Below, piece by piece: positions 1-64,000 of a DNA stretch of 64,000 nucleotides. Positions within the stretch are counted from its first letter, which is position 1. Every line of letters begins with the position of its first letter. The notes under the pieces were generated by a model. That model searched no databases. It was not told the origin of the DNA and saw only the letters and a program-made list of their open reading frames with translations. The stretch lies in the NCBI GenBank assembly GCA_028718525.1, contig JAQULP010000005.1, positions 45,548 through 109,547 of the forward strand, written 5' to 3'. A program made the translations under genes and the position numbers. Source of the DNA: Sulfuricurvum sp. (lineage in GTDB: Bacteria > Campylobacterota > Campylobacteria > Campylobacterales > Sulfurimonadaceae).

Positions 1-485
1 TTTATGAGATGGCGACACATATGGAGTTAGGTGGTTTAGATAGTATGTCAGTTTATGCATACGCATCAAAATATCTTGCCATAAACGAAGCTACGGTCAA
101 CTATCTTATACAATTGTGCGATTATGAAACGAAATTAATGCAACACATACTCCATATCCTCTATAACGCCCATAAAGACTCAACCATTACGCCGATGATG
201 ATTGATGTGGCACTCTCCGAGATTCTTGGGGATAAGAATTCATCGTATACGCTTCTATACGACACTTTTGCTTTAACACAAAAAAAGGCTTTTAAGGTTA
301 TCACTTCGGACATTGAAAATATCTTTTCGCTCGATACCCTTAAAACATACAATATTCAAAAAGCATCCTTGGCATCTGCTCTTAAACAGCTTTATCTCAA
401 AGAGATTATTGATAAAGAAGAGGACAGATGGTTTGTTCCAGATCGAACGCTGGAACTTTGGGGAAAGCGGATATTAAACCGCTGA
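1..485 (+). CDS. C-terminal part of a protein truncated by the window edge; possibly an AAA/archaeal-type ATPase C-terminus
   Basis: Frame is open to the left edge; ends ...DRWFVPDRTLELWGKRILNR*. Winged-helix-like C-terminus; family call is weak. Confidence 0.35.
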   Translation, partial: YEMATHMELGGLDSMSVYAYASKYLAINEATVNYLIQLCDYETKLMQHILHILYNAHKDSTITPMMIDVALSEILGDKNSSYTLLYDTFALTQKKAFKVITSDIENIFSLDTLKTYNIQKASLASALKQLYLKEIIDKEEDRWFVPDRTLELWGKRILNR

Positions 486-710
486 AATAGCGTACGAAAA
501 ACACTTGTTTCCAGTTAGCAAGAATTATTTTATCCATAGTGATGAAACTGTATCTGGCATTTTTGTGACAATCAGCTAAATACAACTATTTTTTTATCGT
601 TTTTCACATCAGAAATCAAACAGCATGAAGAGTGTAAACTAATCATAGTCTTATTTTCTTTTTTCTTTACATAAGCCATAGAACAGATATTTTGTCGAAA
701 CGGGAAGCAT

Positions 711-3686
711 ATGCCAAAACGTAAAATAGCCAAAACGGAGCATAATCCACCTAACAAATCACCCGATTTTCCCATTGTAGGGATTGGTGCATCTGCCGGC
801 GGTCTGGCGGCATTTGAGGCGTTTTTCTCGGGTATCCCCTCCGAAAGTGAGCCGGGCATGGCATTTGTTCTGGTTCAGCATCTTTCTCCCGATTATACCA
901 GTATGCTGGTTGAACTGGTCCAGCGCTACACCCGCATGAAAGTTGCCCAAGTCGAAGACGGGATGAAAGTAGAATCCAACTGCGTCTATATCATCCCTCC
1001 GGGGCGTGACATGGCTTTTTTAAACGGGTCGCTTCAGCTGCTGGAGCCGACAGCCGCGCATGGCCGGCGTCTGCCGATCGATTTTTTCTTTCACACTCTG
1101 GCGCAGGATTTGCATGAGCGCTCTATCGGCATCATCCTCTCGGGTACCGGAAGTGACGGTACGCAGGGGATACGCTCTATCAAAGAAGAAGGGGGATTGG
1201 TCATCGTCCAATCTCCCGAAACGACGGAGTTTGACGGCATGCCGCGCAGTGCAATCGCGACGGGCCTTGCCGATTACATTCTCCCTCCGTCTGAGATGGC
1301 CAATCAGCTGATCGTTTATACGGCGTACGTTTTCGGACATCTCTGCAGCCATGAATTCGGGCCCGGTCCCAAGCTTCAGAATATGATGGATAAAATTTTT
1401 ATCCTCTTGCGTGCCCGGACGGGGCATGATTTTTCCCAGTACAAGCCCAGCACCATTCAGCGCCGTATCGAGCGTCGTCTCGCCATCCATCAGATAGAAT
1501 GGATCGGCGAATACGTCAAATATTTGCAGCAAACTCCTGCTGAAGTAGAGGCGCTGTTTCATGATCTGCTGATCGGGGTGACCAGTTTCTTTCGCGATAG
1601 CGAAGCGTTTTCCACACTGGAAAAAGAGATTATTCCCAAACTTTTCAGCCTCAAATCTGAAGATGAAGCGATACGCATCTGGTGCGTCGGATGTTCGACC
1701 GGGGAAGAAGCCTATTCGATTGCCATACTCTTTCGAGAATACATGGAAACGATCCAACAAAACATGACGGTACAGATTTTTGCCACCGATATCGATGCCG
1801 GCGCGATCGCTACAGCCCGCAGCGGACTCTACCCCGCCACCATTGCCGCCGATATATCGCCGCAGCGTCTGGGACGTTTTTTTATTTCTGAACCCAACGG
1901 AAGCTATCGTATCCATAAAACCATCCGCGATATGCTGATTTTTTCGGAACAAAACGTCATTAAAGACCCCCCGTTTTCCAAACTCGATCTCATCAGCTGC
2001 CGCAATCTTCTGATTTACATGAATGCTGATCTACAAAAAAAGGTGATCCCTCTGTTTCACTACGCGTTAAATCCGAAAGGGATTCTTTTTCTGGGTTCCT
2101 CGGAGAGCATCGGTGACTTTGGGGATCTTTTTAGCATCGTGGATCAAAAATCGAAATTATTTTCCCGTAAAGAGGAGACGAGCGGTATGAAGCGTACGGT
2201 TTTGGATCGAACAATCCCTATTGCAGGTACCACGCGTACAATCGCAGTGCGAACGGTCGAAAAGAGTTCCGTTACGGAAAAACTGCCGCTGCGCGAACTG
2301 ATGGAACAATCGCTCTTGCGGCATATTCCCCTCTCCGCAGCTCTTGTAAATGAGCAGGGGGATATTCTCTATCTGCACGGCCGAACCGGAGTCTATCTGG
2401 AGCTTCCATCGGGTGAAGTGGGTGTCAACAACATTTTGAAAATGGCACGAGAAGGTCTGCGGCATGATCTGTCGAAGGCGCTGCATAAATCGGTTTCCGC
2501 CAAAGAGAGAGTCCGTATTCCGCTTTTGCGTGTTCAACACAACGATACCTTTACGACCTTCAATCTGACGCTACAGCCGGTTGCGATGGAGGCTCTCTCG
2601 GAGTCTTCTTTGTTCCTTGTCATTTTTGAGGAAGTTTCAGCTGATTCCCTTCATGCTGAGAATGCGATGGTCCCTGCGGCTTTTGGAACGGACTTTGTGG
2701 ATCAAAGCAAACGTATCGCTGCGCTTCAGCAAGAGCTTTATGATCAGGAAACGTTTCTCCAAATCGCCAATAAAAAACTCGAAACCTCCAACGAGGAGCT
2801 CAAATCGTATAACGAAGAGATGCAATCGCTCAATGAGGAGCTACAGTCTACCAACGAAGAGCTCGAAACTTCGAAAGAGGAGCTTCAATCGCTCAATGAG
2901 GAGCTATCGACGGTCAATGCCGAACTCCAAACCAAAGTGACCGATTTATCGCGGATCAATAACGATATGAACAACCTCCTCGCAGGTACCAATATCGGCA
3001 CGGTTTTCGTCGATCATAAACTCTGTATTCTCCGCTTTACCCCCGCCGTTACGAAAATCATCAATCTGATCCTTACCGATTTGGGGCGTCCTGTAGGGCA
3101 TATCGTCTCCAATCTGATCGGATATGAGAGCTTTGTGGATGACATACAATCGGTTTTGGACACCCTGATTCCCAAAGAAACAGAAGTGCAGACACGGGAG
3201 GGAAAATGGTACTCGATGCGTATCCAGCCCTATCGGACCATTGAAAATGTCATTGAGGGGGCCGTGATTTCGTTTATCGACATCTCCGAGATCGTACAGA
3301 TGCGCGAAGCACTCCAAAAAGCCAATGAGATGAGCCGATTGGCCGTCGTCATTCGCGATGCCGTCGATGCGATTACCATGCAGGATGTGGAGGGGCGCAT
3401 ACTGGCCTGGAACCCCGGGGCAGTACGGATGTATGGCTGGAGTGAAGCCGAAGCCTTGCAGATGAATGCGCATGATCGTATGGTACGTTCGGAGAATAAA
3501 GAAGAACTGTTCAAGATAACCGAGCTTGGAAATGTTAAAAACGTAGAACCCTACAAAGCCCGTCGTCTTACCAAAGAGGGCTCTGTTGTAGAAGTATGGA
3601 TCACGGCGACTCCTTTGCTGAATGAGGCAGGGACGATCTATGCGATTGCGACAACGGAGCATTTGGTTCCGAAAAAAGAGAAATAA
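711..3686 (+). CDS. CheB-CheR fusion with coiled coil and C-terminal PAS domains
   Basis: CheB motif VGIGASAGGLAAFEAFF, CheR methyltransferase region (FFRDSEAF...IWCVGCSTGEEAYSIAI), NEELxSxNEEL coiled coil, PAS. Confidence 0.93.
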   Translation: MPKRKIAKTEHNPPNKSPDFPIVGIGASAGGLAAFEAFFSGIPSESEPGMAFVLVQHLSPDYTSMLVELVQRYTRMKVAQVEDGMKVESNCVYIIPPGRDMAFLNGSLQLLEPTAAHGRRLPIDFFFHTLAQDLHERSIGIILSGTGSDGTQGIRSIKEEGGLVIVQSPETTEFDGMPRSAIATGLADYILPPSEMANQLIVYTAYVFGHLCSHEFGPGPKLQNMMDKIFILLRARTGHDFSQYKPSTIQRRIERRLAIHQIEWIGEYVKYLQQTPAEVEALFHDLLIGVTSFFRDSEAFSTLEKEIIPKLFSLKSEDEAIRIWCVGCSTGEEAYSIAILFREYMETIQQNMTVQIFATDIDAGAIATARSGLYPATIAADISPQRLGRFFISEPNGSYRIHKTIRDMLIFSEQNVIKDPPFSKLDLISCRNLLIYMNADLQKKVIPLFHYALNPKGILFLGSSESIGDFGDLFSIVDQKSKLFSRKEETSGMKRTVLDRTIPIAGTTRTIAVRTVEKSSVTEKLPLRELMEQSLLRHIPLSAALVNEQGDILYLHGRTGVYLELPSGEVGVNNILKMAREGLRHDLSKALHKSVSAKERVRIPLLRVQHNDTFTTFNLTLQPVAMEALSESSLFLVIFEEVSADSLHAENAMVPAAFGTDFVDQSKRIAALQQELYDQETFLQIANKKLETSNEELKSYNEEMQSLNEELQSTNEELETSKEELQSLNEELSTVNAELQTKVTDLSRINNDMNNLLAGTNIGTVFVDHKLCILRFTPAVTKIINLILTDLGRPVGHIVSNLIGYESFVDDIQSVLDTLIPKETEVQTREGKWYSMRIQPYRTIENVIEGAVISFIDISEIVQMREALQKANEMSRLAVVIRDAVDAITMQDVEGRILAWNPGAVRMYGWSEAEALQMNAHDRMVRSENKEELFKITELGNVKNVEPYKARRLTKEGSVVEVWITATPLLNEAGTIYAIATTEHLVPKKEK

Positions 3687-4972
3687 TGGCAAAATTTCCT
3701 TCTGCGGTAAAGGACACCCAGGCATTGCGTGCTAAAGCAGAAGAGATGGTATCCGCATACGAGCAGAAGAACAGCAAAACATTATCGATAGAGGAGACAT
3801 CGATCCTGCTTCACGAATTGCAGGTCCATCAGATCGAACTGGAGATGCAAAACGATGAATTGCAAACGACACAGCACAAACTGCATGCCGAACAAAAGCG
3901 ATATTTTGATCTCTATAATCTGGCTCCGGTAGGCTATTGTACCCTCAGCGAAGAGGGGGTGGTTATCGAATCCAACCTAACGGCCGCAAATTTGCTCGGT
4001 GTCAGTCGAAACAAGCTGATAGGCCAATCCATCTCCGCGTTCATCCATAGCGGTGATCAAGACGCCTATTACCTCTATCGTAAAAAAATTCTAAAAAGCA
4101 GTGAATCTCAATCTTGTGAATTACGGATGATAAAAGATAGCGTACCTTTTTGGACCTATTGGGTCAGTCAAATCGATCATTTTTCCGATGGTAAGCCTGT
4201 CGTGAAAGCGGTGATAAGCGATATCTCCGATCGGAAAAAAATAGAGTTGGAATTAAAGCAAACAGAAGAGATCCTGATTGTCCAATCCAAGCTGGCCGCG
4301 ATGGGAGAGATGGTCGGTATGATCGCCCATCAGTGGCGGCAGCCGCTCAATATTGTCGCTCTTGCTATCATGGACATCGAAACAAAAAACCTGCTTCAAA
4401 CACTCTCTCAAAGTGAATTTGACAATAACATCGATATTGTGACTAAAAACATCAGGTATATGTCCGAAACGATTGATGATTTCAGGAATTATTTTAAACC
4501 CGACTTGTCAAAAGAGTCCGTAACCATAGGAGATGTGTTGAACAATGCCCTTGACATTGTCGGTGAACGTTTAGCACGTCACAACATTGCACTTACCGTT
4601 CAAAATAACGCTCAGAAAAATCTCCTCATCCATAAAAATCAGCTCACTCAGGTATTGCTGAATATTATCGGAAATGCCGTTGATGCTCTGATTTCGAACA
4701 AGACACCTTCGCCTGTGATCGATATTGGCATTGATGAGACACAAGACACTGTCACAATCCGAATATGTGATAATGCAGGTGGAATTCCTGAAATTATCAT
4801 GGATAAAATCAGTGAGCCTTATTTTACGACGAAAGAGTTGAATGGTACGGGGCTGGGACTTTATATCTCCCGGACCATCATTGAAAAATACCTTTCAGGT
4901 TATCTTCTGTGGTATAATGAAATAAACGGTGCATGTTTTGCAATCACGCTAAAGGCGGTTCATGAAGAATGA
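3686..4972 (+). CDS. PAS sensor histidine kinase
   Basis: HELQVHQIELEMQNDEL N-terminal module, PAS, H-box MIAHQWRQPLNIV, ATPase boxes NIIGNAVDAL and GTGLGLYIS; ATG overlaps upstream TAA. Confidence 0.93.
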   Translation: MAKFPSAVKDTQALRAKAEEMVSAYEQKNSKTLSIEETSILLHELQVHQIELEMQNDELQTTQHKLHAEQKRYFDLYNLAPVGYCTLSEEGVVIESNLTAANLLGVSRNKLIGQSISAFIHSGDQDAYYLYRKKILKSSESQSCELRMIKDSVPFWTYWVSQIDHFSDGKPVVKAVISDISDRKKIELELKQTEEILIVQSKLAAMGEMVGMIAHQWRQPLNIVALAIMDIETKNLLQTLSQSEFDNNIDIVTKNIRYMSETIDDFRNYFKPDLSKESVTIGDVLNNALDIVGERLARHNIALTVQNNAQKNLLIHKNQLTQVLLNIIGNAVDALISNKTPSPVIDIGIDETQDTVTIRICDNAGGIPEIIMDKISEPYFTTKELNGTGLGLYISRTIIEKYLSGYLLWYNEINGACFAITLKAVHEE

Positions 4973-7241
4973 TTCCGATAACTTTTTGTCTCTCGAAGAG
5001 ATGCAGGCCCTTCGTGCCAAAGCGGAAAAACGCGCATCCCAAAAGAGTGCCAACATTCCTGTGAATGTCAAAGATTACACGAACGAAGAGATATCCCGTA
5101 TCATCCATGAACTTCAAGTCCATCAGATCGAACTTGAGATGCAAAACGACGAATTGCGCAATACGCAGACTGAACTCGCAAAGCAGCGGGAGCGCTATTT
5201 TGAATTGTACGAACTGGCACCCATCGGGTATTGCACTCTGGATAAAGAGGGAAAAATTCTTCAGGCCAATCTGGCCGCTTCCTCACTGCTGGGTGTTGAT
5301 CGGAAGAAGCTGACTCATCGCCGTTTGAGCGATTTTATTGCGAATGATGATCAGGATATCTGCTATTTGTTTCAAAAATCCCTTTTGGACGTGAGTGAAA
5401 CCCATTCGTGCGAACTGCGTCTTACCCGACAAAATCAAAACACTCTGTGGGTTCAACTCACCGCAAAAGAAAACGACAAAGGTTCCGGCACCATATTGCT
5501 GATTCTCAACGACATCACCGAACGAAAAGAGGCGGAAGAAGCGCAGCGGATTGCCGCAATGGCATTTGAATCCCAGTCGGGGATGGTGATAACCGATGCG
5601 CAGGGAAATATTATCCGCGTCAATCCCGCTTTTACCCGACTAACCGGCTACACATCCCAAGAAGCGGTCGGAATGACAATGGAGTTGCTCAAATCGGGGC
5701 GTCATGACCGGCATTTTTATAAACGGATGTGGGATACACTGAATGAGCACAAACGGTGGCAGGGCGAAATCTGGAACAAACGGAAAAACGGGAAACTCTA
5801 TGCCGAACTGCTGACCATCACCGCCGTCGTCGACCCCGATGGAAACATAACTCATTATGTCGGCAACTTTTCGGACATCACCGAAGATAAAGAGGCCGAA
5901 GCGGTGATTCACCGGCTGGCCTATTATGACCCTCTGACCAGACTCCCGAATCGGCGATTGCTTCAGGAGCGCGTGGAACAGGCGATTGCCTCTAACGCGC
6001 GGAGCAAATTGTACGGAGCGATCTTTTTTATCGATCTGGATAAATTTAAAGAACTCAACGATACGCGGGGGCACGATGTCGGAGATTTACTGCTGATCGA
6101 AGTGGCAGAGCGTCTGCGCGCTATTGTCCGAGAGGGGGATACGGTCGCGCGACAGGGGGGAGACGAGTTTGTCATCTTGCTGGAAACCCTGAAACGAGAT
6201 CCCAAAGAATCGGCCGTTTTGGCCCAGCAAATAGGGGAAAAACTTTTAGAGAGCATCAGCAACCCTTTCGTACTGAAAGGGTATGAGTACCGTTGCAAAC
6301 TGAGCATCGGAATCGGTCTTTTTAATGAAAAAGAGATGGCCAATGATCTTTTCAAACATGCCGATATCGCTTTGTACGAAGCCAAAAAATCAGGAGGGAA
6401 CAAACTTCTCTTTTTTGACCCGCAAATGCAGCGCGATCTTGATCTTCGCAGTATGATGGAGTATGAATTAAAGGAGGCAATAGCGCTCAATCAATTCCGT
6501 CTTTATTACCAGCCGCAGGTTGACAGGAAACAGAGTGCAACCGGGGTGGAAGCGCTCATTCGCTGGGAACACCCGCAGCACGGTCTAATAACACCCGATG
6601 CTTTTATCCCCCTCGCAGAAGAAAGCGGGCTGATCTTCCCGATAGGTCTTTGGGTGGTGCAGCGTGCCTGTGCTCAGCTCAAAGCATGGGAAGCGAACGT
6701 CCATACCCGCCATCTTCGCATCGCGGTCAACGTCAGTGCACGGCAGTTTCGCCAAAGCGATTTTGTTGCGCTTATCGAAAAAACACTGGAAACGAGCGGT
6801 GCAAATCCGGAATTATTGAAACTCGAGCTGACCGAGAGTCTGGTACTGGAAAACGTCCAGGACACGATCGAGAAAATGGATGCGATCAAACGTCTGGGCG
6901 TCCATTTTTCGATGGACGATTTCGGTACCGGCTATTCCTCATTATCCTATCTGGCGAAACTGCCGCTCAATCAGCTGAAAATTGACCGATCATTTGTACT
7001 CAATCTCCCGGATAACAAAAATGATGCAATGATCGTACGGACAATCATCACGATGGGGATTGGGCTGGACATGGATGTAATCGCAGAGGGGATAGAAACC
7101 CCCGAGCAATTTGAGTTTTTAAAAGTGCATGGGTGTCAAGCCTATCAGGGGTATCTGTTCGGACGTCCTTTGGAAATTGATGCGTTAAGCGCCTATCTGC
7201 TGCAAAACTGGGAACGTCAATACACTGGAGATCGATCATGA
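4962..7241 (+). CDS. PAS-PAS-GGDEF-EAL protein
   Basis: Same N-terminal module; RQGGDEFVILLE; EALIRWEHP...DDFGTGYSSLSYL. Confidence 0.95.
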   Translation: MKNDSDNFLSLEEMQALRAKAEKRASQKSANIPVNVKDYTNEEISRIIHELQVHQIELEMQNDELRNTQTELAKQRERYFELYELAPIGYCTLDKEGKILQANLAASSLLGVDRKKLTHRRLSDFIANDDQDICYLFQKSLLDVSETHSCELRLTRQNQNTLWVQLTAKENDKGSGTILLILNDITERKEAEEAQRIAAMAFESQSGMVITDAQGNIIRVNPAFTRLTGYTSQEAVGMTMELLKSGRHDRHFYKRMWDTLNEHKRWQGEIWNKRKNGKLYAELLTITAVVDPDGNITHYVGNFSDITEDKEAEAVIHRLAYYDPLTRLPNRRLLQERVEQAIASNARSKLYGAIFFIDLDKFKELNDTRGHDVGDLLLIEVAERLRAIVREGDTVARQGGDEFVILLETLKRDPKESAVLAQQIGEKLLESISNPFVLKGYEYRCKLSIGIGLFNEKEMANDLFKHADIALYEAKKSGGNKLLFFDPQMQRDLDLRSMMEYELKEAIALNQFRLYYQPQVDRKQSATGVEALIRWEHPQHGLITPDAFIPLAEESGLIFPIGLWVVQRACAQLKAWEANVHTRHLRIAVNVSARQFRQSDFVALIEKTLETSGANPELLKLELTESLVLENVQDTIEKMDAIKRLGVHFSMDDFGTGYSSLSYLAKLPLNQLKIDRSFVLNLPDNKNDAMIVRTIITMGIGLDMDVIAEGIETPEQFEFLKVHGCQAYQGYLFGRPLEIDALSAYLLQNWERQYTGDRS

Positions 7242-10027
7242 GCGAACAGAAAAATCCACTCCGCAGCAAAGCGGAAAAGATCGCTGCGGACAATGCAGCT
7301 AAAACACCGCACCGTGATAATCTCTCACCCGAAGAGACGGCTTCGCTTCTTCATGAACTGCAAGTCCATCAGATCGAGCTGGAGATACAAAACGAGGAGC
7401 TTCGCACAATCCAGCAAAAACTGCAGGCTGAACAAGAGCGCTATGAGGATTTGTATGATCTGGCTCCGGTAGGGTATGTCACCCTCTCGAAAGAAGGATT
7501 GATCCTTGAAGCCAATCTGAGAGCCGCATCGCTGTTCGGCGTGACCCGAAACCATCTGATCGGGCGTCCTCTGACACAATTTATCTGGAAAGAGGATCAG
7601 GACAACTATTATATGTGCCGCAGAAAAGAACACCCCTCTTCCGAAACGCAATCATGTACATTGCGAATAGTTCGGAACGAAGGAGAAGTGTTTTGGGCTC
7701 AGCTGGTCATCATGTCGAACCAAGACCATCAATACCGTGCCGTACTTTATGACGTTACCGAAGATAAAAAACAAAAAGAGATCATTGCCATTGCCCAAAG
7801 GGAATGGACCGATGCTTTTGACGGTATCGAGGACGGGGTAATGCTCCATGACAGGGACTACAATCTGATACGGGTCAATAAAGCGTACAAAGATCTTTCC
7901 GGCGCACAAAAGTTCAAAGATATTATCGGAAAACCCTACTATCAGGTCTTTCCGAAACTCGATGCTCCGATGCATACCTGTGAAGAGTCTTTCCGAAGCG
8001 GAAAAGGTGAAGAAGAACAATTCGCCCTCGAGGACGGCAGAATTTTCAAATCACGCACCTACCCGGTTTATGACAATGAGGGAGAGTACAGTTTCAGCAT
8101 CCATATCTTTGAAAATATCACCGAAGAGATAAAATCCAAACAATTGCTGCACGAAAGCGAAGAGAAATTTCGCACCATAACCACTACTGCCCAGGATGCC
8201 ATTCTCATCATGAACGATGAAGGGCTTATCACCTATTGGAACGAAGCGGCTGAAAACATATTTGGATATACAAAAGAAGAAGCTATCGGAAATGCATTGC
8301 ATCCCCTCTTGGCGCCTGAACGCTTTCACGAAGCTCACCACAAAGGATTCAGCCATTTCATACATACGGGAGAAGGTCCTGCTATAGGAAAAACTTTGGA
8401 ACTGAGGGCTTTAAAAAAAGACGGAACGGAATTTCCAATAGAACTGTCGCTCTCAGCCAACATGAGAGAAGGAAAATGGGAAGCTATCGGTATCATCCGT
8501 GACATCTCTCAACGCAAAAAAGATGAAGCCGGACTCAAAATGTTTCGTGCTCTAATCGACCATTCCAGCGATGCCATCGAAGTGCTCGATCCTGCTACAT
8601 TTCAATACATCGATGTCAATGAAACAGCCTGCCGCGCTTTGGGTTATACACGTGACGAGCTATTGTCGATGAATGTACGTGAGATTGATTTGGAGATCAG
8701 CGATTTGCAATTGCAACAATTAACTGAAGTATTGAACGATAAAGGTTCATCGATTTTCGAAAGCGCCCATCGGCGTAAAGACGGTTCAACTTTTCCGGTT
8801 GAGATCAGCATCTCTTCGGTTAAGAGCGATAAAGAGTACAATGTCTCAGTAGTACGTGATATTACTGAGCGTAAACAAGCCGAAGCATCACTTTATCGCT
8901 CCAACCGCGCCCTTAAAACGCTGTCAGCCGGCAACATGGCACTGGTGTGTTCACAAAGTGAAAATGAATTGCTAAAGAGTGTCACGGATGTCATTGTCAA
9001 AGAAGGGGGCTATAGCCTGGCGGTGGTCGATTACGCCCTAGACAATCCGGAAAAAACCATCACACCAATGACATGGTCTGGTTTGGAGAAAGAGCACAAT
9101 TGGATAAAGGAACTTAGCTGGAGCGAGACAGCAGCCAACCAAATGCCTGTTTCCAAAGCAATACGGTCCGCAACAACACAAGTCACCCGTAATATCGCAG
9201 CAGAAAATGAATATATATTATGGAGAGATGCTGCTATAGCTAACGGCTATGCGGCCAGCATTGCACTTCCACTGATGGATGGTGACAAAGTATTCGGTGC
9301 ACTGAATATTTATTCATCGGAAGCAAACGCATTCAAAGAAGAAGAAGAAGAAGAAGAAGTACGGCTGCTGGAAGAATTGGCCAACGACCTTTCGTATGGT
9401 ATCATAAGCCTTCGTAAGCGTATCGAACACGATCAGCATACAGCGATCTTGCGCCAAAGTATGGAACAATCCATAGAGACCATTGCGGCTACCGTAGAGG
9501 CACGTGATCCCTATACGGCAGGCCATCAAAATCGGGTTAGTGTGCTGGCAACAGCTATTGCACGGAAAATGAATTTGAGTGATACACAGGTTCAAGGTAT
9601 ACATTTCGCATCCATCATTCATGATCTTGGAAAAATCCACGTACCGGCTGAGATTCTTTCCAAGCCCGGTAAGCTCACCCCTATCGAATTTATGCTCATT
9701 CAATCTCATCCCCAGGAGGGATACGATATTCTGAAAGATGTTCAATTTCCTTGGCCGATTGCTGACATAATCTTGCAGCACCATGAAAAAATCGACGGCT
9801 CTGGGTATCCGCAGGGACTGAAAGGCGATCAGATTTTGTTGGAAGCAAAAATCATTTGCGTCGCCGACATCGTCGAAGCAATGTCTTCCCACCGTCCCTA
9901 TCGTGCGGCATTGGGAGTCGAAGCTGCTTTGAATGAAATCAAACAAGGGCGGGGGACTCTTTACGATGCTGCAGTAGCTGATGCTTGCGTAGAACTTTTT
10001 GAAGAAAAACAGTTTGATTTTGTATAG
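7238..10027 (+). CDS. Multi-PAS, GAF, HD-GYP c-di-GMP phosphodiesterase
   Basis: Same N-terminal module; HD motif IIHDLGKIHVP, HHEKIDGSGYPQGL, VADIVEAMSSHRPYR. Confidence 0.94.
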   Translation: MSEQKNPLRSKAEKIAADNAAKTPHRDNLSPEETASLLHELQVHQIELEIQNEELRTIQQKLQAEQERYEDLYDLAPVGYVTLSKEGLILEANLRAASLFGVTRNHLIGRPLTQFIWKEDQDNYYMCRRKEHPSSETQSCTLRIVRNEGEVFWAQLVIMSNQDHQYRAVLYDVTEDKKQKEIIAIAQREWTDAFDGIEDGVMLHDRDYNLIRVNKAYKDLSGAQKFKDIIGKPYYQVFPKLDAPMHTCEESFRSGKGEEEQFALEDGRIFKSRTYPVYDNEGEYSFSIHIFENITEEIKSKQLLHESEEKFRTITTTAQDAILIMNDEGLITYWNEAAENIFGYTKEEAIGNALHPLLAPERFHEAHHKGFSHFIHTGEGPAIGKTLELRALKKDGTEFPIELSLSANMREGKWEAIGIIRDISQRKKDEAGLKMFRALIDHSSDAIEVLDPATFQYIDVNETACRALGYTRDELLSMNVREIDLEISDLQLQQLTEVLNDKGSSIFESAHRRKDGSTFPVEISISSVKSDKEYNVSVVRDITERKQAEASLYRSNRALKTLSAGNMALVCSQSENELLKSVTDVIVKEGGYSLAVVDYALDNPEKTITPMTWSGLEKEHNWIKELSWSETAANQMPVSKAIRSATTQVTRNIAAENEYILWRDAAIANGYAASIALPLMDGDKVFGALNIYSSEANAFKEEEEEEEVRLLEELANDLSYGIISLRKRIEHDQHTAILRQSMEQSIETIAATVEARDPYTAGHQNRVSVLATAIARKMNLSDTQVQGIHFASIIHDLGKIHVPAEILSKPGKLTPIEFMLIQSHPQEGYDILKDVQFPWPIADIILQHHEKIDGSGYPQGLKGDQILLEAKIICVADIVEAMSSHRPYRAALGVEAALNEIKQGRGTLYDAAVADACVELFEEKQFDFV

Positions 10028-10045
10028 AGGGTAGTTAAACTTATG

Positions 10046-10090
10046 GGAAATTACTGTTTTACTGTTATTTTTTAAAAACAGTAGTTTTCC
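10046..10090. other. Inverted-repeat hairpin just downstream of the HD-GYP gene
   Basis: GGAAATTACTGTTTT ... AAAACAGTAGTTTTCC near-perfect stem; no clear U-tract follows, so terminator function is uncertain. Confidence 0.4.
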
Positions 10091-10183
10091 AATATATGCC
10101 CTTTACTCATATATTCCGTTATTAATTCCTGATCTATAGTCTCCCAAGGTGTACTTTGTGAGTCCCACATTACATTTACATTG

Positions 10184-10223
10184 TTGAAAAAATATTCAAT
10201 ATAATTTATCTTAGGTTAACTAA
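10184..10223 (+). repeat. Left terminal inverted repeat of the recombinase-trio element
   Basis: TTGAAAAAATATTCAATATAATTTATCTTAGGTTAACTAA; first 30 nt are the exact reverse complement of 16920-16949; 38/40 over the full repeat. Confidence 0.9.
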
Positions 10224-10265
10224 CACTATGCGCTGAAACAGCAAATTAGCTTGATTTACACAGTA

Positions 10266-10297
10266 TTTTCCCAAAATGGGAAATTTCCTGCTATAAT
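10266..10297 (+). promoter_or_regulatory. higBA promoter/operator
   Basis: Palindrome TTTTCCCAAAATGGGAAA followed by extended -10 TGCTATAAT (10289-10297), immediately before ATG at 10304. Confidence 0.6.
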
Positions 10298-10303
10298 ACA
10301 TTT

Positions 10304-10597
10304 ATGAGAGTCATCAGTAAGCGAACATTACAAGATTTTTGGAGTAGCCATCCAGATGCTATAAATCCATTAGCAGGCTGGTATGCTGAGGCGATGAAAG
10401 CTTCTTGGCAATCGCCGCAGGATATAAAGTCTCAGTATAAAACTGCCAGTTTTTTGCGAGATAATCGTGTAGTCTTCAATATAGGTGGAAACAAATACAG
10501 ATTGATTGTAAAGATCAATTACCCTTACAGTACGGTATATGTCCGATTTGTCGGAACCCATGCCGAGTATGACAAAATAAACGCAGAGGAGATTTAA
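10304..10597 (+). CDS. higB: HigB-type mRNA interferase toxin
   Basis: MRVISKRTLQDFWSSHPDA...FNIGGNKYRLIVKINYPYSTVYVRFVGTHAEYDKI matches the HigB toxin consensus; followed by a HigA-like gene. Confidence 0.88.
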   Translation: MRVISKRTLQDFWSSHPDAINPLAGWYAEAMKASWQSPQDIKSQYKTASFLRDNRVVFNIGGNKYRLIVKINYPYSTVYVRFVGTHAEYDKINAEEI

Positions 10598-10600
10598 AAG

Positions 10601-10954
10601 ATGAATATTTTTCCTATCCGGACCGAAGAAGACTATGATAAAGCATTGGCGAGAATTGATACGTTGATGAATGCTGATATAGGAACAGCTGAAGGGGATG
10701 AACTGGATATTCTTGTGACTCTGATCGAGGCGTATGAAGCCAAATATTATCCAATGCCGGTTTGTGACCCTGTCGAAGCGATCAAATTTCGTATGGAACA
10801 AATGGGATTAGAGCCAAAGGATCTTACGCCGATTATCGGTTCACGTTCAAAAGTATCAGAAGTATTGAATCATAAACGCCAACTCTCTATTGCTATGATT
10901 CGTAATCTTCATGCACGATTGCACGTGCCTTATGAGTCATTAATCGGTGCATAA
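10601..10954 (+). CDS. higA: HigA-type antitoxin (HTH)
   Basis: DPVEAIKFRMEQMGLEPKDLTPIIGSRSKVSEVLNHKRQLSIAMIRNLH, directly downstream of higB. Confidence 0.85.
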   Translation: MNIFPIRTEEDYDKALARIDTLMNADIGTAEGDELDILVTLIEAYEAKYYPMPVCDPVEAIKFRMEQMGLEPKDLTPIIGSRSKVSEVLNHKRQLSIAMIRNLHARLHVPYESLIGA

Positions 10955-11010
10955 AAACATACTTTTTTCTTAGTAAGGTCCCAATCAGAAATACAGTGGA
11001 GGAGTACACT

Positions 11011-11229
11011 ATGCATTCTATTCGTCAAAATGTAGATGACAGTATCTATGATAGATTAATTGGATTACTCCAAATACTTCCAAAAGATAAAGTTGAAATT
11101 CTCTCAGATAGTGATAATTCAATTTCATTTGAAGAAGCGAAACATAAAGTAGCTCGTGCGGCTAATAATGTTTTAAAACAAGAAGGTCTTGACCTCGACA
11201 CTGCAATTGAAAAAATTCTAAACTCATAA
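11011..11229 (+). CDS. Small RelB-like antitoxin candidate
   Basis: ATG at 11011 after GGAGG; MHSIRQNVDDSIYDRLIGLLQILPKDKVEILSD...; overlapping toxin stub follows. Confidence 0.5.
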   Translation: MHSIRQNVDDSIYDRLIGLLQILPKDKVEILSDSDNSISFEEAKHKVARAANNVLKQEGLDLDTAIEKILNS

Positions 11230-11280
11230 ATGATCTATAGAATTATTGTTGAGTCTGAGGCTCTAAATGCTCGTATTTAA
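11230..11280 (+). pseudogene. N-terminal stub of a RelE/ParE-like toxin
   Basis: MIYRIIVESEALNARI* starts at the antitoxin stop and ends after 16 codons. Confidence 0.4.
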
Positions 11281-11476
11281 TTTGATTAACATAAGTTATC
11301 TAAAGTAGATTTGTCTGTCATATAAGAATAGTCCCTCCAATATTAGCTCCATTGAACTAAAAAAACTCCCTGCTTTAGGTGCTTTGCTCGATAGTAATTT
11401 CATTTCAATGAACCAATACGTTGAAATTGTTATTTGTTAGACAGATTAGGTGGGTCAAAGTATAAAAACTACGCCA

Positions 11477-11505
11477 TTGACTTACTAGTATACTTCTGAT
11501 ACAAT
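11477..11505 (+). promoter_or_regulatory. Promoter of the RelE/HigB2-type TA pair
   Basis: TTGACT (11477-11482), 17 bp, TACAAT (11500-11505); ATG at 11512 lies at the expected +1. Confidence 0.6.
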
Positions 11506-11511
11506 GACCCT

Positions 11512-11826
11512 ATGGAAATCGCCGAAACTACCATTTTTACCCGCGAGATTACCCGTATCCTCTCTGATGAGGAATATAAGGAGCTTCAATCCTTTTTGGT
11601 AGAGCACCCTAAAAGCGGAGCAGTGATCAAAGGTTCAGGCGGATTACGAAAAATCCGATGGTCAACTAAGAATAGCGGTAAAAGCGGTGGAATCCGAAAC
11701 ATCTACTACTATCATGAGGAAAACAGTCTTATCCTTATGATCTATGTGTATGAAAAAAGCAAAACATCCGATTTAACCCCAAAACAAATCGAGATGCTCC
11801 GAAAAACTTTCATGGGAGGTATATGA
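11512..11826 (+). CDS. RelE/HigB2-type toxin
   Basis: TIFTREITRILSDEEYKELQSFLVEHPKSGAVIKGSGGLRKIRWS...GKSGGIRNIYYYHEE. Confidence 0.88.
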   Translation: MEIAETTIFTREITRILSDEEYKELQSFLVEHPKSGAVIKGSGGLRKIRWSTKNSGKSGGIRNIYYYHEENSLILMIYVYEKSKTSDLTPKQIEMLRKTFMGGI

Positions 11827-12104
11827 TGGAAGATACAATGTTTAATGACTTGCTTGCAAGTGTTGGCGAAGCAAAAGAGATACTACAACACAAAAAACAA
11901 CCCTCACGTTCATTCATGATCGATGAGCCTGATGCGAAGTCTATAAGAACACAATTAAAGCTTACTCAAGATGAATTTGCGGGGCTTTTAAATATTAGCG
12001 TTAACACACTAAGAAACTGGGAACAATCACGCCGTAAACCGGAGGGTCCGGCTCGTGTATTACTCGGGATTGCAGCTACCCATCCTGAAGTATTCGCTCA
12101 CTAA
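11823..12104 (+). CDS. NadS/HigA2-type XRE antitoxin
   Basis: IRTQLKLTQDEFAGLLNISVNTLRNWEQSRRKPEGPARVLLGIAATHPEV; overlaps toxin stop. Confidence 0.88.
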   Translation: MMEDTMFNDLLASVGEAKEILQHKKQPSRSFMIDEPDAKSIRTQLKLTQDEFAGLLNISVNTLRNWEQSRRKPEGPARVLLGIAATHPEVFAH

Positions 12105-12111
12105 AAAATTG

Positions 12112-12333
12112 GTGTCTACTTTGAGAGAAGAATACGATTTTTCACAATCTGTCCAGAACCCTTATGCCAAACGGACAAAAAAACAGATATCGCTCAATGT
12201 CGATGTCGATACGATCGAGTATTTCAAAGAGCTATCGGTAAAAATAGGATTGCCGTATCAAACCCTGATCAACGCGTATCTCACTGATTGTGCTATGCGT
12301 CATGTTGAGCCTCAGTTGAAGTGGACGAGCTGA
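12112..12333 (+). CDS. BrnA/CopG-like antitoxin without partner toxin
   Basis: GTG start at 12112 more plausible than 12055; TLREEYDFSQSVQNPYAKRTKKQISLNVDVDTIEYFKELSVKIGLPYQTLINAYLTDC. Confidence 0.65.
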   Translation: MSTLREEYDFSQSVQNPYAKRTKKQISLNVDVDTIEYFKELSVKIGLPYQTLINAYLTDCAMRHVEPQLKWTS

Positions 12334-12679
12334 TCGTTTTCTCCAACAACAGTTTCAATGCGACAACTTGATCCATCAAGGTGAGATTGGCTTGTCGCAA
12401 TTTTTTATTCTCCTCACGCAACGCTTCTATCAGAACCTCTTTTTCATTTACCGCTTTCTCCACAGATTTTACAGAAGGTGTTGGCTTGGTCGGCATGTTG
12501 CCGAGTAAGTCTTTGTAATTGGCGTAAATAGTAGCTCTACTGATACCGCACAATGATGCCAATTGTTCGACACTCACTTTGGTTCCGGAAGCTTTGAGCT
12601 CTTTGATGGTCTTCTCCAGAAGCTGTCGCGTCTGAAATTTTTGTTCGGATTTGTATTTCTTGAGTGAATCGCCTTTAGG
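12293..12679 (-). CDS. DUF6262/TnpC-like small transposition protein
   Basis: MPKGDSLKKYKSEQKFQTRQLLEKTIKELKASGTKVSVEQLASLCGISRATIYANYKDL (HTH) then coiled coil; follows the recombinase genes as in Tn554 tnpABC. Confidence 0.7.
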   Translation of the reverse strand, partial: PKGDSLKKYKSEQKFQTRQLLEKTIKELKASGTKVSVEQLASLCGISRATIYANYKDLLGNMPTKPTPSVKSVEKAVNEKEVLIEALREENKKLRQANLTLMDQVVALKLLLEKTISSSTSTEAQHDA

Positions 12680-14309
12680 CATGAATATCCTTTGGTTGAA
12701 TGGAATCAATGATAGCGAGAACTTTAGAGAGCTGATAACGGGCTTTTTTTACTTCGACACTCTGAGAAGGGCTGCAATGTTCGATATGACGCTCAAGGAG
12801 AGTCGCTTCATGGATAAAATTGGGTAAAAAAGTTTCATTCGTCACAAAGTCTTTGCAACCGATGCTGTAGCAGCTTTGAACTCCCAAGTTGGGGCAATGC
12901 CCCCGTTTAAAATCATACAGACACATCCCAAACGGCAGAGGATTGATACCGAATACTTTTGAGAGTTCATCGAGCTTATCCGATAGGTTGGGTGATGTTT
13001 GGATCGAATGCAATCGATGTTTGAAAGCTTCTCCTTCTATCCCTTGTGTGTGAAGATGTTTGGCCTGTATCATCCCTTGCAAATAGGTTTGTTTCATCTC
13101 CTCTTTGCTCTGGTGAACATAGTGGGCAGTCATTTCGATAGAGAGATGCTTGAAGTGTGTTTGAAGAACCACGAGATTGACACCGCACTCAGCAGCGGCG
13201 AGTTTTGCAAAAGTATGACGAAAGCAGTGCGAGGTAAGTGGCACTTCATGATTCTTTGCATTGTGAAAGGTCAGCGCAAGATTGTTACGTTTTAAAAATG
13301 GTCTGAGATAACTGTGGTTCCATTTACCGGACTCCATCGGTGTCGGAACGAGTCGCTGAGATACTGAGGTACCTTTATTGGGGGAGAGGAGATAGAAAAG
13401 GTAATCTTTCTCTTGGGCTTCGTTTCGCAAGGGCTCACAGAGACGTTCAAGATGGAGGAGGAGTTCAAAAATCTCTTTCGGAATCAGTATTCGATGCGCA
13501 TAGAGTTCGCGTTCGGTTTTTTGGATCGTGACATTGAGCCAGCTGGTTCCATCATTGTCTTGATGGGCACATCCGCGTTTGAGATAGAGGATTTCGGAGA
13601 TACGCAACCCGGTGTGGGCTTGTACTAAGATCGCAAATTTAGCGTGATTGAGACGAAACAGCCCTTTGCTTTTTCCACTTTGAAAGGTTTGCAGTATATC
13701 TGGCTCATTCCAGGCACACTGAATGATTGCCTTCCAAAGCGGTGTAGGGATACTGTGATCGTCGGGACCGTTTTGGCGCTCAAGAGATCCTTGCTTGTTG
13801 GCTCCCCACCAATCCCACAAAGAAGTTTCCAGTCGGATCGGCTCTTGCGGCAGATCATTGAAACCGCCATTTGATCCCATGCTTAAGAGCTTGTATAGTG
13901 TATTGGAGATACGGCACATATTGTTGGATTGTTTGGTGTCGGTCATATAATGGTGCTTTAGCCAACGGTTAAATCCCATAAAACGATCGGTATTGAACTG
14001 TGCCAAGGATGAGAGATTCTCCTCTTCCATGAATGCAATGATCTTTCCAGCAAGTGCAGCGTATTCATTGGCAAGGGTTAAGGGTTTGACCTGACCCAGT
14101 CGGAGATAAAAAAAGCGTTTAAACGCTCCGATGAGTAAGGGTTTGGAGGCAAGAAGGTTAAAATTCAATCTTCCCAGAGAGTAGACACTGGAGCGTTTGT
14201 CGTGCAGCAGCGGTGTTAGATCCCAAATCATGTCACTAAACCGGCTAGATGGAGTCACGTCGAAATCGTGGATAAGTGAATCGGCCGCAATGGTGGGGTG
14301 CAGACTCAT
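12675..14309 (-). CDS. Tyrosine recombinase 3 (TnpB-like, C-terminal Cys cluster)
   Basis: TGLRISEILYL; SHCFRHTFAKLAA...HFKHLSIEMTAHY; CLYDFKRGHCPNLGVQSCYSIGC. Confidence 0.85.
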   Translation of the reverse strand: MSLHPTIAADSLIHDFDVTPSSRFSDMIWDLTPLLHDKRSSVYSLGRLNFNLLASKPLLIGAFKRFFYLRLGQVKPLTLANEYAALAGKIIAFMEEENLSSLAQFNTDRFMGFNRWLKHHYMTDTKQSNNMCRISNTLYKLLSMGSNGGFNDLPQEPIRLETSLWDWWGANKQGSLERQNGPDDHSIPTPLWKAIIQCAWNEPDILQTFQSGKSKGLFRLNHAKFAILVQAHTGLRISEILYLKRGCAHQDNDGTSWLNVTIQKTERELYAHRILIPKEIFELLLHLERLCEPLRNEAQEKDYLFYLLSPNKGTSVSQRLVPTPMESGKWNHSYLRPFLKRNNLALTFHNAKNHEVPLTSHCFRHTFAKLAAAECGVNLVVLQTHFKHLSIEMTAHYVHQSKEEMKQTYLQGMIQAKHLHTQGIEGEAFKHRLHSIQTSPNLSDKLDELSKVFGINPLPFGMCLYDFKRGHCPNLGVQSCYSIGCKDFVTNETFLPNFIHEATLLERHIEHCSPSQSVEVKKARYQLSKVLAIIDSIQPKDIHA

Positions 14310-15697
14310 AACAATTCCTCCAGTTTCTCGATGATCGATCCGATCATTTCCGCCTCAAAGCGCAGATGGCGTGTCACATGATCTCCATAATTGGATAAAG
14401 CGTCCATTTCACGACTTTTCTCTTCCAATAGCGTCTGAAAATAGGGTAAAAACTCCGGGGTTGTGACCATTTTTGTACATCCGTAGCAATTCCCCCGCTT
14501 GGGAAAGGTTTCACACATATACCCCTCGTCATGCAGCATGGCCGTGTTGGTGCAATATCCATCACTCAATCGCAATGCTTCAATTCCTTGATGATAGATT
14601 TCAACCTCTTGCATGGAGGATAGTATACGCATATGATCGAGGGTTTTTGTGATTTGTTCTCTGTAATCGGTCTGCTTGGTTTTCACATAATGTTTTAGAG
14701 TGGTTCGTTTGTGCTTATGATTGAGGATGCTCTGCGTCGCTTCCAGAGAAACGCCGCTGCTTTGCATGTTGGTTGCCAGCGTTCGGCGAAACATATGGGA
14801 GGTGAGTTTCGCCAATGCGCCGTTTTCATCGCGGACATCGTGCCGTTTTACAAATTGATCCAGACGATTTTTTTGATATGCATCCAAAACACGTACCGTC
14901 GAATTTTTCGCTGTTTCCAAAAAAATATACGGTGTTTTCGATAAAGCCCGTTGCGTGGCATGTGATTGGATCAAGCTTTTTAATGCATGGGCAACGGGGG
15001 AAGCGATGGCCGGGAGAATAACCTGCTCTTTTTGTTTATGATCGACATAGTACAGATCGAATTTCCCCTCTTTATCGCTTGGACGCAGACAATCTTCTCG
15101 CAAGGAGACAATGTCTTGGGAACGCAGCCCGTAATAGATGCATAGGAGCAAATAGGTTCGGGTGAGGAGATCGTCGTCTTCTTTCAACCCTTTTTTGATC
15201 TGATTGAGCACATGATCGGAAATAAAAGCGGTTTTTAGATGCTCATTGTTTCTTTTGAAAGGAGAGCGTTGGAACAAAGAGAGCGGCGGAGATTCATCGG
15301 GATAAGATTCTGATAGCCAGAAGGCGAAATTTTTAAAAAAAGTATAGACGAGTCTTTGAGCGCTTTGAGAAAGGAGTCTCCCCGATTTACTTGAAACTGT
15401 CGCCAAAAACGCAAACAACTCATCCATGTGCATCGAGGTAAAATGCTCAAGGCTCTCAATGGTGCGCGTTTCTAAAAAGGTAAAGAGATATTTGATCATC
15501 ATCGACTCTGTATAGAGCGATGTTTGAGATTTTCGTTGAGTGTTGAGCGATTCGAGAATGTACTCTTTGTGCAGAATAGCGATCCGTATCGGCTTTAAAG
15601 AAGCATAGGAGACCTTACGAAGACGGTTGTTGATCGTAAAGTGGATAGTGTTCTCCATATCAGATTCCATAGCTCTCATAAAAACCGACAAGCTCAT
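14306..15697 (-). CDS. Tyrosine recombinase 2 (C-terminal Cys cluster)
   Basis: YYGLRSQDIVSL; SHMFRRTLATNMQ...LNHKHKRTTLKHY; CETFPKRGNCYGC; 4-nt overlap with next gene. Confidence 0.85.
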   Translation of the reverse strand: MSLSVFMRAMESDMENTIHFTINNRLRKVSYASLKPIRIAILHKEYILESLNTQRKSQTSLYTESMMIKYLFTFLETRTIESLEHFTSMHMDELFAFLATVSSKSGRLLSQSAQRLVYTFFKNFAFWLSESYPDESPPLSLFQRSPFKRNNEHLKTAFISDHVLNQIKKGLKEDDDLLTRTYLLLCIYYGLRSQDIVSLREDCLRPSDKEGKFDLYYVDHKQKEQVILPAIASPVAHALKSLIQSHATQRALSKTPYIFLETAKNSTVRVLDAYQKNRLDQFVKRHDVRDENGALAKLTSHMFRRTLATNMQSSGVSLEATQSILNHKHKRTTLKHYVKTKQTDYREQITKTLDHMRILSSMQEVEIYHQGIEALRLSDGYCTNTAMLHDEGYMCETFPKRGNCYGCTKMVTTPEFLPYFQTLLEEKSREMDALSNYGDHVTRHLRFEAEMIGSIIEKLEELL

Positions 15698-16811
15698 GAA
15701 CCATCTCCTCTTTGGAGGCGATTTGAATGTAGATATCGGTGGAAGCCATGTAGCGATGTCCCAAGAGTTTTCGCAGTTTGTCGATGCTCATTTGATTTCG
15801 AGACAGCATCGTGGCATAGGTGTGCCGAAAATCGTGCGGAGTAAAATAGATGCCTGTTTTTTTCCCTATCACCCGGCATCGCTCCCATACCGCCTGATAG
15901 CTTAGCGGTTCACCAAGGTTATTGTGAAATTCGGAAATGAATAAAAACTCATGTTCCATCTGCTTCTTTTCATAGATACGGAGCCAGGTGAGTTCATAAT
16001 ACTCATTGAGCTTCTCCATCAAGAGGGTAGGAATAAAAAGATCTCGGATCCCCGATTTTTGTTGACGGGTACGATTCCCTTTGTAGGGGTCGTCTTGATT
16101 GGGATGCATGGTTAGATCTTGCACGTTAGCGCGTAGATCGGAGATACCGATAGAGTGGACACTCAGGCTCAATGCCTCTCCGATACGCATACCGGTGAAC
16201 AAGAGGAGTTCAAACAGCAGCCTGTCTCGCTGCAAGGTGCACGCTCCAAGGATAACCTCTATCTGATCTTTGGAAAGAATGCGGATTCCTCGATCGAACT
16301 CTTTGATCTTGTAGCGGATAGCAGGGGTGAAGGGTTTTAGACGGTTGGCATAGCTTTTCTTGGCGTGAATGGTTTCGGATGCATGTAAGAACGGATTACT
16401 GATAGCATGGATCGCTTCATGATAGGTGTAAAAATCTTTGAGCGTCGAGAGGATGCGGTTAATTGTTTTCGCACTACGCGGTGATGCCTCCTCGGAGTTC
16501 AGCCATGCGATAAAAGCGTTGATTTGTTTTTGGGAGAGGGATTGATAAGAGTATCGGTACTGATACAAAAACTCATAAAAGAGTTTGAGATCGTTTCCTT
16601 TGGAGATGACCGAATTAAACGCCAGCGCTTTGTACCATAGCCGGTTGTGCAGATACTCCCACACTTCAGGTATGATGTTGAAATTATCATCAAATAAACA
16701 GACGTAGCGTTCAACGATGATTCGTATAGATTCATCCGATGTTGACTCGACAACCTCTAATGCATCATTTAACGCATAAGGGCGATCCACAATACGAAGA
16801 TACATATACAT
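15660..16811 (-). CDS. Tyrosine recombinase 1 (TnpA-like)
   Basis: TGMRIGEALSL; PHDFRHTYATMLS...LLGHRYMASTDIY; overlaps recombinase 2. Confidence 0.9.
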   Translation of the reverse strand: MYMYLRIVDRPYALNDALEVVESTSDESIRIIVERYVCLFDDNFNIIPEVWEYLHNRLWYKALAFNSVISKGNDLKLFYEFLYQYRYSYQSLSQKQINAFIAWLNSEEASPRSAKTINRILSTLKDFYTYHEAIHAISNPFLHASETIHAKKSYANRLKPFTPAIRYKIKEFDRGIRILSKDQIEVILGACTLQRDRLLFELLLFTGMRIGEALSLSVHSIGISDLRANVQDLTMHPNQDDPYKGNRTRQQKSGIRDLFIPTLLMEKLNEYYELTWLRIYEKKQMEHEFLFISEFHNNLGEPLSYQAVWERCRVIGKKTGIYFTPHDFRHTYATMLSRNQMSIDKLRKLLGHRYMASTDIYIQIASKEEMVHELVGFYESYGI

Positions 16812-16909
16812 CCTAAATAGCCGTATTTATTAGGGCTCAATATCACTTAGGAAAATTATACATATATTTGTTATACAAAGTCAAACATATATATTGGACA
16901 TTATGTACT

Positions 16910-16949
16910 TTAGATAACATAAGATAAATTATATTGAATATTTTTTCAA
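16910..16949 (-). repeat. Right terminal inverted repeat of the recombinase-trio element
   Basis: Reverse complement TTGAAAAAATATTCAATATAATTTATCTTATGTTATCTAA pairs with 10184-10223. Confidence 0.9.
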
Positions 16950-16969
16950 GCATTGACCATACCCTGCTC

Positions 16970-17062
16970 TCACAGGGTAGAAAAAATCACTGCATCGATA
17001 CTTCGAACCAATTTATCTTTCTCAAGAGCATTTAAAATCGCCATCTCTTCTGCATCAAACAT
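16970..17062 (-). pseudogene. Truncated small antitoxin-like ORF adjacent to the element's right end
   Basis: MFDAEEMAILNALEKDKLVRSIDAVIFSTL*; N-terminus resembles CopG-type antitoxins. Confidence 0.4.
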
Positions 17063-17079
17063 TGTTTTCTCCCTTATTC

Positions 17080-17569
17080 CAATGTACGGATATTTCAAAG
17101 TTGACCATACTTTTTTTGATGCTGTATCATTTCCTAAAAGCGATATCGATTATATTGTAAATCAATACAGTTTTCATGTAGATACACTAAAAATAGCGTT
17201 AAACACGCATGTCCGCTACAAAAGAATCATCCGCGAACACTTTGGATTTCTCTCCCCTAATGAGAATCTTCGCAAGATATTAGAAGCTGAAGCCGGCCAC
17301 CTCATTTCCAAACTCTCCAATCCAAAAGCACTTTTTTACGCTTTGGTCGAAATTTCTGTTTCCAACCAGTATGAAGTTCCAACCTATACCTTTTTAGTCC
17401 GGATCATCACCGAGGCAATAAATTCCCATAAGCGGCATATATTCGATTAGCTCAAACCTTTATCCCATCATCAAGAACTTAGGACCTAGATTTATTTTTA
17501 GAAGATGATGAAGTCAATGCCGGTCATTACAGCCTATCATACTTCAAAAAACTATCCCATTCTCTATAG
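17080..17569 (+). pseudogene. N-terminal (DUF4158-like) relic of a Tn3-family transposase
   Basis: FPKSDIDYIVNQYSF...VRYKRIIREHFGFLSPNE then frame break and LDLFLEDDEVNAGHYSLSYFKKLSHSL*. Confidence 0.55.
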
Positions 17570-17576
17570 CTAAATA

Positions 17577-17598
17577 GTGTCAAGAAAGTGTCAAGAGA
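17577..17598 (+). promoter_or_regulatory. Tandem 11-bp direct-repeat operator candidate
   Basis: GTGTCAAGAAA GTGTCAAGAGA; repeated inverted at 22082-22103. Confidence 0.6.
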
Positions 17599-17660
17599 GT
17601 TCATGGGGAGCATTGACACCTTTGTTCTACCATTACAGTATCCAAACCAAGGAGGACGGT

Positions 17661-18068
17661 ATGAAATACCTAACTATCTTTTTGATGCTCTCAATGTCAC
17701 TAATGGCGGCGTCACCAGAAGTCAACCAATACATGAATGAGCTCTCAACTGCAGCCAAAGCCCAAGACAAGACTTTTACGGGATTTGATGCTACCAGAGG
17801 AAAAGAAATTTTTACCTCAACATATATAGGTAAACAAGGAAAATCTATTTCATGTACTACGTGTCATACAGTTAATCTCAGCAATTCTGGAAAAAATTCC
17901 CTGACCGGAAAAGTGATCGAACCGCTCTCTCCACGCGCCAATGCTCAACGGCTCACGAGTGCCAAAGAGGTCAAAAAATGGCTGAAACGAAATTTCGTAG
18001 ACGTTTACACACGGGAGGGAACAGCCCAAGAAAAAGGTGACGTTCTCACCTACATACAAAACAATTAA
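17661..18068 (+). CDS. DUF1924 (SHP-like) cytochrome c
   Basis: ATG after GGAGG; signal peptide; CTTCH motif; GKVIEPLSPRANAQRLTSAKEVKKWLKRNF. Confidence 0.85.
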   Translation: MKYLTIFLMLSMSLMAASPEVNQYMNELSTAAKAQDKTFTGFDATRGKEIFTSTYIGKQGKSISCTTCHTVNLSNSGKNSLTGKVIEPLSPRANAQRLTSAKEVKKWLKRNFVDVYTREGTAQEKGDVLTYIQNN

Positions 18069-18079
18069 AAGGATTTATC

Positions 18080-18607
18080 ATGAAAACACTATGGAAAGTA
18101 TCCCTTGCTGCCGCATTGTTAGTCGGAGGCGTTTATCTGTATGCCGATGATGATGAGATGGAACACGCACGCCCGACGCAAAGCAAACCATTGAGTAAAC
18201 AAGATCAAAGTGCGGCTGCTTTGTATAAAAAAGAGTGTAGAGCATGCCATATGGCCTATCAACCGAGCTTTTTGCCTAAGCGATCGTGGGATAAAACCAT
18301 GAATAGGCTTGATAACCATTTTGGTACAGACGCAACCATGGATCCAGCAGACACCAAAACAGTCAAAAATTATTTGATGACGTATGCAAGTACCAATGAT
18401 CGCATTACGGATATGAGAGGTGGTGTTGCGTTACGTATTTCTCAAACATCTCATTTTGTGAGGGAGCATCGAGAGATTTCAAAGAAAATGATTACACAGT
18501 CAGCGGTAAAAAGCATTGCCAATTGTAATGCCTGCCACACCAAAGCAGAGGCTGGAAGCTACCGTGAGCGTGAGATTAACATCCCCAACTATGGACGTTG
18601 GGAATAA
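18080..18607 (+). CDS. Diheme cytochrome c
   Basis: Signal peptide; CRACH and CNACH; PSFLPKRSWDKTMNRLDNHFGTDA. Confidence 0.88.
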   Translation: MKTLWKVSLAAALLVGGVYLYADDDEMEHARPTQSKPLSKQDQSAAALYKKECRACHMAYQPSFLPKRSWDKTMNRLDNHFGTDATMDPADTKTVKNYLMTYASTNDRITDMRGGVALRISQTSHFVREHREISKKMITQSAVKSIANCNACHTKAEAGSYREREINIPNYGRWE

Positions 18608-18620
18608 CCACTAGGAGACT

Positions 18621-19739
18621 ATGATGAAACGGGTTTATGTCTGGACACTGCCTACGCGATTATTTCACTGGCTGTTTGTTGCATTTATCATAGCTGCATG
18701 GATCAGTGCTGATGAAGATCGTTGGCTCAGCATTCATGTCGCACTTGGAAGTGCACTTGCAGGACTGCTCATTTTCCGCATCATATGGGGAATAATGGGA
18801 CCAAAATATTCTAAATTTAGTGATTTTAACTTTCAGATCAGCGGACTAAAAGAGTATATAGCAGGGATATTTCATCCCTCGCGTCACTATGTCGGGCATA
18901 ATCCTGCGGCAAGCTATATCATGATAGCGATGTTCATAACCGTAGGTTTAGCTATTGTCAGTGGATTTCTAGTCTATGGAATTCAAGAAAATCGTGGTAT
19001 TTTGGCTTTTTTACATGCTAGAGCATTTGGCGAGATGGATCTATTTAAAGAGGTCCATGAATTTTTCGTCAATATACTGTGGGTATTAATCGCATTGCAT
19101 GTTAGTGGTGTACTCATGAATAGGCTCTTGCATGCAGAAGATGGTACTTTGACCTCTATCTTTGATGGATATAAAAACATCAAAAGCGATAATGTAAGAT
19201 TGTCATTGTTGCAAAAAATCGTTGCTATTATTGGAATTACTGGAAGTATAGTGATTTTGGTTTATGCCCTTAGTGTCCCCAATAATCCTTTGGTCGTGTC
19301 GCATACTTTACATATTGACTATACAAAAGAACATAAGCTGTTTGTAAACGAATGCGCCTCTTGCCATACTCTCTACCCTCCCTCTCTTTTACCAAAGCAA
19401 TCGTGGGTGAAACTGATGGGAGATCTTTCGAATCACTTCGGAGATGATGCTTCGTTGGAGCCTGCCGATAATCGCTCTATTTTGGCGTATCTGTTAGCGC
19501 ATTCAGCAGAGTCATCAAAACAGGAGATGTCGGTTAAAATAATGCAAACGCTACAAAATCGCGATATCATAGCAATAACGCAAACACCGTTTTGGAAACG
19601 AACTCATCGGCACATTCCGATTGAGGTATTTCAAGGTGATCTCGTTAAAAGTCGTGCCAACTGTAAAGCATGTCATAGCGATGTGGAGCAGGGGCTTATT
19701 GAAGATAACGCGATTAGACCCATCGCAATGAAGGTATAA
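18621..19739 (+). CDS. Cytochrome b561-type membrane protein fused to a diheme cytochrome c domain
   Basis: VYVWTLPTRLFHWLFV... transmembrane region; C-terminal CASCH and CKACH domain. Confidence 0.85.
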   Translation: MMKRVYVWTLPTRLFHWLFVAFIIAAWISADEDRWLSIHVALGSALAGLLIFRIIWGIMGPKYSKFSDFNFQISGLKEYIAGIFHPSRHYVGHNPAASYIMIAMFITVGLAIVSGFLVYGIQENRGILAFLHARAFGEMDLFKEVHEFFVNILWVLIALHVSGVLMNRLLHAEDGTLTSIFDGYKNIKSDNVRLSLLQKIVAIIGITGSIVILVYALSVPNNPLVVSHTLHIDYTKEHKLFVNECASCHTLYPPSLLPKQSWVKLMGDLSNHFGDDASLEPADNRSILAYLLAHSAESSKQEMSVKIMQTLQNRDIIAITQTPFWKRTHRHIPIEVFQGDLVKSRANCKACHSDVEQGLIEDNAIRPIAMKV

Positions 19740-19741
19740 GC

Positions 19742-20128
19742 ATGAAATTGTTGATCCTCATTTTGTCACTGTTATGTTTTGTATGGGCGGATTCATCGCG
19801 GATGGATGATGATCCCCATCGTTTTCCTATGGATTTTGATAATTTGCATCTTACTACTCAACAGCGCCAAGTTCTAAAAGAGATCATGCGTGAGTATCAG
19901 GGATCTTCGCGCCTCTATCACAAACAAAATGCAAAGACAAAGCTAGAGCTTAATACGCTGTTCCTCAATCCTAATTTCGATGAAAACACATTTCGTGCCA
20001 AAAGCATAGAGATGCAGACTTCATCTATAGAGATCAAGACACAATTGCTTAAGAAGCTTCATGCCATTTTAACACCACAGCAAAAACAACAATTCATCCG
20101 CCATATACAGGAGTGGGAAATTGAGTAA
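19742..20128 (+). CDS. Spy/CpxP-like periplasmic protein
   Basis: Signal peptide; QQRQVLKEIMREY...KTQLLKKLHAILTPQQKQQFIRHIQEWE. Confidence 0.6.
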   Translation: MKLLILILSLLCFVWADSSRMDDDPHRFPMDFDNLHLTTQQRQVLKEIMREYQGSSRLYHKQNAKTKLELNTLFLNPNFDENTFRAKSIEMQTSSIEIKTQLLKKLHAILTPQQKQQFIRHIQEWEIE

Positions 20129-20792
20129 AAAAGTCCTTCTCATTGAAGATGACAGCGCACTTCAAGAACTGATTATCGGATATTTGAAACCGTTTGGATT
20201 TACGGCTTGTGGTTACACCTATCCCAAAGAGGCGCTTGATGCGTTGTTGGTACGCAAAGAGCCGTTTGATATTGTCGTATTAGATCTTATGCTTCCTGAA
20301 ATGGACGGTTTTGATGTTGCCAAAACCATCAAGCAACAGCTCGATATCCCTATCATCATCTCCTCCGCACGTACCGACATAGGCAATAAAATCTATGGCT
20401 ATGATCTAGGTGCCGATGATTATTTGGACAAGCCGTATGAACCGCGCGAACTTGTTTTGCGCCTGGAGGCAGTATTGCGCCGTTATGGGCATAAACATGC
20501 CTTTACTATATCTGATTTCACAATCGATGAGTCCAATAAATCGCTAGAAATGGACGGGTATGGGATAGACTTGACACGTATTGAATTTGATATATTTCTT
20601 CTTTTAGTAAAAAATCGCGGAAAAAATGTATCTCGTGATCAAATTATCAACTCATTAGGGCTTGATGAAGAGACAAAACATCGCACCATCGATATGCACA
20701 TCAGTAACCTGCGTCAAAAGATCGGTGACGATGCTAAAGAACCTCTGTATATCAAATCGGTATGGGGTATCGGCTACAAGTTTATGGGCTGA
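20121..20792 (+). CDS. OmpR-family response regulator
   Basis: REC domain (VVLDLMLPEMDGFDV, K at DYLDKPYEP) and winged-helix C-terminus. Confidence 0.93.
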   Translation: MSKKVLLIEDDSALQELIIGYLKPFGFTACGYTYPKEALDALLVRKEPFDIVVLDLMLPEMDGFDVAKTIKQQLDIPIIISSARTDIGNKIYGYDLGADDYLDKPYEPRELVLRLEAVLRRYGHKHAFTISDFTIDESNKSLEMDGYGIDLTRIEFDIFLLLVKNRGKNVSRDQIINSLGLDEETKHRTIDMHISNLRQKIGDDAKEPLYIKSVWGIGYKFMG

Positions 20793-20795
20793 CTC

Positions 20796-22022
20796 ATGTC
20801 AATATTTACTAAAATCACTTCACTTTTTTTGATCAGTTTAACGCTCATGATCGGGATTGGCTATCAAATAGATAAAATCAATACGCAAAAATATGAAGCT
20901 CTGCTCGTGCAAAAATATGTGTTGGATGGACGTAAAATATTTACATGGATGGCGGTTTCATCCCCAGAGGAGCTGGCAGGAAAACTCAAAACCTTAAATC
21001 TGGTCAAAATATCTCCACAGCAACCTAAACGCTTTATTATGAGACAACCGCATACTTTTGGTTTGTTTGAAATCTTTGAAGCTACGGGTGGTGATTATGT
21101 CATGCATCTTCGATATATCGATGAAGAGCTATATCTGTGTGACACAACTCTGGATGAGGCGCAAAAAGAGGGGTGGATTCTGGGCTATCTCGTACTTGTG
21201 GATATTGCTGTATTGACCATTATCTTTTTTAGCATTCTTCGCATGCTTTCACCTTTACGGGCTATTGCTTCGAGTATGCGTAAATTTACAACGGGAAATT
21301 ACGCTAGCCGTAGTGATGTTCGTTCACGAGATGAGATAGGCGAAGTGGCAAAAACGTACAATGAAATGGCACAAACCATTGAAAATCTGATCCGTTCACG
21401 AGAAGAGTTGCTTCGTGATGTGGGGCATGAATTGCGTACCCCGATTTCGAGAGGATTATTTGCATTGGAAAATATTGAACCTTCAAAGTCAAAAGAGATA
21501 ATCAAACGCTCTCTCGCAGAACTCGATGGGCTCACTCAGGAACTTTTGGATATAGAAAAGTTTCAAGCAACGGATATACTGACTATGCAAACCTTTAGCG
21601 CACAAACACTTGTTTTAGCAGCGCTCTCGAAACTGCAGCTTGTAGATGAATCGGCGATAAAAATAGAATTGAAAAGCAATTTTTCACTGAACGGTGATCT
21701 AAAATATTTATCACTCGCTTTGAAAAATCTTCTGGATAATGCGCTCAAATATACCGATGAACTTCCCATCACCCTAGAAGTTACGTTAAATAAAATAAGC
21801 GTTTACAATCACGGTAAACCATTAAAAAAACAGTTTGAGCATTTACTCTCTCCGTTTACACGCGAGGAAAATTCACGCATAATGGAGGGATTTGGGCTGG
21901 GTCTTAATATTGTCAGTAAAATCGTTAACAAGCATAAATTTATATTAGAATATGGCTACGAAGTAGATTACCATCGATTTTCGATCATTATGTGTCATAC
22001 GAAGAATAAAAATATAGACTAA
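20796..22022 (+). CDS. Sensor histidine kinase with HAMP
   Basis: HAMP; H-box LRDVGHELRTPISRGLF; NLLDNALKYT; GFGLGLNIV. Confidence 0.93.
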   Translation: MSIFTKITSLFLISLTLMIGIGYQIDKINTQKYEALLVQKYVLDGRKIFTWMAVSSPEELAGKLKTLNLVKISPQQPKRFIMRQPHTFGLFEIFEATGGDYVMHLRYIDEELYLCDTTLDEAQKEGWILGYLVLVDIAVLTIIFFSILRMLSPLRAIASSMRKFTTGNYASRSDVRSRDEIGEVAKTYNEMAQTIENLIRSREELLRDVGHELRTPISRGLFALENIEPSKSKEIIKRSLAELDGLTQELLDIEKFQATDILTMQTFSAQTLVLAALSKLQLVDESAIKIELKSNFSLNGDLKYLSLALKNLLDNALKYTDELPITLEVTLNKISVYNHGKPLKKQFEHLLSPFTREENSRIMEGFGLGLNIVSKIVNKHKFILEYGYEVDYHRFSIIMCHTKNKNID

Positions 22023-22040
22023 TTTTACATAAGTACATAA

Positions 22041-22055
22041 AATGGGGTCATTCCA
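22041..22055 (+). repeat. Relic end of an IS3-family element
   Basis: AATGGGGTCATTCCA matches the right end of the intact IS (AATGGGGGTCATTCCA, ending 24877) except one G. Confidence 0.5.
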
Positions 22056-22081
22056 GCTAAACGGATCTGAGCTTTAATAAT

Positions 22082-22103
22082 TCTCTTGACACTTTCTTAA
22101 CAC
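22082..22103 (-). promoter_or_regulatory. Second copy of the tandem 11-bp operator
   Basis: TCTCTTGACACTTTCTTAACAC; reverse complement GTGTTAAGAAAGTGTCAAGAGA is 21/22 identical to 17577-17598. Confidence 0.6.
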
Positions 22104-22156
22104 TATTTGGTTATAGTTTTTTTCTAAAAAAAGAAAATCAACTCAGAAAGGTTTCT

Positions 22157-22870
22157 ATGACTCCTTTTACGGCCATGCTTATTCCCGCCATTGTTGCCTC
22201 AGTTGGGGGTATACTTGCTATGTTTTGGAACCCATCGCACAATGCCCGCAGTTTAATCCAGCACTTTGCAGCCGGTGTTGTGCTCGCGGCTTTAGCAGTA
22301 GAAGTTTTACCGGAACTCGGACGGGAGCACGCACCTGCGTCGGTTTTGATCAGCTCATTTGCAATTGGTGGGATACTCATGTATCTCATGAAGTTATGGA
22401 GTATTAGCCTAGAAAGTAAAGAGAGCCATTTAGATGGAAGTACCTTTAATTATGGCTTAATTGCCGCAACATTTATTGATGTAGCGGTGGATGGATTTAT
22501 CATCGGTGCAGGATTTGCTGCTGGTGGTACTACTGGTTTGATTTTAGCACTTGGTTTATCAGTAGAACTTCTCTTTTTGGGATTAGCCTTGGTTTCTGAT
22601 ACGATTAAGGGATGGCGTATTATTGTTATGACCTCATTATTAGCGGGTGTAGTTTTAACTTGTACCTTGTTAGGCAATTATCTTTTGACAGGCGCTTCGA
22701 CAAGTACTATCAGTGCCATATTGGCATTTGGTGTAGCGGCTTTACTGTATTTAGTCACCGATGAACTATTGGTTGAAGCGCACACAGTAGAAGAAAAACC
22801 GTCATCTACTCTGTGGCTATTTGCAGGTTTTTTAGTTTTCTGGAGTATTCAACTTTTTAGTATTGCCTGA
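22157..22870 (+). CDS. ZIP-family metal transporter
   Basis: LIQHFAAGVVLAALAVEVLPEL; FIDVAVDGFIIGAGFAAG; multiple transmembrane helices. Confidence 0.8.
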   Translation: MTPFTAMLIPAIVASVGGILAMFWNPSHNARSLIQHFAAGVVLAALAVEVLPELGREHAPASVLISSFAIGGILMYLMKLWSISLESKESHLDGSTFNYGLIAATFIDVAVDGFIIGAGFAAGGTTGLILALGLSVELLFLGLALVSDTIKGWRIIVMTSLLAGVVLTCTLLGNYLLTGASTSTISAILAFGVAALLYLVTDELLVEAHTVEEKPSSTLWLFAGFLVFWSIQLFSIA

Positions 22871-22902
22871 TATACAATCAAACACTAACTCTGAATCTGG
22901 TA

Positions 22903-23150
22903 CTACTTGGCATGCATTATATGATCGCTGTGGACATAGTTCCAGTCGGGATGGGGTTTGGTGGTGGATGATTTCAGATACTGCTTCAACTCGGGAAACA
23001 ATACTGCAGAAAGAGCAGAATCATCCATTTCAAGGGCATGATGAATATCAAGTCCACTTTTCTCAAAGCGGGAGGTAAAACTGGAGACTCCTAATTTGGA
23101 AGAGACACCCAAGAGCTAAATGTTTCGGTTCGACAGTTGGCCTAAATATT
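22903..23150 (-). pseudogene. IS21-type IstA transposase fragment
   Basis: QLSNRNI*LLGVSSKLGVSSFTSRFEKSGLDIHHALEMDDSALSAVLFPE...PHPDWNYVHSD; in-frame stop; truncated. Confidence 0.65.
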
Positions 23151-23374
23151 TTAGGCGCAGTACCTCTTTAGGTGCAGCGATTGAGAGTTTGCTCAAAATA
23201 AAACGTCTATTTGATAAAGAGTTCATTGAACTAGACCTTACTTCCAAAGAGCGGATCCACACCATGATCGGGTTTGGGGAATACGGCTCAAAAGAAGAAG
23301 TAGTTGCTTCAGCGATTGAGAAACTCTTCGCTGAGCATCGAGAGAAGATTATTAAGAAGATTGAGGCACTTTAA
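23120..23374 (+). CDS. ParD-like ORF (start uncertain)
   Basis: C-terminus ELDLTSKERIHTMIGFGEYGSKEEVVASAIEKLFAEHREKIIKKIEAL resembles ParD; 5' part overlaps the IstA relic. Confidence 0.4.
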   Translation: MFRFDSWPKYFRRSTSLGAAIESLLKIKRLFDKEFIELDLTSKERIHTMIGFGEYGSKEEVVASAIEKLFAEHREKIIKKIEAL

Positions 23375-23407
23375 TAAATCGGTGAGAAATATTTTTCTTT
23401 GAAAACT
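23369..23407 (+). repeat. Direct repeat copy 1 flanking the zeta-toxin locus
   Basis: CTTTAATAAATCGGTGAGAAATATTTTTCTTTGAAAACT; about 32/39 with 25150-25188. Confidence 0.6.
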
Positions 23408-23428
23408 AATACATAAACAAAATTTAAA

Positions 23429-23602
23429 TCATTTGCTCTCTTTGAGAAAATCTAATATTGGCATTGCCCACTCATTAATCTGCGTATATTCTTTTGCAAT
23501 CGTTCCGTCAACAACTCTAAAAAGTGGTTGCGGATCTGCAAAATCGACCGAGTTGTCGTAAATATAAGCACGGTCCACGATACTAGCGGCAATACAGCAA
23601 TT
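23429..23602 (-). pseudogene. C-terminal fragment of a zeta-type toxin
   Basis: NCCIAASIVDRAYIYDNSVDFADPQPLFRVVDGTIAKEYTQINEWAMPILDFLKESK*; begins at the IS left end. Confidence 0.7.
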
Positions 23603-23687
23603 TGGAATGACCCCCTAAACGTAGACACTTTTTAATTCGTTAACTTTGTCGATTTAGGTCGACATGGAATACGAGCAGGAGAAGTGA

Positions 23688-23960
23688 ATGCCCCCGAGAT
23701 ATACAGATGAGTTCAAACAAGAGGCTGCGAAGCAAGTCACGCAATACAATTATCCGATAAAAGAGGTTGCGGAGCGGCTGGGAGTGCATGCCGATTCTTT
23801 GAAAAAATGGGTGAAGCAGTATAAACATCCCAAGGAGTTTGGACAGCAGCAGGCATCCAACGATGAGATACGACGATTGAGAGCAGAACTCAAGCGGGTC
23901 ACAGAGGAGCGTGACATCCTAAAAAAGGCCGCCGCGTACTTTGCCAGAAACCCAGGATAA
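23688..23960 (+). CDS. IS3-family transposase OrfA
   Basis: MPPRYTDEFKQEAAKQVTQYNYPIKEVAERLGVHADSLKKWVKQYK; leucine zipper. Confidence 0.93.
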   Translation: MPPRYTDEFKQEAAKQVTQYNYPIKEVAERLGVHADSLKKWVKQYKHPKEFGQQQASNDEIRRLRAELKRVTEERDILKKAAAYFARNPG

Positions 23961-24019
23961 AGTACGCTTTCATACAGGTTCATGAGCCGCTGTATCCGGT
24001 TCGAAGACTGTGCAAGGCG

Positions 24020-24847
24020 ATGCAGGTTCATCCGAGTGGCTATTACGCATGGATTAAAGACCCGATGTCTGATCGTGCCAAAGCGAACACGGCATTGACT
24101 GAACAGATCAAAGAGGCATATGCCCAAAGTAACAATGCCTACGGATACCGCAACATCCATAAAGACCTGATCGAATCAGGGATTGCCGTTAACAAGAAAA
24201 GAGTAGCACGTTTGATGAAGATTATTGGGTTGTATGGAGCAGGTACTTTGAAGAAAAAGCCCCGTCATAAGGCGGGTAGCCTGCATAAAGCCCATCCGAA
24301 CCATCTCAAGCAGTGCTTCAACGTCCAGCATCCAAATGAAGCATGGGTGACAGATATCACCTACATCCGTACCTATGAGGGATGGCTGTATCTGGCGGTG
24401 GTACTCGATCTGTTCAGCCGTAAAGTGATCGGATGGGGGATGAGCCATCGAATGACAACATCGCTGGCCATGGATGCATTAATGATGGCAACCAAACGGC
24501 AACAACCGAAGCAATCCGTACTGCTCCATTCAGATCAGGGATCACAGTTCAGCTCCTATGAATGGCAAAGTATGCTCAAGCGGTGTAACATCATTCCCAG
24601 CATGAGCCGTCGGGGTAACTGCTATGACAATGCCGTTGTAGAAAGCTTCTTTAAAACCTTGAAAAAAGAGTGTGTCAGGAAAGAGATATTCGTCACCAGA
24701 GAGGAAGCACGATCAAAGATTTTTCACTATATCGAGATGTTCTATAACCCTAAAAGACGGCATAGTTATCTTGGATATTTATCTCCAAACGAATTTGAGG
24801 TAAGATACTTATCGGAATCAAGAAACCATGAGGTGTTGACGGATTGA
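24020..24847 (+). CDS. IS3-family transposase OrfB (DDE), probably made by frameshift from OrfA
   Basis: WVTDITYIRTYEGWLYLAVVLDLFSRKVIGW; HSDQGSQFSS; DNAVVESFFKTLKKE. Confidence 0.93.
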   Translation: MQVHPSGYYAWIKDPMSDRAKANTALTEQIKEAYAQSNNAYGYRNIHKDLIESGIAVNKKRVARLMKIIGLYGAGTLKKKPRHKAGSLHKAHPNHLKQCFNVQHPNEAWVTDITYIRTYEGWLYLAVVLDLFSRKVIGWGMSHRMTTSLAMDALMMATKRQQPKQSVLLHSDQGSQFSSYEWQSMLKRCNIIPSMSRRGNCYDNAVVESFFKTLKKECVRKEIFVTREEARSKIFHYIEMFYNPKRRHSYLGYLSPNEFEVRYLSESRNHEVLTD

Positions 24848-24880
24848 AAAATCGTCTACCAAATGGGGGTCATTCCATTT

Positions 24881-25060
24881 TCATACTTTTAAAGTATGGT
24901 ATTTCAAACGTGCTTTTTGAATCTCGGCGGCAACTGACTCACTAAGTTGTTTTTTGACCAATAATGCTTTCTTCTTAGCTTCACTTGCGACGTCGTGCAT
25001 CAATGCACTAAGCTCTTTATCGGAGGGTTCATATGTCGTCATTAAAACTGCTCTTTCCAT
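24881..25060 (-). CDS. Small antitoxin-like protein upstream of the disrupted zeta-type toxin
   Basis: MERAVLMTTYEPSDKELSALMHDVASEAKKKALLVKKQLSESVAAEIQKARLKYHTLKV*; toxin ATG overlaps its stop (GTATGAAAA). Confidence 0.6.
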   Translation of the reverse strand: MERAVLMTTYEPSDKELSALMHDVASEAKKKALLVKKQLSESVAAEIQKARLKYHTLKV

Positions 25061-25149
25061 GGACAACTCCTGATATATTATATTTAGGATATTCTAACAT
25101 AACATCAAATATTTTCCTATCAAAAGACTATAATCAAAAAATCTGACCC

Positions 25150-25188
25150 TTTTAACAAACCGGTGAGTGGTATTTTTCTTTGAAGACT
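25150..25188 (+). repeat. Direct repeat copy 2 flanking the zeta-toxin locus
   Basis: TTTTAACAAACCGGTGAGTGGTATTTTTCTTTGAAGACT. Confidence 0.6.
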
Positions 25189-25233
25189 CCTTCATGTTTT
25201 GAAAAACAAGTTTATCTCTTATCTTAATATTTA

Positions 25234-26643
25234 CTATTTCATTTGATATTCTTCCCACCCTCCCCCTAGAGCTTTGCATAGGGTAACAAAATTTTGTCGT
25301 GTTGCCTCTTCGTTTAGGACTATTTTATTTTCATTAGATAACAATGATTGTCTGAGAATGAGTAGTGGTAAATAGCCTGTTTTACCATTATCATACTCAG
25401 CTTTGCCCAACACTTCTGCTTGAATATATTGTTTCTGTGCACTTACCAAAGCTTTCTCCTCTGCAAGGAGAGTGCGGCGTTCTTTTAGGGCATTTTCCAC
25501 TTCGCTAAAAGCGATAAGGAGCGTTTGTTCATAATGTGCTTGAGCCTCTTTTGTCTGTGCTTTGGCAACATTCACTTGATTTTCAACTCTTCCTGCCGTA
25601 AAAATCGGCAGAGTTACGGAGGGGGCAATCTGCCATACTGATGAAGGAGCTTGTATCAGTTTACTCAGATCTGCACTTTGAAATCCAAACAGACCTGTTA
25701 ATGAAAAAGAGGGGAAATAGTCTGCTTTGGCTACACCTATAGAGGCATTTGCGGCATGCCACGAAGATTCAGCGGCTAAAATATCAGGACGACGTTTTAA
25801 AAGTGTAGAGGGGATACCAGCAGGTACTTCTATGGATGAGACAACGGTATGGTTTTTTTCTATCTCAAATTCTTTGGGGAATTCTCCGATAAGAATCGAA
25901 AGAGCGTTTTCCAAAACCATAATTTTAGCCTCTATAGGTGGGATCATACTGCGCGCTTCATCGGCTGCTGCCCCCGCTTGTAACACATCCTGATACGAAC
26001 CGACCCCTTGATCCCATTTTGCTTGGGCAATAGAGGCAATCTGTTCTGCGAGCGATACGTTGTTATGTCCGTTTTTAAGCAATTTATGCTGAGCCAAAAG
26101 AGAATTGTAGCTCATCACAACATTCGCCGCAATCGATGAGCGTATTAACTGATGATTATACTCACTCGCTAACAGTGACGCCTTTGCTGACTCTTCGGCT
26201 CTTGCAAATTTACCCCAAAAATCTATCTCGAACTGACTCATTGCCATATTTAAACCATAACTCGTTGTATGATCGTTAAAAGTGGATGAGCGATTCGAGG
26301 TCGTAGAAGAGAGTTTTTGACGCGACACCGATCCATTGGCACTGATTTGAGGAAGAAAATTCGATTTCACAATTCCAAATTGTGCCATGAATATCTCATT
26401 TTGAGCAGCGGCAATCGCGATTTCTTTATTTTGATTCAGTCCTTTTTCGACCAAAGCGTTTAATACGGGATCATTTAGCTTTTCCCACCATTTGCTGAGA
26501 ACTTCAACTGAGCTATTTTGTTCTTTATTTTTCCATTCGTTCGGCACATCCACCTTAGGTGGCGTGAAATCAGGCCCAACAGCACAGCCGCTTATCATAG
26601 CGGCTGCTACTGCCCACAATAGCGTACAGAATATTGATTTCAT
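25234..26643 (-). CDS. NodT-family outer membrane efflux lipoprotein
   Basis: Lipobox ISGCAVGPDFTPP; RRPDILAAESSWHAANASIGVAKADYFPS. Confidence 0.93.
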   Translation of the reverse strand: MKSIFCTLLWAVAAAMISGCAVGPDFTPPKVDVPNEWKNKEQNSSVEVLSKWWEKLNDPVLNALVEKGLNQNKEIAIAAAQNEIFMAQFGIVKSNFLPQISANGSVSRQKLSSTTSNRSSTFNDHTTSYGLNMAMSQFEIDFWGKFARAEESAKASLLASEYNHQLIRSSIAANVVMSYNSLLAQHKLLKNGHNNVSLAEQIASIAQAKWDQGVGSYQDVLQAGAAADEARSMIPPIEAKIMVLENALSILIGEFPKEFEIEKNHTVVSSIEVPAGIPSTLLKRRPDILAAESSWHAANASIGVAKADYFPSFSLTGLFGFQSADLSKLIQAPSSVWQIAPSVTLPIFTAGRVENQVNVAKAQTKEAQAHYEQTLLIAFSEVENALKERRTLLAEEKALVSAQKQYIQAEVLGKAEYDNGKTGYLPLLILRQSLLSNENKIVLNEEATRQNFVTLCKALGGGWEEYQMK

Positions 26644-29600
26644 TGTTTTGCCTTAGTGTTTTTAGTGCGTATCTTCTCTCGTAACATTGAGATTTGATAG
26701 TATAAATAGGGGATAAAATATCGCTCTACAAACGTCGCCGCAATCATCCCCCCTAAAATACCGATACCGATGGAATGGCGGCTCTCAGCTCCGGCACCCA
26801 TACTCAGTGCCAGCGGCAATACTCCAAAAACAAAGGCTAACGAGGTCATCATCATCGGACGATACCGTAATTTTGCCGCTGACATCGTTGCATCATAAAC
26901 ACTTTTACCGCTTTTTCGCTCCTCTTCGGCAAATTGAACAACCAAAATCGCATTTTTGGCCGCCAATGCGACGAGCGTCAGTAGGCCGATCTGAAAAAAG
27001 ACATCGTTATTTTGTCCGCTCACCCACAACGCGATATACGCACCGCTCATCCCAAACGGAATTGCCATTATCACCACCAAAGGCAATGTCCACGCCTCAT
27101 ACTGCGCCGCAAGAATTAAAAAGACGACAATAAACGCAAAGATCAATATGTTTTGGGCACGATCTTGTACCTTTATCTGCTGATAAGCGATACCGTCCCA
27201 ACTGGTCGTGATCTGTGGCGGCAAACTCTCTTTGGCCATTTTTTCGATGATCTCAATCGCTTCGCCTGTACTCACACCAGATTTGGGAGTGATGCTGATG
27301 GGAACAGCGAGGATGGTATTGAAATGTTCTATCTTTATCGGTGCTGATTCTTGTCGTATCGTAATCAAAGAGCTCAGCGGTATCATAGCACCCGATGATG
27401 ATCGGACATACCCTCTGCCGATATCGGATGGCTCGCGCCTAAACGACTCATCGGCTTGCATTTTGACCCAATAGGTATTTCCGTCTTTAACAAACTGATT
27501 GACGTTTGAGAGTCCTATCGTATTTTGAATCGTCGAAAAAAGTTCATCCAGTGAGATTCCCAAAATTTTGGCACGTTCTCGATCAACATCAACATATAAA
27601 ATGGGAGAAGAGGGGCGCATAGAACTCGAAACGTTGGAAAATTGCGGCATCTCTTTGAGTTTATCCATAAAATCCTGAGCGTTTTGTGCCAACATACTCA
27701 TATCGCCATCAGGGCTTTGCAACCACAACTGTACTCCACCCGTTTTACTAAGTCCTCGAATAGGAGGGGGAGGATAGCTGTTAAAACTCGCTTCTGTTAT
27801 AGATTCAGTCGCTTTTTTAAATGCTTTTATGATTGATTTTGCACTCAACTCTTCGCTGTTACGTTGATCCCAATGTTCGAGACGTGCAATGATTGTCGCC
27901 GAATTGGGTTCCTGCCCTCCCCCCATAAAATTACTGCCGACAATCGTCACGATATTTTCGACACCTTTGATCGAATGAACCGCTTTTTCAGTTTTTTCAA
28001 CCACTTGATGAGTTCGTTCAATCGTCGATCCTTCAGGAAGGGTAATTACTGTAAAAAAGAATCCCTGATCTTCGATCGGTAAAAACGATTTTTGTAACGT
28101 TGTAGAGAAATGATAAATGACACCAAACACGGAAATATAGAGTAAAAAAGTGATAAAGCTTCGTCGTATCATGGTGGAGGAGAGATGTAAATAACGCGCA
28201 GTCATAGCTTCAAATGTTTCGTTAAAACGGACGAACAATCGTAATGGAGCTTTCTCATGCGGACGCAATAGCAAAGCACCGAGCGCAGGAGAGAGAGTCA
28301 GTGCCACAAATCCCGAAAAAACCACCGATACGGCAATGGTCATCGCAAACTGCTTGTAGAGCTCTCCCGTCATTCCTCCCACAAACGTTGCCGGCACAAA
28401 TACGGCACATAGCACCAAAACAATGGCAATAATGGGGCTGGAGACTTGAGACATCGCTTTGATCGCGGCATCTTTCGCCGATAGGTGCTCGCTTTGGATA
28501 ATACGCTCCATATTTTCAACAACGACGATGGCATCATCCACCACAATACCTATCGCCAAAACCATCCCAAACAGCGTTAGAGTGTTGATTGAATATCCCA
28601 ACAGATACATACCGATAAACGCTCCCATTAAGGATACGGGAACAGCAATGAGGGCAATCAGGCTGGCTCTGAAGCTTTGCAAAAAGAGATAAATAACGGC
28701 AATGACCAGCAATAGTGCTTCGGCGAGGGTTTTTACTACCTCTTTGATTGAAATTTTTACAAATTTGGTCGCATCGTGCGCTATTTTATACTCAATGCCC
28801 GATGGGAATGTTTTAGAGAGCCGTTCCAACTCAGCCGTAACTGCTTCTGCGGTTTGGATGGCATTGGCATCTGATTCAGAATATATCGTTAAAAGAACAG
28901 CTGGCTTGCCGTTAAAACGACCGTAATACTCATAATTACTTGTCCCCAGTTCTACCCGAGCGATATCACTGAGATGAACAACGGTACCATCGGGTTTTGC
29001 ACGTACAATGATCTGTTGAAACTCTTCGACACTCGATAGCCTCCCTTTCGTGGTGAGCATTACCGTCATCTCTTGCGATTTTAGAGGACCTTGCCCCAAA
29101 CGTCCGGGATAGACTTGAATATTTTGCTCATTGATTGCCGCATCAACATCCGACGTACTGACACCCATAGAGGCCATCTTATCGGGATTCAACCAGATAC
29201 GCATGGCATAATCACGCTGTCCAGAAATCGACGCATCCCCCGCACCTGGGAGTCTTTTAATATCATTGATGACATGGGTTGCCACGTAGTTGCTGATTTC
29301 AATATCACTCATCGATTCATCGGGGGAATACAAAGCAGCGATCATCAAGATGTCTTGGGTTTTCTTTTTAACATCAACACCCAACATTTTTACAACACTT
29401 GGGAGTCTGGGTTGAGCGAGATTAACCCTGTTTTGAATATCGGTTAATGCCTTATCGACGTCAGTTCCCACTTCGAATGTACACGTTATCCGTCCACTGC
29501 CTGCCATCCCCGAAGCTGAGGAACTGACATACATCAAATCGGCTGCACCCGCAATCTGTGCTTCGATCGGAGCCAAGACCGTATCCGCTATGGTTTGTGC

Positions 29601-29762
29601 ATCCGCACCGGGATAGGTTATGCTGACACTCACCGTTGGTGGAGTGACTTTCGGAAATTGTGAGATCGGGAGCATCCGTACGGCGGTAAACCCCAACACG
29701 ACAATTAAAATTGCAATGACCCCTGCAAAAATCGGACGATTGATAAAATAACGTGAAAACAT
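26640..29762 (-). CDS. RND (HAE1-type) efflux permease
   Basis: FINRPIFAGVIAILIVVLG; GIVVDDAIVVVENMER; about 1040 aa. Confidence 0.96.
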   Translation of the reverse strand: MFSRYFINRPIFAGVIAILIVVLGFTAVRMLPISQFPKVTPPTVSVSITYPGADAQTIADTVLAPIEAQIAGAADLMYVSSSASGMAGSGRITCTFEVGTDVDKALTDIQNRVNLAQPRLPSVVKMLGVDVKKKTQDILMIAALYSPDESMSDIEISNYVATHVINDIKRLPGAGDASISGQRDYAMRIWLNPDKMASMGVSTSDVDAAINEQNIQVYPGRLGQGPLKSQEMTVMLTTKGRLSSVEEFQQIIVRAKPDGTVVHLSDIARVELGTSNYEYYGRFNGKPAVLLTIYSESDANAIQTAEAVTAELERLSKTFPSGIEYKIAHDATKFVKISIKEVVKTLAEALLLVIAVIYLFLQSFRASLIALIAVPVSLMGAFIGMYLLGYSINTLTLFGMVLAIGIVVDDAIVVVENMERIIQSEHLSAKDAAIKAMSQVSSPIIAIVLVLCAVFVPATFVGGMTGELYKQFAMTIAVSVVFSGFVALTLSPALGALLLRPHEKAPLRLFVRFNETFEAMTARYLHLSSTMIRRSFITFLLYISVFGVIYHFSTTLQKSFLPIEDQGFFFTVITLPEGSTIERTHQVVEKTEKAVHSIKGVENIVTIVGSNFMGGGQEPNSATIIARLEHWDQRNSEELSAKSIIKAFKKATESITEASFNSYPPPPIRGLSKTGGVQLWLQSPDGDMSMLAQNAQDFMDKLKEMPQFSNVSSSMRPSSPILYVDVDRERAKILGISLDELFSTIQNTIGLSNVNQFVKDGNTYWVKMQADESFRREPSDIGRGYVRSSSGAMIPLSSLITIRQESAPIKIEHFNTILAVPISITPKSGVSTGEAIEIIEKMAKESLPPQITTSWDGIAYQQIKVQDRAQNILIFAFIVVFLILAAQYEAWTLPLVVIMAIPFGMSGAYIALWVSGQNNDVFFQIGLLTLVALAAKNAILVVQFAEEERKSGKSVYDATMSAAKLRYRPMMMTSLAFVFGVLPLALSMGAGAESRHSIGIGILGGMIAATFVERYFIPYLYYQISMLREKIRTKNTKAKQ

Positions 29763-30877
29763 TATTTAGTACTTTGATCAGAAGCTATTTTGACAACTTT
29801 ACCTGCATCAACACGTGCATTCCCCTCACAGACTATCTTCTCACCCTCTTTTAGACCTTCGAGGATTACTACATCGTGGTTGATCCAATTACCGACTTTA
29901 ACGAGACGAGATTCGGCGATTTTTTTAGCACCGACGACATAAACAAAAGTCCCTTTTGGCCCTTGCATCAGTGCTTTGTCAGGGATAACGATTCGCTCTT
30001 GTTTGAGTCCTCGTATCCGAATTTTCATAAACTCTCCGGGTGCTAGTTCCCCTTTTGGGTTGATAATCTCAGCCCTAAGCATTCGAGTCCCTGTCACTGA
30101 ATCCACCGTTGGACTGATAAACGAAATTTTTCCCTTATTAGGATAAATGCTTCCATCAGAGAGGATCACATCCACTACGATCTCGTTGTTCTGTGGATTG
30201 CTTTTTAGATTTTTTATCATCTCCATTGTGGACACGTTAACCGAAAAATCGATGAAGAGTGGGTTAGTTTGATACATCGTCGTTAGAAGACCGTTTTGAG
30301 AGGGGACGATATAACTCCCTTCGTATTGTGTGACTTTATCAGCCCATCCCGATATAGGGGCACTAATCGTTGTGTAACTGAGATTTAATTTTGCTTGCTC
30401 CAGTGCGACTTTTGCTTGATTCACCAATGATCCCTGCGTCCGATCCGCCGTAATCGCAGCATCCAAATCTTGCTGTCCCGAAGCTTTTTGTTCATACAGA
30501 TTACGAACCCGTTTTAAAGTTTGCGCTGTGTTCTCTTTTTTACCGATTTCACTATCCAATGCAGCCTCGACAGAGGCTACGTCAAGCCGAAAAGGTTTTT
30601 GATCGATCGTAAAAAGAGTTTGCCCTGCTTTAACAAAGCTCCCCTCTCGATAATGACGACTTTGAAGATATCCTTCCACACGTGCACGAATTTGAACGGG
30701 ACGGCTGGCAACACTCAGACCAGTAAATTCGACAGGTAATTCGACTTGTTGTTTTGTGAGTGTCATCAAACTAACAACTGCGGGCCGATTCTCTTTATCT
30801 TTTGCGCCGCTATCTTCTTTGCACCCCGAAACTATTAAAATAAATACTATCCCTATAAAGAGCTCTTTTATCCGCAT
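29762..30877 (-). CDS. RND periplasmic adaptor (membrane fusion) protein
   Basis: Lipoprotein signal; ARVEGYLQSRHYREGSFVKAGQTLFTIDQKPF. Confidence 0.95.
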   Translation of the reverse strand: MRIKELFIGIVFILIVSGCKEDSGAKDKENRPAVVSLMTLTKQQVELPVEFTGLSVASRPVQIRARVEGYLQSRHYREGSFVKAGQTLFTIDQKPFRLDVASVEAALDSEIGKKENTAQTLKRVRNLYEQKASGQQDLDAAITADRTQGSLVNQAKVALEQAKLNLSYTTISAPISGWADKVTQYEGSYIVPSQNGLLTTMYQTNPLFIDFSVNVSTMEMIKNLKSNPQNNEIVVDVILSDGSIYPNKGKISFISPTVDSVTGTRMLRAEIINPKGELAPGEFMKIRIRGLKQERIVIPDKALMQGPKGTFVYVVGAKKIAESRLVKVGNWINHDVVILEGLKEGEKIVCEGNARVDAGKVVKIASDQSTK

Positions 30878-31089
30878 CTATTGTCCTAAATTAATTAAAA
30901 AAATTTAAGTAATGATACCTTGTACATGGTTACGCTACCTTGACAATGTTTTGACAAATTCAATAACTGTCTAAAACTACAACTTTATGTCTGCTTTTAT
31001 CGTTTAACAAAATTTTCATCGTTAAACTATTGCGAGCACCATTAGATATTCCAAACCTCGTTATACGCTCAGAAAAAAAGGAATCATCT

Positions 31090-31278
31090 ATGTTCGTTTT
31101 GAACACAAATCAATTGTTGACTGAAACAGATTCTATATCACTTGATTTAAAAACGAAACTTCTTGAAGCTTTGTGGAAACAACAAATCGATAAGCGTATT
31201 GGTGCTATCGAAGGTGGGACAGTATCGCTCATTGATGGAAATGAAGTATTCCAAAAAATCAAAAAACGCTTTGCTTAA
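31090..31278 (+). CDS. Addiction-module antitoxin (unstable antitoxin family)
   Basis: MFVLNTNQLLTETDSISLDLKTKLLEALWKQQIDKRIGAIEGGTVSLIDGNEVFQKIKKRFA. Confidence 0.65.
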   Translation: MFVLNTNQLLTETDSISLDLKTKLLEALWKQQIDKRIGAIEGGTVSLIDGNEVFQKIKKRFA

Positions 31279-31352
31279 TGACCTTTGGCTTCCATCCTGA
31301 CGCAGAACTCGAATTAAATTTTGATTTTATAAATCAAAGCTTATCCAAATAA
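31278..31352 (+). pseudogene. Truncated ParE/RelE-like toxin N-terminus
   Basis: MTFGFHPDAELELNFDFINQSLSK*; start overlaps antitoxin stop. Confidence 0.6.
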
Positions 31353-31510
31353 CTGTGAATGAGATCCAATTCGTGTTAACTTTAAAATCTCATCTTCGAT
31401 GCAGTAGATAATCAAAAGATCACCGGAGATATGAAATTCTCGAAAGCTTTCGTAATCACCTATCAACGGGTGATCTTTAAAAGAAAATATTTTATGTAGT
31501 TGACCTGAAA
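31341..31510 (-). pseudogene. Truncated YafQ-type toxin C-terminus
   Basis: LHKIFSFKDHPLIGDYESFREFHISGDLLIIYCIEDEILKLTRIGSHSQLFG*; the ORF's N-terminus is only antisense of the next gene. Confidence 0.65.
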
Positions 31511-31541
31511 AAACCAAAAAGTTTGAAGGTATAATACTTAA

Positions 31542-34500
31542 ATGATGAAACAGAATAATACTAATAATGTAAACACAATTTTTCAAATTGTTGGGCTCTC
31601 AGTTACCTATTTTATATTTGGCCGCTTGGGGCTAATGATAGACAATCCATCCGGATACGTTTCTCCAATATGGCCGGCAGCGGGTTTCGCATTAACTGGA
31701 TTACTTTTCTTTGGTTATCGGGTCTGGCTAGGTATATTCATTGGCTCTTTTCTGACGAATCTTCCGATTAGCTCGGGTATTTTTAGCTTTAGTGGTGATA
31801 TCCACTCTTTTGTTATTCCGCTCAGTATCGCTTTTGGATCAACAGTGCAGGCTCTGACCGGTGCCTTCCTTATTAATAGATATCTTGATTTGAACAATGG
31901 ACTGATCAAGACAAAAGATATTGTTTTATTTTACTTACTAGCCGGGTTACTCTCTTGTTTGATCAGCCCATTATGGGGTGTTAATACCTTATTCTTCTCC
32001 GGAATTATTACGGGAAATGATTACGTATTTAGTATACTGACATGGTGGGTCGGCGATACTCTTGGCGTCCTTTTAATTGTTCCATTGATCTTTCTTCTGT
32101 TTGCCGAACCAAAGGCTATCTGGGCACAAAGACGAATTAGCATGGGTTTACCGATGCTGCTGATCCTTATTTTTATTGTCGTGCTTTTTACTATAAGTGC
32201 GAAACAGGAAAATAACCGTATTGAAAGCAGCTTCAAGGAGCAAGCTTTATTAATTGGCAACTCACTTGAAAAGGAATTGGAAAAAAATTCAGAGCTGCTT
32301 TATTCGGTTCATAATTTTCTGAATGTTTCGAAAAACATCGATGGCGATAAATTCAGAATTTTTTTGAACAATTCATTTCAACGTTATTCATCTATCCATG
32401 CCGTTTCATGGAATCAAGTTGTTTACGCACAGCAAAGAAAATCGTATGAAGATAAAATGAAGCTGGAGGGAAGCCCTGATTTTATCATCAAAGAGGGATC
32501 AAAAGAATCAATTACTCCAGCAAAAAAACGTGATAAATACGTATCCGTAACCTATATTGAGCCCTTTGCCGAGAATAAAAATGCTGTCGGATACGATGTA
32601 TATTCCAATGCAGCCAGACGCATTGCATTGGATAGTGCATGCGCATCAGCAAAGTTGACAGCTACCGATCCTATCACTCTGGTGCAAGAGGATGCCAATC
32701 AATCAGGAGTGCTGTTTTTTCTACCTCTTTATCAAAACGCCAAAATACCTTCAACGGTTTTTGAAAGAGAGCGTGAGATTAAAGGATATGTGGTAGGAGT
32801 TTATCGCACTGGCGATCTCTTGCTTGAAGCAGTAAAAAAGTTTCACTTGCATAATGTCGCTATTTCTTTAAGCGATCAAACAGATGCAAATAATACGATG
32901 CCTATGGCAGCGTACGTTTTCGACAACAACGGAAAGATTAACACCATCGATGATTTCAAATCATTCGATAATAGAAATCTTCAATCACGTAATATTATTA
33001 CAATTGGACAAAAAAAATGGGTGTTGACGATATATGCAACTCCTGAGTATATTACTGAACATTTGTCCGTCTTTTCATGGGTTATCCTTACTCTAAGTCT
33101 TTTGTTCGCAATGTTATTACAGCTGTATTTGTTACTTTTGAGTAGCCGTACAATTACACTCAAGAATATAACACAAGAGCTAACAAATGAAATCGAACGG
33201 AGTAAAATCCTGGAAGAAGATTTGAAACATACCAATGAAGATCTGGAGAATCGTGTCAATGAGCGTACTCTCAGTCTGATGGAAAAAAACAAAGAACTTA
33301 TAAAAGCAGAAGAAAAATTCAAAGGTTATTTGGAATTATCCAGCGATGGTATTCATGTCCTGGATGAATATGGAAATATTGTCGAATGCAGCTTGTCGTT
33401 TGCCCAATCGCTTGGTTACAGCTATGAAGAATCTCTCCAGCTTAATGTCAAAGAATGGGAAGCGTTGATCTCTCCTGATATGTTGATTCCGACATTAAAA
33501 GAACTGTTAGTATCACCTAGAACGTTTGATACAAAGCATAAACGTAAAGACGGCACACTCTTCGATGTGCAGGTCAATGCCAAAGGGATCGAGATTGAGG
33601 GACGACATTATCTTTATGCATCTGCCAGAGATGTTTCCGAATTGAGACTTAAAGAGAAAGAAATTATCGAAACCAACATTCGGTTGGATGCTCTATTGCA
33701 GTCCATTCCAGATTTGGTTTGGATGAAAGATGTCGAAGGGAAATATATTACATGCAACAGACGTTTTGAAACATTTTTTGGAGCGACAAAAGAAGAAATT
33801 TTTGGGAAAACCGATTATGATTATGTTTCACAAGAATTAGGTGATTTCTTTCGTGAACATGATAGAAAAGCTATGGAATCAGATATACCTCTTTCCAATT
33901 TAGAAGAGATTCCTTTTGCGTCAGACGGCCATATAGAATATGTTCATACTACAAAAACGGCAGTTAAAGACCAAGATGGGAATATTATTGGTGTTATGGG
34001 GATTGCGCGGGATATCACTGAAGCGACCAAACTCAAAGTGGAAATTCTCAAAGAACGAAATTTTGTCTCTACGATCATCAATAACGCTAATGCGATCATC
34101 GCTGTCATTAATTCAGAAGGTGTAATGATTCGTATTAATGAATTTGGCCAACGTTTTACCGGCTATACGCAGGAAGAGGTTTCAAGCGAACCTTATTTTT
34201 GGTCGAGATTTTTGAATCCGGATGTTCGGCACAAAGTGTTCAGTATCATCGATAAAGCCAAGCAGGGTGAAATTGTAAAAACCTTCCAAAACACATGGAC
34301 TTCAAAAGATGGCGAGGAAAGAATATTTGAATGGTCCAATGCCTTGGTGAACAAAGAAGACGGTACACTCGATTATATCTTCACAATAGGACTCGATATC
34401 AGCGAATCTGAACGAAAGAAAAAAGAGTTCCAGACTATCTTCGAAACCTCAAAAGATGGTCTGGCAATCCTCGATCTGCAAAGTAATTTTGTCGAATTCA

Positions 34501-37244
34501 ATGATGCCTATCTGGAAATTACCGGGTTTACCCGCCAAGAGCTGCTGACCAAATCATGTATCGGCATGAGTATTCCTGAAGATATCCCAAGAGCCAAAGC
34601 AGCAATGGCTGAAGTACTCGCTACCGGATTTATCAGCAATTTCGAAAAATCGTGCTTCAAAAAAGACGGATCGCTCTTTACCATCAATATGTCAATAGCG
34701 ATAATGCCCGACAAAGAGCATCTGATCATCAGTACTAAAGATGTGACAGCGGATAAAAAACTTCGAGACGAGCTGATTCAGGCGGAGAACAAGTTTCATA
34801 TGATATTCCAGGAATCGTTGGACGGCATTTCTTTGCTCGATCCGATCACCCAAAAATTTGTCGATTTCAATCAAAAAACGCTTGATATGTATGAATACAC
34901 TGCCGAAGAGTTCAAAAGTATTGAACCCAAAGACATGGATATTCTCCACGATGAAGTACAGATCAGACAGACGCAACAAAACATCATGAAGCAAGGCTGG
35001 GATCGATTTACGACGCAACATAAAACCAAGAGTGGAAAGGTTTTGGATGTCGTCGTCAGCGCTCGGCTTTTGAAATTTTCAGATGAAGTTCTTTTGTATG
35101 TTTCGTTTCACGATATTAGTGAACAAAAACGGCTTGAAGAGCAGCTGCTTCAGATTCTTGCCGTCAGCCCGATCGCCGTGCGTATTGCCAAATCCAATGG
35201 TCAGGCGGTCGCATTCGCCAATAAAGCCTATGAAAATCTGCTCAATCTGGATTCAAAGACGGTAATCGGTAGAAATCCCCGAGACTATTATGCCGATCCG
35301 ACCATTTATGATGAAATCGTAACCCGGATCAAAAACAAAGAGACGTTCTACCACAAAGAACTTGAGCTCAATATCGATGGCAAGAAGGTATGGGCCCTGT
35401 GCTCGTATATGCCAATCCGGTATGATGGAGAAGAAGCCGTTCTTGGATGGTTCTACGATATCACCCAGCAAAAAGAGATGGAAGTGTCATTGCTCAAAGC
35501 CAAAGAGGTAGCCGAGCATGCTGCCAAGGCTAAATCGGAATTCCTGGCCAATATGTCTCACGAGATTCGCACACCTCTTAATGGGGTGACTGGTTTGATC
35601 GAAATGTCACTGAAGATCGAGCAGGATGAGAAGGTCAAAGACTATCTGGACAAAGCCCGCCAATCCTCCAAAGCACTTCTAGGCGTCATTAATGATGTCC
35701 TTGATTTTTCCAAGATCGAAGCGGGGAAACTTCAGATCGAATCGTATCCGTTCAAACTACAAGAGGTGCTCAAGAATATCATGGCGATGTTCGAATATTC
35801 CATGGTATCCAAATCGCTCCATTTCGATACACAGATTGATTCAAATATACCGCAGATCCTTATGGGAGATTCGCTCCGACTGACACAGATACTGAGCAAC
35901 CTGATTGGTAATGCTGTCAAATTTACCCATAACGGTTCGATTGGTTTGTGGATGAAGCTAATCACTCAAAAAACCGACACGATTAAAATACTCTGTTCTA
36001 TCAGCGATACGGGAATCGGAATAAGTCCTGAGGCCCGACAGAAACTTTTTGAATCATTTACCCAATCCGATGCTTCCACGACCCGAAAATACGGAGGAAC
36101 GGGATTGGGATTGGCTATTACTAAACAGCTCGTCGAGCTAATGGGAGGGGATATTTGGGTAGAAAGCGAGCCAGGTAAAGGTTCAACGTTCAATGTCACC
36201 ATGGAGTTCAAACTCCCGATCCAGGAAGAGATCGATAAGATTGAAAAAGAGTTTACAGATGATAATAATCAAATGCTCTTTGATGGCAATGTATTGCTGG
36301 TGGATGATAACGATATCAATCTTCTTGTGGCCCAGGAGCTGCTGGAAGAAAGAGGTTTAAGTGTCGATATCGCCCATGAAGGCAGAGAAGCGGTACAAAA
36401 AGTGAAATCCGGCAGCTATGACATGGTATTTATGGACCTTCATATGCCTGAGATGGATGGATATGAAGCCAGCCGCGCGATTCGTACGTTCAATAGTACG
36501 GTTCCTATCATTGCATTGAGTGCAGCAGTCATGGAGCATGATAAACAAATGGCCAATGATGCAGGAATGAACGGCCATCTTGCGAAGCCTATCGATGTGC
36601 AGCAGCTTCAGATCATTCTGACACGTTACCTGAAACAAACAGGTACAGCTGCTAAAGAGCATTTAGAAATAGGTGTGGATATTGATGGGATTGATCTGGC
36701 ATATTTTATGAAACAGTTCAAATCGGAGAGAGTCGCCGGTTTATTTAAAACATTCGCTGCTACTCAGCGCGATTTCTGTTCCAAAATAGCAAATGTTGAG
36801 ATTGGCACCGATGAATTTAGAACCATGATTCATACCCTCAAAGGAGTCAGTGGTAATCTTGCATTTACAAAAGCGTATGAATTAACCAAGTCAATTGAGC
36901 AATCGGTCAGTCGTGACGAAACAGCGAAAATGGTACGAGAGCTATGTGCGGCCATGGAGAAAACTATTGCCTCCATTGATCACGTATTTCCTCCTGAGAA
37001 AATGATTGTTCAGGATCTGTCGCTTTCGCAAGAAGAGACATTAGCTTTGATTGATGATGTCCTTGATGTTCTCAAATCAAACGGTATGGTAGAAGAGGAA
37101 AAACTCACTGTATTTATTCGAGCGATCAACTCTTACACATCAGATGGGATACAACGAGATATTTTTGATGCAATCGAAGCGTTTGACTTCAAAAAAGCTA
37201 TAATCCTTATTGAAACAGTTAAAGAAGGGATCAATGAGCGCTAA
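31542..37244 (+). CDS. 1900-aa hybrid histidine kinase: MASE1-like membrane domain, CHASE, many PAS, HisKA/HATPase, REC, Hpt-like
   Basis: [28 protein letters not shown] region; repeated [50 protein letters not shown]. Confidence 0.92.
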
Positions 37245-38478
37245 AGCATCTATCCTAATCGTCGATGACGAACCCACAAATCTCAAACTCGCGGCATTAA
37301 CGTTAAACGCACTGTACGAGATTCATTTTGCTCGTAGCGGCGAAGACGCTCTTGACTATCTGGAAGAGAATACAGTCGATCTTATTCTGCTAGATATCAT
37401 AATGGGTGAAATGAATGGATTTGATGTAGCTGTGCAGCTGCGAAAAGATGAAAGAACTTCCAGAATCCCGATCATTTTTCTTACCGGTGACAGATCCGAA
37501 GAGACTATAGAAAAAGCGTTTGAATCTGGTGCGGCTGACTACATAACCAAACCGTTCCGTCAAAAAGAGCTGCTTGCACGTGTTAAAAACCGGATCGAAA
37601 CGGAAACCCTCAAGCATGACCTTCATGTATCTTGGGAAACCAATGAACATCTGCTGGAAATTATCAACAGCCATGTATCCTATGTGAAAACCGATTCAAA
37701 GGGTATCATTACAGAAATGAGCCCCTCGTTTTGTGAGATGGTTCAATGCAAAGATAGTTTTGTCGGAATGAACATCAATATACTTAAATCGGGACATACT
37801 TCCAGAGAACTTTACGAAGAATTATGGAATATGATTGAACAGGGTAAAAAATTTTCCTGTGAAATTGAAAACCATAACTTTAAAGAGGGGACTAACTGGT
37901 ACCGATCGACGATCATTCCCGATCTTGACAAAGAGGGGGAGATTCAAGGATATATTGCGTTTTATACCAATATCGATGATAAAGTCCAGTATAAACACGA
38001 TGCTTTTACTGATCATCTCACTGGTCTTAACAATCGTGCTAAATTTGAAGCTGTAATGAATGAAGAAATATACCGCCTCAAACGCTATAAGCATGCTTTT
38101 TCCATTATTCTTGCAGATATTGACTATTTTAAGGAAGTCAACGACCTATACGGGCATGATGTTGGAGATATTGTGTTGAAAGAATTTTCCAAAATACTTG
38201 TAGAAAATATCCGTCAAACCGATATTGTCGCCCGTTGGGGAGGGGAAGAGTTTGTCATACTCTGTCCTAATACCAACACAGAGGGGGCCGGTGCTTTGGC
38301 TGAGACGTTACGAGCCAAAATTGAGGAATACAGCTTTAGTGATGTTGGACACAAAACAGCAAGCTTTGGCGTTACACAATGCAGCAGAGAATTTGATCAA
38401 AAAATACTTTTTAGCAAAGTCGATAAAGCCCTTTATCAAGCCAAAGAGCAAGGACGTAATAGAGTTTGTACACTTTGA
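37234..38478 (+). CDS. REC-PAS-GGDEF diguanylate cyclase
   Basis: [14 protein letters not shown]...[29 protein letters not shown] at 37234. Confidence 0.94.
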
Positions 38479-38591
38479 GTAAGAGACAATTCAGCTTAGC
38501 GTGCTATTTTTTCCGAATTCTGTGGCGACTCGATTTATGATCCTTTTATAGTTATATTGACAAAGAAGCACACTGACTACAATTCATGTAA

Positions 38592-38609
38592 AACATACTA
38601 TAATATGTT
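38592..38609. promoter_or_regulatory. Palindromic operator candidate overlapping a -10 of hipBA-1
   Basis: AACATA CTATAA TATGTT, 6-bp perfect arms with internal TATAAT. Confidence 0.5.
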
Positions 38610-38645
38610 CAATATTTATTTATACTAAATAATACTTATTATTGG

Positions 38646-38954
38646 ATGTTTATGATTGAATTAAAAACACCTTTTGAATTCATTGAAGAACTCATTGTTA
38701 CTATCGAAAAAACGCGTAAGCGAAAAAAACTGAGACAACAAGACCTTTGTGATCTTGCCGGTCTTTCGATTGCTACCTATCAAAAGTTTATCTATCAGAA
38801 AAAAATCAGTCTGATGTCACTGGTACAGGTATTATATGCGCTAGACATGATTTCGAATTTAGAAGGATTGATAGCCTATGATGAGATCCAAAGTCTCGAC
38901 GATATCCGAGATGCTGCCAATCAAAACCCTCTACCAAAACGAGTAAGGAAATAA
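38646..38954 (+). CDS. hipB: HipB-like XRE antitoxin
   Basis: RKRKKLRQQDLCDLAGLSIATYQKFIYQKKISLMSLVQVLYAL; precedes hipA. Confidence 0.8.
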   Translation: MFMIELKTPFEFIEELIVTIEKTRKRKKLRQQDLCDLAGLSIATYQKFIYQKKISLMSLVQVLYALDMISNLEGLIAYDEIQSLDDIRDAANQNPLPKRVRK

Positions 38955-38955
38955 T

Positions 38956-40245
38956 ATGAGTAAACTTTTAGAAGTTGATGCCTATCTTTATGGGCATAAG
39001 ATCGGTACAATGATCATGCATATGAGTAGAATTTATTTCGAATACGACTCTGCTTTTAAATCTCTCGGACTTGAAATATCTCCCCTGAAATTAAATACGA
39101 AAAAAATCCCCGGCGCGTATACAAATCCTGATTCACCTGATTACTATTATGGGATGTGTGGAGTTTTTTTCCAATCTCTTCCAGATAAACATGGAATGCC
39201 CTTTATTGATCGCTATTTTGAGCGACAAGGGGTAGCTTCGGATAAAGTGACCTTGCTGCAAAAGCTAACGTTCATTGCCGATCGCGGTATGGGTGCCATA
39301 GAGTATGCACCAAAAGAACATGAAGAGATTATGGAAGCAGCCATCGCACTCAGTGCAAAAGAATTACGAGAAGAGATGCGCCTTGTTTTAGAGGATGATG
39401 TAAAAAATACATCGATCAGAGATTTTATGAATATCGTCAATAATGCATCACCCATAGGCGGTGCTAGACCAAAGTTACTGATTTCTTACAATCAACAAAG
39501 TGGTGAAATAAGAAGCAATAGCGGCACACTTCAAGATGGATTTGTCCGTTCAATATTGAAATTTGATGAGTCATACCCTAATGCAGATGGTATTAACGAA
39601 AGTATTGAGTTAACAAAATTAGAATACCTTCATATGTCCTTGGCGTCAGAGTGTGGGATTACAATACCTGCTATGACATTGATCGAAGAGAATGGGGAAC
39701 ACCACTTAATTTTCGAGCGATACGATAGAGATAAGCATGACCAAAAAATCCATGTATGCAGCGCGGCTGGTTTGATGCATAAAGATATCCGTGTAGCGCA
39801 AGTAATGTCATACGAGGAACTTCTAAAATTAACCAATCTGATCACGAAAAGTCAAAGTGATGTTGAAGAGATGTTTCGGCGGATGGTATTCAATGCCTTA
39901 TCGTTCAATGTGGATGACCATGCCAAAAACTTTGAATTTATGATGGACCGTACTGGACAATGGCGTCTTGCACCGGCATATGACGTCACGTATTCCAAAG
40001 GAGTCGTCAAAGAGCATCTTACTACGATTAATGGTAAGAGTTCCAATTTTAGCATCGATGACTTTTTGGTAGTCGCTCAGAAAAATCTTATTGATCAAAA
40101 GAGTGCAAAATACATTATTAATACCACTGCTGCAAAGCTTTCAACTTATAAAATGAGAGCTAAAGATACTGGTATTAGTGAAAGTGAAGCAATTAAAATT
40201 GGTACAGAAATACATATGCAGCTTGTTAGGTTAGGACTTGTTTAA
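38956..40245 (+). CDS. hipA: HipA-family kinase toxin (copy 1)
   Basis: IGGARPKLLISY; FERYDRDKHDQKIHVCSAAGL; VFNALSFNVDDHAKNFEFMMD...APAYDVTYS. Confidence 0.92.
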   Translation: MSKLLEVDAYLYGHKIGTMIMHMSRIYFEYDSAFKSLGLEISPLKLNTKKIPGAYTNPDSPDYYYGMCGVFFQSLPDKHGMPFIDRYFERQGVASDKVTLLQKLTFIADRGMGAIEYAPKEHEEIMEAAIALSAKELREEMRLVLEDDVKNTSIRDFMNIVNNASPIGGARPKLLISYNQQSGEIRSNSGTLQDGFVRSILKFDESYPNADGINESIELTKLEYLHMSLASECGITIPAMTLIEENGEHHLIFERYDRDKHDQKIHVCSAAGLMHKDIRVAQVMSYEELLKLTNLITKSQSDVEEMFRRMVFNALSFNVDDHAKNFEFMMDRTGQWRLAPAYDVTYSKGVVKEHLTTINGKSSNFSIDDFLVVAQKNLIDQKSAKYIINTTAAKLSTYKMRAKDTGISESEAIKIGTEIHMQLVRLGLV

Positions 40246-40270
40246 TTCATAATAGAATTTAGAATCTCGG

Positions 40271-40534
40271 CTAGGAATAGACTGTCACCCAAACTTGACC
40301 AATGTTTGCAAAGATGAGTTGCCAAAAAAGCAGAACTTTCAAAGGGCCGTTTTGAAAATGAGCTATATTTCGCTTATAAAGCACGAAAAGCTTTTTCTCG
40401 ATCAAGGTATGGTCTAAAGTGCGATCGAAGGAAATAGATGCGTTTTTGTTATTTTCACGAGGTATTTCAAAGAGCCGAGAAACAAAATCCCGACTTGGAA
40501 TCGACTGCCGTTCAAACTTGGCCAATGTTTGCAA
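40271..40534 (-). pseudogene. Degenerate partial duplicate of the 411-aa protein's C-terminal domain
   Basis: FERQSIPSRDFVSRLFE...LIEKKLFVLYKRNI vs FERQSIPSRDFISRLFE...FIEKNYFALCVRNI in 40577-41812. Confidence 0.7.
40274..40339 (+). repeat. 66-bp direct repeat copy 1
   Basis: About 60/66 identical to 40497-40562, last ~40 nt identical. Confidence 0.8.
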
Positions 40535-40562
40535 AGATGAGTTGCCAAAAAAGCAGAACTTT
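40497..40562 (+). repeat. 66-bp direct repeat copy 2
   Basis: See copy 1; additionally 40466-40513 matches 41045-41092 at 47/48. Confidence 0.8.
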
Positions 40563-40576
40563 GCAACGGCATGGCA

Positions 40577-41812
40577 TCAGAGTGTTTTTTTAACATTTTT
40601 CAGGATCTTGATTTTTCTCTCGATTTCATCAGGTTTTCCCGAAACGGTTATGACTTCTGCCTCTCTGGCAAATGCGCTGACAAATTCACTGAGTTCCGGA
40701 CGATGATGTCGTTTGATTTTTAAAAACCATCCCGTGATGTACAGATCTTCAACGGCAGCACTGGCGAACAAAAAATTGAACAGACGTCTTGATTTATTTT
40801 TGCCGTGAGCATCAAACATATCTATGTCGTGCGCATTGGCAATTGCCTGCGTCAAGAGATTGATTTGTTCTCCATCGTAAATTTTCGTTGCGTCCGGCAT
40901 CAAAAACACCGAATCAAATCTCAATCGGTTTTCGTAACAAATGATATTTCGCACACAAAGGGCGAAATAGTTTTTTTCGATAAAAACATAGTCTGATGTG
41001 AAATCTACGTAAACGGATCCATTCCCGCTTGCTTTGCTCAATGTTTCAAAGAGCCGAGAAATAAAATCCCGACTTGGAATCGACTGCCGTTCGAATTGGA
41101 TCATGTCCACAAATGAAAATCCTGTATCCTCATCACTCTCTTCAAAAGATGTGCCGAACGTTTCGTGTTCAGCATGCTGCAAAAGAAGTTCATACTGCTG
41201 GGCTTCGCTCATGTATCCATCAGCTTCAATCACGTTTGACTCCGACTCGGCATCGCTCGCTTTCTCATCTGCGGCGTCACCCTTTTTTGGAGTGCTTATG
41301 ATTTTTTTTGTCGGGAGGCTGGTGTTTTTTTTCGGAAGCGACTGGATTGTTTTTTTAGAAGGAGCCTGCTGCTGTTCTTCATCGGTTACGGGTATGGCTA
41401 TTTTTTTTTCGGAAGGTTTGGAGAAATCGGGAATCGGAAATTCGTTTTCCAAAGCAACTTCATCGGGAATGTATTGGGCGGGTTTGAGATACAGCTTGTC
41501 GGATGCGCCGGTCAACTCCTCTTCATCCTCAAGCCCATTCTCTTCTTGGGTGCCGGTGGAGATCGGATTTGCGTCATTCATTTGCTGTACCGACATCTCG
41601 TACATTTTGTCGGCGCGCATCTCTTCATTCATCTGAACAAGTCTGCTGACTTGCTTCAGGATATTTTTTTCGATCCCGCTTTCTTTGTCTCGCTCTTTCC
41701 CCTGCTCATCCGTTCCGGCTTGGCTGCGAGTCTCATTTTTTCTTTTTGATGATTCCATTTCATTCGGATCCCCCATCGGCCGAAAAAATCTGTCGAAACA
41801 AATGGACTTCAC
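40577..41812 (-). CDS. Unknown protein: acidic/low-complexity N-terminal half plus globular C-terminal domain
   Basis: Long ORF with RQSIPSRDFISRLFETLSKASGNGSVYVDFTSDYVFIEKNYFALCVRN; start may be internal (MGDPNE or MESSKR). Confidence 0.7.
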   Translation of the reverse strand: MKSICFDRFFRPMGDPNEMESSKRKNETRSQAGTDEQGKERDKESGIEKNILKQVSRLVQMNEEMRADKMYEMSVQQMNDANPISTGTQEENGLEDEEELTGASDKLYLKPAQYIPDEVALENEFPIPDFSKPSEKKIAIPVTDEEQQQAPSKKTIQSLPKKNTSLPTKKIISTPKKGDAADEKASDAESESNVIEADGYMSEAQQYELLLQHAEHETFGTSFEESDEDTGFSFVDMIQFERQSIPSRDFISRLFETLSKASGNGSVYVDFTSDYVFIEKNYFALCVRNIICYENRLRFDSVFLMPDATKIYDGEQINLLTQAIANAHDIDMFDAHGKNKSRRLFNFLFASAAVEDLYITGWFLKIKRHHRPELSEFVSAFAREAEVITVSGKPDEIERKIKILKNVKKTL

Positions 41813-41830
41813 TCCGCACTCGTCCGCATG

Positions 41831-42109
41831 TCAATCATGAAACACCCAGCGAACCGCTCCGTCTTTTAAATTCTCAACCTCTCTTACATAACCGGGAATC
41901 GGAATTTCCGTTGTTGCATTTTCTTGTCCCGGCATTTTGAAATACATGATATGCTCTTCAAGCTCGTGTATATTTTTTTCATCAACGATTGAAAAATTTT
42001 TAATATTGATTTTTCCGTTTTCATCAATGAGTGCTTTGTGCTGTTTCGAATTTCGAATTAGAAACAAAGCATGCGCCGCATCAACTTTTATTTCTTCCCC
42101 TGCATCCAA
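41831..42109 (-). CDS. Unknown small protein, probably the downstream half of a poly-A-split ORF (upstream half 42088-42246)
   Basis: TTG-initiated ORF DAGEEIKVDAAHALFLIRNSKQHKALID...; preceded in another frame by MEILANLFLALALLFLAKVLFNILSEP... across an A9 run. Confidence 0.5.
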   Translation of the reverse strand: MDAGEEIKVDAAHALFLIRNSKQHKALIDENGKINIKNFSIVDEKNIHELEEHIMYFKMPGQENATTEIPIPGYVREVENLKDGAVRWVFHD

Positions 42110-42321
42110 TTTTTTTTTGATCTCCCCTCTACCCGTTCACCTCTGACGGGAGGAGATTTTTTTGCGGGCTCGGACAGGATGTTGAATAAAACCTTGGCCA
42201 AAAAGAGAAGTGCGAGTGCCAAGAACAAATTAGCCAGTATTTCCATTCTATCCCCATTTTAACAAAAAACACGATTTTCCTCGCGCACGTTATTTATAAC
42301 TCTTTTTTCCATAAACATATA

Positions 42322-42551
<230 letters not shown>

Positions 42552-42562
42552 CCCGGAGGCCC

Positions 42563-43186
42563 TTATTCGATCACCGGTGGCGGGACCCCGTTTCCGCTCT
42601 TAATATAGCTCATATATTGCGTCATACCGAACACAATCTGAATGAAATTCCCTTGATTCGCAATAGAATCAAGCAGTTCAAATTCTTCAACCGAGAGCAG
42701 TTTTTTGAGCGCCGATGCCGAGAACGGAACCGCTGAAAACCGTCTAATATTGTCACCATTTTTGATCACAACAACGTTGTAAAACTTCCTCTTAAATTCA
42801 ACTTTTCGCGCGTTTCGAAACTTGGAAACATCAATAGAATAATGATTAATCCGCACCAATTCATAGTTATCTTCGAGCCACGACGCAACCAGCAGCATCC
42901 CGTTTTTCACCATAGCTTTATCCCCGTTTTCGACCAACAAAAAGTGGTCTTCAACCACAGGGGTATCAAGCCAATTTGCAAAACATTTGATCATAAAGTT
43001 ATAGTCAACATTGAACACATTTCCCCTCTCGTTGAACACGATCGGGGGGATAAAATCCTTCTCTTCACTATTCTCATAAATGATGTTCAGGCTTGCGAGC
43101 ATGTAGGTCAAAAACTCTTTCATTTCGTCTTCGGTACGAACCGAAAAAATCAGATCAGCGGGTTGTGAATAATCAAAAACACTCAT
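42563..43186 (-). CDS. Unknown 207-aa protein
   Basis: [38 protein letters not shown]...; overlaps upstream RHH-like gene. Confidence 0.65.
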
Positions 43187-43436
43187 TAATTTTCCCCTCT
43201 GCTTTCATCTTTTTTCCACTTGTTTTTTTCTTTTTTTCTTCAAAAACAGAGGCGTCGAATGCTGCCCCTTGAAGAATATAATCCCGCAAAGTTTCCTCCG
43301 GAGTTTGAGCAAAATCATCCGCTTTTCGTTTCAAAATCTCCATCTCTTTTTCAGTCAAACTAATTGTAATTTTTTCCGACAAAGCGCCTTTTAGTTCCGC
43401 TTCTTTTTTCTTTTTCAAGTATAAAGTATCCGCCAT
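43173..43436 (-). CDS. Small basic RHH-like DNA-binding protein
   Basis: KITISLTEKEMEILKRKADDFAQTPEETLRDYILQGA. Confidence 0.55.
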   Translation of the reverse strand: MADTLYLKKKKEAELKGALSEKITISLTEKEMEILKRKADDFAQTPEETLRDYILQGAAFDASVFEEKKKKTSGKKMKAEGKINECF

Positions 43437-43453
43437 TTTATCCCCCTTCTTTT

Positions 43454-43993
43454 CTATTCATCACTTGGAAATTGGTCACTGTTTCCGAAGATCAAACTCT
43501 TCACTTCAAGCTCATCTTGGAATGCAACAACACCGTCTTTGCCTTGGCATAGAATGATGTTTTTCATCTCACCCTGCTGAGTAATATAAGGGAGTTCATC
43601 CGATAGAATTTCAACCAGAAACTCACCCTCTTTGGTGAAGCGATCACCCTCTTTTAGAATCAGTTTTTTAGCGACCGATTTCATTCTGTCCCGCTGTGTG
43701 TAGAGCTTTTGAAGACCTGTATTTTCGATATAGTTTCGTAGTTGATTTTCACCGACTTCAATCGGATCACCGGACAGAGTCATTAACCGAACACGGCACA
43801 CTTTTTCGGAATTTAGATTTTGTGAAATCGATAAAATGTTTAAGCCGACCACATTATTCGGATAGATAAAAATATCCCCTTCTTCAAGTGTCAGCTCATC
43901 CGGCTCATCGTTTTCATGGTATTCGTGCTCTTCAGCACCGTCGTATTGATGAACACCAAGTTCATCCTCGTGTATATTCATTTCATCAGACAT
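43454..43993 (-). CDS. Unknown 179-aa protein with acidic N-terminus
   Basis: MSDEMNIHEDELGVHQYDGAEEHEYHENDEPDELTLEEGDIFIYPNNVVGLN...; RBS-like AGGAGT upstream. Confidence 0.65.
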   Translation of the reverse strand: MSDEMNIHEDELGVHQYDGAEEHEYHENDEPDELTLEEGDIFIYPNNVVGLNILSISQNLNSEKVCRVRLMTLSGDPIEVGENQLRNYIENTGLQKLYTQRDRMKSVAKKLILKEGDRFTKEGEFLVEILSDELPYITQQGEMKNIILCQGKDGVVAFQDELEVKSLIFGNSDQFPSDE

Positions 43994-44124
43994 GTGTACT
44001 CCTTTTTTGTGTCATATAGGTAATATGTTTTTTTTACGAAAATATTGCTGTCACTGATTCAAATCTGTGGAATTTTTATATATTTGAGGTTGGCCGGATA
44101 CGTTTCGGCCATGTATTGGAAGGA

Positions 44125-44241
44125 TTATCGAATGCGGTCCGTAATATTTTTAACTTCATTAGAGGCTATGCTTTTGCCGTCTTTTATGCTTTTTAGATAC
44201 TCGTCGGATTTCAGCAGGCAGTCTACTAAAATAGCGATCAT
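44125..44241 (-). CDS. Small ORF, possible gene remnant
   Basis: MIAILVDCLLKSDEYLKSIKDGKSIASNEVKNITDRIR*; frame extends upstream without a clear start. Confidence 0.25.
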   Translation of the reverse strand: MIAILVDCLLKSDEYLKSIKDGKSIASNEVKNITDRIR

Positions 44242-44414
44242 TGCATCGCCGTCACGAAGAGTATTGATCGTAGAAATGAATGGTTTTTATCTCACCTTAC
44301 TTTATAATATAAATATACGTTTTTTTATAACCTAATATATGTATATATATAATTATGTATTGTTTTTTTATAAATAGTGTACAATTCTATTATAAAGTTA
44401 TTAAGAGGGGAAAA

Positions 44415-45659
44415 ATGTCCGCAATTAAGCGTATAGAACTGTGGGCTTGGGAAAGACAGATTGGCAGTGTTGTCGAAGAGGGAAATCGGCTTGTCTTGGA
44501 GATGATCGCCGGCAATTCCCATTTTTCTCCTCTACAATTTGATGCACAAAACATCGTCACGTCGATTGACAATGTTTATGGAATCGGTTTGATTGGAGAC
44601 GCCATCCCGGGCTCCTATGGTATGGATTATCTTGGACATTATTTTCAAGATGAATTTGGTAGAAAACCCTCTGTTGCAGAAATACTTGCTTTTATAGGCT
44701 CACATGGCCTTGGAGCAATTGAGTTTCGTCCTCCCAGCAGCACAGGCGATGTCAGCACAGAGCTTGTAGCAACGCTTGAAGAGTTGAAAACTCAATCAAG
44801 AAGGGTTTATGAAGGAGAACACCAAGTCGAACTTTCAAAGTTGATTGCGGTATCCAACAGTGCCATAGGCGGAGCAAGGACAAAAGCTATCGTTGGATTC
44901 AACCCCGAAACAAACATGATCCATATCGGCCAAAAGAACAGCAAATCTCCGGACGGGTTTAGAAAATGCATTGTCAAATTCAACGCGAAAAAAGAGAAGG
45001 AAATAGACCAGTATAACATTGAAATCAAGGCGGAATACCTCTACTGCAAGTTGGCCAAAGCCCTTGGAATAAAAATGAGTGAATCCTGGCTGATCGAAGA
45101 AAACGGTATTTGCCATTTCGCAACAGAGCGATTTGATATTACACAGCAAGGCGAACGTCTGCATCTCCATTCGTTCGCAGGACTTATCGGTTCGGATGCA
45201 GCCTCATTCGCAACAAGCTACGACGCACTATTTCGGGTCTCTAATACCATAGCAGTATCTGAACAAGACAAAGAGCAGCTATTGAAAACAATGATTTTCA
45301 ACCTTATTTTTGGAAACAAAGACGACCATGCCCGCAACTTTTCCTTTTTAATGGACAAAAGAGGGATATGGAAGGTGGCTCCCGCATACGATTTGACATT
45401 TTCGGTTCACAGTTATGGGGCAAACAAGCATCAGCTCAAAATAAACAGGGGGTTTGCGGACAGCGCAAAAATAAAAGACATAGATACTACTGCAAATATC
45501 ATAGGGATAAAGAATTCCAAAGAAGTGCTTGAGCATTTTATTGATTTTAAACATGCATATATGCATGTTTTTGCCGAAGAACTCGGCATTGAAGCGTTTG
45601 CAAAGGGTGTGATTTCTGCTACGGCCGCAATGGACAAAAAGATGGGAGGTTCCAAATGA
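44415..45659 (+). CDS. hipA: HipA-family kinase toxin (copy 2, precedes its antitoxin)
   Basis: ATG at 44415 after AAGAGGGG; IGGARTKAIVGF; IFNLIFGNKDDHARNFSFLMD...APAYDLTFS. Confidence 0.92.
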   Translation: MSAIKRIELWAWERQIGSVVEEGNRLVLEMIAGNSHFSPLQFDAQNIVTSIDNVYGIGLIGDAIPGSYGMDYLGHYFQDEFGRKPSVAEILAFIGSHGLGAIEFRPPSSTGDVSTELVATLEELKTQSRRVYEGEHQVELSKLIAVSNSAIGGARTKAIVGFNPETNMIHIGQKNSKSPDGFRKCIVKFNAKKEKEIDQYNIEIKAEYLYCKLAKALGIKMSESWLIEENGICHFATERFDITQQGERLHLHSFAGLIGSDAASFATSYDALFRVSNTIAVSEQDKEQLLKTMIFNLIFGNKDDHARNFSFLMDKRGIWKVAPAYDLTFSVHSYGANKHQLKINRGFADSAKIKDIDTTANIIGIKNSKEVLEHFIDFKHAYMHVFAEELGIEAFAKGVISATAAMDKKMGGSK

Positions 45660-45994
45660 CAAAATCTGAATTGCTCATGTACTCTGATGCAGAGATCGCG
45701 GCAGAAATCGGGCGCTATGCAAAAGAAAAAAGGCTTTTTTTAAATGTCAGTCAAAAAGATTTTGCCAAAGAGGTCGGCATGTCTCATATTTCGTATGTAG
45801 AATTTGAGAATACTGGAAAAACTTCAACACTCAAACTAATCAAGATACTGCGCCGCCTAAATCTACTTGGTGACATGATGATGGGCATGGCCAATCAAAA
45901 CTCGATAGAGAATCTTGGTCTTGAAGAATATTATAAACGATCGACTGCTAAACCAAGATTGCGTGCAGGAGTCAAACGACAAAAAGGATCCTGA
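45656..45994 (+). CDS. hipB: HipB-like XRE antitoxin
   Basis: EKRLFLNVSQKDFAKEVGMSHISYVEFENTGKTSTLKLIKILRRL; overlaps hipA stop. Confidence 0.8.
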   Translation: MTKSELLMYSDAEIAAEIGRYAKEKRLFLNVSQKDFAKEVGMSHISYVEFENTGKTSTLKLIKILRRLNLLGDMMMGMANQNSIENLGLEEYYKRSTAKPRLRAGVKRQKGS

Positions 45995-46048
45995 CTTAAA
46001 GCCGTCTAATCCTCCCTAATGTGGAAAACATCAGCTTAACTGCTTTAA

Positions 46049-46106
46049 ACTATTCATATTTGACAATTATTTGTCTTATTAGATACTATACTACTCATAT
46101 ATGACA
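46049..46106 (+). promoter_or_regulatory. Promoter and direct-repeat operator of hipBA-3
   Basis: ACTATTCATATTTGACA (46049-46065) and ACTACTCATATATGACA (46090-46106), 15/17; TTGACA-18-TACTAT. Confidence 0.55.
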
Positions 46107-46123
46107 TGTTATAGGTAATACAT

Positions 46124-46459
46124 ATGCGCTTCTCTCTTCTCTCCGATACTGCTATCCAAATCGAGCTTGGAAAACGCGTTGATATTAAGCGACGCGAGAA
46201 CGGTCTATCTTTAGAAGACTTGCGGGATAAAAGCGGCGTTAGTATCTCAACGATAACAAGAATGGTAGAGGGAAAGAGCTCCCCCTCTTTGATCAATTTC
46301 ATTAAAGTACTTCGAGCGTTGGGGGAACTTGATAAACTTAACATTCTTCTTGAATCCGACAACACCTTTCGCCCAAGCGGCCTAAATGCCGCCGAACCCA
46401 AAAAAAGAATATTCAAATCCAAAAAAACTACCGCCATACAATGGGGAGATGAAGAATGA
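46124..46459 (+). CDS. hipB: HipB-like XRE antitoxin
   Basis: GKRVDIKRRENGLSLEDLRDKSGVSISTITRMVEGKSSPSLINFIKVLRAL. Confidence 0.82.
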   Translation: MRFSLLSDTAIQIELGKRVDIKRRENGLSLEDLRDKSGVSISTITRMVEGKSSPSLINFIKVLRALGELDKLNILLESDNTFRPSGLNAAEPKKRIFKSKKTTAIQWGDEE

Positions 46460-47775
46460 GCACACCCATCATACATGTTTCACTCTGGGGGCGCACGGTC
46501 GGTTATCTTGGGTATGGTGCCAATGACAATGTCGCTACCTTTGAATTTGATCCAGAGTTTGCCTCGATGGCGTTGGAACTCTCCCCTATCGTTATGAAAT
46601 CAAACAAGCTGCTGCACAAATTCGACACGATCAGTTTTAGAACCTTCCATGGTCTTCCAGGGATATTTGCCGATTCGCTCCCCGATAAATTTGGTAATCA
46701 GTTGATCGACATCTTTTTTGCAGACAAAGGAAAACTACCAAATGACATTACGGCGCTTGATCGCCTTGCTTATATCGGAAAACGAAGCATGGGGGCGTTT
46801 GAATATACTCCGGAGCAAAATCCTGGCATTGCAATGGGTGGCGATGCACTTGATATCGGACATCTCTGTGAACTGGCCAACATGGTTCTCTCCAACAAGC
46901 AACAATTTGTGAATGAACTGGCCAATGCCTCATCTCATAACGATGCCCTCTCGATTATACAGATCGGTTCAAGTGCGGGCGGTGCACGCTCAAAAGCGCT
47001 CGTCGCGCGAGACAACAGGGGTACGTTTTACGATGGTAGCGTAAATTCTGGCTCAGATAAAACATACTGGCTTTTAAAATTTGATACCACTGAGAACAGC
47101 GACCGGGATAGAAAAGATCCAAAGGGGATGACTAAAATAGAGTACATCTACTCTTTAATCGCCAAACAATGCGACATCATGCTGCCAAAGACCGACTATC
47201 TGATCAACGGGGACGATTTTTTATTCATGATTGAGCGCTTTGATCGTGAAGTACATGAGGGCAAACTTAGAAAGAAGCACTACTCCTCATGGGCTGCATT
47301 GCAGCATTTTGATCGTGATACCACCGGCGCATATTCGTATGAGCAATTAATCCTCACCATGCGCGAATTAAATCTTGGACACAATGAATTCGTCGAACTT
47401 TACCGTCGTGCCGTCTTTAACATCATCGGACGAAATCAAGACGATCACGCAAAGAACTTTGGCTTTCAAATGGACAGAAACGCTGTATGGAGCCTCTCCC
47501 CTGCGTTTGACATGACTTTTTCATACGATCCTCTCGGAAAATGGACCAACACGCATCAAATCTCGCTATCGGGTAAACGGGATCACTTTGAGCGCAACGA
47601 TCTTTTGGCTTTCGCTTCGAAATGCAATATCCGTGCAAAACAGGCTAATGAAATTATTGAACAATCTCTTGAAGCTTTTAATAGTTTTACACGGTTGGCT
47701 CAAGAGCATGAAGTTCCGAATGAACTTTACAAACAGGTTTTTGCATCGCTCAGAGTTAAAAGTTTACAGTTCTGA
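46456..47775 (+). CDS. hipA: HipA-family kinase toxin (copy 3)
   Basis: GSSAGGARSKALVARD; FNIIGRNQDDHAKNFGFQMD...SPAFDMTFSYDP. Confidence 0.93.
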   Translation: MSTPIIHVSLWGRTVGYLGYGANDNVATFEFDPEFASMALELSPIVMKSNKLLHKFDTISFRTFHGLPGIFADSLPDKFGNQLIDIFFADKGKLPNDITALDRLAYIGKRSMGAFEYTPEQNPGIAMGGDALDIGHLCELANMVLSNKQQFVNELANASSHNDALSIIQIGSSAGGARSKALVARDNRGTFYDGSVNSGSDKTYWLLKFDTTENSDRDRKDPKGMTKIEYIYSLIAKQCDIMLPKTDYLINGDDFLFMIERFDREVHEGKLRKKHYSSWAALQHFDRDTTGAYSYEQLILTMRELNLGHNEFVELYRRAVFNIIGRNQDDHAKNFGFQMDRNAVWSLSPAFDMTFSYDPLGKWTNTHQISLSGKRDHFERNDLLAFASKCNIRAKQANEIIEQSLEAFNSFTRLAQEHEVPNELYKQVFASLRVKSLQF

Positions 47776-47902
47776 CGTCTTCAACGTTATGGGGTATTCC
47801 CGAGTCGTTCTACATGAAATCAAAAATCCAATCACGGACCGAACATGTATTTGGATTTTTGGCCAATTCGATGAATAACGGTCTTCACCTCAAACTATAA
47901 TA

Positions 47903-48583
47903 CTATATAAGTTTATACCCTATTTTTGCGTGATTACGTAGACTTGAATCGTCTCCAATTTTTTTACGCAGCCGTAAAATAAGATTTTTGAGGGCACCAT
48001 CAGACATATCGTCATCAAGCGTGTTGGAAAAAGCCTCATAAGTGATAATCTGTCCTCGATTTCGAATCAGCAATTCCATAGCATGGATCTCATTTTTTGT
48101 CAGAACTGTGCTTTCGCCGTTCTCATGAACAAATGATTTCGAGAAAAAATCATACGCTATTGTATCGTTGATTTTTGCCATCAATAGGCCTTGGGCATTG
48201 AGACGATCGACCGCTAGATAAAGTACTTTGATCAATGCATTAAATTCAATCGGTTTGTGGATGTATTCGATCAAATTGAGTTTACACGCTTCGAGTAAAT
48301 CGGAAGTTTCAACTGAGCCTGAGACAATAACAATTGGTATTTTATCGTTTTGAATTCGAATATTTTTTGCAACATCGATGCCGCTGCACTCTCCCATATG
48401 GATATCAAGTATCACAATATCAATACGGTGGGTTTCGTATATTTCCAATGCCTCTTTTCCGTCCGCTACGGCATAGACACTCCCAACGACCAGTCGTAGT
48501 GTCTCCTCCGTAATAGTGCGAAGCTGATCATCGTCTTCGGCATACAAAACCGATAAATTTTTAAATTCGCTGTATTTTGCCAT
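47903..48583 (-). CDS. OmpR-type response regulator
   Basis: LYAEDDDQLRTITEE...IVILDIHMGECSGIDV; winged-helix C-terminus. Confidence 0.9.
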   Translation of the reverse strand: MAKYSEFKNLSVLYAEDDDQLRTITEETLRLVVGSVYAVADGKEALEIYETHRIDIVILDIHMGECSGIDVAKNIRIQNDKIPIVIVSGSVETSDLLEACKLNLIEYIHKPIEFNALIKVLYLAVDRLNAQGLLMAKINDTIAYDFFSKSFVHENGESTVLTKNEIHAMELLIRNRGQIITYEAFSNTLDDDMSDGALKNLILRLRKKIGDDSSLRNHAKIGYKLI

Positions 48584-48607
48584 ACACGAAACCTCTCTGT
48601 AATATCT

Positions 48608-50044
48608 TTAGTCTTTCAGCTCTTGTGAAATTGTAATAAAGTGATCAATATGTTCTAAAAAAAGATCAACCAAGGCAGGATCAAAATGTTTCCCCCGTTC
48701 AGAGCGAATCAATTCAAGAATCTTCTCCATCGGCCATGGCTGTTTATACACCCTCTCGCAGCTCAGCGCATCGAATACATCCACCAGCGCGGTAATCCGA
48801 CCATAAATATGAATCTCCTCACCGCAAAGCGCTCTAGGATAACCGCTTCCATCCCATTTTTCATGATGTTCTAAAGCAATAATCGCCCCTGCCTGAAGCA
48901 AAGGTCTAGGAGAGTTTTTCATAATGTCATGTCCAATACGGGCGTGAGTTTTCATTATCTCGTATTCGTCGACATCCAATTTTCCCGGTTTGAGCAAAAT
49001 TGAATCTGGTATCCCGATTTTGCCAATATCGTGCATCGGTGAAGCGCTATAGAGAAGTTGGATATATTCTTCATCCAATCCGTACAATTCACCAAGAAGT
49101 TTAGCATATCTGGCAACACGCCGGACATGATTTCCTGTCTCTTGAGAACGGGTCTCACCTACCTCCCCTAACAAAGAGAGCATCTCATGCTGAGTTTGAC
49201 GAATCTCCTCGTTTAAATCAAAAAGTTCTGTAATGTCATGACTTACGCTAATGAATTCGATAATCTCTCCATACTCATCCACAATCGGTTTAACAGTGGT
49301 GGACGTAATGTAGTGCTCTCCATTTTTTTTGAGGTTTTTTATCGTACCGGCCCATGTCTGTTTTTTAAGAATCGTATTCCAAAGATCGGTATAAAATTCG
49401 GCATTCATTTCAGGATGGCGTAGTACGTTATGGCGCTGTGCAATGATTTCATCACAACTAAATCCGCTTGTTTCACAAAATATATCATTAGCATACGTAA
49501 TATTGCCGCTGAGATCGGTTTTTGTGACGATAGTGGAAAGGTCAACCACCTCTTTATATTGTTCCAACAAGGTTGTTTGATGGATCAAATCATGTTTAAG
49601 CTGTTCAGTAAATTCAGCAACTTTGCGTTCGTTATAGAGCGATTTTACAACATCATACAAGACTTGAATCATCTGCTCGGTTTGAATCGGTTTGAGAAGA
49701 AACTGAGAGACACTGAGGTTAATCAATTCAAGAAGGTAACTGCTCTCTTCACATGCCGAAGTGACGATGAAGATTTGATCCGATTTCATCTCTTTCATTT
49801 TACGGATCATTCCGACACCGTTGAGTTCGGGCATTAAGATATCGGTAATGACGATATCAAATGAATCGTGTGCATATCGATCTAGAGCTACTTTACCATT
49901 TTCAACACTGATTACCTCATTAAAAATTGTCTTTAAAAAGAGATGAGTGTTTTCACGAATTTGTTCTTCATCTTCAACATATAAAACTTTAAGCCCAGCA
50001 GCGTTTTGCATCAATATCTTGATACGCTCTTTAAGTGTCATCAT
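48608..50044 (-). CDS. REC-PAS-HD-GYP phosphodiesterase
   Basis: LYVEDEEQIRENTHLF; SASPMHDIGKIGIPDSIL; HHEKWDGSGYPRAL. Confidence 0.93.
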   Translation of the reverse strand: MMTLKERIKILMQNAAGLKVLYVEDEEQIRENTHLFLKTIFNEVISVENGKVALDRYAHDSFDIVITDILMPELNGVGMIRKMKEMKSDQIFIVTSACEESSYLLELINLSVSQFLLKPIQTEQMIQVLYDVVKSLYNERKVAEFTEQLKHDLIHQTTLLEQYKEVVDLSTIVTKTDLSGNITYANDIFCETSGFSCDEIIAQRHNVLRHPEMNAEFYTDLWNTILKKQTWAGTIKNLKKNGEHYITSTTVKPIVDEYGEIIEFISVSHDITELFDLNEEIRQTQHEMLSLLGEVGETRSQETGNHVRRVARYAKLLGELYGLDEEYIQLLYSASPMHDIGKIGIPDSILLKPGKLDVDEYEIMKTHARIGHDIMKNSPRPLLQAGAIIALEHHEKWDGSGYPRALCGEEIHIYGRITALVDVFDALSCERVYKQPWPMEKILELIRSERGKHFDPALVDLFLEHIDHFITISQELKD

Positions 50045-52898
50045 TGTGTTCCTTTTGATAAGGTAATGTAATCGTAAAGATAGTATTTTCACCCGCACTC
50101 TGTACGTCTAATGTGCCATTACAATGTTCTTCGATAATTAACTTGCTCATATAGAGCCCTAATCCTGTGCCGCCGCTTTTTGGTTTAGTAGTGAAATAAG
50201 GGATAAACAGTTTTTTAATAATACTTGGTTGAATTCCCCCCGCGTTGTCACGCACAGTTATGCGACAACTTTCATTGTAGGTATTGATATTAAAAATAAT
50301 TTCACCTCCAAGAATTTTATTTTCAGAAAAAGCGTCTAAAGAATTTTTTAGCAATACAATGATGACCTGTAGTAATTCATTGCGATAGGTGAATAATATC
50401 GGGTCACCTTCCAGCGATTTTTCGATACGTATAGAATTATTTTTCAAGGCATGATCAACAAGACTGACTGCATGATCTATAAGTGAGGCTATTTGGAAAC
50501 GTTCCTTAGGTTTATCCGGACGAAAAAAATCACGATAATCGGAAATAGTTTGAGACAAATGGGTACTTTGATGTTCAATTTTAATCAGATTTTCGATTAA
50601 TGCCTGATCTTCATTATCCGATAACATCTGCTTCATACGGATCTGCGATGTAATTGCATTAATAATTGCTAACGGCTGGCGCCATTGATGCGCAATCATC
50701 GATATCATTTCCCCCATTTGAGCTTGTCTGGCATTCATAGTAAGAATCTTTTGCTCTTCTACTTTGTGTGTGATATCGCGAATCACCATAATAAGTTTAT
50801 TGTCTTGGACTTTTCCAAATGAACTGAGTGAGATTTCTGTGATTTTAGGCTCTGAATCATGTGAATGAATCCGAAATGAACATTCTATGTCTACTTGATT
50901 ACCTTCGTAGGCAAAGTCTACAGATTCGACAAAACTTTTTTCATGACACTCTATGTCGTATGCAATATGAAAAATATATCTTCCGATAAAATTTTCCAAA
51001 TCAGTTTCAAAAATTTTTAATGCTTGCTCATTACAATCAATAACAAAATGATTTTCTAAAATGATGATTGCGTCACTTACAGAGGTGAAAATGGTTTTAT
51101 AAAACGATTCACGTTCTACTAAGACTTCTTGCGTACGTCGAATGTCTGTAATATCTTCACCCGTACTTAAAATGGATGATACTTCACCGTTTAAATCATG
51201 TAAAGGACGATTTCTCCATGCAATCAATCGCTCCACGCCATTTTTTGTCACAATAGGGTTTTCGTAATATTCATTACAATCAAAATTGATGATTTCATCA
51301 GCAACATTTCGTAGCTGAGACCGAAACCGCTCCGGTATGAACAAATCGATAAAATTTTTGCCGATTGCATCTTCTGGGGAATATCCTAAGATTTCTGAAC
51401 CTTTACGATTGATCAAATGGATCGTATAGTCCGTTCCAATCACCAAAATCATCACTTCTACAATATCAAGATAGTTTTGTGCCAACTCTTTTTCGCATTG
51501 AAGGGCTTGTTTAGCACGTTTTTGCTCCGTAATATTCCAGGTTGACGCAAAAATATATTTTTGACCATCTTCATAGAATATATGCGCTTTTACCTCGACA
51601 TCGATCATAACCGCATCTTTTCGACGAAAAACACTTTCAAAGGTCACCGTATTTTCAGTTAACTTTTCCATCATCACTTTAATGATTTCAGGGTCCAGAT
51701 GGACGTCCCACGCAAATACATCTATGTTATCTAATTCTGACTCGTCATACCCAAGCATCGTACGAAATGTTGGAGAATATCCCACCAATTTACCGTTCAT
51801 ATCGAGGATATGGATTCCATCCGCGGAAAAATTCAAAAGTCGATCAAGCCATATTTTCGTTTTTTCGGTTTCTTTGGTTTTTCGTTTGAGTTTTATACGT
51901 TTACGAACAAGATCAAAAATAATATAAAGTAACAGCAGATTGAAAAAAGCTATGCCGATAGCAAAAAATATAGGGTACAATGAACTGTATTTTTGTTCAA
52001 AAGTGATCGAACTGTAATAGTGAATCGTCCACGTTCTCCCACCAATTTTGATCCGTTTGACATTATGAAACGCTGGTGTTTCTTGGTCTGAATCAAGAGA
52101 ACTGTAAAGGAGATCTTGGCCGTCATAAACTTCAAAAATCAACTTTTCATGATAACTAGGGATCGTAGCAAAAAAATCACCTGCCCTGATCGGACTATAC
52201 ACAAAACCTTGCAATTTTTTATTATTTTTTGAGTAAGTTGAATCAGAGAATATAGGCAAATAAATCAAAAATCCAGGTTGAATATTTTCATCTATCTCTT
52301 GAACCAAGGTTACTTTGCCGCTCATTCCAATCCCAGCTGTTTTGGCAGCATAATCCATAGCGGCGCGTCGTGTAGGTTCAGAATACATATCATAGCCGAT
52401 AGCATTTTGGTTACGTTTATCCAGTGGCTCCAAGTAGATAATGGCACTACGTATCGGATGATCACCTGTGAGCGTATAGAGAGAAAAACCATCGCTTCTC
52501 AGTTGCTTACGAATGGGATCTTCCTCACCCGTATAGACCATCTTTGAGTAACCGATCCCTTGAATTCCTGGATAGTATTTTTTCGGATTAATCATCTCTA
52601 CAAAACGGTGCCATTCATCGCGGGTAACAACGTCACTACTATAGAATAAAGCTGTACCGCTGCGTAAAAGATGGATATAATTATGCAACCGTATATTGAT
52701 TTCTTGCTGATGTTCATGAGTAAGATGATCAAATTTCTCTTGAGTTTTAATCCGATAATAATGTTCCAATAAAATCCATACACCAATAAGCACAGCAATC
52801 GAAACAATGGCTCCGATAATGCGATCGTATCGTTTTTCAAGCCAATAATGATGCAGACGATTTTTTGTCGTATATAATTTAGAATGTAACGGTTTCAT
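50031..52898 (-). CDS. CHASE-PAS sensor histidine kinase
   Basis: N-terminal TM and CHASE region; PAS repeats; MIAHQWRQPLAIINAI; GTGLGLYMSKLI. ATG likely at 52898. Confidence 0.92.
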   Translation of the reverse strand: MKPLHSKLYTTKNRLHHYWLEKRYDRIIGAIVSIAVLIGVWILLEHYYRIKTQEKFDHLTHEHQQEINIRLHNYIHLLRSGTALFYSSDVVTRDEWHRFVEMINPKKYYPGIQGIGYSKMVYTGEEDPIRKQLRSDGFSLYTLTGDHPIRSAIIYLEPLDKRNQNAIGYDMYSEPTRRAAMDYAAKTAGIGMSGKVTLVQEIDENIQPGFLIYLPIFSDSTYSKNNKKLQGFVYSPIRAGDFFATIPSYHEKLIFEVYDGQDLLYSSLDSDQETPAFHNVKRIKIGGRTWTIHYYSSITFEQKYSSLYPIFFAIGIAFFNLLLLYIIFDLVRKRIKLKRKTKETEKTKIWLDRLLNFSADGIHILDMNGKLVGYSPTFRTMLGYDESELDNIDVFAWDVHLDPEIIKVMMEKLTENTVTFESVFRRKDAVMIDVEVKAHIFYEDGQKYIFASTWNITEQKRAKQALQCEKELAQNYLDIVEVMILVIGTDYTIHLINRKGSEILGYSPEDAIGKNFIDLFIPERFRSQLRNVADEIINFDCNEYYENPIVTKNGVERLIAWRNRPLHDLNGEVSSILSTGEDITDIRRTQEVLVERESFYKTIFTSVSDAIIILENHFVIDCNEQALKIFETDLENFIGRYIFHIAYDIECHEKSFVESVDFAYEGNQVDIECSFRIHSHDSEPKITEISLSSFGKVQDNKLIMVIRDITHKVEEQKILTMNARQAQMGEMISMIAHQWRQPLAIINAITSQIRMKQMLSDNEDQALIENLIKIEHQSTHLSQTISDYRDFFRPDKPKERFQIASLIDHAVSLVDHALKNNSIRIEKSLEGDPILFTYRNELLQVIIVLLKNSLDAFSENKILGGEIIFNINTYNESCRITVRDNAGGIQPSIIKKLFIPYFTTKPKSGGTGLGLYMSKLIIEEHCNGTLDVQSAGENTIFTITLPYQKEHNDDT

Positions 52899-53947
52899 CA
52901 AAACAATTCGATATCGCCGCAATCATCCGATTCAGCCGGAGTGACTAACTGAATAATTTGACGGATGCTCAAAGATGTCGGTTCGTGAATATGATGGATA
53001 TTTCTCATTGCCATACTTTCTTGTGTAAAACGGTGAACATATAATCCCAAATCGATGCAAACGGCATCAAACAATGAGAGCATAGCATCACTTTTTCTAA
53101 CCAGTAACTCTGCGAATTCTTCTTTGTATCCCATCATTTCGGATAGCTCTTCAAGATTTTTAGCTAACGGATCTAAAAAGGGGCTATAGCGATAAAGTGT
53201 ACGGGCAAGTTTACCTACACATTGGGCGGCGCTATGAAGGTTGGCTTTTTTATTGGTTAAAATATACTGACTCAATTCGTCGGGCAACGACAATAATAGC
53301 TCTTTCATTTCTTCTGCATCTTCATTGATGAATACGACGCTCTCTTTGCCTTGATCCTCGTCTACTGCAAAATACTCTTGTAAAAAAGGGTTTTTATCAA
53401 CACTATTTTGTTCTTCTGATATTTTTGAGAGTTGTGCATTTTTGATTTCAACGGTTTTAAGATGAGTATGAAGTGCTTCGACCACACGTTTAAGGTTTTT
53501 ACGTTCCTTTTGAAGTGCTTCGAACAGCTCCGTATTTACATTTTGCGTATCGGCATCTCGGCATACAGGATACAGAGTTGCGATCATTTCATCCAAGTTA
53601 ATGGGTTTTAATATAAAACTGCTGATTCCTTTTCGAATGAGATCAAGCAGTATTGCCGATTCATCATGTGCTGAAATAGCAACAATTTTTTGTTCAGGAT
53701 GAATTTCTCGAATTTTTTCAATCATTTCTATCCCATTCAATCGAGGCATATTGATATCGGTTATGACTAAATCATACGAATTGTTATTGTAAGCTTCTAA
53801 CCCTTCTTGACCATCAGCGGCTATATCAACCGATTCAAATAACGGGATAAACAGTTCGACTGTTTCTTTTCGCACTTGAGGGTTATCTTCGACATAAAGT
53901 AACTTTAAACGGTGTGAAAAATGTTTTAGTTCTTTTATCGATACCAT
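52898..53947 (-). CDS. Response regulator with C-terminal helical extension
   Basis: LLYVEDNPQVRKETVELF...LVITDINMPRLNGIEMIEKI. Confidence 0.88.
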   Translation of the reverse strand: MVSIKELKHFSHRLKLLYVEDNPQVRKETVELFIPLFESVDIAADGQEGLEAYNNNSYDLVITDINMPRLNGIEMIEKIREIHPEQKIVAISAHDESAILLDLIRKGISSFILKPINLDEMIATLYPVCRDADTQNVNTELFEALQKERKNLKRVVEALHTHLKTVEIKNAQLSKISEEQNSVDKNPFLQEYFAVDEDQGKESVVFINEDAEEMKELLLSLPDELSQYILTNKKANLHSAAQCVGKLARTLYRYSPFLDPLAKNLEELSEMMGYKEEFAELLVRKSDAMLSLFDAVCIDLGLYVHRFTQESMAMRNIHHIHEPTSLSIRQIIQLVTPAESDDCGDIELF

Positions 53948-54196
53948 GCAATTTTCCTTAAATGGATTACAAAATGTCTATTTCAATATAATAAAATCAT
54001 ACGCTATTAAAGTCATAAAACAATCACAAATTCTACTCTTTTCTTTTAATGTTTGTTCAAGCATCTCAAAAACACTGTCGCTTATTAACAAAACATTACC
54101 ACTCTAATCACTCCCCTATTCCATACGCTTCCTCATCTATAAGGAATGTCGCATGGTATTTATTGAGAGAGCTCTGTATTTATTTGTTCTATACTA

Positions 54197-54372
54197 TTAG
54201 ACTTCTAAAACCATTTTAACCGATTTAACCAGTTTTTCATCGTTGAACGGTTTCACCATTCAACCGGTAATTCCAATCTCTTTTCGCTCCATTTTCATCT
54301 CCGCAGAACTCTCAGTAGTAAGGACGATGATCGGTTTGGTTTTATAGCGATCGTCCATTTTGATTGACTTGG
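54197..54372 (-). pseudogene. C-terminal relic of a CheY-like response regulator
   Basis: KMDDRYKTKPIIVLTTESSAEMKMERKEIGITG*MVKPFNDEKLVKSVKMVLEV*; TGA at a usual Trp position. Confidence 0.6.
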
Positions 54373-54389
54373 CCAAAAAAATTCAGAGG

Positions 54390-57300
54390 CTATTCGAGAT
54401 GATTGAACGGAAACGAGAGCGTAAAATTTGCCCCCTTAGAGGTGTTTTCTGCTTTGATCTGTCCATGACAGTGCTCTTCAAGAATAATTTTTGACATATA
54501 GAGCCCTAATCCGGTTCCATTTTCGGATTTGGTCGATACATAAGGTGAAAACAGCGTTTCCAAAACTTCCTGAGATATCCCTCCGGCATTGTCTTCGATC
54601 AGTATCACGGCATTCCCACCTTCATTTGATGTGGTCAGAGTGATTTTGGGACGTTGTTTCGATGTTTCGTCAAACGCGTCGATGGCGTTTTTCAGAATAT
54701 TTAAGACAACTTGGATCAACTCACTCTCATAGGTTCTAAATTCGATATTTTGACGGAAATCTTTGTCGATTGTGATCCCCCGTGTCATAATGGAATGTTC
54801 AATCAATTCAAGTGCTTTTTCGACAATTTTGGTTGCAGTAGTGATCGACGTCTGCTTATCGGGTTTGAAAAAATCTTTGAAATCCGTTATGGTTCGGGAA
54901 AGATGCTGTATTTGCACTTCCATCTCATTAAAATTTTTTCCGATTTCATCAAAAGACGCTTTTTCGAGAAGAATGTTCAGTTTTTGACGGGCGATTAGTG
55001 CGCTCATAATCGCTAATGGCTGCCGCCACTGATGGGCAATCATACTGAGCATTTCGCCCATCTGCGCCTGACGCGTCTGCATTAAAAAAAGACGGTCTTT
55101 CAGGTTACTTTCTGTCACATCATCTTGAATCGTCACAAAGTTGGAAATCTCTCCATGAGACCCGATAATCGGGAAAATCGTCGAGTCACAATCAATCAAT
55201 GTTCCGTTTTTCATGCGATTAACGATAGTTCCGCGCCAGCTTTGGCGTTTGAGTGAAATTGTCTCCCAGAGTTGCGTGTAAAAATCAGCAGAATGGGTTC
55301 CTGCGTTGAATAATGACATCTTTTTCCCTATCAACTCGTGCAAAAAATACCCTGTCATTGCCAACGCCTGATTATTGGCGTATTCAATCTTCCCTTTCGA
55401 GTCCGTCAAAATAACCGAAAACGGGGTTTGACTCACAACAGATGAGAGCATTTTTATTTTGGCTTCAGTATGCTGAGATTCGGTAATATCCTGAATCGTC
55501 CCTGAAATTTTAAGCTCTTCCTCCTCCCAATAAATTTCAGCTCTTTGATAGACACTGCGTATATTTCCTTTTGCCGTGATAATTCTGTTGTTCATATCGC
55601 TGTGTGGCTGACCTCCGAGGATCTTCTCTTTTTCATCCAGGACTTTTGAGAGATCGTCCGGATGAACATGTGACATTACCCAGTCTTGGGTAATATCAAT
55701 CGAAAAAGGTTCCAATTCAAAAATCCGGTATGTTTCCGCTGACCATACCAACGTATCAGTCGTCATGTTGTACTGATAACTTCCGACATGGGCAATCTGC
55801 TGTGCTTTATTCAAATTGGTTTCGTTTGATTGCAACATCTCATATAGCGAGGAATTTTTATAGATAATCCCCGCTTGCGTCAGTAACAATCTAAGCGTTT
55901 GAATCGTATCATCACTCAACGGCGTGAAGACTTCTTCGTTTTCCAGATAAATAATAGTACGAACTTCCCCTTCTATCGATGCGCTAAAAGCACTGCATGA
56001 CGCAATAGAGTGAGCTTGGAAATATGGATCGTATTGAAATTTCCCATTTTCCGCCGGATCATTAACGATCACCTTGTGTTCAACCTCGATCGCATGACGA
56101 ATCACATGAAAGGGGATCAAGATTGACTCTGCCAATCGCTGGTGATGCAGATGGATAACTCCGTCTTGAAAACGCATCGATGCTTTTACGTAATACTGAT
56201 CCCCCTCCAGAAGTACCAATACCGCTTTGCTGGCAGTTGCATTTTGGAGAATTATCTGCATGAGATTTTTCAGCAGTTCATTTTTACCTATCGATTGGGA
56301 AAGGAGATAAAACGATTTTAGAAGGGCGCGAAAATTAGCTGGTTCGGATCGCAATAATGAACTACTCGATGAATGCTCAATTGATTCATGGTTGGCCGAC
56401 AAATTAAAAGTCGGACGAATTGTTAAAGATAAAGCATACGCGCCCCAGTGGCTAAACCCGATGGAAGCCTCACTCAAATAATGCCGGCTCATATCTTCAT
56501 AATTTTTTGTCTGCCAAAAACGTGCAGTACACATAGCAGCTATTGCAATATGCATCGGATTATTCTGTTTACGAGCCTCATTGATCGCATCATCAAAATA
56601 TTTGGCAACATCCCAAAAATTTTTAGCTTCTCTAGCACTTTTGGCCCGAATCAAAAGCTTCCAAAATTTATATTTTTGAGGAGAGGCTTTCGCGTAAGCA
56701 TCGCATTCAGACATATCACGTTCAAGAAGAGACAATTCATCAGAGGATAAAGGTCCGTTTTTACCCAACAAAATTAAACACCGATAAGTATGAAGATAGC
56801 GTTTTGGAAACATGATCACTTCGTTGGACTCGATACGTACGTAGTGTTGCAGCACTTCTAAAGCGCTGTCAAAATCTCCATTTAACCAATATTCTTGCGC
56901 TTTGATGATGGCATACCATGCCAGTCCAGGATAGAACTGTTCCGCTTCCCAAAGGGACAATGCGCTCACTTCATCGAATTCAACAGGACTTTGGCTTTGC
57001 TGATACTTTGCAACACATCGATAGAGGTGATTATAGATAGCGATCATTTTTTGATCGTTAGAGTGGAGTATCCATCCTCTCTCTTCATCCATATTTTCTC
57101 TTAGTAAATCGAGAGACTCACCTGCAAAAAATCGACTCAAATGGAGTAAAAAATTTGCCCATGTACCAAAAACAATATCACCGTTGATTTTGCTTTGAAG
57201 CAAACTTTTTTGGTAGAGAGAAATATTACTGGAGATCCCTTTGGCGTAAGGACTAATAAAATTAGCCATAAAATTATGTACTTTTGGGAGCATAATCTCA

Positions 57301-60143
57301 TCAGCAAAGCGATGGTTGATTTTCAAAGCAGCATTTCCGAACCGGTACGCTTCAACGTAGCGATGCTGTGAGACCAATCCTGCACCGTAGAGGACATACC
57401 CGAACGCCGATCCACTGGTGTTTCCATATTTCAAAGAGAGATCGACGATTGATAGTGTTGCCCACTCCATTCTGCTCAAATCTGCCAGATAATAGACACT
57501 CTCCCAATACTCGACCAGCATTGCTACTATTTGCTGTTTGGTACTATTGTGCATCGTCGGCAATGATGCCAATGTTTGAACATGCTGAGTAGTGGGATGT
57601 GCCGCGATTTGGGTATTCAAAATCTCTAACGTTTTTAACAATGCTTGCCGATTCATTGACAAGCCCAGTCTTTTTAAAATATGCTCTCCGAACGCAGCTA
57701 CCCTTTCAAATCCATCGCCTCGAGTCACATTTAGATCTTTCAGCAATCGAAAACAAACGATATCCTCTTCGATGTTGTGAGTTTTAGTCATCAGAATATT
57801 GATTTCTTCTAAGGCTTGTTCATGAAAAGCATTAAGATACAAAATTTTAACCCTCAAAACTCCATAGCTAAATGCATTGCGTTTGGATTGACGTAAACGT
57901 CCATCTATGCCACTCTCTTCCAACCATGACAAACGATGATAGGCGTAAGCATATTCGTGTGTATGCATCATCACACCCAGCGCTTCGATATTGAGGTTTG
58001 CCAGCAGTGCCCATCGTGATTCACTACGATAGGATTGATTTAACAAATGTGTCAGTTGAACAATATCATGATAGTGACCTGATCGATAGAGGCGATATAA
58101 ATAGCCGCCGAGACGGTTTTGAAAATTGATCTTTTTTTCCGTAGGAATACTTGTATAAACATATTCGAGCAACAGATCATGTACAAAATAAATCTTGTGG
58201 CGGCTGATATCGATCAGCCCCTGTTTATCCAGCCTATCGATTACATCGAGCCGATATCGCATCGATTTTAACACACCGGTGGCAATCTCTAATTCCGTTC
58301 CGTTACCTAAAATCGACAATATCGAGAGGGCATCACGAGTTTTGGGATCAAGCCATTCCAAGCGCATCCGGATCAGTTCATTTCGGTCTTCAAAAGCACT
58401 CGATCTACGAATCTGTTCACTATCGGCTCTCCATATCCCCTGCTCAAAAGCAATCACTCCACTATCAAAAAAATTTTCCAGCAGTAACTTAAGATAAAAC
58501 GGATTACCAAGCGTTTTTTTATACACAAGTGGGCAAATATCGAAAGCGGATTTCCCATGATCCGAAAACCATTCCTGAAACATACGCTCATAATCATGCA
58601 GTGTCAGCGGCTCCAAGGCTAACGAGACAAATCGCTCTTCTTCACGCGATGCAAGTTCATTCAAAAGTTGATGGGCATAACGGTTTTTTTCCATCTCTTT
58701 ATCGCGATACATCAAAATCAAATGGACATATGAAAGATTTTCTTCGATAATGCTTTTAAGTATCAGTTCCGAAGAACCTTTATCAATCCAGTGGATATCG
58801 TCTAAAACAATTACCAGCGGACGGTTTTCACTGACTATGGCTCTAAACAATTCACTGAAAGCATAAGGTAATTGCTGATATCCGTCATTAAGTTGTTGCA
58901 ACGGGGATATTTTAAGACCAATTTCATGAAAAACAGGGAAAAAAGCAGCGAGGACATTCAAAGAGTGAGGCGATATTTTAGCGATTTTCAAAAGTGCCTT
59001 CTCTTCACTAAAATGCCCTTTTAATTGCATTAAAATATCTCGAAGAGTTGCATAAGCGTGGATTGATTTATTCTGTTGAAACTTTCCTTGAATAATGATA
59101 AGCGTTTCACGCTCCATCGTGTTAAGAAAATTTTGAATCAAACGTGTTTTACCGATTCCTCCGGTACCGCTAATCGCTATCGCGATTTGCGCAGGACGGG
59201 AAAATTGTTCTCGGAGGGTATTGAGTTTGTCCATTTCGCCATCACGTCCATACATCTCCCCCAAACTTAAAAAAGCAGGGCGATCGAGCGTAGCAATTTC
59301 AAACTTCTCTATACGCCCCCCCTTCTGAAGTGATTTAAGCGCTTTTTTCAGATCAAAAATCAATGCCTCATCGTGTTGATAACGGAGTGAAGGATTTTTT
59401 TCAATCAATTTTTGGACAATATCAGCAATAACCGACGGGAATCCATCAATTTTATCCGCAAGATTAGGTAGCTTTAATGCGATTTGTTTATGAATCAATT
59501 CATAACGGTCCTCCGTACGATACGGAGATTCACCGGAAAAAAGATGATAAAGAGTCATACCAAAACTATACAGGTCACTGCGAAAATCGATTTTTTGTCG
59601 TGTTCTTCCCGTTTGTTCGGGGGACATGTACATCAGGTTACCGGAGGTTCCCGCATGAACATCATTGTTATATTTAAAGCGATTATCGACAAATGAGTAC
59701 CCAAAATCGATGAGTTTGACCTCTTTACTCACAGGGTTATAAATGATATTTTTGGGATTGATATCGGCATGGATTATGTTTTTTTGATGCAAATATCCGA
59801 TTGCTTCGGCAATTCCGAGTGAAATGTATAATGATTCATCAATCGTAAAGGTACGTGTAAGAAGTAAATCATACAATGAAGTACCTCCAATATCTTTGAA
59901 TACATGAGCATATTCGCCAACCGATGAAACCACTTCCAGTAATGTTGAAAGATATGGTGAGTGTAAATGTGTTAGCAATTTTTGTTCATTTAGCATCTGA
60001 AGCATGCGATATTCCCGCATTTCAGATGGTTTTAGCATTTTAATGATCACATTCGTCTGTTCTGAGATCCGTCTAGCACGATACACAACCGTCGTTGCAT
60101 TCTCATGCAATGTTTCGATAATCTGATATTCTTTGCTTAACAC
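54390..60143 (-). CDS. Ser/Thr protein kinase - AAA ATPase - GAF - PAS - histidine kinase fusion (1917 aa)
   Basis: IIHADINPKNIIYN, LIDFGYS; Walker A GTGGIGKTRLI; MIAHQWRQPLAIMSAL; NILKNAIDAF; GTGLGLYMSKII. Confidence 0.92.
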   Translation of the reverse strand: MLSKEYQIIETLHENATTVVYRARRISEQTNVIIKMLKPSEMREYRMLQMLNEQKLLTHLHSPYLSTLLEVVSSVGEYAHVFKDIGGTSLYDLLLTRTFTIDESLYISLGIAEAIGYLHQKNIIHADINPKNIIYNPVSKEVKLIDFGYSFVDNRFKYNNDVHAGTSGNLMYMSPEQTGRTRQKIDFRSDLYSFGMTLYHLFSGESPYRTEDRYELIHKQIALKLPNLADKIDGFPSVIADIVQKLIEKNPSLRYQHDEALIFDLKKALKSLQKGGRIEKFEIATLDRPAFLSLGEMYGRDGEMDKLNTLREQFSRPAQIAIAISGTGGIGKTRLIQNFLNTMERETLIIIQGKFQQNKSIHAYATLRDILMQLKGHFSEEKALLKIAKISPHSLNVLAAFFPVFHEIGLKISPLQQLNDGYQQLPYAFSELFRAIVSENRPLVIVLDDIHWIDKGSSELILKSIIEENLSYVHLILMYRDKEMEKNRYAHQLLNELASREEERFVSLALEPLTLHDYERMFQEWFSDHGKSAFDICPLVYKKTLGNPFYLKLLLENFFDSGVIAFEQGIWRADSEQIRRSSAFEDRNELIRMRLEWLDPKTRDALSILSILGNGTELEIATGVLKSMRYRLDVIDRLDKQGLIDISRHKIYFVHDLLLEYVYTSIPTEKKINFQNRLGGYLYRLYRSGHYHDIVQLTHLLNQSYRSESRWALLANLNIEALGVMMHTHEYAYAYHRLSWLEESGIDGRLRQSKRNAFSYGVLRVKILYLNAFHEQALEEINILMTKTHNIEEDIVCFRLLKDLNVTRGDGFERVAAFGEHILKRLGLSMNRQALLKTLEILNTQIAAHPTTQHVQTLASLPTMHNSTKQQIVAMLVEYWESVYYLADLSRMEWATLSIVDLSLKYGNTSGSAFGYVLYGAGLVSQHRYVEAYRFGNAALKINHRFADEIMLPKVHNFMANFISPYAKGISSNISLYQKSLLQSKINGDIVFGTWANFLLHLSRFFAGESLDLLRENMDEERGWILHSNDQKMIAIYNHLYRCVAKYQQSQSPVEFDEVSALSLWEAEQFYPGLAWYAIIKAQEYWLNGDFDSALEVLQHYVRIESNEVIMFPKRYLHTYRCLILLGKNGPLSSDELSLLERDMSECDAYAKASPQKYKFWKLLIRAKSAREAKNFWDVAKYFDDAINEARKQNNPMHIAIAAMCTARFWQTKNYEDMSRHYLSEASIGFSHWGAYALSLTIRPTFNLSANHESIEHSSSSSLLRSEPANFRALLKSFYLLSQSIGKNELLKNLMQIILQNATASKAVLVLLEGDQYYVKASMRFQDGVIHLHHQRLAESILIPFHVIRHAIEVEHKVIVNDPAENGKFQYDPYFQAHSIASCSAFSASIEGEVRTIIYLENEEVFTPLSDDTIQTLRLLLTQAGIIYKNSSLYEMLQSNETNLNKAQQIAHVGSYQYNMTTDTLVWSAETYRIFELEPFSIDITQDWVMSHVHPDDLSKVLDEKEKILGGQPHSDMNNRIITAKGNIRSVYQRAEIYWEEEELKISGTIQDITESQHTEAKIKMLSSVVSQTPFSVILTDSKGKIEYANNQALAMTGYFLHELIGKKMSLFNAGTHSADFYTQLWETISLKRQSWRGTIVNRMKNGTLIDCDSTIFPIIGSHGEISNFVTIQDDVTESNLKDRLFLMQTRQAQMGEMLSMIAHQWRQPLAIMSALIARQKLNILLEKASFDEIGKNFNEMEVQIQHLSRTITDFKDFFKPDKQTSITTATKIVEKALELIEHSIMTRGITIDKDFRQNIEFRTYESELIQVVLNILKNAIDAFDETSKQRPKITLTTSNEGGNAVILIEDNAGGISQEVLETLFSPYVSTKSENGTGLGLYMSKIILEEHCHGQIKAENTSKGANFTLSFPFNHLE

Positions 60144-60299
60144 TTCTCTCCTTTAAATCTAAAAAACCATTTTACAACATTTTTTATTCATGTGTTTTTA
60201 CTGGAGTTGAAATTTGCCTTCCAGCTATTACGTTTGTATCAGTGAAAGTTCTTGATTTAACCTTGTTTCCTAGATTAGGACGTTTCAAAAAAAATTTCA

Positions 60300-62870
60300 T
60301 TACAAACTCAATATTTTGACTTCAATCTCTTCTGTAGGCATTGGTTTTGCATAAAAGTATCCTTGAATCTGAGAACACCCATTTTTAATCAAAAATTCTT
60401 TTTGATCATATGTCTCAACACCTTCGGCTATTATAGAGAGATTCAAGCTTTTTGAAAGAGCTATAATGGCTTTTACAATCGCACGATCATCTTCGTTCTG
60501 ATGCAGTTCCCGAACAAACGATTGATCGATTTTCAATCGATGTACCGGCAATCGTTTCAAATATGCCAACGAAGAATACCCGGTTCCAAAATCATCGATA
60601 GAGAGTTTAATTCCCATTTGGGTAATTTCTTTCAAAATTCGAATTGTTTCCTCCGGATCATCCATCACCTCATTTTCCGTAACTTCAAATTCAATCCACT
60701 CCCTTTTACACCCTGTTTCTTGAATCAATGATTCAACTATCGAAATAAAATCTTTTTGCTTGAGCTGTTTAATCGTCAAATTGAGTGAAAGAATCCCCGG
60801 TTCTAATCCATCACTATACCATCTTGCAAATTGCGCCATCGCTGTACGCATAACAAACTTATCCATCGCTACAATAAGTCCGGTTTCAATTGCTAATGGG
60901 ACAAAAACATTTGGAGCGACTACTCCAAGTGTTGGATGATTCCACCGAATCAATGCTTCCATTCCCAATAATTTATCGCTTAATCCGTCCACTTGAGGCT
61001 GATAAAAAACACAAAATTCCTCTCTCTCCAGCCCTCTGCGTAAACTTGATTCCAATGCAACCCGTTCATACGCTTGTTCCGTCATATCCTGAGTATAAAA
61101 ATTGAAACTGTTTCTTCCCTCTTTTTTTGCTTTATACATTGCAGCATCCGCATTTCGTAAAAGCGTATCAGGCGTGTCACCGTCTGATGGGTAAACACTG
61201 ATCCCTATACTACATGTTACATACAGTTCATGTTGATCAATACAAACAGGCATTTGCATTATTTGAACAATTTTTTCTGCCACTCTACTAACAATTTGTA
61301 CATCATCGACATAATCGATCATCAAACAAAACTCATCGCCGCCCAATCGAGAAATAGTATCGACATTGCGTAACTGGCTCTGCATCACATTAGCCACGTG
61401 AATCAATACCTGATCGCCCACTAAATGTCCGAGCGAATCGTTAATCTCTTTAAAACGATCCAAATCGATAAACAAAATAGCGACATACCGTTCATATCGC
61501 TGTGCGTGTTTGATTGCCTGATCCAAACGATCCATAAAAAGTCTTCGATTCGGAAGCTCCGTTAAAATATCATGATTAGCCCTATAATCCAAATGCTCTT
61601 CCAACAATTGCCGCCGTTCCATCTCCAGCGCCAATGACATAGTACTCGCCATTGCCATTGTAAAATCCTGCTCTTCAGGTTGCCATTCGTGAACTATGAG
61701 TGCTTCGTGACAAACAACACCTACGACTTTTCCACCACGTATGATTGGGATATCCAACATGGAAACAATCCCAAGCGGTTTAAGATATACATCGGTAAAT
61801 TCTGACGTTTTCGGATCATTTTGTGCATCATCGGCAATGATTAATTCACCTCTTTGCAGCGCAGCAAAGTACAATGGAAAATCATGTTCATGCAACACGG
61901 TTCCACACCTATGCTCATCTCTTTGTCGATCGTATAGATCATCACATACGATCATCGACCCATCCGGTGTCATTCTCCATAAACTCACTCTTTCAATCCC
62001 TAACGTATCTGCTGAAATTTCTGTTGCTTTCTGAATAGACGATTCTACATTGTCAAAATCGAGCTTTGACCACTCCAAAAGAGCGGTTTGATAGACATGG
62101 CTTTGTTCTAATCGCATCAATCCAATTTCAGAAAGTTCCTTAATATATTCTTGTAGAGAATGGGACATAACCGCAAAGCCTTCTTCCATCAATCCGATTT
62201 CATCATCATGTTTTTTTGATGGCAAGGCAATATCAAAATTTTTCTTGGCGATCTGTTGAGCCGCTTCCGATAGTGAACTTAACCGTAAGGTCATTTTTCG
62301 TATCACCATCCAAGCAAGGATCATCCCTAGAATAATGGCAACTAAGGCATATATACTCCCTTTTTGTATCAATGCAAAAAGCATATGTGATAATTCGGTA
62401 TCACTAAGTAAAACACGGCTGTATCCTACTATTTCTCCATCCAATCGTATGACACTTAACGTATCTACAACATCATGATGTTTCATTTGATAGATGTCAT
62501 CAGGTAAAGTTTTTATCCCTATCCATCCCTGACGGCTTGGTTCATCAACCAGAGTCTGATTTACATACCCATCATTGTCAGAGGCACGAATTCTCCCTGA
62601 TGTATCGATAATGAAAACCATAGATATCCCTGATACTTTTTGGATACTATTTATTAGATCTTTTAGTGTAGAGAGATCATTATTTTGAAGCGGTAAAGCA
62701 GCATTTGAGCTGAGCAGCATCGCAATTGATTCGCCCTTTCGGAAAAGCTGTTTTTCCATTTCACGATATTCACTAGCGATCAAATCATTAATAACAAACC
62801 CGATCAAAACTGCATGAATGAAAAAAATACTGGTGAGTAAACGTCCTCGTATTGTTCTAAAAAAAATCAT
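60300..62870 (-). CDS. HAMP-GAF-GGDEF-EAL membrane protein
   Basis: HAMP; RLGGDEFCLMI; MEALIRWNHP; DDFGTGYSSLAYL. Confidence 0.95.
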   Translation of the reverse strand: MIFFRTIRGRLLTSIFFIHAVLIGFVINDLIASEYREMEKQLFRKGESIAMLLSSNAALPLQNNDLSTLKDLINSIQKVSGISMVFIIDTSGRIRASDNDGYVNQTLVDEPSRQGWIGIKTLPDDIYQMKHHDVVDTLSVIRLDGEIVGYSRVLLSDTELSHMLFALIQKGSIYALVAIILGMILAWMVIRKMTLRLSSLSEAAQQIAKKNFDIALPSKKHDDEIGLMEEGFAVMSHSLQEYIKELSEIGLMRLEQSHVYQTALLEWSKLDFDNVESSIQKATEISADTLGIERVSLWRMTPDGSMIVCDDLYDRQRDEHRCGTVLHEHDFPLYFAALQRGELIIADDAQNDPKTSEFTDVYLKPLGIVSMLDIPIIRGGKVVGVVCHEALIVHEWQPEEQDFTMAMASTMSLALEMERRQLLEEHLDYRANHDILTELPNRRLFMDRLDQAIKHAQRYERYVAILFIDLDRFKEINDSLGHLVGDQVLIHVANVMQSQLRNVDTISRLGGDEFCLMIDYVDDVQIVSRVAEKIVQIMQMPVCIDQHELYVTCSIGISVYPSDGDTPDTLLRNADAAMYKAKKEGRNSFNFYTQDMTEQAYERVALESSLRRGLEREEFCVFYQPQVDGLSDKLLGMEALIRWNHPTLGVVAPNVFVPLAIETGLIVAMDKFVMRTAMAQFARWYSDGLEPGILSLNLTIKQLKQKDFISIVESLIQETGCKREWIEFEVTENEVMDDPEETIRILKEITQMGIKLSIDDFGTGYSSLAYLKRLPVHRLKIDQSFVRELHQNEDDRAIVKAIIALSKSLNLSIIAEGVETYDQKEFLIKNGCSQIQGYFYAKPMPTEEIEVKILSL

Positions 62871-63769
62871 TCTACCGGTCCTAAAGCAGCTTCGTATTGT
62901 TTCATAAACGACCGAACCGGTTCAAATGTTTTCAAATCAGCATATTCAAATCCATCAATTCCGGCATGTTCCAATAATTTTTTCCCTTCTGGCGTATTCT
63001 GTAATCCGATAAGCAAAACTGCCACTTTGTGCGCAATAACCGGATCAACATCAGATCTCACGGAGAGAGCGTTATTTAAAAGCGGGGGAGTTTCCCAGAG
63101 TATTTCCAATTCCTCGGCTTTGGCCGGATTTTCTTTCTTCCATTTATTCCAGGCACGCGGCCATGTCGCTGCAATATACGTATCTTTGGTATAGGTATTA
63201 AGAATAGCAGAAAAGTGGGAGCCAACATAATAGGGGATCATGTCACGATGGACATTGATCCCGTGCTCCCATAGATAGTATTTGGGCATAATTGCCCCTG
63301 CCAACGCACTTGGCGCCGAAAAAGAAATTTTTTTCCCTTTTAATTGCTTAAAATTCATAATATGAGAATCTTTACGAGCAATCAATATCCCTCGAAAAAT
63401 CGTATCATTTTTCATTTTTGCGATCGGGCCGTAGTTGTGTTCGAAACCTATAATGCTTTGATATGGGTTGGAAAGTGCAAAATGAAACTCCCCTTTTCGA
63501 ACCCGTTTTTCGTGTTCGACAAAATCTCTCGAAGTAACGAGATCGAATTTCACACCCTCGATGTTATTTTCAAGATAGTTTAGTATCGGTCGATAAGCAA
63601 TAAACATCTCCTTTGAATCTAAAAAAGCATTAATTCCAAACGCATAATTTTTATACTCTTTTTCAACACCAATTGGTTTGTATGTTCCCTTAGATTTTAT
63701 AATCTGATCACACCCCACGAAAGTTATTGCGATTAGCAGTAAAGAGATGGCGATTTTCAAATTTTTCAA
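62867..63769 (-). CDS. PhnD-like periplasmic substrate-binding lipoprotein
   Basis: Lipobox TFVGCDQ; YRPILNYLENNIEGVKFDLVTSRDFVEHEKRVRKGEFHFALSNPYQ; overlaps GGDEF-EAL gene by 4 nt. Confidence 0.88.
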   Translation of the reverse strand: MKNLKIAISLLLIAITFVGCDQIIKSKGTYKPIGVEKEYKNYAFGINAFLDSKEMFIAYRPILNYLENNIEGVKFDLVTSRDFVEHEKRVRKGEFHFALSNPYQSIIGFEHNYGPIAKMKNDTIFRGILIARKDSHIMNFKQLKGKKISFSAPSALAGAIMPKYYLWEHGINVHRDMIPYYVGSHFSAILNTYTKDTYIAATWPRAWNKWKKENPAKAEELEILWETPPLLNNALSVRSDVDPVIAHKVAVLLIGLQNTPEGKKLLEHAGIDGFEYADLKTFEPVRSFMKQYEAALGPVE

Positions 63770-64000
63770 TGTATAACTTTCATTCTATTTTTTGTACATT
63801 TCGACAAACAGTATACTAGTTATAAAAAATCATAAAACAATCACAACGACTATTACGAATCTATCATTTCAATTCATCTTTCGGGTATCCGCTGATCCGG
63901 ATAAAAGCACCGTTTCCCGATACGATCGTGCTGTCTTTTTGGGTAATCGAAAAAAAGAGCTCATTTGTCCCAAATGTCGCTTCTTTGTGTGTAACCGTTT

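Follow-up and report, generated by a model that had tools for sequence, protein, structure and literature searches.

A recombinase-encoding element apparently integrated at a dif-type Xer site in a Sulfuricurvum genome

Introduction

What delimits a block of three tyrosine recombinase genes at 10184–16949 of a 64,000-nucleotide stretch of Sulfuricurvum sp. DNA (GCA_028718525.1, contig JAQULP010000005.1; the whole stretch is called the window here), and what kind of site has it entered? An earlier note on this DNA regarded the block as one transposon ending in a 40-bp inverted repeat. The dif site is used by bacteria to separate replicated chromosomes, and it is usually exploited by elements that borrow the Xer enzymes of the host. 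The analysis below relates the repeat to dif-type sites and places one end of the recombinase element within the block. Genomes, contigs and loci carry our own labels (G, C and L).

Genes of the Block

The features of the block are collected in Table 1. The three overlapping recombinases and the DUF6262/TnpC-like protein that the earlier note had recognized are borne out by profile searches: A, B and C each match Phage_integrase (PF00589) above the cut-off, with R-H-R-H-Y in the alignment of all three, and D lies just above the cut-off for PF19776 (30.5 versus 29 bits). For D, the listed open reading frame begins at 12709, with 12682 as the position of the start codon that its relatives conserve. 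The operon A-B-C-D lies on the minus strand and the small genes on the plus strand, where the cargo consists mostly of toxin-antitoxin genes (HigB, RelE, NadS, and BrnA). Both the order of the four operon genes and their catalytic residues are conserved across genera. The promoter-like sequence inside the A end resembles those at the A ends of L113 and L063. The antitoxin-like protein following HigB has no match in a Pfam search, and homologues of the orphan BrnA in L061, L093 and G000:C15 have an adjoining toxin gene.

TABLE 1. Features of the recombinase block and the adjoining HigB module (positions in the window).
Feature	Position	Strand	Description
S1, left arm of the repeat	10184–10223	+	Dif-type site TTCAATATAATTTATCTTAGGTTAACTAA at 10195–10223, XerC-to-XerD on the plus strand
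HigB-type toxin	10304–10597	+	PF09907; also PD-Lambda-2 component A (PADLOC)
Cognate antitoxin-like protein	10601–10954	+	PD-Lambda-2 component B, N-terminal part of the model (PADLOC)
72-aa ORF	11011–11229	+	Absent from the G062 copy of the HigB module
S2, D-side end of the element	11282–11310	-	XerD half of a dif site (TTATGTTAATC) joined to inner arm TTATCTAAAGTA; core CATAAG at 11290–11295
RelE-family toxin, cargo	11512–11826	+	Profile match
NadS-type HTH antitoxin, cargo	11823–12104	+	NF041265 above cut-off
Orphan BrnA-type antitoxin, cargo	12115–12333	+	Partner toxin gene missing in the window
D, DUF6262/TnpC-like small putative DNA-binding protein	12293–12682	-	DUF6262 (PF19776)
C, large tyrosine recombinase, 544 aa	12675–14309	-	PF00589; R236 H361 R364 Y397; Cys-rich C-terminal segment
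B, tyrosine recombinase, 463 aa	14306–15697	-	PF00589; R-H-R-H-Y; Cys-rich C-terminal segment
A, tyrosine recombinase, 383 aa	15660–16811	-	PF00589; R209 K252 H326 R329 H352 Y361
Promoter-like TTGACT-18-TATAAT	16855–16884	-	Just inside the A end; consensus match only
S3, right arm of the repeat and A-side end of the element	16910–16949	-	Near-intact dif-type site TTCAATATAATTTATCTTATGTTATCTAA at 16910–16938

The Inverted Repeat and its Two dif-Type Sites

The arms at 10184–10223 and 16910–16949 are identical at 38 of 40 positions, with an exact run of 30 nt. When positions 9001–18000 were simulated 100 times under a first-order Markov model, the longest exact inverted repeat reached 16 nt (mean 12.7). 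The repeat described in the earlier note is therefore real and far beyond chance. Compared with the dif consensus, however, both arms read as dif-type (XerC/XerD) sites in opposite orientation, facing each other, rather than as the terminal repeat of a transposon: the site in S1 has one mismatch and that in S3 at most one. S1 does not contain the inner arm TTATCTAAAGTA, which is present at every genuine end of the element, and in place of a direct CATAAG it has the core CCTAAG, oppositely oriented. The candidate in which the repeat forms the ends of the transposon was rejected, because the left arm is without the common inner arm and both arms hold dif-type sites. S1 lies outside the recombinase element, where it borders the HigB toxin-antitoxin module.

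S1 nevertheless is a real border, because G062 matches the window from 10198 inwards and carries a different sequence outside. Of the two breakpoints assumed previously, 10184 and 16949, the left arm is consequently genuine as a border, but the D-side end of the element lies internally, at 11290.

The central sequence is TTTATC in both S1 and S3 and TATATA in chromosomal dif. Recombination of the inverted S1 and S3 by host XerCD may thus be possible through their common centre, which would invert or shuffle the whole block, and recombination with the chromosome would be expected to be poor because the centres differ.

Two short segments adjoin the block. On the left of S1, 84 bp (10079–10162) recur at 88% identity in G088:C5 and G130:C63, apart from the neighboring gene. 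On the right, 42 bp between S3 and a Tn3 remnant (16950–16991) contain the hairpin ACCCTG-N6-CAGGGT and have no match among the relatives compared. The remnant itself (16992–17565), of the Tn3 family and 94% identical to G078:C67 and G120:C9, passes from the N-terminus of an antitoxin directly to the start of the Tn3 transposase gene, the toxin gene between them being deleted.

Ends of the Recombinase Element

The ends were located by comparison with relatives of the operon in other Sulfurimonadaceae genomes and in named records. One relative is on plasmid pSULFM1 of Sulfurimonas aquatica H1576, where IS256 interrupts gene C. At the A end, the sequence common to the window and L061 stops at window position 16938. 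Beyond gene D or its cargo, the relatives have a second site that reads inward as TTGG(T)TTAA-CATAAG-TTATCTAAAGTA, the window's copy of which (11282–11310) lies well within 10184–16949, and in L061, L062 and L113 complete elements end at this D-side site. The recombinase element proper is accordingly placed between direct copies of CATAAG, from 11290 to 16918–16923, a length of 5.6 kb. Direct TAACATAAG is found at 11290 and 16918 with an identical 6-bp core; it is shorter than the 10–17 nt published for GInt elements (PMC5385486). Six elements have two ends (the window, L061, L062, L064, L113, and the short derivative L093), and in all of them one end repeats the inner arm and the 6-bp core of the other, with the core in direct orientation. 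The core is CATAAG in four and CATAAT in two, and agreement of its last base alone is weak evidence, expected in about 1 of 15 cases by chance; the identity of the target, given below, is the strong evidence. The host genome of the window has one copy of the element.

Several shorter relatives occur. The derivative L093 (780–4240), 3.4 kb in length with both ends, has only D and a catalytically dead A, together with toxin-antitoxin genes, its A being altered from R to Q, H to E, and H to K. Three copies with dead A and D are present in G130:C80 (L098), two of them truncated in A, and G068:C160 (L100) has an intact-type A and D without B and C. That the dead A of L093 and L098 still has an open frame suggests a retained structural role. 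The short derivatives may be mobilized in trans.

dif as the Insertion Target

Joining the two outer flanks of the elements rebuilds the target motif TTRRTTAA-CATAAK-NTAWATTMTMTTGAA. With at most three mismatches allowed, this motif is present in 164 of 200 family genomes, and the reversed motif, used as a control, gives no match in the same 200 genomes; most complete family genomes have one good copy. The earlier note had tied the repeat to the recombinases and had named its occurrence in related genomes without them as a point against that tie; most of these 164 genomes hold the dif-type site without the recombinases, which tells against it.

The joined flanks of the window element, TTGATTAACATAAGATAAATTATATTGAA, have no mismatch to the dif consensus, and those of all six two-ended elements have 0–1 mismatch of 29, a count that is not fully independent, as the consensus was partly drawn from the flanks of the elements. 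Independent evidence comes from the dif copies of chromosomes and from the dif published for Sulfurimonas denitrificans. Carnoy and Roten placed the latter, TTTCAATAGAATTTACATTATGTTAACC, at 1122264 (PMC2731167), and the match in G095 at 1122252–1122280 encloses it, with the same sequence on the other strand. On these comparisons, the target of the element is a dif-type Xer site. The short contig of the divergent relative L065 (34–40% identity) contains no dif-type site, and no convincing difH-like target site was found for the Malaciobacter relative.

A variant dif-type site, TTCAAGAGAATTTAGATTATAGTATCTAA, occurs in three identical copies in G180 (C7:14236, C7:45584, and C2:1037), and the 1.2-kb module adjoining it is 93% identical to that of L113.

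Occupied and Empty Sites

The rebuilt site of the element in G052, TTGGTTAACATAATGTAAATTCTCTTGAA, is exactly the dif of G016, G030, G046, G058 and G063, all placed in the genus of G052. Only hybrid A ends match dif in G052, with no further dif match in that genome. Of the two genes that border dif in the sister genomes, the one at the XerD side adjoins a D end on contig C66 of G052, and the one at the XerC side is on contig C4, which also bears an element. This comparison of occupied and empty dif is strong, although not contiguous, since the locus is spread over several contigs with extra DNA. G138 likewise has a hybrid A end only.

In the genome of the window, an intact chromosomal dif is present at G000:C12:1332, with flanks syntenic with other dif loci, and the window element is therefore in a second, plasmid-type dif site. 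The flanks of the window locus are mosaics, with the Tn3-family remnant on the right, and flank searches there found mosaic neighbors and no clean empty site or contiguous pair of occupied and empty sites.

Relation to Known Recombinase Systems

A, B and C were compared, by a profile-free protein comparison, with references from Tn554, pMOL28, Paraburkholderia and RIT elements (pHG1). Outside Campylobacterota, the best match of A is a TnpA-type protein of Peribacillus (103 bits), followed by TnpA of Tn554 (91), A of pMOL28 (53) and RIT (12); that of B is a Legionella recombinase (71 bits), then TnpB of Tn554 (59); and C is nearest to C of Paraburkholderia (46 bits). Against A and B, no RIT protein scores above 13 bits, and none matches C. 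The tree groups the recombinases of the window, L113, L065 and Malaciobacter into three well-supported clades, one each for A, B and C; that of A is joined to TnpA with support of 94/94, the RIT branches are long, and the deep positions of B and C are without clear support. Judged by sequence, the lineage is a distinct Campylobacterota clade that is nearest to TnpA of Tn554 and far from RIT. The kinship with Tn554 that had been suggested earlier is in this way upheld; one with RIT is not supported. A scan of IMG/VR with C retrieved distant recombinases only.

Likeness to Tn554 extends to D, which matches DUF6262 and is weakly like TnpC, and to the Cys-rich C-termini of B and C. However, Tn554 has two recombinases (TnpA and TnpB) with TnpC rather than three, and its attachment site is not dif. 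RIT elements share the three adjacent overlapping tyrosine recombinase genes, but they have no fourth protein, and their proteins are of 314–412 aa; membership in RIT was rejected on the scores and the tree.

In plan, the element resembles GInt and SE elements, and the proposal of an uncharacterized intermediate architecture is not supported: the plan is already known from GInt (PMC5385486), and that of SE is similar (PMC10214605). Of the four genes in the GInt operon ginABCD, all of them essential, three encode tyrosine recombinases and the last a small protein (PMC5385486). As compared by the published description, both elements have a terminal operon with the cargo lying beyond its fourth gene, and a site-specific target; the short direct repeats at the junctions may correspond to the imperfect ones of GInt, which are longer. 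GinC is without the first catalytic Arg (PMC5385486), whereas C keeps it (R236) in the window and in all aligned relatives; and GInts target ssb or an ABC transporter gene, whereas the target here is dif and the cargo, made up of toxin-antitoxin genes, spans about 1 kb. SE elements have the four-gene order intA-tfp-intB-srap (PMC10214605), and this order, with a small Srap/TnpC-like fourth gene, is shared by SE, the pMOL28 and Paraburkholderia sabiae loci, and the window. The imperfect inverted repeats around a 6-bp spacer of SE would have their counterpart in the predicted circle junction. Tfp, however, has the recombinase fold without catalytic residues, whereas B has R-H-R-H-Y; the second recombinase of pMOL28 and P. 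sabiae is without R and H, and sequence similarity to these systems is only distant. The element thus appears GInt- or SE-like in plan, but differs from each in one defining feature that was compared.

A Model for Integration and Competing Explanations

We consider it probable that the 5.6-kb element (11290–16923), with A-B-C-D and toxin-antitoxin cargo, is integrated in a dif-type Xer site that was already the right border of the HigB module. The sequence itself establishes where the element ends, that its 6-bp core is directly repeated, and that the target and the two arms of the repeat are of dif type. In this model, the left border of the original HigB dif module would be the inverted site at 10195. 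The element would be excised as a circle with the symmetric attachment site TACTTTAGATAA-CATAAG-TTATCTAAAGTA, and A, B and C with D, whose catalysis is predicted, would exchange strands at the 6-bp core CATAAG that is common to dif. On integration, the D end would receive the XerD arm, while a near-intact dif, consisting of the XerC arm, the centre and most of the XerD arm, would stay at the A end, so that dimer resolution could go on. The XerD arm of the A-end site differs from dif in its outermost bases only, and we infer that a functional dif is left there and that catalysis is performed by the element's own recombinases, not by XerCD.

That 10184–16949 is one transposon, with the 40-bp arms as terminal inverted repeats, HigB as cargo and the site at 11290 as an internal relic, seems to us quite unlikely. 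A repeat so far beyond chance would fit such a transposon, as would G062, in which the HigB module, the D-side end and RelE/NadS/BrnA recur elsewhere with the same left breakpoint; but the absence of the inner arm from S1 and its opposed core, the complete elements that end at the D-side site in L061, L062 and L113, and the HigB module outside the A end of L113, together with the lack of a dif-type flank at most family copies of HigB, all speak against it. Host XerC and XerD could instead integrate and excise the element at dif as they do CTXphi, GGI and LME-1, the four genes then having another role or being remnants. When the IMEX GGI and LME-1 integrate, they do have a hybrid site on one side and retain a near-intact dif on the opposite side (PMC5357621, PMC9765430), and the arrangement here is alike; IMEX, however, including CTXphi, are moved by host Xer, whereas recombinases are encoded here. 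Little credence is given to this explanation, because the predicted circle site has the centre GATAAC, unlike TTTATC of dif, while CATAAG is shared exactly, because the four genes are conserved across genera in order and catalytic residues, and because GInts need all four genes (PMC5385486).

An unlikely, if somewhat less strained, alternative is that the element is immobile and the arrangement a record of past shuffling of dif modules by XerCD. The orphan BrnA antitoxin, the Tn3-family remnant at the right border and the single copy in the genome are in keeping with such decay, but all four genes are full length and have catalytic residues and a promoter-like sequence. Integration by the element's own recombinases into a dif-type site is the explanation that we regard as most probable.

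Targeting of dif by an element that encodes recombinases, with a near-intact dif preserved at one of its ends, is apparently unreported in the open-access literature searched, in which no recombinase-encoding element was found to be described as targeting dif. If the model is true, an element that lands in dif with its own recombinases and leaves a dif would represent a new harmless way into an essential site, and because the predicted junction and target are exact, both claims are directly testable. A wider proposal, which we put forward tentatively as a possibility, is that recombinase transposons of Campylobacterota target dif and its plasmid copies and keep a working dif, so that insertion into an only dif is tolerated, and that they seed and relocate toxin-antitoxin dif modules, including single ones that XerCD alone cannot excise.

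The HigB Module and Other dif Modules

The HigB module lies between S1 (plus strand) and the XerD half at S2 (minus strand), which are inversely oriented dif-type sites. In Acinetobacter, a plasmid dif (pdif) module whose XerD sides point inward is termed a D module, and toxin-antitoxin pairs, higBA among them, are typical there; the movement of a single module with inverted sites, which XerCD is unable to excise, is a stated open problem (PMC13141974), on which the element would bear. By that usage the window HigB unit, with toxin-antitoxin genes between inverted dif-type sites, is a D module; the difference is that it belongs to Campylobacterota and has a recombinase-encoding element inserted in one site. 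Dif modules of Campylobacterota were not found in the open-access literature searched.

In G062, the HigB module, D-side end and RelE/NadS/BrnA are in the same order as in the window, and the composite of module and element may have moved as one unit. In L113, the array before the element comprises a DUF6036 nucleotidyltransferase pair and a HigB pair. The notion that the HigB module is intrinsically flanked by dif was rejected, since a dif-type flank is missing from most copies of HigB in the family.

Further loci, chosen by the presence of dif-type sites and thus examples rather than a measure of enrichment, include AbiE in G108:C14, adjacent to both a D end and a dif-type site; MntA/HepT, which in G086:C4 is enclosed by inverted dif-type sites and in G082:C20 adjoins one; and RelE-NadS in G120:C18, with a D end on one side and a dif site on the other. 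A module of two genes (331 aa and 253 aa) recurs in G120:C9, G108:C19, G078:C79 and G100:C80, each time preceded by the same dif-type site, of core CCTAAG, and a common flank; it is likely to be a mobile dif module. Elsewhere in the window, there are three HipA-family genes (38956–40245, 44355–45659, and 46456–47775), the first of which is closely like one that adjoins a dif-type site in G086:C4.
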